Shown piece by piece: positions 1 to 40,717 of a DNA stretch of 40,717 nucleotides; within the stretch, counting starts at the first letter, position 1, and every line of letters starts with the position of its first letter. Origin of the DNA: an uncultured Saprospiraceae bacterium (lineage in GTDB: Bacteria; Bacteroidota; Bacteroidia; Chitinophagales; Saprospiraceae). A model generated the notes under the pieces. The model worked only from the letters and a program-made list of their open reading frames with translations. It ran no database searches and was not told where the DNA came from. Both the position numbers and the translations under genes were made by a program. The stretch lies in assembly GCA_938041325.1 (NCBI GenBank), contig CALIAG010000042.1:1-40717 (forward strand), in the 5' to 3' direction.

Positions 1-917
1 TAACCATTAACGCCATCAACAACAAATTCGGTACAACCACCAACGGGCGGAGAAATAGCGGGAATTCCATATTCCATTCCTTCCAACAAAGTCATTCCAA
101 ACGTCTCTACCCATTGTTCAGGATGAGATAAGTTCACTACAATATTTGCTCGCTGATAAAAAGGGTGTACATTGTTTTGTTTAGGAAAAAGCATCAGATT
201 CTTCGGTAAAGAATATCCATCAAAAAAAGAATTGATATTTTCTTGTTCCGCATTCAGTACCAGTTCAAAAGAAAGGTTGGTCAAAGCTTCAGAAATTTTT
301 ACAAATTCCCAAACGCCTTTGTATTCTTTGAGTGAACAAAGCATAAGGATTGTAAACTCCGAGCTTTCAGTATTCTCTTTCTTATAACGCTTCGCAGATT
401 CAATAAAATCTTTTGAAAGTGCATTATATATAACCGTTGAAGGAACCGTTCCAATTGGTTCTTGCTTTCTCAGAAAATCAGAAACATAAATAATTTCAGT
501 AGCTGTTTTTGCACAAAACCAAATCAATAATCTTTTTAATATCGCAGGCTTCACGGATGTTTCGTGTACATGATAAACTACTTTTTTTCCCATTAGTTTC
601 CCTGCCAATGCCACACCAAAAGGAAGAAGGGTATTCACATATACCACGACATCTTCATTTCGATATCTCAACATTTTACAAAAACATAAAAATTGAGTAT
701 AAAAGAAAAATACAATTCTGATTAATTTATTCTCTGCGAATGTATAGTTATTCGCAACATAATTTACTTCAAGATTAGATAAAAATCCTTCCTCTGCAAG
801 AGAGGTAAGTACATCTACCTCATATCCCTTTTTTAGGAAACCTTTTATAACTGTAGATAAAATTAATGGGCTTCCACTAAAATCGTTATATAAATGAGTA
901 CAGACTATTTTCTTCAT
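1..917 (-). CDS. GT4-family glycosyltransferase, C-terminus cut by window edge
   Basis: Predicted cytoplasmic or membrane-associated glycosyltransferase of the GT-B fold, adding one sugar to the lipid-linked repeat unit of the exopolysaccharide. Reading the minus strand from ATG at 917 gives an open frame of about 305 codons with no stop before the left edge, starting MKKIVCTHLYNDFSGSP. This is the usual N-terminal strand and loop of GT4 enzymes. Near the truncated end it shows HPEQWVETFGMTLLEGMEYG, which contains the EX7E donor-site motif (E-TFGMTLL-E), followed by IPAISPPVGGCTEFVVDG, the typical nucleotide-sugar binding loop. The gene starts 15 bases after the stop of the upstream glycosyltransferase, so it is very probably in the same operon. 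The donor and acceptor sugars cannot be told. The last part of the C-terminal domain lies outside the window. Confidence 0.85.
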   Translation of the reverse strand, partial: MKKIVCTHLYNDFSGSPLILSTVIKGFLKKGYEVDVLTSLAEEGFLSNLEVNYVANNYTFAENKLIRIVFFFYTQFLCFCKMLRYRNEDVVVYVNTLLPFGVALAGKLMGKKVVYHVHETSVKPAILKRLLIWFCAKTATEIIYVSDFLRKQEPIGTVPSTVIYNALSKDFIESAKRYKKENTESSEFTILMLCSLKEYKGVWEFVKISEALTNLSFELVLNAEQENINSFFDGYSLPKNLMLFPKQNNVHPFYQRANIVVNLSHPEQWVETFGMTLLEGMEYGIPAISPPVGGCTEFVVDGVNG

Positions 918-932
918 GTGTATAAATTAAAC

Positions 933-2204
933 TTAACTCAATTCTAAAACGGACTCTTCTTGCTCAACTTGAGGTCGAAGCTGGGAATAAATATTTGAAA
1001 TGATTTTGCCTTTTTGACTCCATCTAAATCTATCTTGAAAGCGGTTTAATGCACCTGAAGACAAGCCTTGTCTAAAACTTTCATTTCCATATAGTTTACA
1101 CAAAGCAATACTGAGTTGCGCAATTGTATCTTCTCTATTTAGATTTCTTACTTTAATTCCAGAATACTCATCGATTGATTCACCTGGTCCTATGTTATCC
1201 AAACAAACAATAGGTACTCCAAAAGACAAAGCTTCGGGAACGACCATACCCGCTCCTTCATGCGAAGGAAAAAGAAAAATGGATGCATTGGCAAAATATT
1301 GATCAAGATCTTTTCGCTCTATCCAATCAATAAAAGTTACTGCATTATTTATATTGAGTTCTGCTGTTTTCTTTTCCAAATCTGATTTCAATGGACCTTT
1401 TCCTATAAGGATTAATTTCAAATTCGATCTTTCGTTCTCTTCTTGCTTAAAGTAAAATTTTGCAAAAGATTCTAAAGTTAAATCAAAACCTTTGAGATGA
1501 ACAAACCGACCGATGGAAAGCAGTTGAAATTCGCTTGTATTTTTTTTAACATTGGAAGGTTCTTGCGTTGCAATTGCAGGCAACAATACTTCTTTGTCTT
1601 TGGGAATAGACAATACTTTTGCAACACTGCTATTAATACATAGAATTTTAGAAGCCTTCCATTTTGTCATCTTCAAAAATGGATCAAGGTTCCAAAATAT
1701 TTTTTTCGTATTCCATTTTAATCGATCCAAAAGATAAGCTGGTGTTCCGCCCGTTTTCATCACAAAATCTTTTGGAATACTCTCGTGATGTCCGATCGGT
1801 CCCCAAACAAAAGGCTTCCCAAACACCCATAAGAAAGAAGGCATCCAATCACTGTGAAAATTAAGATGGTGCGCTATATCAAACTGAAATTTTCTGGATT
1901 TAATAAAAAAGATGAGACCGATTTGCCAAAGGTAAAAATACAAAAGTGCTCCTCTGGATTTCTTTTTCCAAAAACGTAAATAATAAGGCAAATCAAAGTA
2001 TTCAAACTGAATATTATCAGCAAATTCGCATTCATTTTCAGCAAAATAGCGATCGATCTCTGGTTGATTATTTACTCTTGTAATTGCTATAACCTTCTGA
2101 TGTCTAGCTGTTTCCATCAGAATATTCCAACCAGTACCATCTTCTGAACCTTTGTATGGGTTCACTGCGTAGATTGTTATTAATGCTGTGTTCTGATCAC
2201 TCAT
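933..2204 (-). CDS. GT4-family glycosyltransferase
   Basis: A 423-residue GT-B glycosyltransferase, normal length for family GT4. It probably transfers a sugar from a nucleotide donor to the growing undecaprenyl-linked oligosaccharide at the inner face of the cytoplasmic membrane. The N-terminal domain has the glycine-containing loop NPYKGSEDGTGWN (residues 15-27). The C-terminal domain begins near LLSIGRFVHLKGFDL (228-242) and carries the EX7E motif at E316-E324 in HEGAGMVVPEALSFG, followed by VPIVCLDNIGPGES. No signal peptide or membrane helix is evident. It follows the acyltransferase gene by 14 bases and precedes the next glycosyltransferase by 15 bases, which fits one transcript. Specificity cannot be deduced from sequence alone. 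Confidence 0.9.
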   Translation of the reverse strand: MSDQNTALITIYAVNPYKGSEDGTGWNILMETARHQKVIAITRVNNQPEIDRYFAENECEFADNIQFEYFDLPYYLRFWKKKSRGALLYFYLWQIGLIFFIKSRKFQFDIAHHLNFHSDWMPSFLWVFGKPFVWGPIGHHESIPKDFVMKTGGTPAYLLDRLKWNTKKIFWNLDPFLKMTKWKASKILCINSSVAKVLSIPKDKEVLLPAIATQEPSNVKKNTSEFQLLSIGRFVHLKGFDLTLESFAKFYFKQEENERSNLKLILIGKGPLKSDLEKKTAELNINNAVTFIDWIERKDLDQYFANASIFLFPSHEGAGMVVPEALSFGVPIVCLDNIGPGESIDEYSGIKVRNLNREDTIAQLSIALCKLYGNESFRQGLSSGALNRFQDRFRWSQKGKIISNIYSQLRPQVEQEESVLELS

Positions 2205-2218
2205 TATTTTTGTGTTTA

Positions 2219-2914
2219 TTATACTGATCGCATTTTCAAAACCTTTGCTGGCACTCCTCCGATTACCGCGTTAGCTGGCATATCTTTCGTTACAACAGCT
2301 CCTGCTGCGATGACACAATTGGCTCCAACCGTCACCCCGTCTAGGATAGTTACTTTAGAACCAATCCAGCAATTTTCTCCAACCTTAATTCCTTTTCTGG
2401 TCACCCCTTGTAATCGAATCAACTCTTTCGGATCATTATAATTGTGATTCTCAGGGTGACAACTTAAGTACTGACCTATAATACAATCATCTCCAATCTC
2501 TAGTCCTCCACCTCCACCTAAATAAGCAAACTCTCCGATCCCTACATTGTCTCCTATTCGAATGTACTCTCCAATATTATTGAATGAAGTCGAAGCAATC
2601 ACCTGGCTATAAGCGCCGATTTTTACATTATTTCCAAAAGTCAAATGTTCTTTGCATAAAGCACTGACCTTCACATAGTCTTCCAGTTGGACCCAAGCTC
2701 CAAAACGAATATTTGAAGCATAGGACAATTGAACATTTTTCCCTATAAATAATTTTTTAGGTATCGTTCCAGAAAAAAGAACTCTTAGTCCTCTAACTCT
2801 TTGTATTATTTTTTTAATCGCCAATTCGATCAATACCCCACTATTCACTTTCTTGTCAAAAGAAAAGTTAGGATTCTTTTTTCGAATGGTTTTTAAGACT
2901 AAACTATTGATCAT
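2219..2914 (-). CDS. Left-handed beta-helix (hexapeptide repeat) acyltransferase
   Basis: A 231-residue protein of the LbH acyltransferase family (WbbJ/maltose O-acetyltransferase-like). It probably uses acetyl-CoA to O-acetylate a sugar of the exopolysaccharide repeat unit. The middle and C-terminal parts carry many imperfect hexapeptide repeats of the [LIV]-G-x4 kind, for example IGDNVGIGEFAYLGG, LEIGDDCIIGQY, VGENCWIGSKVTILDGV and VGANCVIAAGAVVTKDMP. The last is the classical C-terminal coil with the NAVIGGVPAKVLK ending. The likely catalytic histidine lies in CHPENHNYNDP near residues 152-162, where SAT-type family members place it. The gene starts 2 bases from the end of the upstream kinase-like gene, indicating translational coupling. 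The acceptor sugar is unknown. Confidence 0.88.
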   Translation of the reverse strand: MINSLVLKTIRKKNPNFSFDKKVNSGVLIELAIKKIIQRVRGLRVLFSGTIPKKLFIGKNVQLSYASNIRFGAWVQLEDYVKVSALCKEHLTFGNNVKIGAYSQVIASTSFNNIGEYIRIGDNVGIGEFAYLGGGGGLEIGDDCIIGQYLSCHPENHNYNDPKELIRLQGVTRKGIKVGENCWIGSKVTILDGVTVGANCVIAAGAVVTKDMPANAVIGGVPAKVLKMRSV

Positions 2915-2916
2915 AA

Positions 2917-4215
2917 TTATAAAATATTCTGCAGTTCTTTTTGAATGTAGTCCAAAGTAACTTCCTTATCAATGTTTTTAATCGGAAGATATTTTTGGTC
3001 ATATTTATCAGAAAAATTCGCAAATAAATCTTGATAATTTGTTGTCAAAGAATCGATATCTTTTGCAGAAAGTTCTTTCTTCCTTTTTAGTATAATCTGT
3101 GAGGGTGCGTATAGAAAGAAATTCAATTTCGGTTTATGCACAAATCGATACAGCAATTTTGTGATTCTGCTATCTAAAATAATATTAGATCTTTTTCCAT
3201 CTACGATGAAGTCAAAATAATATCGATCATATAGGACGATATAATTAAACATTTGATAACGGAAAAATATGTACCATTGTCCGAAAAGGTAATCCGTATA
3301 ATAGTAAGCAAATCGCAAAAAGGATCCTAAGCTGCTTTTATTGTTTCCTTGTCTAGGCATCTTTTCAGCAGCTCTTTTTTCTGCTCCTTTCTTTCCATAT
3401 TGTACCGAACTTAAAATGGGTAATAAGGATGGACGATGCCTGAGAACAATTACTTTTTTTCTAAATTTTTTCTCCAGCATTTCTTGAGTTTCTGCTAGTA
3501 TAGTACTTTTCCCTGCACCATCAACTCCACTAAAAGTAATCACCTTTCCTTTGCAACTAATCAAATTTAAAAAAGTGTCTTTGAAATAATTAAAAGTACT
3601 TTTAATCTTAGTTGAAAACCCATTAAAGGGTTGATGATCCAGATAACTCACAAGCGTTTCGTTTAAGCCCGGGTCTTCTTTGTTCACATTTGATATTGAC
3701 AAATCCCAATTGTATTTTTTATTGAAGGAATCAATCACTTCAAACAATTGAGCTTCCGGTAAACTTTCAAAATATTTAACATATTTAGAAGGCATTCCAT
3801 CATTATTCAATTGATGAAACAAAACAATATGCTCGAACAAAACGGTTGGGCTATATGTTTTTACTCCATTTATATTTTTAGTATTCGCAAAAACGTATTC
3901 ATTCGTTAGATAAATCAGGTTTTTCCGAATTAACTTAAATAGACAATCTATTTGCAAAAAACTACCATCCTTAAAAAACAAAAAGAATTGGCTCATTGAT
4001 TCTAGATTCGACACATCCATGCTTTCTAGGTTTTCAGCATTTCGAATAATCGAATTTAGAAAAGGAAGAGTTGGCTTTTCTAGCAAAAGATCAAGGTCTG
4101 AGTTATCATCAATTTTAGACAATTCACCTTCCGTAAACTTCAACAAAGTGTAATCCAATTCTGCAATCTCTTCAAAGAAAAGTTTTATAAATTCTTGCCT
4201 ATTATTTATCATCAA
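2917..4215 (-). CDS. Nucleotidyltransferase-like / thymidylate-kinase-like P-loop fusion protein
   Basis: A 432-residue protein with two parts. Residues about 1-130 resemble a nucleotidyltransferase fold: SDLDLLLEK supplies an Asp-x-Asp pair (D40, D42), and FLQIDCLF near residue 90 could supply the third acidic residue. Residues about 222-432 form a P-loop kinase domain with Walker A GVDGAGKST (230-238), of thymidylate-kinase type, and a downstream DR-containing segment VLYDRYYFDF. At twice the length of Tmk, and lodged in a polysaccharide operon, it is unlikely to be the housekeeping dTMP kinase. Such fusions are seen beside APH-fold proteins in polysaccharide clusters, but I know of no assigned substrate. 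Its start overlaps the upstream APH-like gene by 4 bases (ATGA), so the two are probably made together. Confidence 0.75.
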   Translation of the reverse strand: MMINNRQEFIKLFFEEIAELDYTLLKFTEGELSKIDDNSDLDLLLEKPTLPFLNSIIRNAENLESMDVSNLESMSQFFLFFKDGSFLQIDCLFKLIRKNLIYLTNEYVFANTKNINGVKTYSPTVLFEHIVLFHQLNNDGMPSKYVKYFESLPEAQLFEVIDSFNKKYNWDLSISNVNKEDPGLNETLVSYLDHQPFNGFSTKIKSTFNYFKDTFLNLISCKGKVITFSGVDGAGKSTILAETQEMLEKKFRKKVIVLRHRPSLLPILSSVQYGKKGAEKRAAEKMPRQGNNKSSLGSFLRFAYYYTDYLFGQWYIFFRYQMFNYIVLYDRYYFDFIVDGKRSNIILDSRITKLLYRFVHKPKLNFFLYAPSQIILKRKKELSAKDIDSLTTNYQDLFANFSDKYDQKYLPIKNIDKEVTLDYIQKELQNIL

Positions 4216-5642
4216 TTTGTTATTTTTAAAATCGTATCCGAAACGGTAAATTTTATTGATTTTTCTTCGCGCAAACTTTCAATTGCTTCTTGCCAGCAAT
4301 CTATTAACCAGTGCGCCTGCAAGTGCAGATCCTTTTGTTGAAGGTATAAGGGAATGTAATAAGTAGTAATATATAACAAGTAAAAAGCGTAGTGCTTAGT
4401 CCAATCCGTTTCATACTTTTGAATAAGTTCTTGCACAATAGGATTGTTTTCAACAATATCTATTTTTGATTTAATCGTTGCAAACTCATCCCTTTGGATT
4501 AATATACTATTTTGGAATATATAGTGAATAGCATCAAAAAACAAAGGCATATCAAAACAACTCATTTCCCAATCATAGACATGTATTTTATTTCTAGTTT
4601 CATACATATTCCACGGTGTAAAATCTCCGTGAGTTAATGCCATAGGTAAAGTAGAACTAGATTCGACATATTGCTTCAAAGCGTTCAAATGCTTTGCGAT
4701 AATTCTTATTTTTTCTAGTGAGATTCCATTATCAATTATTGTCGTTTTTTGAATAAAATCAATACTAGAATTGATAGCTGACCAACAAGAAATCGATTGG
4801 GGTGATTGTGAATTAACTGTCTTATTGTAGCATTCCGACAATGCAAGTAAGTGCCTGTCAGTCAAATTGTTAGCTTTTAATATTTCCTTTGGTTGAATAT
4901 TCGTTAAACTCAAATGAGAACCACCACCTCCTCCTATTGGGACAAACATTTTTGTAAGTTTTAAACTTTTCAGCTTGGTTAGCTGTATTCGTTCATTCAG
5001 TACTAGTTGTTGCGCTTTCTCGGTCAAAGGAATTTTCACAAAATGCGTGCAATGTTTTTTATGAAACAAAGCCAAAATAGCTTTTCTGTTTTCTCCTGCG
5101 GTTCCAGTAAAAACAGCGTATTCGTCTACCAAATTTCCGGTAAAAAATCGATCAATATTTTCAACCTTACTTTCAATAATAAAAAACCCAGATACTAATA
5201 AAGAATAACTATTTAGTTGATAAGCTAGTTTAAAAAGCTTTTTATAAATTTGAGCTTTCCATCCTGTATTATTGTATAAACTCAGAAAAGTCGGTTGCTC
5301 ATTTGAATCAGGAAATATCCAACGGATACTTTTATCATTGTTATTTACGAAATGGTAACGTTGGCTTCGTCGCTCAGCTCTTTTTAAATTAAAATGGATG
5401 GATGCGATAATATTTGGTTGGTCAAATCGGAAGTCAGTCTTCTTTTTAGAGAGATTAAAAACCACAATCTTATCAGTTGGATTTTGATCTAATAACTTTT
5501 GGACTTCACTTTCAGAATTAACAAAATGAAAAGCTTCGTACTCTTGCCCAGTACTTGATTGGAGGGGATCTAAAACTATTGAAAAATCAACAGTTTTAAA
5601 AAACAACTTCTGGATAATATGTAGATCCTTTCTATGCATCAT
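4212..5642 (-). CDS. APH/choline-kinase-fold phosphotransferase-like protein
   Basis: A 476-residue protein whose C-terminal half has the protein-kinase-like fold of aminoglycoside phosphotransferases and choline kinases. HGDFTPWN at residues 338-345 is the Brenner-type catalytic loop (H-x-D-x4-N, D340 and N345). VYDWEMS (356-361) supplies the metal-binding Asp of the DFG position. The first roughly 230 residues are not recognised and contain a glycine run (IGGGGGSH, 236-243), possibly the nucleotide loop. There is no signal peptide. It overlaps the upstream polymerase gene by 11 bases and the downstream nucleotidyltransferase/P-loop gene by 4. Antibiotic resistance is unlikely in this setting. 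A role in phosphorylating a sugar, lipid or amino alcohol of the polysaccharide is an inference from context only. Confidence 0.72.
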   Translation of the reverse strand: MMHRKDLHIIQKLFFKTVDFSIVLDPLQSSTGQEYEAFHFVNSESEVQKLLDQNPTDKIVVFNLSKKKTDFRFDQPNIIASIHFNLKRAERRSQRYHFVNNNDKSIRWIFPDSNEQPTFLSLYNNTGWKAQIYKKLFKLAYQLNSYSLLVSGFFIIESKVENIDRFFTGNLVDEYAVFTGTAGENRKAILALFHKKHCTHFVKIPLTEKAQQLVLNERIQLTKLKSLKLTKMFVPIGGGGGSHLSLTNIQPKEILKANNLTDRHLLALSECYNKTVNSQSPQSISCWSAINSSIDFIQKTTIIDNGISLEKIRIIAKHLNALKQYVESSSTLPMALTHGDFTPWNMYETRNKIHVYDWEMSCFDMPLFFDAIHYIFQNSILIQRDEFATIKSKIDIVENNPIVQELIQKYETDWTKHYAFYLLYITTYYIPLYLQQKDLHLQAHWLIDCWQEAIESLREEKSIKFTVSDTILKITN

Positions 5643-6912
5643 TTCTTAAGATTATTTGAGGTCTAAGCTTTTGAATTTTGGGACCTGCTTCAATTATCAT
5701 GAACAGAATTATAAACTGATAAAACATGATACTATAGTTTGCCTCTCCAAAGATCCCAAACTCAGTCAATGAGTTGATAAAAATAGGAATGAACAAGGCA
5801 ACAGTAAGCTGTTTTATATATCCGTTTTTATTAGTCAGAAAGGCGTATAGAGTTGCAATCATTTGAAATAGTACAATAAATGCTCCAACAAGTCCAAGGT
5901 TGATCAATACTTGCACGAATGTATTGTGCGTCATTGACGCTGCATATGCATGTATACTATCAAACTTGTCTGTAAAAGGAGAAGGACTAATACTCATGAA
6001 TCCATAACCCAATATAGGTCGATCAGGGAATCCAAAGGTGATTAGGTCAGACCAAAAAGGCAGACGTCCGGTCATACTCATTACTTCGCTGACATCACCT
6101 TCTTTGATAATAATTGTATTTACCAAAACAGGTAGTACAAAAATCCCCCCGATAATGGTAAGCAATTGTAGCTTTCTATTTCCAGATTGATAAATGAATA
6201 GAATAATTATAAGAAGAAATCCACCCAATGAGGAGCGCGATTGAGTCAATAATAAAACCGCAACATTTATTATTACGAAAAGGATATTCCAAAATTTCGG
6301 TTTATCTCTTGACAATTCTAAAAAATTCATTGACGCACCAATAGCAGCTAACATTCCAAGTTCATTGGGATTGATTATAAATCCCCCTAGCCTAGAAACT
6401 GCACCTCCATGTGTATCTCTATAAAAAGTAGAAGGATCTAAATACAATCCGATAAGGAAGGCAAGTGATATTATAGAAATTGAGACAGACATAAGTTGAC
6501 TAAAATCTGCTTTCCCATAATATTTAAAATTATACATGGTTTGGAGATGATAGAAAAAAAGTACGAATGCTATGGATTCGAAAAGCATCAACAATTGTAA
6601 AACAGTAAACTGAATGTTTGTAGACCAAAGTATGGAAGCAAAACCCAATATTGCATAAACCAAATACAACATTCCTCCGGTGATATTTCTATATCCGAAT
6701 TGGATTTCTCTATTCTTTGAAATTAAATTCAATAACAGAACCAAAGACAAGCCGCTCATCATAAATCGCAAACCAATTTTAACTACTCTAGTAACTCCAA
6801 TCGAACTTGGAAACAAGGTAAAATAACTGGTGATCCGTAATAACAAAATGAGTGTTATTAAGGTGAGTAACCAATTGGCTTTTTCGGATGCTATGGTTTT
6901 TACAGTATTCAT
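5632..6912 (-). CDS. wzy: O-antigen ligase/polymerase-like membrane protein (Wzy)
   Basis: A 426-residue polytopic inner-membrane protein, with about eleven to twelve hydrophobic segments by eye and a long periplasmic loop before the last ones. It belongs to the O-antigen ligase/Wzy superfamily. The characteristic region is around TGRLPFWSDLITFGFPDRP and LGYGFMSISPSPFTDKF, followed by HAYAASMTHNTFVQVLINLG, where the H-N-x3-Q pattern matches the family's functional loop. Role: polymerising undecaprenyl-linked repeat units on the periplasmic face, or ligating them. Placement between a flippase/glycosyltransferase pair and the other synthesis genes favours polymerase. The start overlaps the upstream glycosyltransferase by 4 bases (ATGA). 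Sequence conservation in this family is low, so the Wzy label rests on topology, motif and neighbourhood together. Confidence 0.85.
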   Translation of the reverse strand: MNTVKTIASEKANWLLTLITLILLLRITSYFTLFPSSIGVTRVVKIGLRFMMSGLSLVLLLNLISKNREIQFGYRNITGGMLYLVYAILGFASILWSTNIQFTVLQLLMLFESIAFVLFFYHLQTMYNFKYYGKADFSQLMSVSISIISLAFLIGLYLDPSTFYRDTHGGAVSRLGGFIINPNELGMLAAIGASMNFLELSRDKPKFWNILFVIINVAVLLLTQSRSSLGGFLLIIILFIYQSGNRKLQLLTIIGGIFVLPVLVNTIIIKEGDVSEVMSMTGRLPFWSDLITFGFPDRPILGYGFMSISPSPFTDKFDSIHAYAASMTHNTFVQVLINLGLVGAFIVLFQMIATLYAFLTNKNGYIKQLTVALFIPIFINSLTEFGIFGEANYSIMFYQFIILFMIIEAGPKIQKLRPQIILRNDA

Positions 6913-8024
6913 CCAGCGTACACATCAATCAATTGTTGAGCTACTTTGGTCCAACTAAATTCTTCTTCAACCATCTTCCGCGCTCGCTTTCCTATAGGTT
7001 CCAAATCATTGTTTTGAAATAATTTTTCTGCAGTTTCCATCATTGCTGCAATTTCTGGAATTCCATTTTTTTCCATTGGAAGGCCAGAATCAAATGTTCG
7101 GAAATAGTCGTTGATATTTGTTGCTTCGCTTGTAATACAAACTTTCTCCATAGCTGCTGCTTCCAGAACTGCAGTTGGAAATCCTTCCATTCGAGAGGTA
7201 TGCAAAAACACATCAAACCCAGCAATCAATTCATATTTTTCGTCACCGAATTTTGCTCCGTGAAAGGTTACTAAATCTTCAATTCCTAACTCCTTACAAA
7301 GGCTCTCCATTTCAGGCCGATCACTTCCATCTCCTATTAGTTCTAATGTTCCTAAATTGCCTTTTTCAATAAATAATTTAAAACCTTGTAGCATCATGTC
7401 TAATCCTTTATGAAAGGTTGCAATTCTACCACAAAACCCGAAAATTATACTTTTCCCTGTTCGATCTTTTTTGACAAAACTAGGAATAGTACTCATGTCT
7501 TGTCCGTTGGGAATCAAGCATTTATTATTCGTATTGATTAAGTTTTCAGTAAAGGCCAATTCTTGTACACCCAACAACTGCATTGCTTTTGCTCTCTTTA
7601 TCAAAGCCGATTCAAAAAGCTTGAAATACAATTTTTTCATAAAATTATTCTTCATCATTGCCCCTTCTGTTAGAGCACCATGAGGCGTATAGATGTAACC
7701 AATTTCTTGTCGATTTAGTAATTTTGCAACCTGATAAAACTCAGGAATAAATGAACCATGAATGTGGACGATTACATCTGAATTCAGTTCATTAATCGCA
7801 GCTACTAATGCCTTATCCAGTTTCAATTTATTCTTTAACTGAAGGAATAAAGTAGTTTTAAAATTCCGATCAGGATAGTTTCTAGTCATACTATTCGCTA
7901 TTCCCCAGAGATGCACATCATGTCCCATATCTGTTTGCGTGGTAGCCAATTGGTAAGCTACTTTGTTGACGCCGTTCATCCGATCTGGATTCCCTTTCCC
8001 GAGTACTAAGTGAATAATTTGCAT
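6909..8024 (-). CDS. GT4-family glycosyltransferase
   Basis: GT-B glycosyltransferase of 371 residues when started at ATG 8024 (MQIIHLVLGKGNPDRMNGV). A longer open frame reaches 8078 but would overlap the flippase gene by 50 bases and adds 18 residues unlike the family N-terminus. The inner start leaves a 4-base gap and begins with the usual first beta strand. Motifs: NGVNKVAYQLA glycine/helix loop, HIHGSFIPEFY and YTPHGAL acceptor-side loops, IFGFCGRIATFHKGLDMMLQG at the domain boundary, and EX7E in RMEGFPTAVLEAAAMEK. No membrane segment is seen. It probably adds a sugar to the lipid-linked intermediate. It ends by overlapping the polymerase start. Linkage and donor are unknown. Confidence 0.88.
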   Translation of the reverse strand: MQIIHLVLGKGNPDRMNGVNKVAYQLATTQTDMGHDVHLWGIANSMTRNYPDRNFKTTLFLQLKNKLKLDKALVAAINELNSDVIVHIHGSFIPEFYQVAKLLNRQEIGYIYTPHGALTEGAMMKNNFMKKLYFKLFESALIKRAKAMQLLGVQELAFTENLINTNNKCLIPNGQDMSTIPSFVKKDRTGKSIIFGFCGRIATFHKGLDMMLQGFKLFIEKGNLGTLELIGDGSDRPEMESLCKELGIEDLVTFHGAKFGDEKYELIAGFDVFLHTSRMEGFPTAVLEAAAMEKVCITSEATNINDYFRTFDSGLPMEKNGIPEIAAMMETAEKLFQNNDLEPIGKRARKMVEEEFSWTKVAQQLIDVYAG

Positions 8025-8028
8025 AAGG

Positions 8029-9321
8029 TTATTTTTTGTATAAGGCAATTTCTTGCCTAGAATAATTTGATTTCCCATAGTTTAGATAATAATACCCATA
8101 GGTCGCAAATGTGATAAATTGCGTGATCACAAGTCCAGCAAGAAGTCCGCTCATGCCCCATTCTTTTAAGAAAAAAGAAGCTGCGAAAAAACTAAAAATT
8201 GTGGCAATTATATAGGCAACAAAAAGCGGATAAGTCAACTCAATTGTTCGCAATGCAAATTGCAGTGGTAGAGATAGAAATACCATTATATACATCGCAC
8301 AATAAACAACAACAACATAGCTGTATTCAAGATATTCAGTGCCATATAACAATTCAATGATTAAAGGAGATAGACCTGCCACCGCAACCAGCAAGACCAA
8401 GAATACAAGTCCTAACTTGGTGGTCATTTTTTTCAAATAAAGGGTCATGGAATTCCAACCTCCTGCTTGTAATTGGCGCGCTGCTTCAATCGGGACAATG
8501 TTTTCCATCGATAGAAAAAGTATGTGAAAAAAGCCCATTATATTCTGAACCATTCGCAATGCTCCAACCGCGACAGGACCGATAATAGTCGCACCAATTA
8601 TAATAAAATAATTACCGGAGAACCATTGTAGTACAGAAGTGCCAACTAACCATTTCGAGTAATGAAATTGCTTCTTCCATGTTGATCTTAGTGAAGTAAA
8701 ATTAGGAATTGAAAATCCATTTATTAACCACATCATTCCTATACCCACCGCGTTGACAACTAAAATACATAATAATGCAGTATACAAACTCAAACCTCCG
8801 GTAAGCCAGAAATAACCAATCAAGATTAGCTGTCCCATGTATAGTATTCCATCCAATATAAAAGCAAGAAATACATTATCTTCTATGAAGCATTTTTTAC
8901 GAAAATAATCATGAAATAATTGTAGAAAGAGGATGAGTGAAACGACTGGAATAAAAGAAAGATGTGCTATATCGAAGTTGAAAAAATCTGCTGTAAACCA
9001 GGTTCCAATTCCCGCGAATAAAAGTAAGGTTGAAAGAGCGCTTTGCAGCCAGTAGATATTAACAAGGTACTCTGTAGAGTCCTCTTTATTCATCTTAGGA
9101 GCCAATGAAAGCATTGGCTTGGTGATCAATGCTTGGTTAATTCCTAAGGCAAATAATACAATCATCCACAACAAAGCAAAAACACCATAGCTTTCCAAAC
9201 CCAAAGACCGGACAAGCAATATTCCAAGAAGGAAATTACTCCCACTTACCATCATCTGATCTAATAACAGAATGGGTTTTTTGTAAGGGTTTTTATTTAA
9301 TTTTTGTAGCAGCTTTCTCAT
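8029..9321 (-). CDS. wzx: Polysaccharide repeat-unit flippase (Wzx-like, MOP superfamily)
   Basis: A 430-residue protein with about twelve hydrophobic segments, the size and topology of Wzx/PST flippases. These move undecaprenyl-diphosphate-linked repeat units across the inner membrane. The N-terminus, KKPILLLDQMMVSGSNFLLG followed by LLVRSLGLESYGVFAL, matches the first helices of the polysaccharide biosynthesis protein family, in which a Gly-x-x-x-Tyr-Gly turn is typical. The last residues are polar, as usual. The 127-base gap to the upstream chain-length gene is the largest within the operon and could contain an internal promoter, though I see no convincing element. The downstream glycosyltransferase begins 4 bases after its stop. 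Confidence 0.85.
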   Translation of the reverse strand: MRKLLQKLNKNPYKKPILLLDQMMVSGSNFLLGILLVRSLGLESYGVFALLWMIVLFALGINQALITKPMLSLAPKMNKEDSTEYLVNIYWLQSALSTLLLFAGIGTWFTADFFNFDIAHLSFIPVVSLILFLQLFHDYFRKKCFIEDNVFLAFILDGILYMGQLILIGYFWLTGGLSLYTALLCILVVNAVGIGMMWLINGFSIPNFTSLRSTWKKQFHYSKWLVGTSVLQWFSGNYFIIIGATIIGPVAVGALRMVQNIMGFFHILFLSMENIVPIEAARQLQAGGWNSMTLYLKKMTTKLGLVFLVLLVAVAGLSPLIIELLYGTEYLEYSYVVVVYCAMYIMVFLSLPLQFALRTIELTYPLFVAYIIATIFSFFAASFFLKEWGMSGLLAGLVITQFITFATYGYYYLNYGKSNYSRQEIALYKK

Positions 9322-9448
9322 ATTATGGATTTCAGAAAGTTTTCTATTCTTCCTTAATCAAAATTCGATCAATTGTCAATAAGGCTTTTGCTTAAAATTC
9401 AGTTTTTGAGACGGCCTTTATTTTTATATTAAGTTTTAATTGTCTTTG

Positions 9449-11776
9449 TTAATTGCGTTGTTTTTTCGTTAAAAGCCGAAAAGGTGTCAACAGTTTTTCA
9501 AATCTATTTACTTTTTTATTTGATTTATTATGGTAACTTTCTTGTTGAGCTTTTACCCCATTCAGAACTGCATATATATTAGGAATTTGAAATTCATCTA
9601 AGAGAGGTGTAATCATTTTCGCCTTGCGAATCTTTGTATGATTTGCTCGAACTACAAATAAATTAAAATCACTTTGATGCATCAAAGGAACAGCATCGAT
9701 TACCAAACCAAGTGGTGGTGTATCAATAAAAATAAAATCATAATCTTTTTTGAGATCATTTATAAAAGAGGTAGAACTGGGAGAAAAAATTATTGCAGAA
9801 AAGATGTCTTCCATACTTCCTGAAGGGATGACATCTAAGTTTTTCGTTTTGGTTTTCTGAATGGCTTTTTTAGCGGTAAGTTCCATTTTAATTATAGCGC
9901 TTAATCCACCTGTTTTTCCTGATATATCGAGCAAGTTGTGAACATCAGGATTGCGTACATCCATATCTATCACCAAAACTTTTCGATTCACTGAAGCAAA
10001 GGCCTTAGCTATATTTACTGTGGTATGAGTCTTCCCTTCATTAGAATGTAAGGAGGTAATAGCAACCATAATCCCTCTTTCCTTTTTCAGCTCTTTTTGT
10101 TTTAAAATTTCGAGATTTGTATAGAGGTTTGCAAATGCATTGATTGATTTTCCGCTGCCCTTTTTTGTTTTACTGATCGTTCCGATTATAGGAATATTCA
10201 ATAACTCTATAATGTCTTCTTTTGATTTTATAGTTGAAAACAGAAAATGGCCGAGAAAAGAAAGTAGGATTCCTGTGACCAAAGCGAAAAATATTGCGAC
10301 TCCATATATGAGTGCTTTATTGGGCCAAACGGGAGATTTTCCCAATCTCGCGGGATCAATGATTTTATGTCCGACGGCAGAAGCTGTTTTTGAGATAGCT
10401 AATTCCATCCGTTTTTCCATCATTAAGTTATATAGACTCTCGTTTAATTTTACATCCCTCTCTAAGACAACAATTTGTCTCTCCTTATTCGGTAAGGTTT
10501 GGATAGATTCATTGATTGATGCAATATTGGATTCGAGCGTTTCTCTCCTCTTCGTAATATTGATCAAAGTTTTATTTACACTCTCATGAATGAAAGTTCT
10601 GAGATTGTTGATCTTTGCATTGATCGTTTGAATTTCTTCACTTTGTTTAGTAAACTTTAATGCAAGGTCTAATTTCTGTAATTCTAACTTTTGAGTTTGT
10701 AGATAAGCATCACGAAAAACTGCATCACGAAGAGATTCAAAATTAGGTGCAAATTCTTGTAAATCATTGCCTGTTGATAAGAATTCAAACAATCGAGTTA
10801 ACTCCTCTTCTTGCATTGAATAGTTGACTTTTTGTAAGTCTAATTGCATGATTTCCTTTAAGGTCGCATCTGTTTCTTGTTTAGCATTTATAATTCCGTT
10901 TTCAGCTTTGTATCCAGCCAATTCACTTTCGGCTTTTTTTAATTTGGAACTGATTATCTCCAATTGATCATCTATAAATGTCAATGTCACTTGTGATTCC
11001 TCCGTAATTTTATTTTGACAAGATTCTATATAAGTATTCATTAACGCATTGACGAAAAGTTCTGCCTTTTCGGGAACTTCATGTTGATAATATACTTTGA
11101 TTACTTGTATTTCTTTGTCAATTGGCTTTATGAACAAATTGGATGAATTGATATCTTCTTGCAATGCATCTATGGTATTCAGAGTGAACATAAACACGTC
11201 ATCCTTTTGAAGACTTCCGGGTTTTGTTTTTAAGAATTTCTCTTCTTTTTCTAAAGTCAGAACTGCCTTGTCGCTAATAAATAGGCTATCAAATCGAATG
11301 ATTTCATTCGCGTTTATAAACTCTAAATTATTGCTAAATAAAAATTCTTCTTTGCCTAAGTATTTCAGATAAAAAGGACGGTCAAATGCCTCTTCACTTG
11401 AGCTTGCAAAATTAATTTTGAATGGACGATCAGTATAGAGTTCTTTGGTTCTTAACTCTCCTACCCTGTAATATGACACGTCAAAGTTGAGTGCTTCTAG
11501 CGTTTTTTCAATTAGAACTTTCGATTTAAATGATTCTACCTCAGTTAAAAAATTGTGAGACTTTCCACCGCCACCTTTTTCATCAAAAAGAACGTTTGCA
11601 TTTACACTATTGTCTTTTGTATCTATTTGAATTGCACCATCAGCTTGGAAAATAGAATTCGTGTACATAATCATACTTCTAGTCAAGGTAAAAGCTACCA
11701 CAACTAAAAAGATAGTTAAAGGAAGGCCTTTAATTATCGGTAGTACAATCGTTTTGAATTCCTTTCTTATATTCAT
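9449..11776 (-). CDS. wzc: Wzc-like chain-length determinant with C-terminal BY-kinase-like ATPase
   Basis: A 775-residue inner-membrane protein controlling polysaccharide polymerisation and export. Layout: first membrane helix about residues 11-36; periplasmic Wzz-type domain with long coiled coils (about 255-440, ending with a GNVR-type segment LERDVKLNESLYNLMMEKR); second helix about 488-513; cytoplasmic P-loop ATPase about 545-745. The Walker A region is SLHSNEGKTHTT (575-586), differing from the usual PGEGKS/T by the Ser-Asn. Walker A' is VLVIDMDVRNPD (600-611) and Walker B is DFIFIDTPP (680-688). The tail after 740 has a single tyrosine (Y748) rather than the tyrosine cluster that BY-kinases autophosphorylate. 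The gene lies 60 bases after the Wza-like gene, its expected partner. Confidence 0.9.
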   Translation of the reverse strand: MNIRKEFKTIVLPIIKGLPLTIFLVVVAFTLTRSMIMYTNSIFQADGAIQIDTKDNSVNANVLFDEKGGGGKSHNFLTEVESFKSKVLIEKTLEALNFDVSYYRVGELRTKELYTDRPFKINFASSSEEAFDRPFYLKYLGKEEFLFSNNLEFINANEIIRFDSLFISDKAVLTLEKEEKFLKTKPGSLQKDDVFMFTLNTIDALQEDINSSNLFIKPIDKEIQVIKVYYQHEVPEKAELFVNALMNTYIESCQNKITEESQVTLTFIDDQLEIISSKLKKAESELAGYKAENGIINAKQETDATLKEIMQLDLQKVNYSMQEEELTRLFEFLSTGNDLQEFAPNFESLRDAVFRDAYLQTQKLELQKLDLALKFTKQSEEIQTINAKINNLRTFIHESVNKTLINITKRRETLESNIASINESIQTLPNKERQIVVLERDVKLNESLYNLMMEKRMELAISKTASAVGHKIIDPARLGKSPVWPNKALIYGVAIFFALVTGILLSFLGHFLFSTIKSKEDIIELLNIPIIGTISKTKKGSGKSINAFANLYTNLEILKQKELKKERGIMVAITSLHSNEGKTHTTVNIAKAFASVNRKVLVIDMDVRNPDVHNLLDISGKTGGLSAIIKMELTAKKAIQKTKTKNLDVIPSGSMEDIFSAIIFSPSSTSFINDLKKDYDFIFIDTPPLGLVIDAVPLMHQSDFNLFVVRANHTKIRKAKMITPLLDEFQIPNIYAVLNGVKAQQESYHNKSNKKVNRFEKLLTPFRLLTKKQRN

Positions 11777-11836
11777 TCTTTGGCAAATCTCCCTCTCCTT
11801 TTCTGATGGGATTTCGAATTTATTTTTTAACTTTTT

Positions 11837-12580
11837 TTATCTTAATAAAACAGAGACTATTACTGCAGCACCTGTTAAAATACCGGCGATGATACTTGCC
11901 TTTTGCAAATTGTCATCTGATACTTTAGATTTTTCCGGAGCTACGTAAACAATATCATCCGGCTGTAAAAGAATATTTTTTTGATTCAATCCAGTTAATT
12001 CCCTGAAACTAACTTGTAGCTTGATAGCTTCACCATTTACATTTCGAATCACTTCAATTTGATCATTTTTTGCGTAAGGACTAAAACCACTTGACAAACC
12101 TATCAGTTGAATTAAAGATATTTGTTCGTTATCAATTGTATATTTCCCAGGGCTATTTACTTCTCCTAAAATTGTAACAAAATGGTTTAGGACTTTGATA
12201 TTTATGATTGGATCTTTCAAAATTCTTCCATATTCTTTTTGTAAAGAATAATTAGCTTCATTGATTGTAAGACCAGAAAGTTTTCTTCTCCCAATTTTCG
12301 GTAAATTAGCTTCCCCCTCTTCATTTAAAACAAGCCACTTTCCAGTACCTACATTAGAACTAAAACTACTATTTACAGACCCAATACTAAGGTTCTCATG
12401 TCCCCAAATACTAATGGTAATTTTATCTCCAGGCCTGATGATTGGTTCAGCTATATTTATAAATTGTTGGAAAGTAGAATCGGTAGGACTGACAAAATTT
12501 TCAGTTTGAAATAACGGTTGTGTGGTTGTACAAGAGGATATTAATATCATCGCTATAATAGCTACGAATAGAATTCTCAT
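11837..12580 (-). CDS. wza: Wza-like polysaccharide export outer-membrane lipoprotein
   Basis: A 247-residue polysaccharide export protein. The first 17 residues form a lipoprotein signal with lipobox ILISSC, giving a mature N-terminal Cys17. A Poly_export domain (about 45-125) includes IRPGDKITISIWGHENLS, and an SLBB domain (about 126-190) includes VTILGEVNSPGKYTI and LIQLIGLSSGF. It ends in a hydrophobic stretch (about 225-247, ASIIAGILTGAAVIVSVLL) that could cross the outer membrane, as the C-terminal helix of Wza does. It is shorter than E. coli Wza (about 380 residues), which is usual for Bacteroidota members. As the first gene of the leftward polysaccharide operon it probably follows the operon promoter in the AT-rich gap to its right. 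Confidence 0.9.
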   Translation of the reverse strand: MRILFVAIIAMILISSCTTTQPLFQTENFVSPTDSTFQQFINIAEPIIRPGDKITISIWGHENLSIGSVNSSFSSNVGTGKWLVLNEEGEANLPKIGRRKLSGLTINEANYSLQKEYGRILKDPIINIKVLNHFVTILGEVNSPGKYTIDNEQISLIQLIGLSSGFSPYAKNDQIEVIRNVNGEAIKLQVSFRELTGLNQKNILLQPDDIVYVAPEKSKVSDDNLQKASIIAGILTGAAVIVSVLLR

Positions 12581-13063
12581 TTTTTTGTGTTTGAGTGTGC
12601 GAACTATTTCTTAAATCGGGTATAGTTCTTCTAACAATTCAAAATAGATTTATTTCCTAGTATATAATTTTCTTACATGAGAATAAAGTACCATTCAATG
12701 TGTAGAAAAAATTATTCTAAAGAATAAACACCAGTATACTTATGTAATGCCATAAGAATGCCAATCCATATGTTTTTATAGATTATTAAGCATCAAGTAG
12801 ATAAAAATCAAATAACTTTAAAATGTATTTCATTTTGAGAAAGGATTCTCAAAATTAGATAAAATCAAATTTTCTTAACTACTTGTTTATCAGGGATTTA
12901 TAAATTATATTATTTTTTAAGAAAAGGAATTCTATTTAAAGGTTAAAAAGAAAAAATAGAAAGGCTAATTTGTTAAAGTTTGCTTTATCGCAAAAAAAAT
13001 AAGCAACAATCCATTGAATGATTGTTGCTTATTTGAATTTATTGAGAACGTTCGTTTTATGAC
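12581..13063. other. AT-rich intergenic region upstream of the polysaccharide operon
   Basis: A 483-base gap with no credible gene. Its left part must carry the promoter of the leftward polysaccharide operon. I looked for the Bacteroidota -7 element (TAnnTTTG) on the minus strand and found only imperfect matches, so no promoter is called. Its right end holds the intrinsic terminator listed separately. The middle part (about 12640-12960) is very AT-rich with runs of A and T and shows no tRNA-like or clear repeat structure. The length leaves room for a long 5' leader. Confidence 0.5.
12992..13034 (-). terminator. Intrinsic terminator of the PorP-OmpA fusion gene
   Basis: A perfect 15-base inverted repeat has arms at 12997-13011 and 13020-13034 (core AAGCAACAATC / GATTGTTGCTT) and an 8-base loop. 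On the minus strand the hairpin is followed directly by a run of eight T (12999-12992). The hairpin begins 29 bases after the stop of the gene ending at 13064. This is the strongest intrinsic terminator in the window, and it separates the surface-protein genes from the polysaccharide operon. Confidence 0.9.
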
Positions 13064-14791
13064 TTATTGAACAAAAATAATTTCTGCCCTTCTATTTTTT
13101 GCTTTCCCATAAACATTGTTGTTGGTATGCTTAGGCTTTGTTTCTCCATATGAAATTATTGAAATCCTATCCATGCTAATTCCTCTTTCAATAAAATAAT
13201 TCATTACCTCAAAGCTTCGCTTTTCGCCAAGAGCATGATTATATGCTGCATCCCCTTCTGCGTCTGTATGGCCACTTATATAAATATTGAATTCAGGTCG
13301 ATTCATTAATGTTTGTACCGCTTGATCCAATTGAGGCCAATAAATCGGTTTAATATAAGACTGGTCCGTATCAAACTCGACATGTACTTTTGGCAAACGA
13401 TCGTTTCTAAATTCACCTTGACTTATTGGCGAAGAGGATATTTTTGGGCAACCATTATTTGAAGCAACTCCTTTTAAAAATGGGCATCGATCTATCTTGT
13501 CAGAAACACCATCTTTATCTGTATCAGGACATCCTTTATGTTCTGGACTTCCTTTCAGAAAAGGACAATCATCTACGGAATCAATTAAGCCGTCTAAATC
13601 AGAATCCATGACATCCACAGGACATCCTTTATTTGATTTATCTCCAAAAAGGTTCGGACAAGCATCCTTAGAATCTATAATGCCATCTTCATCTTTATCG
13701 TTGCAACCATTGTATTTCCATAAACCAGGAATAAGTGGACACTCGTCAATACCGTTAGGAACACCATCATTATCACTATCCAATTTAGAATTATCTTCTG
13801 GACTTTGAATTACTTTAGGAGCAGGAGTCGCAGTACGGTTTTGTTTATCTTTATTGAAATAAAAAATTGCAGTTAATTCAATTGCTCCATTGCCATTTGT
13901 AGCGCCTGATAATTTTGATTTGTGAAGATCATAATTTAACGCAAAAGAAGCATTGTCAATGTCTATTCCGGCTGATAGTATTATAGCATCTTTCATTCTG
14001 CTTGCGATACCAATATTTAATCTTTTTTGTTCTTCTAATTTATAATTAATCCCAAACCCCAAAATAGTCTGTTGAGTAGAAGATTGTTTTGCATATTGAA
14101 AATTTCCTATTCCTGAAAGCTTTTCATTAAAGGGAATGGTTGATTTGATATGAAAAAAGGTGCGTGTTGGATAAATCTGATCTCCGTTATTGTAGAATGA
14201 AGCAGCAGCTTGATTAAGATGCGCCAAAGAAACTCCAATTTCATTTTTAATGGTTCCAACTTTATTGGTCCAAATTAAACCTGCAGTAAAATCGGGTAAA
14301 ATTTGATTGGTCTTGTCAAAACTTTCCTGACTTGAAAAGCTACCATTAAAACCTACACCTTGCTCGTATTGATTGTCAAATTGAAAGGCAGTTGGGTCAA
14401 AGCGTTGTTGGATGATTCCAACTGCAACCCCTGCTCGTAAACTATGTCCTTCTTGCGCCAATAGTTTTGTATAAGAAGCTTTTAATCTAATATTACTTTG
14501 CTTTAAGGAAGCTTCTCCTGCATCATTATTGAGGATATCCGCGCCCCATGAAAATGCTTTTTGCTTATTTTCGAAGCCAACTGTATAGGTTCTAAATCCA
14601 TCAGGAATAGACCACCATTGAGACCGATAACTCCCCATAATTTTAAAATCACTTGACATCATACCCACTTTAGCTGGGTTTGCAGCTGATGCATTCATTT
14701 CAGAATTAGAGAAATGAGCATCTTGAGCCTGACCCAAGTTGCACAATAGGAGTATAAATAGTATTAAACGATTTTTATACATGGTTCTCAT
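13064..14791 (-). CDS. PorP/SprF-like barrel protein fused to TSP3 repeats and an OmpA domain
   Basis: About 575 residues from ATG 14791. An open frame from TTG 14812 exists, but the later ATG (or ATG 14782) puts the signal peptide MYKNRLILFILLLCNLGQAQ at the N-terminus. The mature part starts with AHFSNSEMNASAANPA and YRSQWWSIPDGFRTY, the PorP/SprF family signature (about 25-320), an outer-membrane protein linked to T9SS and gliding. Then come four calcium-binding thrombospondin type 3 repeats (about 338-455, of the type DSDNDGVPNGIDECP), and a C-terminal OmpA/MotB domain (about 464-575) with SGHTDAEGD and NRRAEIIF, keeping the Asp and Arg that bind peptidoglycan. It lies 137 bases downstream of a CHU_C-tailed T9SS cargo gene, the arrangement known for SprB-SprF-type pairs. 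It has its own terminator. Confidence 0.88.
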   Translation of the reverse strand: MRTMYKNRLILFILLLCNLGQAQDAHFSNSEMNASAANPAKVGMMSSDFKIMGSYRSQWWSIPDGFRTYTVGFENKQKAFSWGADILNNDAGEASLKQSNIRLKASYTKLLAQEGHSLRAGVAVGIIQQRFDPTAFQFDNQYEQGVGFNGSFSSQESFDKTNQILPDFTAGLIWTNKVGTIKNEIGVSLAHLNQAAASFYNNGDQIYPTRTFFHIKSTIPFNEKLSGIGNFQYAKQSSTQQTILGFGINYKLEEQKRLNIGIASRMKDAIILSAGIDIDNASFALNYDLHKSKLSGATNGNGAIELTAIFYFNKDKQNRTATPAPKVIQSPEDNSKLDSDNDGVPNGIDECPLIPGLWKYNGCNDKDEDGIIDSKDACPNLFGDKSNKGCPVDVMDSDLDGLIDSVDDCPFLKGSPEHKGCPDTDKDGVSDKIDRCPFLKGVASNNGCPKISSSPISQGEFRNDRLPKVHVEFDTDQSYIKPIYWPQLDQAVQTLMNRPEFNIYISGHTDAEGDAAYNHALGEKRSFEVMNYFIERGISMDRISIISYGETKPKHTNNNVYGKAKNRRAEIIFVQ

Positions 14792-14928
14792 ATTTGATTC
14801 TATATATTCCAAAATTGAAACCCTTTTTTAAATACTTGAAAACAATATCATTATACATTTTGGAATTTTATCTTTTGTTCTCGCTTTGAGAATTGATCTA
14901 AAAATAAGACTGATTTTTATCTAATCAT

Positions 14929-17262
14929 TTACCGAATAACGGTAACCCTACCTGCTATCTGCTTGATTGTACCATCTGATTTCGTAATGTTAGCGCAATA
15001 AACATAGTTGCCGTTTTGAACAACTTTACCTCCATGTCTTCCATTCCATCCAACATCCTGCTCAGTAGATTCAAAAATCATATCGCCCCAATGGTTGTAT
15101 ACATTAAATACAATTGAATTTATATCTGTACCTCTTACAAATAGGACATCATTTTCTCCATCCCCATTCGGTGTAAAAGCAGTCGGTATAAAAATATCAT
15201 CAACTCCATCTTCTGGTTCCGGTTCTGGCTCAGGTTCAGTTCCAATATTTCTTACAATTATGAAATCCTGTTTTAAGATTGAATCTCTACAACCATTGGC
15301 ATCCGTTGCCGAAAGCTGAACAGAAAATTCTCCTATAGTTGAAAAAGTGTGTTCAGGGGTTTCAATGAATGATAAATTGTCAGGACTATTAGGGTCACCA
15401 AAATCCCAACTCACCTCTGACACATTTTGATTTAAAATTTGAAAGGCCACTGTATTTCCTGCAATGATATTTGTTACATCACTTGTAAAATCAATATTAA
15501 ACTCTGGTAAGACTTCTATTGTAATTGGTAATGAGATGGTCGTAGTACCTGTCGATGAAACAGCTTGGACTTGATATATTCCAGCTGTTGTAACCATCAA
15601 GGTTTGGTTAATTGCATTCCCAATTGGCCATCCATCTTTTAACCATTGGTTCCCCGATTCAAAATTTGATTGTAATTCAGTACTTCCACCAAAACAAATA
15701 TTTGGTGATCCATTTAAGGTAATAACAGGAGCTTCAGGATTCTCTATCACTTCAATAGAAACGGATTCTGAAATACCGTAACAACCATTGGTGTCCGACA
15801 CCTCAACAGTATAATCTCCACTTTCTTGAATTGTTATCGTCTGTAGTATTTCACCATTTGACCAAAAATAAGACTCTGCTTGACTTGAAATTAGAATAGC
15901 TGAATCTCCTTGAAAAAAGGAAGTCTCCCCTACAATAGAAATCGTAGGTTCTGGTAACTCAAATATGGTGACTGTTAAAGGACTGGATTGAAAAGTATTG
16001 CCGTTATCTTGAACGACGACTTTAATTTGATGAGTTCCTGCAGTAAGTCCAGTTGCAGTAAAATTTGGAGTGCTGCTATTTTGAGCTATTTGTCCATCCA
16101 CGTAGAAATAATAATCGTTGTAAACATCAGGCGATGCATAAACTTCTATTTCCTCACCCTGGCAGGCCGTTGGTTCTGCGTTTGCTGTCATTAAAACAGA
16201 TACGCCTTGGTTCAGATCAATTAGTTTTCTAACCAAATGATTATAAGCATCTCCGACAAATATTTCTTTTGTCAATGGTGAAACTGCAATACCAGTAGCT
16301 CCACTGAATGTTGCTAAAGTACCGACACCATCTGTGGCACCGGTTGTCTCCAAAGTTCCTGCAAAAGACAACACAGTTCCATCAGTAGAAATTTTTCGGA
16401 TCAAATAATTATAGCCATCGGCAACAAAAACGTTACCAGTAGAATCCACTGTTATATCCCAAGGGTAATTGAAAGAAGCAGAATTGACTGAACCATCATC
16501 ACTGCCAAGAGAACCATCACCAGCAAAAGTGGTCACAATTCCATTTTGATCGATCTTCCTAATTTTATGATTCCATTCATCTGCAACCAGAATGTTACCA
16601 TCATTATCAAGTGTTAATCCGTATGGTCGATTAAAGCTTGCTATTCCTCCGGGGCCGTCTGTATTGCCTGTAACATAAGCTGTCCCTGCGATTGTAGAAA
16701 CCTGACCGGCTGGATCTATTTTTCGTATTACGTGCGTAAGATGATCTGCAACGTATATGTTTCCATCTTCATCAGACTCTATCCCCGTTGGATTGCCGAA
16801 AGTGGAAGCTTGTCCTATTCCATCAGAGCTACCAAAGTTACCAGAACCTGCAATTGTACTTACAACCCCAGATTGCGTTACCTTACGAATTTTATTATTC
16901 CTAGTATCGGCAACCAAAACATCGCCATTTCTATCAATACAAATTCCCCAAGGTTCATTGAAAAGGGCAACGGTGGTATCGCCATCCATTTCACCACTAA
17001 CATTGGGTTGTCCTGCAAAAATGCTTACGTCTCCTGCGGGAGTAATTTTTCTAATCAAATGGCTCCACCTATCGCATGTATAGACATTTCCGTTGCCATC
17101 AACAGCAATTCCATGAGGATTATTAAACGTTGCCTCGAAGGCGGGTCCATCTTCGTATCCTGCAATTTCGGCTTGCCCTGCTACTGTCACTACGATTTGT
17201 GAAAAAGCATCAGAACCAAAGCAAAAAATAATTGCGAAAAATAAATACTTACAATAAATCAT
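14929..17262 (-). CDS. NHL-propeller/Ig/PKD surface protein with T9SS type B (CHU_C) tail
   Basis: A 777-residue secreted protein. The signal peptide ends near SDAFSQ (about 21). Six NHL repeats follow (about 24-360), each ending in a variant of IRKI-x-x-x-G-x-VSTIAG, which should form one six-bladed propeller. Ig-like segments follow (about 360-590), then a PKD domain with VSWDFGDPNSPDN (about 620-680). A PEPEPEPE linker leads to the CHU_C gliding-motility/T9SS type B sorting domain (last about 85 residues), starting IFIPTAFTPNGDGENDVLFV and ending in GRVTVIR. It is probably exported by T9SS and held at the cell surface; the ligand is unknown. It shares architecture and most of its sequence with the gene at 23277-25646. 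A PorP-like gene lies directly downstream and may be its export partner. Confidence 0.9.
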   Translation of the reverse strand: MIYCKYLFFAIIFCFGSDAFSQIVVTVAGQAEIAGYEDGPAFEATFNNPHGIAVDGNGNVYTCDRWSHLIRKITPAGDVSIFAGQPNVSGEMDGDTTVALFNEPWGICIDRNGDVLVADTRNNKIRKVTQSGVVSTIAGSGNFGSSDGIGQASTFGNPTGIESDEDGNIYVADHLTHVIRKIDPAGQVSTIAGTAYVTGNTDGPGGIASFNRPYGLTLDNDGNILVADEWNHKIRKIDQNGIVTTFAGDGSLGSDDGSVNSASFNYPWDITVDSTGNVFVADGYNYLIRKISTDGTVLSFAGTLETTGATDGVGTLATFSGATGIAVSPLTKEIFVGDAYNHLVRKLIDLNQGVSVLMTANAEPTACQGEEIEVYASPDVYNDYYFYVDGQIAQNSSTPNFTATGLTAGTHQIKVVVQDNGNTFQSSPLTVTIFELPEPTISIVGETSFFQGDSAILISSQAESYFWSNGEILQTITIQESGDYTVEVSDTNGCYGISESVSIEVIENPEAPVITLNGSPNICFGGSTELQSNFESGNQWLKDGWPIGNAINQTLMVTTAGIYQVQAVSSTGTTTISLPITIEVLPEFNIDFTSDVTNIIAGNTVAFQILNQNVSEVSWDFGDPNSPDNLSFIETPEHTFSTIGEFSVQLSATDANGCRDSILKQDFIIVRNIGTEPEPEPEPEDGVDDIFIPTAFTPNGDGENDVLFVRGTDINSIVFNVYNHWGDMIFESTEQDVGWNGRHGGKVVQNGNYVYCANITKSDGTIKQIAGRVTVIR

Positions 17263-17444
17263 ATTAATATTATTCTAAAAAGCTTAGTGCGTTTACTTGA
17301 TCGTAAAAAAATCCAGTAGTTTGTTTTATTTATTTCAAAAACAGTAATCAACAACTTGGTCTCCTTACAATTGCATAAGGAAGTTTCTAATTTTAAAATG
17401 GTATGTATTAGGTGTATAAATATTTCGTTGGAAAAAATGATTTT

Positions 17445-18587
17445 CTAATCCGCTTTCACCAGGATTGGTTTTGGAGAAGTTTTTTTCTCATCCTTGAGCA
17501 GCATTTTTTTATACTTATTTGCAATGACTTCCCAGGTGTATCGTCTTTGTGATATTTCGTACATTCTATTTCCTAAAGCTGCCCTTTTACTATCATCAAT
17601 AGATACTATATGATCTAATAACTCCTTGTCGGTTCTAAAATAAAGTGCATCGCCTTCTGTTGTTTCTTTGTTATACATCACGTCATAGGCGATGATTGGT
17701 AAAGATAAATTCATTGCTTCAACCAGTGATGGATTTGTCCCTCCTGCACTGTGTCCATGTAAGTAGATATAGCAATTGGAACGAATGGTATTTAAAGGTT
17801 CAAGTTCATAGATTGGGTCCAATAGTATTATATGAGAATATCTTTTGTATTCTTTTTTCAACCCAATTCCATATTCACTATTGTCCCAATTCCCTATAAT
17901 GACCAGTTGCAATTCTTCTTGTTGCGCCATTGCTTCCAATAACATATGAATATGGTTTTCAGGTTCAATTCTGCAAACGGTGAAAGCATATTTCTTTTTT
18001 AGAAAAGGATACTTCGAAATTGAATCTGTTGTTATGGGAACATATTGTGCTTGGTCTCCACCATATTCGATCAGATGACTTTGATAATTGTACGCCTCTT
18101 TCATATAATCACAAATCACTTGATTATCTGTGATAATAGCCTCTGCTGATTCTACTGCAAATATTTCGGAATACCTCAAGAAAGTTTTTATAAAAAAATT
18201 CCATTTATTCCTCTTCCATTCAATTCCATCAATATTTACAAATACTTTTTTTCTTGTAAAGAACTTTACGAAAGGAAGTGTCAAGCAGCCAGATACACCG
18301 AGGATCAATAATAAATCCGCTTTGAAGGCAGCATGAAATATTGATATGATATCATACGGAATACTTTGAATGCCATTAGCATGAAGTGGGATGTATTTGA
18401 GCTTGGCTTTTCGATATTTTTCAGGTCTATCTTTATCGGTATAAAACTTAGAACTACAGTATACTGTTATTTCGAATTCATCTTCAAGAAAAGGAATAAG
18501 TTGTTCTACAAGGGTTTCAAATCCACCGTATTTGGCTGGTAAACCTACCGTACCTATAATCGAGAGCTTAAGCTTTTTAGAATTCAT
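17445..18587 (-). CDS. DUF1972-type glycosyltransferase (rhamnosyltransferase-like)
   Basis: A 380-residue GT4 enzyme with an N-terminal DUF1972 domain. ATG 18587 (MNSKKLKLSIIGTVG) is preferred over a GTG 18 bases upstream because the family begins just before the SIIGTVGLPAKYGGFETLVE loop (residues about 9-28). The second domain has KYAFTVCRIEPENHIHMLLE and the family loop HGHSAGGTNPSLVEAMNL, which replaces the EX7E region. Members act early in lipid-linked oligosaccharide assembly, often adding rhamnose or a related sugar as the second residue. It stands alone on the minus strand, divergent from the WecA-like gene, with about 310 bases between their starts. Both may serve the polysaccharide operon to the left. 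Confidence 0.85.
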   Translation of the reverse strand: MNSKKLKLSIIGTVGLPAKYGGFETLVEQLIPFLEDEFEITVYCSSKFYTDKDRPEKYRKAKLKYIPLHANGIQSIPYDIISIFHAAFKADLLLILGVSGCLTLPFVKFFTRKKVFVNIDGIEWKRNKWNFFIKTFLRYSEIFAVESAEAIITDNQVICDYMKEAYNYQSHLIEYGGDQAQYVPITTDSISKYPFLKKKYAFTVCRIEPENHIHMLLEAMAQQEELQLVIIGNWDNSEYGIGLKKEYKRYSHIILLDPIYELEPLNTIRSNCYIYLHGHSAGGTNPSLVEAMNLSLPIIAYDVMYNKETTEGDALYFRTDKELLDHIVSIDDSKRAALGNRMYEISQRRYTWEVIANKYKKMLLKDEKKTSPKPILVKAD

Positions 18588-18897
18588 TTGTTTGGTATTA
18601 CGCACAAAAAATGCTAGTGGAAAATATGTTTGTTAGGCGCGTTTGAAAGCTTTATTACTTAGGAGGAATTATTTACATAATAAAGCATACTAGCATACTG
18701 CAATAACCATGACGTTTTTTCAATATGAAAAGAAGTTCTAATTATTAAACCAGTAAAATTCATGTAGATAATAACGAATATGAGATAGAAATCTGTCACA
18801 AGTTTAAACCTTGCATCTCTAGCATTGAATGAAATGGCTCCTTTTTTGCAAAAGTGTTACTAAACAGATACCCCAGAATTTTTTAACTTTTAACCAA

Positions 18898-20013
18898 ATG
18901 AATAACGATCTACTCACATTAATTTCATGCACTATATGTAGTTTCCTGATAACCTATATCACTATCCCTTCTGTGATAAAATTAGCCTATCAAAAGAAGT
19001 TATTAGATATACCAGATTCCAGAAAAGTTCATGTTCAAGCCATTCCTAGTTTAGGAGGAATTGGAATTTTTATTGGCGTCCTAATCTCCTTTACTTTATT
19101 CTGTTCTTTAAATTCTTTTGAAACTTATAAATATATTTTAACGGCCTACTTAGTTCTCTTCTTCGTTGGAATCAAAGATGATTTGTTGCCGATGCCTGCC
19201 AGCAAAAAGTTCATTATACAAATTCTGATTGCAATACTAATAGCATATGGTGGGATTAGAATTAGCACCTTACACGGCTTATTTGGAATTTACGATCTAC
19301 CTATTATTGTAAGCTATTTTTTAACGGTTCTTTTCATTGTAGGCGTTACGAATGCTTATAATTTAATCGATGGTGTAGATGGCTTAGCGGGTGGATTAGG
19401 AGGAATCGGATGCACTACGCTAGGAATTCTCCTATTGTGGGTTCAAGAATACAACTATGCGATATTGGCCTTTGCAATTACAGGTTCATTGCTTGCATTC
19501 CTGCGATATAATTTTGCTAAATATCCCAAAAAAACATTTATGGGAGATGGTGGTTCACTGCTTCTTGGGTTAACGATAACCATTTTATCGATCCGCTTTA
19601 TTGAGGCTCCCAATACATTAGAAATTTTAAATATTAGTTCTCCCATAGGTATTGTTACAGGTATAATTTTTATTCCGGTGTACGATACATTGCGCGTGTT
19701 TACGCTTAGGATATTAAATGGCCAATCTCCTTTCCAACCAGATAAAAGCCATATACATCATGAATTCTTAAGATCTAAAGTCGGTCATCGGGATACGAGT
19801 CTATTATTGTGGATTGGAAATGTTTTAATCATATCAGCGGTTTTAGTTTTTAGAAACCAAAATACAGTCAATCTCATTCTTATTGTATTGACGGTCGGAA
19901 CTGCCTTTATCCATTTTTTAGTCTTTATTAGAAATAAAAAAGAGACCAGGAAAATAAGTGATTTAAGTCAACAACTTAAATCTATTCAAAAAGAAAACTA
20001 CCTCATACAATAA
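18898..20013 (+). CDS. wecA: WecA/MraY-family polyprenyl-phosphate sugar-1-phosphate transferase
   Basis: A 371-residue polytopic membrane enzyme that transfers a sugar-1-phosphate, probably GlcNAc-1-P, from a UDP-sugar to undecaprenyl phosphate, starting glycan assembly. ATG 18898 (MNNDLLTLIS) is chosen; an open frame begins at 18829 but its extra 23 residues are polar and unlike the family. Motifs in order: IPDSRKVHVQAIPSLGGIGI after the first helix, GIKDDLLPMPA with the paired catalytic Asp, NAYNLIDGVDGLAGGLGG, FMGDGGSLLLG, and DKSHIHHEFLR with the HIHH motif. About ten to eleven membrane segments. No other initiating transferase is visible near the polysaccharide genes, so this is the best candidate. 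A short polar C-terminal helix precedes a one-base overlap with the receiver gene. Confidence 0.9.
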   Translation: MNNDLLTLISCTICSFLITYITIPSVIKLAYQKKLLDIPDSRKVHVQAIPSLGGIGIFIGVLISFTLFCSLNSFETYKYILTAYLVLFFVGIKDDLLPMPASKKFIIQILIAILIAYGGIRISTLHGLFGIYDLPIIVSYFLTVLFIVGVTNAYNLIDGVDGLAGGLGGIGCTTLGILLLWVQEYNYAILAFAITGSLLAFLRYNFAKYPKKTFMGDGGSLLLGLTITILSIRFIEAPNTLEILNISSPIGIVTGIIFIPVYDTLRVFTLRILNGQSPFQPDKSHIHHEFLRSKVGHRDTSLLLWIGNVLIISAVLVFRNQNTVNLILIVLTVGTAFIHFLVFIRNKKETRKISDLSQQLKSIQKENYLIQ

Positions 20014-20606
20014 TGACAACAATTACACAAAATTCAGCCGCAATCAAAATGGCTCAGCCAGAGAATAAAAAGAGCGTTCTAGATGCTTCTTTTTCGAAGA
20101 GATATAAAATATTCTTTGTCGATGATGATCTTATGATACGAAAAATGTTATCTCGTCATTTTTCAAGTTTTACAAATTTCGATACAACTGTATTTTCATC
20201 TGGAGAGGAATGCATAGAAGCTCTTGTTGAGAAGCCAGATATTGTAGTTTTGGATCACAATTTAGCAAGTGAAGATGGCGGGGATCGGATTCTAAACGGA
20301 CTAGATGTTTTAGAAAAAATAAAGAATCAATATCCTGATATCCAAGTAATTATGCTTTCTGCTCAAGTTGATGTTCAGGTGGCTGTTGATTGTCTTAAGA
20401 AGGGAGCACTTAACTATGTTGTGAAAGATGCAGTGATGCAATTTAACGTAGAAAAAGCAATAGAAGATATCATACGTAGCTACGAATTAAAAGAAGAAAT
20501 ACATTCCCTTTCCAATACTATAAAAAGAGATAAGTTATTGATAAGAGGGTATGGTATTATTATTCTTTGTTTGATTTTCGTACTCTATTATTTTTGGATA
20601 AATTAA
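20013..20606 (+). CDS. Membrane-tethered stand-alone receiver (REC) protein
   Basis: A 197-residue protein with a CheY-like receiver domain (about 30-155). The acidic pocket is VDDD (36-39), the phosphoacceptor is D81 in IVVLDHNLASEDGG, the switch Ser is in VIMLSAQ (about 116) and the conserved Lys is in YVVKDA (K138). A small insertion after D81 (SEDGGDRILNG) lengthens the beta3-alpha3 loop. After a short helical linker (about 157-175) the protein ends in one hydrophobic segment, YGIIILCLIFVLYYFWI (about 180-196), which should anchor it in the inner membrane by its C-terminus. There is no DNA-binding or enzymatic output domain. TAATG couples its start to the stop of the WecA-like gene. It may act directly on a membrane partner; WecA is the obvious candidate by position, but this is inference. 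Confidence 0.85.
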   Translation: MTTITQNSAAIKMAQPENKKSVLDASFSKRYKIFFVDDDLMIRKMLSRHFSSFTNFDTTVFSSGEECIEALVEKPDIVVLDHNLASEDGGDRILNGLDVLEKIKNQYPDIQVIMLSAQVDVQVAVDCLKKGALNYVVKDAVMQFNVEKAIEDIIRSYELKEEIHSLSNTIKRDKLLIRGYGIIILCLIFVLYYFWIN

Positions 20607-20618
20607 AGGTCAAAAACA

Positions 20619-22445
20619 TTATTGTTCAACCATCTTTTCTTCGAGAAAAGAAAGCTGCGCTTTTACATAAGGCAAGTATGCTTCCAGCTCCTCAAGTATT
20701 GCTATTGTAGCAGTAGACAGTACTTGTTTATTCGGATTTGTTTTTGCAATAATTTCGACATTGTTCACTTTGTCTGTCAACTTTGTCAAACCGACAAGTA
20801 AAAGACTCGGCTTTACTTTATGTGCCGTTTTATAATATCCATCCCAGTTTTCAGATTCAACAAGTGGGCTTAACTTATAGAAATCAGGTAAGATTTCTTT
20901 CATGAAAGTTTCAAACATATCTGCAGCATACTCCCAATCCGTTCCGTACACCGTTTCGAGATAGTTTCTATCTAACTTTGAATGATAGGAAGTGATCTTG
21001 AAGTCTACTTCTTCTGTTTCAATATTCGGCTTAGTCTCCAGTTGCTCTTCTTTTTCCGTATTGTTAAAATTCTGTTTTATTTCTGGACTACCTTTATCTT
21101 CTAAATTTTCAGTAGTATTTTCAGAAAAATATTTATTGAATATTTTCATCAATTGAATTGGGGTAAATGGTTTGGTAACAAAATCATTCATGCCTACTGC
21201 CAATGCTTGATTTTTATGCTCTGTCATTGCAGAAGCTGTCAAAGCAATAATAATAGAGTCTTTGTTGAGGTTCTCTGTTGTTCGAATAATCTTAGCGGCT
21301 TCTACTCCACCCATTATAGGCATTTGTAGATCCATAAAAATAATATCGTATTTAACTTCATTAGCCTTTTTCACGGATTCCTCTCCGTTGACGACCATTT
21401 CAAAATTCAGGTCCCATTTTTCGAAAACTCTTCTGATGTATTTCCGATTCATTGAGTTGTCTTCCGCAATTAATATATTCAGATTTGGAACGGTATAGTT
21501 TGGATCAAATTCTGGTTCCTTTTTTTGATCAATGCTTTTGACATCCGAATATTCATAGGTTAAAACAAAAGAAAAACAACTGCCTACACCAACTTTACTT
21601 TCAACTTCAATAGAACCACCTTGTAACTCAACAAGCTGTCTTGTTATGGCTAAGCCCAGTCCAGAAGATCTATGGATAATATGCTTATCATTTGCAGCTT
21701 GCTTAAAGTTTTCAAAAATATCATTTAATTTATCTTCTTCTATTCCAATTCCTGTATCAGATATTTTAAATTGAATGCTAATATTCTCTTTAAATTTGGT
21801 CAACATTTTTACATCAATGTTGATGCTTCCTTCTTCGGTAAACTTTTCAGCATTGCCTAATAGGTTAAAGAAAATTTGATGAAACAATAGTTCATCTCCG
21901 ATGATTAAATTTTCAATCCTTTTATCAATATTACTAATAATTTTGATAGGTAAACCATCCATCTTCATTTCAAAAGTCTTTTGAATATCGTGAATGGTAT
22001 CGACTAAGTTGAAAGGTTTGGATTGAATTTCAATTTTACCAGATTCGATTTTAGTAAAATCAAGAATATCGCTGATGAGCGAGTGAAGCAGTTTCGCAGA
22101 ACTCTTTAGATTATCTATGTATTCAATTTGTTCAGGAGTGGGATCTGTATCATACAATAGATGAGACATTCCGATTACTGCATTAAGTGGAGTACGGATT
22201 TCATGGCTCATATTGGCCAAAAACTGTTGCTCAGCTTGTTGGGCTTTTTCAGCAATAGATTTGGCCTTTTCAAGCGCCTTGGTACGTTTTAAAATAGTTT
22301 CTTCCAGGTTTCCATTTACTTCTTTTAGTTCCTCATTTGCATGAAACAACTCCAAAGCTTTTTTCTCTAATATTCTTTCTGCTTCTTTCCTGGCCTGAAC
22401 CTCTCTTTTTACCCGTCTCTTAAGTATTTCTACTTCTTCGCTCAT
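20619..22445 (-). CDS. Soluble hybrid histidine kinase with REC and HPt domains (H-NOX partner)
   Basis: A 608-residue kinase with no membrane helix or sensor domain of its own. Layout: N-terminal coiled coil (1-75, E/K-rich); HisKA with [18 protein letters not shown] (phospho-His H81); HATPase (about 180-300) with N-box [13 protein letters not shown]1 DTGIGI and G2 GLGLAI; receiver domain (about 322-440) with [11 protein letters not shown] and phosphoacceptor D372 in [13 protein letters not shown]; a charged linker (441-488); and a C-terminal HPt domain with phospho-His H542 in [11 protein letters not shown]. It should run a complete His-Asp-His relay and needs an external receiver. The H-NOX gene sits 2 bases upstream, so signal input is probably through that protein. 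The membrane-tethered receiver gene is convergent, 12 bases away, and may be the final acceptor. Confidence 0.9.
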
Positions 22446-22447
22446 TA

Positions 22448-22987
22448 TTAATTTTTAACAATCTCGAATTTTACTTTTGAACCATCTGCAATAATCATTT
22501 CTTTTGTGACGGTTGCAGATTCTTTATAATGCTTTAGACATCCTTCAATAAGACCTGAAGCAACGTCAGACATTCTTCGCTCAGAAGAATAAATCATCAC
22601 CATTTTATCTTCACTCAATTCTTGAATCTCAAAATGAGGCAATTCCGCATCAGGATAAAGCTTTCTTACTTCAACATGAATATATTGATCTACAGATTTC
22701 AACATATCAAATGCTGAAGTGATTCCACTTAGCATAGGCGCATATGCTGTTGCAAGAGCACCAAAAAGATGTAAACCGTAGACATGCATCAGTTGAGGAA
22801 CAGGGATTTCAGTACTTTTATGTAGCTCACCAATTAGACTATACATTTCACTGTGATCATAAGTTCCGACTGAAGTATATGCTCCTTTGGATGGCAAATC
22901 GGCATTGGCTATCATTTTCTCAGTGACTTCATAGCCGAATTTTTCTTCGACCATTTCTAAAAACTCAGTAAAGACAATTCCTTTCAT
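22448..22987 (-). CDS. hnoX: H-NOX haem nitric-oxide sensor
   Basis: A 179-residue haem NO-binding protein, the normal length for bacterial H-NOX. ATG 22987 gives [18 protein letters not shown], the family N-terminus; an open frame reaching 23083 would add 32 unrelated residues. Key residues: proximal haem ligand H104 in [18 protein letters not shown], and the Y-x-S-x-R haem-propionate motif at Y133-S135-R137 (YSSERR). The position matching the distal-pocket Tyr140 of the O2-binding Thermoanaerobacter protein is Val142 here, which argues for NO-selective rather than O2 binding. It is cytosolic. It forms a two-gene unit with the hybrid kinase 2 bases downstream, the standard H-NOX/kinase arrangement in which the haem state controls autophosphorylation. 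Confidence 0.93.
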
Positions 22988-23276
22988 GATTCTTGAATTT
23001 TGGTTGGAAATGAGTGATTTTGAAGCTGTTACTCTTGGGAAAAATAAATGAAGAGAAAACTGCTCAATATTTCTACGAGACATTTTTCTAATAGATGCAG
23101 TTTTAGCGTTGAGATATGTTAAATATATTAGAAACTCCTAACTCATTGATTTTCTGCTCCTAATGGTTGTTGGGTTAGAAAGATCTATCTCAAAATTGGT
23201 TATTCGCGGAAATAGAAGTTATTGGCGCTGGATCGAACCTGTTTAAATAAAAAAATCAGGGCCACTTAAAGCTCAA

Positions 23277-25646
23277 TTACCTCAATATTGTAACACGACC
23301 TACAAGCTGTCTGGTGGATCCGTCCGATTTTGTGATACTGGCACAATATACATAATTTCCATTTTGAACTGCAATTCCTTGAATTTTACCATTCCAACCA
23401 TTTTGTTGATCATTGGATTCGAAAATCATCGCTCCCCAGTGGTCATAAATATTGAAAGACAATTCTGAAATATCTGAACCTCTAACAAAAAGGATATCAT
23501 TTACACCATCGCCATTTGGAGTAAAGGCCGTAGGTATAAATAAGTCATCTTCTATATTTTGATTATTATTTGAGTTATTATTGTTGTTGTTGGAATTATT
23601 ATCTGAATCTCCGACTATAATATAATTTCTTTCTACAATCGTATCTGAGCAACCCACATTATTAATAGCCGAAAGGCTAATAGTGTATATTCCATCTTGC
23701 AGATAAGTATGTGTTGGATTTGAGATGGTTGAATTGTTTTGAGGGCTGGTTGGATCACCAAAATCCCATGCAATATTTGAAAGATTGCTTTGACTTACTT
23801 GAAAATTGATTGCTCCGCCGGGATTTATATTTGTTAAATCACTGGTAAATTCTAAATTGAATGCCGGCAACATTGTTATTTCGGTAGGTTCAGAAATGAC
23901 TGTCGTACCGGTAGACAAAAGAACTTGAACTTGATACATACCAGCAGAATTTACTTCCAAAACATTCGCATTTGCTCCGGAAATCGGCCAGCCATCTTTT
24001 AGCCATTGGTTGCCATCTTGTGAATTAGAAATAAGTTGACTTGAACTGCCCATACAAATCTGAGTAGGACCGTTGATCGAAATCTGAGGTGCTTCCGGAT
24101 TGCTGATAACTTCTATTGAAACTTCTTCCGAAATACCAAAACAACCATTCTCATCGCTGACTTCGACATAATAATTTCCACTTTCAGTTACTGTTAGTGT
24201 TGGTTCTATTTCACCATTGGACCAAAAGTAAGATGCTGCGTTGCTTGCTATTAGGATCGCAGAATCACCCGCATAGAATGAGGTCTCTCCGATAACTGAA
24301 ACAGTCGGTACAGGTCTTGGTAAAACAGTGATTGTCCTTGGACTAGAAGGAAAGGTATTTCCATTGTCTTGTACAACAACTTGCAATTGATGGGTTCCTT
24401 CTTCTAAGTTTGAAATGCTAAAATTGGGACTAGAATTGCTTTGTACTATTTGGCCATCTAAATAAAAAAAGTAACTGTTGTATATGTCAGGTGAAGCATA
24501 AAACTCTAACGTCTCCCCCATGCAGACCGTTGGTGATGAGTTTCCGGTCATTAGAACAGAAACTCCTTGGTTCAAATCAATTAATTTTCTAACCAAATTA
24601 TTATACGCATCTCCAATAAAAATTTCTTTAGTCAATGGTGATATAGCTATTGCTGTCGCTCCACTAAAAGTTGCTAAACTTCCCATTCCATCTGTTGCTC
24701 CAGTTGTTTCCAAGGTTCCAGCAAAAGAAGCAACCATACCGTCGGTTGTAATTTTTCTAATTAAATAATTATAGCCATCTGCAACGAAAATATTCCCCAT
24801 TGAATCCACCGTAATATCCCATGGATAGTTAAAAGATGAAGATTCAACTTCTCCGTCAAGACTTCCAACAGCTCCATTGCCCGCAACAGTGGAAACGACA
24901 CCATCTAAATCTATCTTACGAATTTTATGATTCCATTCATCAGCAACAAGGATATTGCCGTCATTGTCTAAGCTTAAACCATATGGTCTCGCGAAACTTG
25001 CAATACCTCCAGGTCCATCTGTAGACCCCATTAAATATGGAGTGCCTGCGATGGTGCTGACAACTCCATTGGGGTCTATTTTTCTAATAATGTGTGTCAA
25101 ATGATCTGCTACATAAATATTCCCTTCTGCGTCACACTCTATTCCCGTTGGATTTCCAAAAGTGGAAGAAGTTCCAATGCCATCAGAGCTACCGAAGTTA
25201 CCAGAGCCTGCAACGGTACTGACAATACCTGAAGGGCTAATTTTCCTGATTTTATTATTCCGCGTATCGGCAACAAGAATGTTTCCTTGCTGATCCACGC
25301 ATATTCCCCAAGGTTCATTGAATAAAGCAATAGTCGTATCACCATCCATATCGCCGCTGATCCCTTTTCGCCCAGCCACAGTGCTTACCATTCCATCTGG
25401 CGTAATCTTTCGGATAAGATGACTCCAACGATCGCAGGTGTATACGTTTCCATTTTGATCAACAGCAATCCCGTGTGGATTGTTGAAAGTCGCGTCAAAA
25501 GCAGGTCCATCAGCTTCACCAGGAACTTCTGCTTGGCCTGCTACGGTTACTACGATTTGAGCGTCAATTTTGTTGATGAAGAACAAGAAGCAAATCGTGA
25601 TAATTATTTTGTAATACAATTTAAAAATTGCTATTAATGTGTTCAT
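23277..25646 (-). CDS. Second NHL-propeller/Ig/PKD surface protein with CHU_C tail
   Basis: A 789-residue paralogue of the protein at 14929-17262, with the same domain order. The signal peptide ends near NKIDAQ (about 29). Six NHL repeats follow (about 32-370, ending in motifs like IRKISPSGIVSTVAG), then Ig-like segments, a PKD domain with IAWDFGDPTSPQN, and a CHU_C/T9SS type B tail starting LFIPTAFTPNGDGVNDILFV and ending GRVTILR. By eye most propeller positions are identical between the copies, while the linker before CHU_C differs completely: an asparagine-rich run (about 690-705) here, Pro-Glu repeats there. Unlike the first copy it has no PorP-like gene immediately downstream; the H-NOX gene follows after 289 bases. 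Predicted to be T9SS-exported and surface-held. Confidence 0.9.
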   Translation of the reverse strand: MNTLIAIFKLYYKIIITICFLFFINKIDAQIVVTVAGQAEVPGEADGPAFDATFNNPHGIAVDQNGNVYTCDRWSHLIRKITPDGMVSTVAGRKGISGDMDGDTTIALFNEPWGICVDQQGNILVADTRNNKIRKISPSGIVSTVAGSGNFGSSDGIGTSSTFGNPTGIECDAEGNIYVADHLTHIIRKIDPNGVVSTIAGTPYLMGSTDGPGGIASFARPYGLSLDNDGNILVADEWNHKIRKIDLDGVVSTVAGNGAVGSLDGEVESSSFNYPWDITVDSMGNIFVADGYNYLIRKITTDGMVASFAGTLETTGATDGMGSLATFSGATAIAISPLTKEIFIGDAYNNLVRKLIDLNQGVSVLMTGNSSPTVCMGETLEFYASPDIYNSYFFYLDGQIVQSNSSPNFSISNLEEGTHQLQVVVQDNGNTFPSSPRTITVLPRPVPTVSVIGETSFYAGDSAILIASNAASYFWSNGEIEPTLTVTESGNYYVEVSDENGCFGISEEVSIEVISNPEAPQISINGPTQICMGSSSQLISNSQDGNQWLKDGWPISGANANVLEVNSAGMYQVQVLLSTGTTVISEPTEITMLPAFNLEFTSDLTNINPGGAINFQVSQSNLSNIAWDFGDPTSPQNNSTISNPTHTYLQDGIYTISLSAINNVGCSDTIVERNYIIVGDSDNNSNNNNNNSNNNQNIEDDLFIPTAFTPNGDGVNDILFVRGSDISELSFNIYDHWGAMIFESNDQQNGWNGKIQGIAVQNGNYVYCASITKSDGSTRQLVGRVTILR

Positions 25647-25884
25647 GGTTAACGGTATTTACAACAAAAAATACAAATTCACCTCCACAGCATAAGTACT
25701 TAATTGTTAAGCACTTACACTTAAACACAGTACACAATTTAATCTCAAAATGAAATAAATTCTCATTTTTAGAAATTCAATCTCTACATTTAATAATCGA
25801 ATATTCAGCTAATAAAACAAATAATATTATCTTAAGAATTTGATCAAAACGTTTCTTTAGACTTTGCCTTAAAACAACCGTTAT

Positions 25885-27462
25885 TTGTTAGATCTTTTAA
25901 TTGTCATTAGCTATTTCATTATTATTTTTCTTACAGCAATTACTGGAAGATCTGGTAAGGATGTAAGCAAGGAAGAATATTTCTTGAGTTCCAGAAATTT
26001 GCGTTGGCCATCCATTGCCTTGTCTACGATTGCTACCAACATCAATGGTTATCAATTTTTAGGGATGATGGGATCAGCCTACTTATTTGGTCTGGCGCAA
26101 GCAAGTTTAGAAATCAATGCGATTCAAGGAATATTAATGGCTGCATTTATTTTTGTTCCATTGTATTTGAAAGAAAGAGTCATGACGATAACCCAGTTTA
26201 TAAAAAAACGATTGGGTGAGCGTGTTGCTCTTTTTTATTCCATCTCTAATATAATTTTATTTTCCACCATCACTTTAGGAGCTGCCTTATTTTGGGGTGC
26301 TTATGCCGCGGATCTAGTATTTGAAGAATACTTGTCATTTTTGCATGAAGATCGAATTATAAGAATTGCCATATTGATTGGTGGATTGGGGATTTTCTCT
26401 GCAACCTATACTTATTTGGGCGGCTTAGCCGCTGTAGTTAAAACAGATATTATTCAATTTGTCATTTTGCTTTTAGGAGGTTTTGTTGTCTTATTTGTAT
26501 CCATTCATCATTTAGGAGGATGGAAACAATTGTATATAAAAACACCGGAATTGATGCATTTGCATTTGCCTGCTGATCACAAAACATTGCCTTGGATTCA
26601 TATTTTCGGATTGTTTTTATTGAACATAAATTACTGGTGTGCCAATCAAACAGTTATGCAAAGGTCCTTGGCGGCTAAAAACCTGCGGGAAGCTCAAGTA
26701 GGTTTAATGGTTGGTGGATTAATGAAATACGTCATGGCTGTTTTAATCGTAGTTCCAGGTATTGCTTTGGTCGGAATTTTAGGTGAAAACGGATTGACAG
26801 AACCTGACTTAGCTTTTCCGTATTTGGTAAAAAACTATTTACCAGTTGGTTTGAAAGGGATAATCCTTTGCGCCCTTTTTGCCTCCTTGATGAGCACAGT
26901 AGACTCCACTTTCAATTCATTGGCAACTTTATGGTCCATAGATATTTACAAAGAGTACATTAAAAAAGATGCAACAGATAGGCAGATCGTTCGAGCAGGG
27001 CGGAATACGATTCTAATTACTTTGATAACAGGAGTATTAATGGGATTCGTTTTATTATATGTCAAATTTGAAAATCCAGAAGCTGCTTTTACACATACTT
27101 TAAATGAGTTGAGGTATTATATTAACTGCGGAATTGTCGTTTTGATAACTGCATCCGCCTTTATGATTGCACCGAATCATCGTCTTGCTTTATTTGCATT
27201 TTTATCCACTATCCCGCTTCATCTATTGTTTAAAGGATTTAACTTTGGCTTTATTTCCTTTGATGGATTCTTTCCAGATATGAATTATTTTGTTCGAGCT
27301 GGCTGGGTAATCGTTATTGCTTTTGCTCTTTTGAGTACATCTGCTTTCAAAGAGGGCTGGACGAAATGGAAAGATTTAATTCAATATGAAAATAAAGAAA
27401 TTGCACAAGTAGGAATGGGACTAGCTGTTTCATTGCTTGCATTGCATATCATTTTTCACTAA
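25885..27462 (+). CDS. Sodium:solute symporter (SSS family)
   Basis: A 525-residue inner-membrane transporter with about thirteen to fourteen hydrophobic segments, of the SGLT/SSS family, coupling sodium entry to uptake of a sugar or similar solute. Recognisable stretches are EEYFLSSRNLRWPSIALS and TNINGYQFLGMMGSAYLFG near the N-terminus, and LFASLMSTVDSTFNSLATL in the helix that carries the sodium-site Ser/Thr residues. The start is TTG at 25885. An in-frame TAA stands 15 bases upstream, and TTG gives LDLLIVISYFI, where family members begin, so the unusual start is well supported. The aldo-keto reductase gene follows after 20 bases. The substrate is unknown; a sulfosugar or related polyhydroxylated compound would fit the neighbours. 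Confidence 0.88.
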   Translation: MLDLLIVISYFIIIFLTAITGRSGKDVSKEEYFLSSRNLRWPSIALSTIATNINGYQFLGMMGSAYLFGLAQASLEINAIQGILMAAFIFVPLYLKERVMTITQFIKKRLGERVALFYSISNIILFSTITLGAALFWGAYAADLVFEEYLSFLHEDRIIRIAILIGGLGIFSATYTYLGGLAAVVKTDIIQFVILLLGGFVVLFVSIHHLGGWKQLYIKTPELMHLHLPADHKTLPWIHIFGLFLLNINYWCANQTVMQRSLAAKNLREAQVGLMVGGLMKYVMAVLIVVPGIALVGILGENGLTEPDLAFPYLVKNYLPVGLKGIILCALFASLMSTVDSTFNSLATLWSIDIYKEYIKKDATDRQIVRAGRNTILITLITGVLMGFVLLYVKFENPEAAFTHTLNELRYYINCGIVVLITASAFMIAPNHRLALFAFLSTIPLHLLFKGFNFGFISFDGFFPDMNYFVRAGWVIVIAFALLSTSAFKEGWTKWKDLIQYENKEIAQVGMGLAVSLLALHIIFH

Positions 27463-27482
27463 AAATACTTTAAAGAATAATA

Positions 27483-28376
27483 ATGAATTTAGAAAACAAA
27501 GCATATAACTCAGCAGTCATTGTAGGCACGATGAGATTGGGAGTCTGGGGTGTAAAAATGAATACGAATGAATTGGAGCGTTTTATAGATGAATGTGTTG
27601 AAATGGGAGCAACAGATTTTGACCATGCTGATATTTATGGCTTTTACACGGAAGAAGAAGAATTTGGAGCAGTTTTAAAAAGGAGAAAAGATTTACGTTC
27701 CAAAATAAAAAATACAACAAAGTGTGGAATCAAATTGATTTGCGATAATCGCTCTGACCATAAAATAAAATCTTACGATTCTTCAAAAAAACACATTCTT
27801 TCTTCCGCGGAGCAATCATTGAAATATCTAGGAGTTGAAGCACTGGATATTTTGCTTTTACATCGACCCGATTATCTAATGGATCCACATGCAGTTGCAG
27901 AAGCTTTTGAGGAGTTAAAAAGCAAAGGTAAAGTCAAACAGTTTGGTGTTTCTAATTTCAGTCCTTCTCAATTTGATTTGCTCCATTCCTTTACTCCCTT
28001 AGTTACCAATCAAGTGGAAATCTCTGTCTTGCACCGGAATGCCTTTCAGGATGGAACCTTGGATCAATGCATTAAAAAAGGCATTCAGCCAAGCGCTTGG
28101 TCTCCTTTTGGAGGAGGCGCATTGTTTTCGAGTTCCGAAGATGAAAATATTTTAGCCATTAAAAAGGTTGTAAATGAATTGGCTGAAAAACACGAATGTA
28201 AGTTTGATCAGTTGCTAATGGCCTGGTTGAAGAAGCATCCATCAGATATAGTACCCGTTCTAGGTACAACAAAAGCAAGTAGAATCCAAGATGCTATTAA
28301 TTCAAAATCCATTAAATTAAGTCAAGAGGAATGGTATGAGATTTGGCAAGCGGCTATTGGAACAGAAGTGGCATAA
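27483..28376 (+). CDS. Aldo-keto reductase, YdhF-like
   Basis: A 297-residue NAD(P)H-dependent oxidoreductase of the (beta/alpha)8 aldo-keto reductase superfamily. The tetrad is visible: D47 and Y52 in FDHADIYG, K80 in TTKCGI, and H127 in ILLLHRPD. Further family matches are KGKVKQFGVSNFSPSQFDLL, VTNQVEISVLHRNAF and IVPVLGTTKASRI near the cofactor site. The pattern is closest, by memory, to E. coli YdhF. It should reduce an aldehyde or ketone to an alcohol in the cytoplasm. It is probably cotranscribed with the upstream symporter (20-base gap). The downstream gene is an SsuD-like monooxygenase, whose aldehyde product could be its substrate; SmoB of the sulfoquinovose monooxygenase pathway is an aldo-keto reductase with this kind of role. 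Confidence 0.88.
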   Translation: MNLENKAYNSAVIVGTMRLGVWGVKMNTNELERFIDECVEMGATDFDHADIYGFYTEEEEFGAVLKRRKDLRSKIKNTTKCGIKLICDNRSDHKIKSYDSSKKHILSSAEQSLKYLGVEALDILLLHRPDYLMDPHAVAEAFEELKSKGKVKQFGVSNFSPSQFDLLHSFTPLVTNQVEISVLHRNAFQDGTLDQCIKKGIQPSAWSPFGGGALFSSSEDENILAIKKVVNELAEKHECKFDQLLMAWLKKHPSDIVPVLGTTKASRIQDAINSKSIKLSQEEWYEIWQAAIGTEVA

Positions 28377-28480
28377 GCTCCTCTATTTTAAATTAATTTT
28401 TAAACAACGGAAACATCTATGAATTTCGGCAACGGTTTTAAATAGATTTCGTACTTACAGTGCTTAAAAAAACGCTGACT

Positions 28481-28517
28481 TTTTCTATAAAGGTTGCTCC
28501 TCTGGAGCTATGTTGTA
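28481..28517. repeat. Short palindromic interspersed-repeat-like unit
   Basis: The unit reads TTTTCTATAA, then a hairpin with arms GCTCC (28496-28500) and GGAGC (28504-28508) around TCT, then TATGTTGTA. Its layout resembles the GCTCC/GGAGC palindromic units with TTGTAG-type ends that I recall scattered between genes in several Bacteroidota. A related half unit lies 70 bases further on. No coding or mobile gene is attached. Family membership is from memory and unverified. Confidence 0.4.
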
Positions 28518-28570
28518 AAATCAATTGCATTTTTTTATATCGTAACTTGCGTGGAAATTAACCTAAAAAA

Positions 28571-28596
28571 ACGCCAACGGAGCGACACCTTTGTAG
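28571..28596. repeat. Partial copy of the same palindromic repeat-like unit
   Basis: The sequence ACGCCAACGGAGC followed by GACACCTTTGTAG repeats the right half of the unit at 28481-28517 (GGAGC-N-A...TTGTA) with a degenerate left arm. The left part of the unit (TTCTATAA) is missing, so it is either an eroded copy or a chance resemblance. Confidence 0.3.
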
Positions 28597-28650
28597 TCAA
28601 TTCTGAAAGAGATTTTTAAATTCCTTAGGACGAAATAGAAAATATAAGAA

Positions 28651-29799
28651 ATGAATATAAGATCAAAAGAACTCAAAGGCGCAGAAGTATCTTGGTTTGC
28701 TCCAATCTGCAATGGAGATGATGAGTACCTTTCAAAGCATGACTTAAGGTATAAAAGCGATTGGTCAAATACTTCGAATGTATTGCTCACCGCGGATCTA
28801 TTGGGCTATAGAAATATCCTTTGCCCCTCTTCTTACCAAGTCGGACAAGATACCATGACTTTCGCTTCAGCTGTTGCACCTTTGACTCAAAACATCAACT
28901 TGCTTACGGCAATCCGTTGCGGTGAAGTACATCCGCCGATGCTCGGCAGAGCGATTGCGACTTTGGATCATATTCTCAAAGGCAGATTGACCATCAATAT
29001 AATTTCTTCCAATTTGCCGGGTACAGAGTTAAGCTCAGAAGCTAGGTATCAAAGATCCAGAGAAGTTATTGAAATTCTAAAACAAGGATGGACCCAGGAT
29101 TACATTGACTTTAGTGGAGAGTTTTACAATTTAAAATTGGACAATACAGATCCTGTAAAACCTTACCAACAAAATGGAGGACCCTTACTTTATTTTGGAG
29201 GTTATTCACCGCCGGGGGTAGATTTGTGCGCAGAACATTGTGACGTTTATTTGATGTGGCCTGAGACCGAAGACAAGATTTTAGGATTAATGAAAAACAT
29301 GAGTGACAAAGCCGCAGCATATAACCGAAGCGTTGATTTTGGATTAAGAGTGCATGTTATTGTTCGAGAAACAGAAAGTGAAGCCAAGGCTGCTGCACAA
29401 AAACTAATGAGTTATGTCGATGATGAGCGTGGGGAAGAGATTCGTTTGCGAGCTTTGGATGGAAAATCTTATGGCGTTTCCAGACAGTCTTCAATGAGAG
29501 AAATGGCGGATGACGATGGTTTTGTTGAAGAACATTTGTGGACGGGTATTGGTCGAGCGCGATCTGGTTGCGGCGGAGCAATTGTAGGAAATCCTGATCA
29601 AGTGCTAGCAAAAATCAACAGATATATGGAAATGGGAATCCGATCTTTTATATTTTCGGGTTATCCTCATCTAGACGAATGCAAGCTTTTTGGTAAATAT
29701 GTTTTGCCTCACATCCCGACTTTTTCTATGCCACATGTACAAGGAAGAATTCCTGTGGGCCAACCAATGAGTCCATTAGCGGCAGGAATACGGAAGTGA
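28651..29799 (+). CDS. SsuD-like FMNH2-dependent (alkane)sulfonate monooxygenase, LLM family
   Basis: A 382-residue bacterial-luciferase-like monooxygenase, the length of SsuD (about 380). With FMNH2 and O2 such enzymes cleave a C-S bond, giving an aldehyde and sulfite. Similarity to SsuD runs end to end: PPLYFGG-type segment LLYFGGYSPPGVDL, FGLRVHVIVRETESEA, HLWTGIGRARSGCGGAIVG and IFSGYPHLDECKLFG. Catalytic positions matching SsuD Arg226, His228, Arg297 and Tyr331 appear as R233, H235, R304 and Y338. The Cys54 position seems not to be kept (SYQVGQD here), so the substrate pocket differs. Soluble, cytoplasmic. It follows the aldo-keto reductase by 274 bases on the same strand. No flavin reductase gene, needed to supply FMNH2, is visible in the window. 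Confidence 0.88.
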   Translation: MNIRSKELKGAEVSWFAPICNGDDEYLSKHDLRYKSDWSNTSNVLLTADLLGYRNILCPSSYQVGQDTMTFASAVAPLTQNINLLTAIRCGEVHPPMLGRAIATLDHILKGRLTINIISSNLPGTELSSEARYQRSREVIEILKQGWTQDYIDFSGEFYNLKLDNTDPVKPYQQNGGPLLYFGGYSPPGVDLCAEHCDVYLMWPETEDKILGLMKNMSDKAAAYNRSVDFGLRVHVIVRETESEAKAAAQKLMSYVDDERGEEIRLRALDGKSYGVSRQSSMREMADDDGFVEEHLWTGIGRARSGCGGAIVGNPDQVLAKINRYMEMGIRSFIFSGYPHLDECKLFGKYVLPHIPTFSMPHVQGRIPVGQPMSPLAAGIRK

Positions 29800-29819
29800 A
29801 TACGTTTTATAAAAAATAA

Positions 29820-29846
29820 GTTTGCCTAAAATGAATTCAGGCAAAC
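29820..29846 (+). terminator. Possible hairpin terminator after the monooxygenase gene
   Basis: Arms GTTTGCCT (29820-29827) and AGGCAAAC (29839-29846) form a perfect 8-base stem with an 11-base loop, 21 bases after the stop of the monooxygenase gene. The downstream bases (TATCTATAG) are not a T run, so termination strength is doubtful; it may instead stabilise the 3' end of the transcript. Confidence 0.45.
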
Positions 29847-30075
29847 TATCTATAGAAATAAAAACTTTATAGGGTTTTAAAATGTTTTTTGGGGGTTTCA
29901 ATTGGGGTTACTTTTAATACTCCAATATTTAGGACTGAAAGAGTAAGAAAATAATAGTACAAATATAGTTCAATGCTCTGTTTTTACTACAGGAATCGGA
30001 GGAACGGTATTTATCATCGGATAAAAGGTCCAAATAGGCGATGACCGGTAAATAAGAAATTTAAAAAAGGCTGGT

Positions 30076-30669
30076 ATGAAAATATTATATTTATTAGTTC
30101 TCTGTTCTTATTACATCATTCATAGCGCTCTGGCATCTGAAAGTGTAAAAAAGCATCTTCAACCCAAATGGATTAGTGTAAGCTTTTATCGAATATTCTA
30201 TAACCTCATTGCACTGGTTGGACTTTTCCCTATTGCATTTCTTTATTTCAATTTAAGTCATATTGTTTTATTCGAAACCCATTCTTATTTGGTTTTATTG
30301 GCAAAGGGAATTTTCATTTTAGGATCTATTCTTTTGTTGATTGCATTGCGGCAATACAATCTATCAGAATTTATAGGCACAGAAAGATTACCTGCTACCT
30401 CATTCAAATTAGTAAAATCTGGACTTAATTCGAGCGTACGGCATCCGTTATATTTTGCAACCTTACTCATCCTTTGGTCCTGGTTCTTCATCAGCCCAAC
30501 CGACTTGCGATTAATGACTGCTTTGGTTTCAACGGTGTATATATATGTCGGAACAAAGTTAGAAGAAAAAAAATTGATCGACATTTTTGGCAAGGAATAC
30601 ATTGATTATCAAGAGCACGTTCCAATGCTAATCCCTGGTTTAAAAATACCCCCCAGAGGGGCAAAATAA
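30076..30669 (+). CDS. ICMT/NnrU-like membrane methyltransferase-family protein
   Basis: A 197-residue membrane protein with about five hydrophobic segments. The C-terminal half has the signature of isoprenylcysteine/phospholipid methyltransferase-like families: VRHPLYFATLL (R122-H-P-L-Y126), then KLEEKKLIDIFGKEYIDYQ with the paired Glu (163-164), and a final VPMLIPGL. In characterised relatives these residues bind S-adenosylmethionine and the membrane-borne acceptor. NnrU-type proteins share the fold and are sometimes linked to nitrogen-oxide metabolism, but nothing here proves that. It stands alone on the plus strand, with 276 bases before it and a convergent gene after it. The substrate is unknown. 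Confidence 0.75.
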   Translation: MKILYLLVLCSYYIIHSALASESVKKHLQPKWISVSFYRIFYNLIALVGLFPIAFLYFNLSHIVLFETHSYLVLLAKGIFILGSILLLIALRQYNLSEFIGTERLPATSFKLVKSGLNSSVRHPLYFATLLILWSWFFISPTDLRLMTALVSTVYIYVGTKLEEKKLIDIFGKEYIDYQEHVPMLIPGLKIPPRGAK

Positions 30670-30742
30670 AGAGTTTACTATAGGCTAATTAATCTTTAGC
30701 TGAGCAAGTATTTTAAAAACTCATTGGCAATGCCACTTTAAT

Positions 30743-31123
30743 CTAACAGGATCCATCTTCTGGATGAGGATGCAAATCAGATTCATCTTCTCCTTCCCTT
30801 TCCGTTCTGCATTTAAAATCTTTCTCTATCAGAATAGTCAAGTTTTCTTCGTTGCCAATATCAATATTGTGTTTTAAACTGATCTCACTACTAGTGGCCC
30901 AATCGCTAATAATTGAGGAAGGGACGTTTACTTTAATTTCGTTTTCAAAAAAAACAGCACTGATCTCTTGCATTGAAGATCGGGAAAGAGAGTATTTTAA
31001 TAATTGTTTAGTTGAAGGGCCGAAACGGATACTTTGCTCTACTGCTCCATCCTGCGCCAAGAGAGTTACTTCTGTTTGGGTTAATCGCAAACGCAAAGAG
31101 TTTCCTAGGATTCTAATTTTCAT
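30743..31123 (-). CDS. DUF7009-like small conserved protein
   Basis: A 126-residue protein starting at ATG 31123 (MKIRILGNSLRLRLTQTEV). A longer open frame runs through the neighbouring gene to 31294 and is not the real start. The N-terminus matches, from memory, the Bacteroidota family DUF7009. The sequence is mainly short beta-type segments. The C-terminus is acidic and rich in His and Asp, ending CRTEREGEDESDLHPHPEDG-SC, with two cysteines that could bind a metal. There is no signal peptide or membrane segment. It lies 31 bases downstream of the DUF983 gene, so the two are probably cotranscribed. Function unknown. Confidence 0.75.
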   Translation of the reverse strand: MKIRILGNSLRLRLTQTEVTLLAQDGAVEQSIRFGPSTKQLLKYSLSRSSMQEISAVFFENEIKVNVPSSIISDWATSSEISLKHNIDIGNEENLTILIEKDFKCRTEREGEDESDLHPHPEDGSC

Positions 31124-31154
31124 AAAAAATGCTTGTTTTATTAAAGAGGGATTA

Positions 31155-31547
31155 TTATTTATTTTCCAAAGCTTTTTCATCGTACTTAATATTGATATGA
31201 ATCCAAATGGATCTCGATACTCTATACAATGGAACGAAGAAAATTGCGGATATAAATAAAAGTAAAACAAAAGATCCGTTGACAGACCAATCAAAAATAA
31301 ACATCAAACTGAGACAAAAAGATAAGGAAAAGAAACCCCAAATAATATAGGAAATAAACATGGATCCAAAATAGAATCCAGGCTCAGGCATATAGTTCAA
31401 GTTACATTCTGGACAATTATCCAGCATGTCAAAAGGTTTGTCGAATGCTAAGGTATCTGTTGGAAAAAGCACGCCATGCCGACATTTAGGACACCTTAAG
31501 CCCATGACACTAGCAACCAATCCTCGTTTCATTTGTTTTTTGCTCAT
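31155..31547 (-). CDS. DUF983 membrane protein with N-terminal zinc-ribbon motif
   Basis: A 130-residue protein. The N-terminal part has two Cys pairs, LRCPKCRHG (C19, C22) and NCPECNL (C45, C48), a likely zinc ribbon, and YMPEPGFYFGSMFISY, the typical DUF983 segment leading into the first of two membrane helices (about 57-80 and 85-107). DUF983 proteins are common in Bacteroidota and Alphaproteobacteria; their function is unknown, though in some genomes they sit near cytochrome oxidase genes. It starts 221 bases from a divergent ArsR-type regulator gene, so a shared control region is possible, and it is followed by the DUF7009-like gene. Confidence 0.85.
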   Translation of the reverse strand: MSKKQMKRGLVASVMGLRCPKCRHGVLFPTDTLAFDKPFDMLDNCPECNLNYMPEPGFYFGSMFISYIIWGFFSLSFCLSLMFIFDWSVNGSFVLLLFISAIFFVPLYRVSRSIWIHINIKYDEKALENK

Positions 31548-31768
31548 ATGTGTAAACTATAGAACTGCAAGAACGGAATAAGCAGGCACTTTTAATAGTC
31601 TCTAAGGGTAATTTGATAGTTTTGGGATTTTTATTTTAATTTTCCGCTGAAAACCAGATTTTAGAGCATTTACTGGGTTCATTAGGCTTGGTTCTTGGAT
31701 TATAAACTCAAAAAAGGTAGCTAAGTTGGAACATTGCACTAGTTATCCTTTTTTCATACCTTTAATAA

Positions 31769-32095
31769 ATGGAAATGGACGAAAATAAAAACACTGTGAT
31801 TGATGCTTCTCTGGTAGAGAAATTGGAGAGAATTGCCTATATCCTTAAAACGGTAGCTCACCCTATGCGTTTAGGAATCGTTCATTTATTGGAACAGCAT
31901 CCAAAATTGTCCGTCAGCTCGATATGTGAAATGCTGGGTTCAGAGCAATCCTTGACTTCTCATCACCTTCAGAATATGCGTTTGAAAGGAATATTATCTG
32001 TTAAGCGGGATGGACGAAGTATGATGTATTCTTTAAAGGAAAAAGATGTTTCCTTGATCATTGAATGTTTGGAGAATTGCAGCTGCAATATGTAA
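31769..32095 (+). CDS. ArsR-family winged-helix transcriptional regulator
   Basis: A 108-residue HTH protein. The winged-helix core runs about residues 18-95: LKTVAHPMRLGIVHLLEQHP, the recognition region LGSEQSLTSHHLQNMRLKGI, and a wing with VKRDGRSMMYSLK. The C-terminus, ENCSCNM, holds two cysteines that could serve as a metal or redox site, though no CxC appears in helix alpha-3 as in ArsR/SmtB metal sensors. Two ATGs (31769 and 31775) are possible starts. TACCTTTA at 31757-31764 resembles a -7 element but lies very close to the ATG, so a promoter is not called. It is divergent from the DUF983 gene, a plausible target. The effector is unknown. Confidence 0.85.
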   Translation: MEMDENKNTVIDASLVEKLERIAYILKTVAHPMRLGIVHLLEQHPKLSVSSICEMLGSEQSLTSHHLQNMRLKGILSVKRDGRSMMYSLKEKDVSLIIECLENCSCNM

Positions 32096-32104
32096 AAAAA
32101 AGAT

Positions 32105-32132
32105 GCGAGTCATCTACTTTAAGACAACTCGC
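32105..32132 (-). terminator. Hairpin between ArsR and LRR genes, T run on minus strand
   Basis: Arms GCGAGT (32105-32110) and ACTCGC (32127-32132) enclose a second short stem TCT/AGA. On the minus strand the hairpin is followed within a few bases by a run of eight T (32101-32094). It could terminate leftward transcripts arriving from the LRR gene, whose stop is about 220 bases upstream, and block read-through antisense to the ArsR gene. Confidence 0.6.
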
Positions 32133-32163
32133 TTCATATGTGCCGAAAATTTAAAAATATTTT

Positions 32164-32259
32164 TAGTCCCCATTGGACAAAGTGCAAATACCGTTTCTCC
32201 AATTTAGAATTGGTATCAGCAACGAAGTAGAAATCAGTATCTGACTTTGTCTAGGGGTA
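32164..32259. repeat. Imperfect inverted-repeat element, possible MITE remnant
   Basis: The left end carries AGTCCCCATTGGACAAAGT (32165-32183) and the right end ACTTTGTCTAGGGGTA (32244-32259). They share a perfect 8-base inverted repeat, GACAAAGT/ACTTTGTC, plus CCCC/GGGG just outside it. The 60-base interior has no open frame. This looks like the ends of a small non-autonomous element, but I found no target-site duplication or second copy. Confidence 0.3.
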
Positions 32260-32356
32260 GTGGTTATCACTTTAATTTGTGCATAGGTTTGGCCCAACTC
32301 CTTTGAGTCATTTCTTCCAAACCATCTTATCTATTTTGTAAAATTATACGTCTAAG

Positions 32357-35300
32357 TTATTCCCTTTTAATTATTTTTTTAGTCGTTGTCAAACCTGAAC
32401 CGGCTAGACTGATCCAATAAATACCATCCGGTAAATTTTTTAAATCTATGGGTATTGAATGTTGTCCATTATTAAAAATTCTATTCAAAGTCTTCACTAA
32501 AACTGCCTGTCCCAATCCATTGTAGACCTTCAACTGACTTAATTCAATGGCTTCGTCTATGTTCAATATCAATTCTATATTTTCAGAAAAAGGATTGGGT
32601 TGTATTTGTACATTGACGTTTGAATTAATCTCCTTCAATCCTGTTAAAAATCCCAAATTTACAATCACAGTGCTATCGCATCCTTCACTACTTGTATAAG
32701 TTTGAACCAAGGTTGTATCGCTATCATAAAAAACACCTTGATAGGCTTCTGCAAAATTTAATAGTGTATCAATTACAAGTGGCTCTTCCTCTAATAGGTC
32801 AATTGAGTTGTATTGGAAAATTTCATAATATTCAAAAACAGCATGTAAAGTAAAACTGGTATCGTTTTGATAAAACCAATGATTACAAAATGCTTGATTC
32901 AGTGTATCGTAAACAATCAACTTATCCTCAATCATATGATCTGTTTGATTGGTAATAATAGGTGGGTTGAAATCAAAATATATGGCTGCTTTATTATTGA
33001 TTATCGTCCCTGGAGGATTGCTTGATTGTTGATCGATTTTAAATTTCACAAATCCATGTGAGGCTACTTCATTTATATTAGAATCTGGAAGCATGATATT
33101 GTCAAAATTTATTTGGAGGACATTGTCTGCCAATATATTCCAATTGTAATCGTGACTTGCAGCACCCATGCGGATCGTTGAAGCGTTTAAATGCGTTGAA
33201 ATGGTATCTAAAATACTTACATAAAAGGCTGTATCTGTACCCGTATTCTGAAAACGAATCTTGTATTCTAATGTAGTGCTTGTGTCTATCAGATGACTCG
33301 TTCCCAAACCAAAAGGATAGCCTGTTTTATCATTGGGATCATAAGCTCCGATATTTGCTTGACAATCAATGCTGATAAAAGGGTCTGCATCGTCTTCAGA
33401 AAACACATTTACAAAACCCAAACTAAATGGCATGTTGCTTTCTACACAACCTTCAACGGTTGCACTAGGTGCAGTATTGGTTGGATGATTTGGGGCTTGT
33501 TGCGCTTCCATACGGTAGGTGGCTCCAGATGATTTGATAGAAATGACGGATGATTCTTGCGCTTCCAAAAGAAAGGTTCCAATATTGTCAATTAAATCAT
33601 CTTCAATAATGATGTAACTCAGCGTTTGCTCCATGTTTTGTAAACCCGAATTCGATATTGTAAAGTGAACAGAATCTTGGTCACATTCTCCTTCTACTGT
33701 AATCGTTGAACCATCCCAAAACGTATTGGGAGGAAGACAAATCGAATCTGGAAAAACATGTGCTTCAACACAGTGAGTCTGTCCTAAAACCGTGCTATCA
33801 CAATCTACAATCACATTGATATCAAACCTTCCTGTTCCTCCCAGTGGGACATCTCCAAGATCATAAGTCAAAAGCTGTCCTTCTCGAGACGTCCAAGGCG
33901 GATTACTTGAATTAATGACGATGTACTCATCAAAATAGACTTCAATATAGGCGTCCTCTGCAGCAACAGTACCTTCATTTCTATAGAATAATCGATAATT
34001 GTTTTCAAAACACCTTCTTAGGAATGGTGTCCCAATGTCGACATTCATAATCGAACAATCATAATTGGCTTGTATTGGAACGTCCAACATAAGCGTTTCC
34101 GCTAGACTGTCAAAAGCCAAAGGACTACTTTGTATTCCGGGACATACTCCCCAGTAAGCGTTGGGTACTTCAACTTGAAAAACATACAAACCCGTATCCG
34201 CAAATATTTTATATTGACCAAGACTATCGGTAACATCATAATAAACATCTGTTCCATTAGATGCGGTCACCATCCAACCTTCGAGTCGCAGCTCTAATTC
34301 TCCATTGTCAATTTCACAGTTTTCTAAAGAATCATAATACATTTGTCCTTCTACAAAATTGGTAAAACTATTGCTTGTAGAGCAAGAACAGTCAGGCTGT
34401 ATGACTTCCCCAACGGTCAAGCTATCTGAGTCATTGCAAGGACTTCCAAATTGAAAGGATGGATTCTCACAAAACGATATAAACTCCATATCCGATCCTC
34501 CATAAGGTAAACCAGGTGTACCCGTTGCTATAAAGCTGCCTACTTCACAGGTCCATAAAGGATAGCATCCACTTAGTTGGGTGAAGGAAAGGTTAACAAG
34601 TCCCAAAATATTTAAGTGCCCCCAATCTGGAATTGGACCAGTAAAGTTATTATAAGATAAATTTAGGTTATTGAGATTCAGTGTGTTTTCGAATGTAGGA
34701 AGTTCACCTGAAAGATTATTATTATCCGCAAAAAATGCTTGTAATTCAACAAGATTACTAAAAGAGGAAGGTATAGGCCCTGTAAAATTATTGTCACTTA
34801 CTTCTAAAACTGTCATGGATTGTAGATTGCCCAAAGTAGCAGGTAACATTCCTGTTAGGCTATTTTCATTTAAATTTATAGTTCTTGCATTTGATAAATT
34901 CCCAAATGTTTCCGGGATAGAACCTGTCAATTCGTTGGATCCAAAAAACAAGAAATTCAATAACGACCAGTTTCCAAAACTTGGTGAAATATCCCCAGTA
35001 AGTCCATTATTAGAAAGGTTGATCAAAGAAAGGTTGATCAAATTTCCCAAAGATTCTGGAATTCCTCCAATAAGGTTATTGCGATTTAAGCTAAGCGTTG
35101 TTAAATTCATTAAATTCCCTAATTCTGCTGGAATCATGCCTATTAATTCATTACCACTCAAGTCAAGTTGTTTCAACGAAATCATGTTCCCTAGGAAAGC
35201 AGGAATTGGTCCAGTAAGTTGGTTATCCCTCAGGAATAGACTTTCTAAATTGCTTAAGTTTTCGAATTCATCTGGAATAGATCCAGTCAATTGATTGACG

Positions 35301-35887
35301 GAAATAATCAGCTGACTAAGACTAGCCATATTGCCCATTTCAGCAGGAAGAGAACCAGAAATCTGGTTACCGCCTAACCGCAAGTTGGTCACATTTTCTA
35401 AATTGCCAAAAGTGCTAGGAATATTGCCAGTTATTTGATTAGAAGTTAATGAAAGATTCGTGAGTGTGGTTAAGTCTCCCAATTGTGCTGGGATGCTACC
35501 TTCAAAAAAATTGCTTGTTAAAACCAAAACACGAATATTCGGTAAATCTAGTATTGGAATTTCACCTGTTATATTGTTTTTCGATATATCAAAATAGATA
35601 AGATCCGGCAAAGCTATAGATGGGAGGGTACCAGACAGGTTATTTTCTATCAGTATAATCGAAGTAATTTCTGTTTTATCGCCATTTAATTGCACTCCAA
35701 ACCAAGTCTCTACTGGCTGAGCAAGATCCCAAGTCTCCACCCAATTGGCGCCATCTAAATCATTGTAAATCTCCACCAATTGCAAAGAGTCTTCAGGTGT
35801 AACGGCTTTGGCTTTTTGTAAACCAATTGTCAGCCAACACAGGCTAAAGACTATTATAGAAATTCGATATGTAAAGTATCTTCTCAT
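32357..35887 (-). CDS. Large plant-type LRR surface protein with T9SS type A sorting tail
   Basis: A 1176-residue secreted protein. The signal peptide ends near LQKAKA (about 29). Residues about 70-430 are around fifteen 24-residue leucine-rich repeats of the plant-specific class, with the pattern LGNLxNLTxLxLxxNxLxGxIP (for example LTGSIPDEFENLSNLESLFL). A Cys-containing segment and carboxypeptidase-like and beta-sandwich regions follow. A DUF7619-type region (about 860-1000) includes NDKTGYPFGLG, EYKIRFQNTGTDTAFYV and YFDFNPPIITN. The last roughly 75 residues are a T9SS type A sorting domain, from IQPNPFSENIEL to LPDGIYWISL and the basic end KKIIKRE. It should be exported by T9SS and kept on the surface or released, with a binding role for the LRR solenoid. 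It stands alone, with a possible terminator about 220 bases downstream. Confidence 0.88.
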   Translation of the reverse strand: MRRYFTYRISIIVFSLCWLTIGLQKAKAVTPEDSLQLVEIYNDLDGANWVETWDLAQPVETWFGVQLNGDKTEITSIILIENNLSGTLPSIALPDLIYFDISKNNITGEIPILDLPNIRVLVLTSNFFEGSIPAQLGDLTTLTNLSLTSNQITGNIPSTFGNLENVTNLRLGGNQISGSLPAEMGNMASLSQLIISVNQLTGSIPDEFENLSNLESLFLRDNQLTGPIPAFLGNMISLKQLDLSGNELIGMIPAELGNLMNLTTLSLNRNNLIGGIPESLGNLINLSLINLSNNGLTGDISPSFGNWSLLNFLFFGSNELTGSIPETFGNLSNARTINLNENSLTGMLPATLGNLQSMTVLEVSDNNFTGPIPSSFSNLVELQAFFADNNNLSGELPTFENTLNLNNLNLSYNNFTGPIPDWGHLNILGLVNLSFTQLSGCYPLWTCEVGSFIATGTPGLPYGGSDMEFISFCENPSFQFGSPCNDSDSLTVGEVIQPDCSCSTSNSFTNFVEGQMYYDSLENCEIDNGELELRLEGWMVTASNGTDVYYDVTDSLGQYKIFADTGLYVFQVEVPNAYWGVCPGIQSSPLAFDSLAETLMLDVPIQANYDCSIMNVDIGTPFLRRCFENNYRLFYRNEGTVAAEDAYIEVYFDEYIVINSSNPPWTSREGQLLTYDLGDVPLGGTGRFDINVIVDCDSTVLGQTHCVEAHVFPDSICLPPNTFWDGSTITVEGECDQDSVHFTISNSGLQNMEQTLSYIIIEDDLIDNIGTFLLEAQESSVISIKSSGATYRMEAQQAPNHPTNTAPSATVEGCVESNMPFSLGFVNVFSEDDADPFISIDCQANIGAYDPNDKTGYPFGLGTSHLIDTSTTLEYKIRFQNTGTDTAFYVSILDTISTHLNASTIRMGAASHDYNWNILADNVLQINFDNIMLPDSNINEVASHGFVKFKIDQQSSNPPGTIINNKAAIYFDFNPPIITNQTDHMIEDKLIVYDTLNQAFCNHWFYQNDTSFTLHAVFEYYEIFQYNSIDLLEEEPLVIDTLLNFAEAYQGVFYDSDTTLVQTYTSSEGCDSTVIVNLGFLTGLKEINSNVNVQIQPNPFSENIELILNIDEAIELSQLKVYNGLGQAVLVKTLNRIFNNGQHSIPIDLKNLPDGIYWISLAGSGLTTTKKIIKRE

Positions 35888-36053
35888 GTTTTTTCGTTGC
35901 TTAGGTCAAAGATGCGCAGGTATTGAGGTAATAAAAAGTACTAATTTTAATCTTTCTAGAGTAGATTTTGATAAAAAAGCAGTTTTTTATGTTTAAAATC
36001 GCTAATTTTCTAGAAATATTATTGAATAAATTGAATTCATTTTTTCAAAAAAA

Positions 36054-37466
36054 ATGCAAAAAACAAAGCTTTTCCTTCTATTCTCCAAGCTTTCTAAGTG
36101 GGAAACAAACCATTTTGAAGCTTTTTTGACTTCTCCTTATTTTAATAAAAGAAAAGATGTCATACAACTATTCCATTTTTTAAAGGAAAAGCAAGTCAAG
36201 AAGGAGGCCGTAATCGCTAAACAAGATGCCTATTTTTCAGCGTATCCGAAAAAAGAATTTCAAGAAAAAGAAGCTTATCTCTTATTTAGTTATTTGTATA
36301 AACTCTTAGAAGAATTTTTATCGCTTCAACAGATACGAAAAGACAAAGCGCTTATAAAGCTCTACACTGCCAGGGCTTATCAAGAGTTGAAACTAAGCAA
36401 GGGCTTCGAACAAAAGATTTCTGAATCAAAAAACATTTTGAACAAAAGTAATTTGCGCAATAGTGAGTATTTGCGAAAAAATTATGATTTAGAAAACGAG
36501 TATTATAATTACTTAGGCAGCAATCAAAGATCTGGTGAAAATAACTTGGAAGCATTGGGGAATGCTTTTGATATCTATTACATCTCCGAAAAAATTCGAC
36601 ATCACTGTTTTCAATTGTCCCACCAAGCTGTATCTGGAAAGGAGTATAAAAGTAAAATGCTCGATCAAATTATTTCCATTGTTGAAAATGATGTTGCTTA
36701 TTTAGAGTATCCACCAATTGCTGTATATTTCTTTTACTACAAAGCTCTTTCTTCTCAAGATGATGATTCTAATTTTGTAAAATTTCGGCAAACGATAGAT
36801 GAGTTCGAAAAGCATTTTACTTCTACAGAATTGAGGGATATTTATTTAGCGGCGATTAATGTTTGCATCCGTCGTGCAAATCAAGGCGGATTGGTTTATG
36901 TCTCTGAAACTTTTGAATTGTATAAAACTGGTATTGAAAAAAACATACTGATAGAGAACGGCGAATTGTCTCCTTTTGCATTTAAAAACATTATGTCAGC
37001 TGGTCGAAAATTAGGCAAGTTGGATTACCTAGAATCCTTTATTGCAAAATATCAAAACAATTTAAACTCAAAAGTAAGAAAAGGAATTGTCTGTTATTCT
37101 ACTGCTATTTTACGTTATGAACAAAAGCGGTATCAAGAATCAATGGAACTTTTAAAGGAACTAGAAACAGACGATTATTTATTGACTATAAGTGGGAAAA
37201 CGACTTTGTTAAAGATTTACTATGAGTTAGAAGAATTGGATGCCTTGGAGGCTTTGCTAGAAAGCTTAAGAATTTATTTGCAACGCAATAAACAAATCGG
37301 TTACCATAAGGACGTTTATAAAAACATCATTCAATTGACTAAAAAACTAGTCGCGCTTCCAGCTTATGATAAAAAGAAAAAGAAAGCTTTAATGGAAAAG
37401 GTTATGGTCATGCAGCCTTTGAGTTTTAGAAAATGGTTTTTAGAACAACTGGAAAATAAGCGTTAA
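36054..37466 (+). CDS. Unrecognised helical (TPR-like) cytoplasmic protein
   Basis: A 470-residue protein I do not recognise. It has no signal peptide or membrane segment and is rich in Lys, Glu and Leu. By eye it is almost all alpha-helical, with paired helices such as YSTAILRYEQKRYQESMELL and KTTLLKIYYELEELDALEAL that look like degenerate tetratricopeptide repeats in the C-terminal half. The N-terminal part (KLSKWETNHFEAFLTSPYFN) is a distinctive opening that I recall from uncharacterised Saprospiria proteins, without function. A scaffolding or regulatory role would be a guess. Its stop codon abuts the stop of the convergent cytochrome peroxidase gene with no base between them. Confidence 0.8.
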   Translation: MQKTKLFLLFSKLSKWETNHFEAFLTSPYFNKRKDVIQLFHFLKEKQVKKEAVIAKQDAYFSAYPKKEFQEKEAYLLFSYLYKLLEEFLSLQQIRKDKALIKLYTARAYQELKLSKGFEQKISESKNILNKSNLRNSEYLRKNYDLENEYYNYLGSNQRSGENNLEALGNAFDIYYISEKIRHHCFQLSHQAVSGKEYKSKMLDQIISIVENDVAYLEYPPIAVYFFYYKALSSQDDDSNFVKFRQTIDEFEKHFTSTELRDIYLAAINVCIRRANQGGLVYVSETFELYKTGIEKNILIENGELSPFAFKNIMSAGRKLGKLDYLESFIAKYQNNLNSKVRKGIVCYSTAILRYEQKRYQESMELLKELETDDYLLTISGKTTLLKIYYELEELDALEALLESLRIYLQRNKQIGYHKDVYKNIIQLTKKLVALPAYDKKKKKALMEKVMVMQPLSFRKWFLEQLENKR

Positions 37467-39020
37467 TTATTCCTTTATAATTGTTTTACTAAAAACTTCT
37501 TTCCCAACCTTCAGCTGAAGCAAATACAATCCTTTTTCCAATCCAGAAATATCTATAGTTGAGTCTAAATCGCTTAGCAAACCTTCCTTCAGTATCTTTC
37601 CGTCAACAGAAAATAGTTGATAAGAAATATTTCCTTCACGGATATTTAAAAATTCAACCTGCAAGCTACTTGACGTAGGATTTGGATAAACAATTAACTC
37701 GCTCTGTTGGTTTTGTTCTTTAACATTTACAATATTTTCACAGAATGGATCACTAAACATTTCTTCTTGCAAAAACACCGGATCCGTTAAGGTATTCATG
37801 AAAGCAATAATGTCCGAAATATGGCCTTCTGATAAATCAAATTGTTCCACTTCGCCATCTGGCTCATTATTAATACGTAGGAATCGACTTAATTCGGGTG
37901 TAAAATTAACACTGTCCACAAAAAAACGAACAACTTGATCCAAGGTTTCGTAGCGGCCGTCATGCATATAAGGAGCCGTTACTTCGATGTTGCGCAAGGA
38001 AGGTGTCTTGAATCTCCCCTGCCCTGCTCCTGGGTCGAAAGTCCAGTCTGCATCCAAACCGATGTTTTGTGTTCCGGGTCCGGGCTCTCCAGTAAGGATA
38101 GTTGAAGCGGAAGCTCCTGCCGCAACGCTTCCTATATATGCTGAGGTTTGATGGCAATCTGCACAACCGACAGTTTGAATAAAATCTTCATCGGGATTCA
38201 ATAAACCATATTGTGTTTGAAGTGATTCTTCCAAGCCTTGAAACAAAGCCATTCCCCTCAGTTCTTCACGCGTCAGTACTTCTGCAAACGAATTATCGAC
38301 TTCAGGTGTATTGGGATTATCGGCCAGAGCTTGATCAAAACGAGATTGATAAGAAACTAAAGTTCTTTGGAATTGAGCCAAGGCTTTTGCAATACGATCT
38401 GAAGTAATTTCATCGTCTCCAAAAGCAGCTTCAAATAAAGGTGGATAAAAATCTGTTTCTGCCAACTTATTTTCTAAGATGCTCAGCGACATGCCCATTT
38501 CTATCAAATCAACAATTGGAAAAATTGCTTGACCTTCTAAAGAAATAGCCCGTTCATCCCAAAACATTTTTCCACTGTGATAATAACGGATATTCGACAG
38601 ACCAGGTGCATTTCTATTGGTCAAACCACCTTCAAAACCAACGCTTGCTTTTCGAGGATCTGCAAATGCATTCGCCTGTCGATGGCAAGATGCGCAAGAC
38701 ACTGCGTTATTAATAGACAAGCGTGTATCGTAAAACAAAACTCGTCCAAGCTTTGCTCCTTCATTCGTCAACTGATTGTCTTCTGGAGTATTATTGGCTG
38801 ACACAATGATGCCGTTTGGGTTATTGGGATCAGTGAAATGCGGGGGAAGGTTTGAATCCGCATAGGAAATATAATCGTAATCAATTTCAAGGCAAGGAGC
38901 TGTCAGTGTATCTGGCGGAAGATTGGCCAACTGAATACTTTTTGAAGCATCATTGGTTGAAAAAACTTTAAAAAAAACAATGCACAAAATAGCGCTGAAG
39001 ATGATTTTAAGATATTTCAT
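37467..39020 (-). CDS. Dihaem cytochrome c peroxidase/MauG-family protein with T9SS type A tail
   Basis: A 517-residue exported dihaem protein. A signal peptide covers about the first 22 residues. The peroxidase domain spans about 80-415, with two haem c sites: SCASCH (C109, C112, H113) and GCADCH (C286, C289, H290). Other family segments are GRVLFYDTRLS, FWDERAISLEGQA and APYMHDGRYETLDQVVRFF, the last with a Met that often ligates haem. It may reduce H2O2 or carry out MauG-like oxidation using periplasmic or surface electron donors. The C-terminus (about 440-517) is a T9SS type A sorting domain, from VYPNPTSSSLQVEF to LEKGLYLLQLKV and IIKE. This implies passage through the outer membrane, so the haems would work at the cell surface. 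It directly abuts the convergent gene on its left. Confidence 0.9.
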   Translation of the reverse strand: MKYLKIIFSAILCIVFFKVFSTNDASKSIQLANLPPDTLTAPCLEIDYDYISYADSNLPPHFTDPNNPNGIIVSANNTPEDNQLTNEGAKLGRVLFYDTRLSINNAVSCASCHRQANAFADPRKASVGFEGGLTNRNAPGLSNIRYYHSGKMFWDERAISLEGQAIFPIVDLIEMGMSLSILENKLAETDFYPPLFEAAFGDDEITSDRIAKALAQFQRTLVSYQSRFDQALADNPNTPEVDNSFAEVLTREELRGMALFQGLEESLQTQYGLLNPDEDFIQTVGCADCHQTSAYIGSVAAGASASTILTGEPGPGTQNIGLDADWTFDPGAGQGRFKTPSLRNIEVTAPYMHDGRYETLDQVVRFFVDSVNFTPELSRFLRINNEPDGEVEQFDLSEGHISDIIAFMNTLTDPVFLQEEMFSDPFCENIVNVKEQNQQSELIVYPNPTSSSLQVEFLNIREGNISYQLFSVDGKILKEGLLSDLDSTIDISGLEKGLYLLQLKVGKEVFSKTIIKE

Positions 39021-39035
39021 GAATTGATTCTAACA

Positions 39036-39431
39036 TTATAAACTTATCAAAAAAGATTCGATGGCTTTTTGTTCTGCGCAGTTATATCGTATGATGTAAG
39101 TCTCGACTTTACCTTCATTCGAGATGCTCATGCGACTTGATCCCATCTTGCGTTGCGTCACATGAATCCGTTCATTTTTGATTGCTTTTTTGAATAACAA
39201 TTCTAATTCTGCCATTTGCTCTTCGGTCAACTCCAGCTTTTTCGGTTCTCCTCCACTGTATGTACCAGAGGAGCTTTGGAGTTCGCTAATGGGCGAATAA
39301 GTGAGTTGCGCATCTACAATTCGATAACTATTTCCAAACTTATCAGCATAATTTATAGTCATGGTTTTTTGATTTTGTATCAAGCAAGTATTCAATAACA
39401 GAATTGAGTAAAAGAGAAGAATTATTTTCAT
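39036..39431 (-). CDS. Small hypothetical lipoprotein
   Basis: A 131-residue protein from ATG 39431 (MKIILLFYSILLLNTC). A GTG 24 bases upstream is less likely because the hydrophobic signal starts at the ATG. The lipobox LLNTC suggests lipid attachment at Cys16. The mature part is mixed alpha/beta with a charged helix (LTEEQMAELELLFKKAIKNE) and a single further Cys near the end (RYNCAEQKAIESFL). No family is recognised. It begins 43 bases after the stop of the phosphatase-like lipoprotein gene and ends 15 bases before the peroxidase start, so all three may form one transcript. Confidence 0.7.
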   Translation of the reverse strand: MKIILLFYSILLLNTCLIQNQKTMTINYADKFGNSYRIVDAQLTYSPISELQSSSGTYSGGEPKKLELTEEQMAELELLFKKAIKNERIHVTQRKMGSSRMSISNEGKVETYIIRYNCAEQKAIESFLISL

Positions 39432-39474
39432 TGCTAAAGAATATGGGGTGTTCACTCGAATTTATAAAGATCAT

Positions 39475-39939
39475 TTATTTTTCAAGAAGCTGTTCTGTCA
39501 ATACCCTTACTTTTGCTTCTATAGAATTGCGTGCCTTATCATAATCCTTACTTATTGACGGAGTTCCGTTCCATTGTTCCAGGTTTTTCTCGGAAGAATC
39601 ATTCTCCGGCAATGAACAATCAAAAGTGACAATTTTATGCGCTTTTGCTATATCGTTGTTGGAAACTTTTTCAGGTTTCCAATTATCGATTTGAAAATCA
39701 TCTTTTGCCAATCCCGAAATGGTTTCTTTTGTGAGTACTTTGTCTGGCTCTGTTCCTCTAAAAACGGCGTGGTAATTTAAGTTTTTTTCTTTTGCTATTT
39801 TATTAAAATAAGCTGCTGCAATTGGGCTTCTTGCTGCGCCATGCGTACAAACAAACAGAACTTCTTTTGATTCTTCTTTCTGTCCGCAACTAATAAAAAG
39901 GGAAACAAGAAAAATAATCGTTAATATTTTCTTAGCCAT
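39475..39939 (-). CDS. Lipoprotein of the low-molecular-weight phosphatase/arsenate reductase family
   Basis: A 154-residue protein with the LMW-PTP/ArsC fold after a lipoprotein signal. The signal is MAKKILTIIFLVSLFISCGQ, with lipobox FISC and Cys18 as the attachment site. The catalytic P-loop is LFVCTHGAARSPIAAAYF, giving the C-x5-R-S motif (C31, R37, S38). A distal SISKDYDKARNSI (D132, D134) matches the region of the acid or the ArsC C-terminal loop. The pattern looks closer to arsenate-reductase-like members than to true tyrosine phosphatases. One more cysteine, C108, could form a redox pair. Family members normally act in the cytoplasm, so a lipid-anchored periplasmic form is unusual. 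Function is uncertain. Confidence 0.8.
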   Translation of the reverse strand: MAKKILTIIFLVSLFISCGQKEESKEVLFVCTHGAARSPIAAAYFNKIAKEKNLNYHAVFRGTEPDKVLTKETISGLAKDDFQIDNWKPEKVSNNDIAKAHKIVTFDCSLPENDSSEKNLEQWNGTPSISKDYDKARNSIEAKVRVLTEQLLEK

Positions 39940-40055
39940 ATTTTTGTTTACTTTCTTTTTGAAAAAAGAAATCGTTCGAATTGAAATTGTATAACAATCA
40001 ATTCTTTGCCTAAAATACTCCGATTTTTATTCAATCTATAAGAATTGCCCTTTTC

Positions 40056-40130
40056 AATTCGACAGAAAGTCGACTATTAAAGATTAAGATTGTTGTCTTT
40101 TAAGCGTGTGGTTTTTAATCCTGTCGAATT
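40056..40130. repeat. Nested inverted repeat in intergenic region
   Basis: A perfect 10-base inverted repeat, AATTCGACAG (40056-40065) and CTGTCGAATT (40121-40130), encloses an inner imperfect pair, TTAAAGA and TCTTTTAA. The left arm also overlaps a small hairpin TCGAC/GTCGA. The structure lies in the 253-base gap between the phosphatase-like lipoprotein and the FISUMP gene, neither end being close enough to a T run for a clear terminator. It could be a structured RNA element or a mobile-element remnant. Confidence 0.35.
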
Positions 40131-40192
40131 TGACGGGTTTGGAAGTTGAATCAACATGGGCTAGCAAATGACCTCTATTTGTGCTAGTTCTG

Positions 40193-40717
40193 CTAAAAAG
40201 ATTCTTTTATACAACGGCAGGATTGTCCCGTATCATTGCTTCTAAAATTTCTTGAGAAGTGAGTCTTCTTCCCACAGCTATCAAACTGAAAGGTGTAAGG
40301 CAATGATTCTCCTTTTTTAGTCGAAGTCCAGAATTCCTGCCTGCATTCTAGGTTTATGAAGTCTCCAAAAGGCATTCTTACTCCACCTTTTCCATCTGTG
40401 AATCCAATCGAAAGTAGATTTTCAAAGATAGCATGTCGTTGCTTTGAGGTCCATTTACTATATTTTGGCTTCTCTTCTATTTCTGTTTCATTAGGCAAAA
40501 ATTTATATAAATCTGCCATGATTTTCCATTCCTCTTCAGAAGGTATTTTCCATCCTTTTGGGCAAGCTATGGATGCTGCTTCCCAGTGATACAATTTTCC
40601 AAAATTTGAACAATTGCCTTCTTTCTCATCAAAACACCAAGAATTATCTGTTTTGTAATTTAGGTTTTCTGCCATCCAATATCGTCCGTCTTTCAACTTC
40701 CTGACTTTGTAGCTTTG
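40193..40717 (-). CDS. FISUMP-domain protein (TIGR02145-like), N-terminus cut by window edge
   Basis: The open frame runs off the right edge; a TTG at 40696 is not a real start because the reading frame continues upstream (QSYKVRKLKDGRYWMAENLN). The visible 175 residues match the Fibrobacter succinogenes major paralogous (FISUMP) domain common in Bacteroidota: DGRYWMAENLNY, CSNFGKLYHWEAA, CPKGWKIPSEEEWKIMADL, FWTSTKKGE and a terminal SCRCIKESF. Several cysteines probably form disulfides. Members are exported and carry a lipoprotein or T9SS signal at the missing end. They resemble C-type-lectin/formylglycine-enzyme-like folds; the function is unknown. Confidence 0.8.
   Translation of the reverse strand, partial: QSYKVRKLKDGRYWMAENLNYKTDNSWCFDEKEGNCSNFGKLYHWEAASIACPKGWKIPSEEEWKIMADLYKFLPNETEIEEKPKYSKWTSKQRHAIFENLLSIGFTDGKGGVRMPFGDFINLECRQEFWTSTKKGESLPYTFQFDSCGKKTHFSRNFRSNDTGQSCRCIKESF

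Follow-up and report, generated by a model that had tools for sequence, protein, structure and literature searches.

Do three adjacent genes of a Saprospiraceae-like bacterium encode the import and desulfonation of sulfoquinovose (SQ)? SQ is the sulfosugar of plants and algae. About 10 billion tons of it are made each year (PMC10755693). Within the window (the whole analysed stretch of 40,717 nucleotides), a sequence-only reading had noted a sodium symporter, an aldo-keto reductase and an SsuD-like monooxygenase in series on one strand and had proposed a minimal module for desulfonating SQ or a similar sulfonate. The layout is as described: three intact ORFs on the + strand encode a sodium:solute symporter (SSS; 25885..27462, 525 aa), an aldo-keto reductase (AKR; 27483..28376, 297 aa) and an SsuD-like LLM monooxygenase (28651..29799, 382 aa), with Pfam matches to SSF (165.6 bits), Aldo_ket_red (185.7 bits) and Bac_luciferase (167.3 bits), respectively. 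The symporter gene starts with TTG, in agreement with the N-termini of its homologues. A scan of the locus for promoters and terminators gave sites without clear excess over shuffled sequences. We estimate at roughly three in four the probability that these genes form the core of a sulfo-SMO/sulfo-ASMO pathway, aerobic and sulfolytic, in which SQ is the inferred substrate and which, in this Bacteroidota version, employs an SGLT-type Na+ symporter.

The monooxygenase carries much of this assignment. It is 58% identical to the solved chain 7oh2 over 379 residues (502 bits, E 1.7e-149) and 55% identical to 7olf (482 bits), both of which we take to be SmoC, while it scores 226 bits against MsuD-type enzymes and 200 bits against SsuD. 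In the tree it lies on one side of a branch together with SmoC (SH-aLRT 86), from which SsuD and MsuD are split off at 100, and it does not fall among non-sulfonate LLM enzymes. The same clade takes in Roseobacter clusters of known contents (LLM, AKR, flavin reductase, GH188 and TRAP transporter). The residues aligned to the catalytic positions of SsuD/MsuD (W203, R233, H235, R304, Y338 and H340) are all kept. An alternative reading is that the enzyme scavenges sulfur from mixed alkanesulfonates as SsuD does, releasing sulfite for assimilation, with the symporter and AKR otherwise employed. Its best named NCBIfam match is indeed the alkanesulfonate monooxygenase family TIGR03565, but at 252 bits it is far under the cut-off of 518; this score and the split in the tree rule out SsuD itself. 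The enzyme is thus a candidate SmoC-like SQ monooxygenase.

The AKR belongs to the YdhF/SmoB subfamily. Over 265 residues it shares 41% identity with 7bby (phmmer E 7.6e-60), and its D50, K80 and H127 are invariant across 42 aligned sequences. It is no closer to SmoB (206 bits) than to YdhF (219-230 bits), and the Bacteroidota AKRs form their own clade (support 97) that does not nest with SmoB; orthology to SmoB is therefore unsupported. We propose that it may nevertheless take the role of SmoB or SquF, as a candidate 6-dehydroglucose reductase. As defined in the text of a 2026 survey (PMC13372026), sulfo-SMO consists of homologues of both SmoB and SmoC, no more than 10 ORFs apart, with at least 30% identity, E<=1e-50 and 70% coverage, with SmoA optional in the cluster; on that wording the locus belongs to the class, having a SmoC homologue (58%) and a neighbouring SmoB homologue (41%).

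The sequence-only reading had placed a sodium symporter where the known pathway has an ABC transporter, and this holds: the candidate Na+/SQ importer is of the SGLT type. The best solved relatives of the SSS by sequence are vSGLT and SGLT1/2, and its predicted fold (pLDDT 88.5) matches SGLT1 at Z 41, with Z 35-41 across vSGLT and human SGLT1/2. The sugar and gate residues of vSGLT, Q69, E88, N260, Y263 and K294, correspond to Q57, E76, N247, Y250 and K281, each of which is invariant, or kept in all but one, among 58 homologues; the Ser/Thr residues of the Na2 site are also common to both. Judged by predicted fold and sequence, the protein has the features that characterize SGLT/vSGLT transporters, namely the SSF family, the SGLT fold and the sugar-site and Na2 residues. 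Unlike vSGLT and human SGLT1/2, its family has an invariant and exclusive R410 and H404, and Q428 of vSGLT is replaced by N407.

If the three genes work together, they should also travel together. We compared related loci from about 80 genomes, mostly Bacteroidota, and counted flanking genes at the 53 loci where the sequence extends 3 kb or more beyond the monooxygenase gene in each direction. The same SSS lay within 3 kb at 44/53 of these, the same AKR at 16/53 and both at 15/53, and none was found farther than 3 kb away in any flank, so the grouping is more than chance. The monooxygenase and SSS genes often sit in tight operons (median gap 14 bp), and where the AKR is nearby it is almost always immediately upstream of the monooxygenase (26 of the 27 related loci that have it). 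The trio is kept together across Saprospiraceae and Flavobacteriaceae and is phylogenetically co-travelling: among 40 relatives, the SSS is present in 8/9 genomes with the monooxygenase and in 0/31 without it (p=1.2e-7). Two grounds for rejection named by the sequence-only reading, a monooxygenase placed among non-sulfonate LLM enzymes and a trio that is not conserved, were thus not borne out. One genome (G397) still has SSS and AKR paired, with the monooxygenase on a separate contig.

Spacing at the present locus is tight between SSS and AKR (20 bp) and loose between AKR and monooxygenase, where the gap (28377..28650, + strand) measures 274 bp against a median of 28 bp in relatives and contains a dispersed, imperfectly palindromic repeat with 20 matches in the genome at E<=0.001. 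One could take this gap as the border of separate units, a sugar-uptake pair of SSS and AKR standing by chance beside an unrelated monooxygenase. The same three families recur together with short gaps in many other genomes, which refutes chance as a general explanation and leaves it hardly credible here.

What else accompanies the trio in its relatives points to a link with sulfite and with sugars. In Flavobacteriaceae the cluster can be more complete, with genes for a LacI regulator, an FMN reductase, a SorA-type sulfite dehydrogenase and a cytochrome c, and with SusC/SusD alongside; carriers of the cluster include isolates such as Flavobacterium sp. ASW18X. The FMN reductase lies inside the cluster at six loci, and at four (L051, L091, L093 and L099) a SorA-like enzyme and cytochrome c stand directly behind the SSS. 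The window has no flavin reductase, as the sequence-only reading had noted; PF03358 and PF01613 proteins are, however, encoded on other contigs of the genome, among them a candidate FMN reductase of the PF03358 kind (contig C305), which shares 50% identity with its counterpart in the Flavobacteriaceae clusters. The genome also encodes a SorA-type sulfite dehydrogenase and a cytochrome c (contigs C126/C249), 69% and 50% identical to the pair in related clusters. The position of that pair in related operons suggests that it may serve the SQ pathway, and the presence of SorA next to the module hints at a surplus of sulfite. LacI and SusC/SusD, together with the conserved sugar-site residues, would tie the module to sugars. 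Scavenging from alkanesulfonates would fit the several close monooxygenases (86-87% identical) that have no AKR or SSS beside them; it fits poorly with an SSS co-inherited in an operon-like layout and with SorA, and we consider it very unlikely.

The substrate is where a rival reading has most to say, namely that the same chemistry, in which cleavage of the C-S bond leaves an aldehyde that the AKR reduces, acts on another sulfonated sugar or polyol, such as sulfofucose, whole sulfoquinovosyl glycerol or dihydroxypropanesulfonate. The source genome, at 91% completeness, gave neither a GH188 sulfoquinovosidase (best match 32 bits) nor a YihQ-type GH31 one (128 bits against a cut-off of 553). Of the two parts that the sequence-only reading had missed, the flavin reductase has a candidate elsewhere in the genome, and the sulfoquinovosidase was still not found. 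Moreover, the 'type B' sister clade comes with different transporters and is missing H340, which leaves room for varied substrate ranges within the wider family. Yet the monooxygenase groups with SmoC of the characterized type, not with type B, and in two Chloroflexota loci (L084 and L089) a monooxygenase 71-73% identical to it adjoins a GH188-like protein that scores 206-226 bits against SqgA (8qc2) and has an intact sulfonate motif EHRxPFLxK, the binding residues given in PMC11465081. One characterized GH188 enzyme is specific to SQ glycosides (PMC10755693). These relatives probably link the module to SQ, and we regard a different sulfonate as rather unlikely. Four type A loci (L034/L045, L079, L110 and L115) have a GH13 gene near the monooxygenase. 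Among solved proteins, this GH13 is closest to oligo-1,6-glucosidases (675 bits), and the source genome's copy (58%), on another contig, is beside SusC/SusD-like genes, so it looks ordinary, and we rejected it as a new sulfoquinovosidase.

Taken as an SQ pathway, the module would run as follows. The SGLT-type symporter would couple Na+ entry to the uptake of SQ, or of a small glycoside of it, and a separate FMN reductase, for which the C305 protein is a candidate, would supply FMNH2. By analogy to SmoC and SquD, the monooxygenase would cleave the C-S bond of SQ oxidatively to give 6-dehydroglucose and sulfite, and the AKR, by analogy to SmoB and SquF, would reduce 6-dehydroglucose to glucose. 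The SorA-type molybdenum enzyme could then oxidize sulfite to sulfate, passing electrons to the monohaem cytochrome c. Counted against this reading are the sulfoquinovosidase searches, an AKR not nested with SmoB, a join to SmoC at SH-aLRT 86 only and the solitary close monooxygenases. We suggest more tentatively, as possible rather than probable, a joint claim: that the SSS family is a dedicated SGLT-kind Na+/SQ cotransporter sensing the sulfonate via Arg410 (and His404), which adjoin the position of vSGLT Gln428, and that the module provides a route, widespread in Bacteroidota, for mineralizing SQ aerobically, with sulfite oxidation by SorA as its last step.

Among known systems, the Agrobacterium sulfo-SMO pathway (SmoABC with an ABC importer) shares the SmoC-type LLM, an AKR reductase, a separate flavin reductase and, we infer, the sulfite product. 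It differs in its importer and in the clade of its AKR; clusters related to ours carry an FMN_red-type rather than a Flavin_Reduct-type reductase, some also SorA, and the searches of the source genome gave no sulfoquinovosidase. Roseobacter clusters (Ruegeria THAF33 and Roseivivax THAF40) have an LLM 58% and 56% identical to ours with an adjoining AKR, but with a TRAP transporter, GntR regulator, GH188 and flavin reductase where the present locus has an SSS and no GH188. The Novosphingobium sulfo-ASMO system (SquD, SquF) likewise pairs AKR with LLM and keeps its flavin reductase outside the cluster; its LLM, however, is about 50% identical and outside the clade of SmoC and Bacteroidota enzymes, and a TonB receptor and MFS transporter, seen in a related strain rather than the characterized one, take the place of the SSS. 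SsuD and MsuD share family and FMNH2 use, at about 32-38% identity, and are often found alongside ABC importer genes for aliphatic sulfonates, without an AKR.

According to two reviews, sulfo-ASMO occurs mainly in alpha- and beta-proteobacteria (PMC9594981, PMC12890257), and the text of the 2026 survey extends it to Actinomycetota and Spirochaetota (PMC13372026). Neither Bacteroidota nor an SSS importer is named for it in the texts of these three papers, though the survey's supplementary tables may already list Bacteroidota genomes, and our literature searches pairing SQ with either Bacteroidota or a sodium symporter turned up no description of such a system. Most likely, then, the locus encodes a Bacteroidota version, largely undescribed, of a known SQ pathway, and the proposal of a minimal SMO-like module was largely right. 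If so, Bacteroidota, major consumers of algal matter, would be able to mineralize SQ fully, the SSS-LLM-AKR trio would be a gene signature for finding those that do, and an SGLT-type sulfosugar transporter would become testable.

Three genes in the window, all intact and all on the + strand, encode an SSS symporter (25885–27462), an aldo-keto reductase (AKR, 27483–28376) and an LLM-class flavin monooxygenase (28651–29799). The sequence-only reading had proposed these as a minimal sulfosugar/organosulfonate desulfonation module, which our analysis upholds: the LLM is related to known enzymes at the level of SmoC, the LLM of sulfoquinovose (SQ) desulfonation by the sulfo-SMO/ASMO pathway, the trio is conserved and co-inherited, and relatives provide a link to GH188. 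The assembly is 6.3 Mb and 91% complete, with Saprospiraceae as its nearest named relatives. The trio is flanked by a divergent NHL/PKD/CHU_C protein (5’) and an unrelated membrane protein (3’), and therefore the module in this genome is the trio alone.

The top solved relatives of the LLM were 7oh2 (502 bits, 58% identity) and 7olf (482 bits, 55%), while 7jv3 scored 226 bits and E. coli SsuD 200 bits. We take 7oh2 and 7olf to be the SmoC structures of Sharma et al., 2022. PDB titles for 7oh2, 7olf and 7bby give only ‘alkanesulfonate monooxygenase’, ‘methanesulfonate sulfonatase’ and ‘aryl-alcohol dehydrogenase’. Support for the SmoC assignment comes from Roseobacter loci whose LLMs cluster with 7oh2/7olf and which carry the sulfo-SMO gene set of LLM, AKR, flavin reductase, GH188-motif protein and TRAP transporter. 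Phylogeny against SmoC and SsuD, suggested along with the original proposal, placed the window LLM with SmoC: in a tree of 61 proteins its Bacteroidota clade groups with SmoC and Chloroflexota relatives (SH-aLRT 86), with a second LLM clade (type B) as sister, Novosphingobium/Rhizobium proteins outside that, and SsuD/MsuD separated at SH-aLRT 100. Residues W203, R233, H235, R304, Y338 and H340, at the SsuD/MsuD catalytic positions, are conserved in every aligned SmoC and type A (the window LLM’s own type) sequence. Among Bacteroidota LLMs there is a clean identity break, with the family that includes the window LLM at 52% or above and other LLMs at 34% or below.

Type B LLMs (L028, L029, L030, L031, L032, L041 and L157; 52–57% identical) lack H340, with Leu at that position, and neighbor a different SSS and TonB receptor, or amino-acid permeases; at L028 a SorA-like enzyme and cytochrome c adjoin the LLM. 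This clade possibly desulfonates a different, perhaps amino, sulfonate. Near the LLM of L031 (12732–17841) we recognized by eye serine acetyltransferase-like, cysteine synthase-like and family 2 encapsulin-like proteins as well as a probable cysteine desulfurase, which may tie desulfonation to sulfur storage.

The AKR belongs to the YdhF/SmoB subfamily, with 41% identity to 7bby, which we take to be SmoB, and conserved D50, K80 and H127. Given that its group forms a separate clade, it may take SmoB’s part in the pathway without strict orthology. The symporter, which would act as the importer, grouped with vSGLT and SGLT1/2 by sequence and predicted fold. vSGLT sugar-site and gate residues Q69, E88, N260, Y263 and K294 (the last mutated to Ala in 2xq2) and Na2 residues S364/S365 align with Q57, E76, N247, Y250, K281 and S337/T338; each of the first five is conserved in all, or all but one, of 58 homologues. 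This SSS family has an invariant R410 and H404, both absent from type B symporters and vSGLT; our guess is that they bind sulfonate.

Of 80 LLM loci from named genomes, 53 had at least 3 kb on both sides of the LLM; SSS was present in 44, AKR in 16, both in 15 and neither in 8, and no SSS or AKR of the trio’s families lay further out than 3 kb. SSS was downstream on the same strand in 54/56 cases and AKR upstream in 26/27, with median gaps of 14 bp (LLM–SSS) and 28 bp (AKR–LLM). Across 40 relatives, SSS (at least 60% identity) occurred in eight, all among the nine with a type A LLM (Fisher p=1.2e-7, kinship ignored). In one relative (G397), SSS and AKR remain adjacent while the LLM sits on a separate contig. 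The window differs from its relatives in order (SSS-AKR-LLM versus AKR-LLM-SSS) and in its 274-bp AKR–LLM gap. Within this gap lies an imperfect palindromic repeat (28437–28637) that recurs in partial form at about 20 other places in the genome, perhaps a small mobile element whose insertion split the operon.

Relatives carry wider clusters. In Flavobacteriaceae (L091, L093, L094, L099, partly L079 and L110), a LacI regulator and divergent PF03358 FMN reductase flank the trio; genes for a SorA-like sulfite dehydrogenase and a monohaem protein (CxxCH) come next after the trio in three of these (L091, L093, L099) and in L051 of Saprospiraceae; SusC/SusD genes lie near several clusters. In Chloroflexota L084 and L089, the neighbor of the LLM (71–73% identical to the window’s) is a Gfo/Idh/MocA protein. 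Among its solved relatives is the GH188 sulfoquinovosidase SqgA (8qc2, 8qc3; PMC10755693), and its EHRxPFLxK motif retains the sulfonate-binding Arg, Leu and Lys (PMC11465081). Beside the LLM of L043 (5617–8891; 87% identical to the window’s), a GPH-type MFS sugar transporter and GH1 glycosidase take the place of SSS and AKR. At four type A loci without a known sulfoquinovosidase (L034/L045, L079, L110, L115), an oligo-1,6-glucosidase-like GH13 gene adjoins the LacI regulator or LLM, and large FG-GAP/UnbV_ASPIC repeat proteins flank the marine L091, L093 and L094 clusters.

The suggestion that missing genes lie elsewhere in the genome held for the flavin reductase: contig C305 encodes an FMN reductase 50% identical to one in the Flavobacteriaceae clusters, through which electrons would flow. 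A SorA-like gene, presumably used on the sulfite, straddles the overlapping ends of contigs C126 and C249 (the common end is identical in both) and is followed by a CTACH cytochrome. The search of the 91%-complete genome found neither a GH31 sulfoquinovosidase of YihQ type (128 bits versus a cut-off of 553) nor GH188 (best match 32 bits); this leaves import of free SQ (the likely substrate), use of a different glycosidase, or a gene located in the missing 9%. Altogether, the chemistry is the already known one of sulfo-SMO/ASMO, while the importer type and the phylum, neither of which is described for this pathway in the published accounts compared, are new relative to them.
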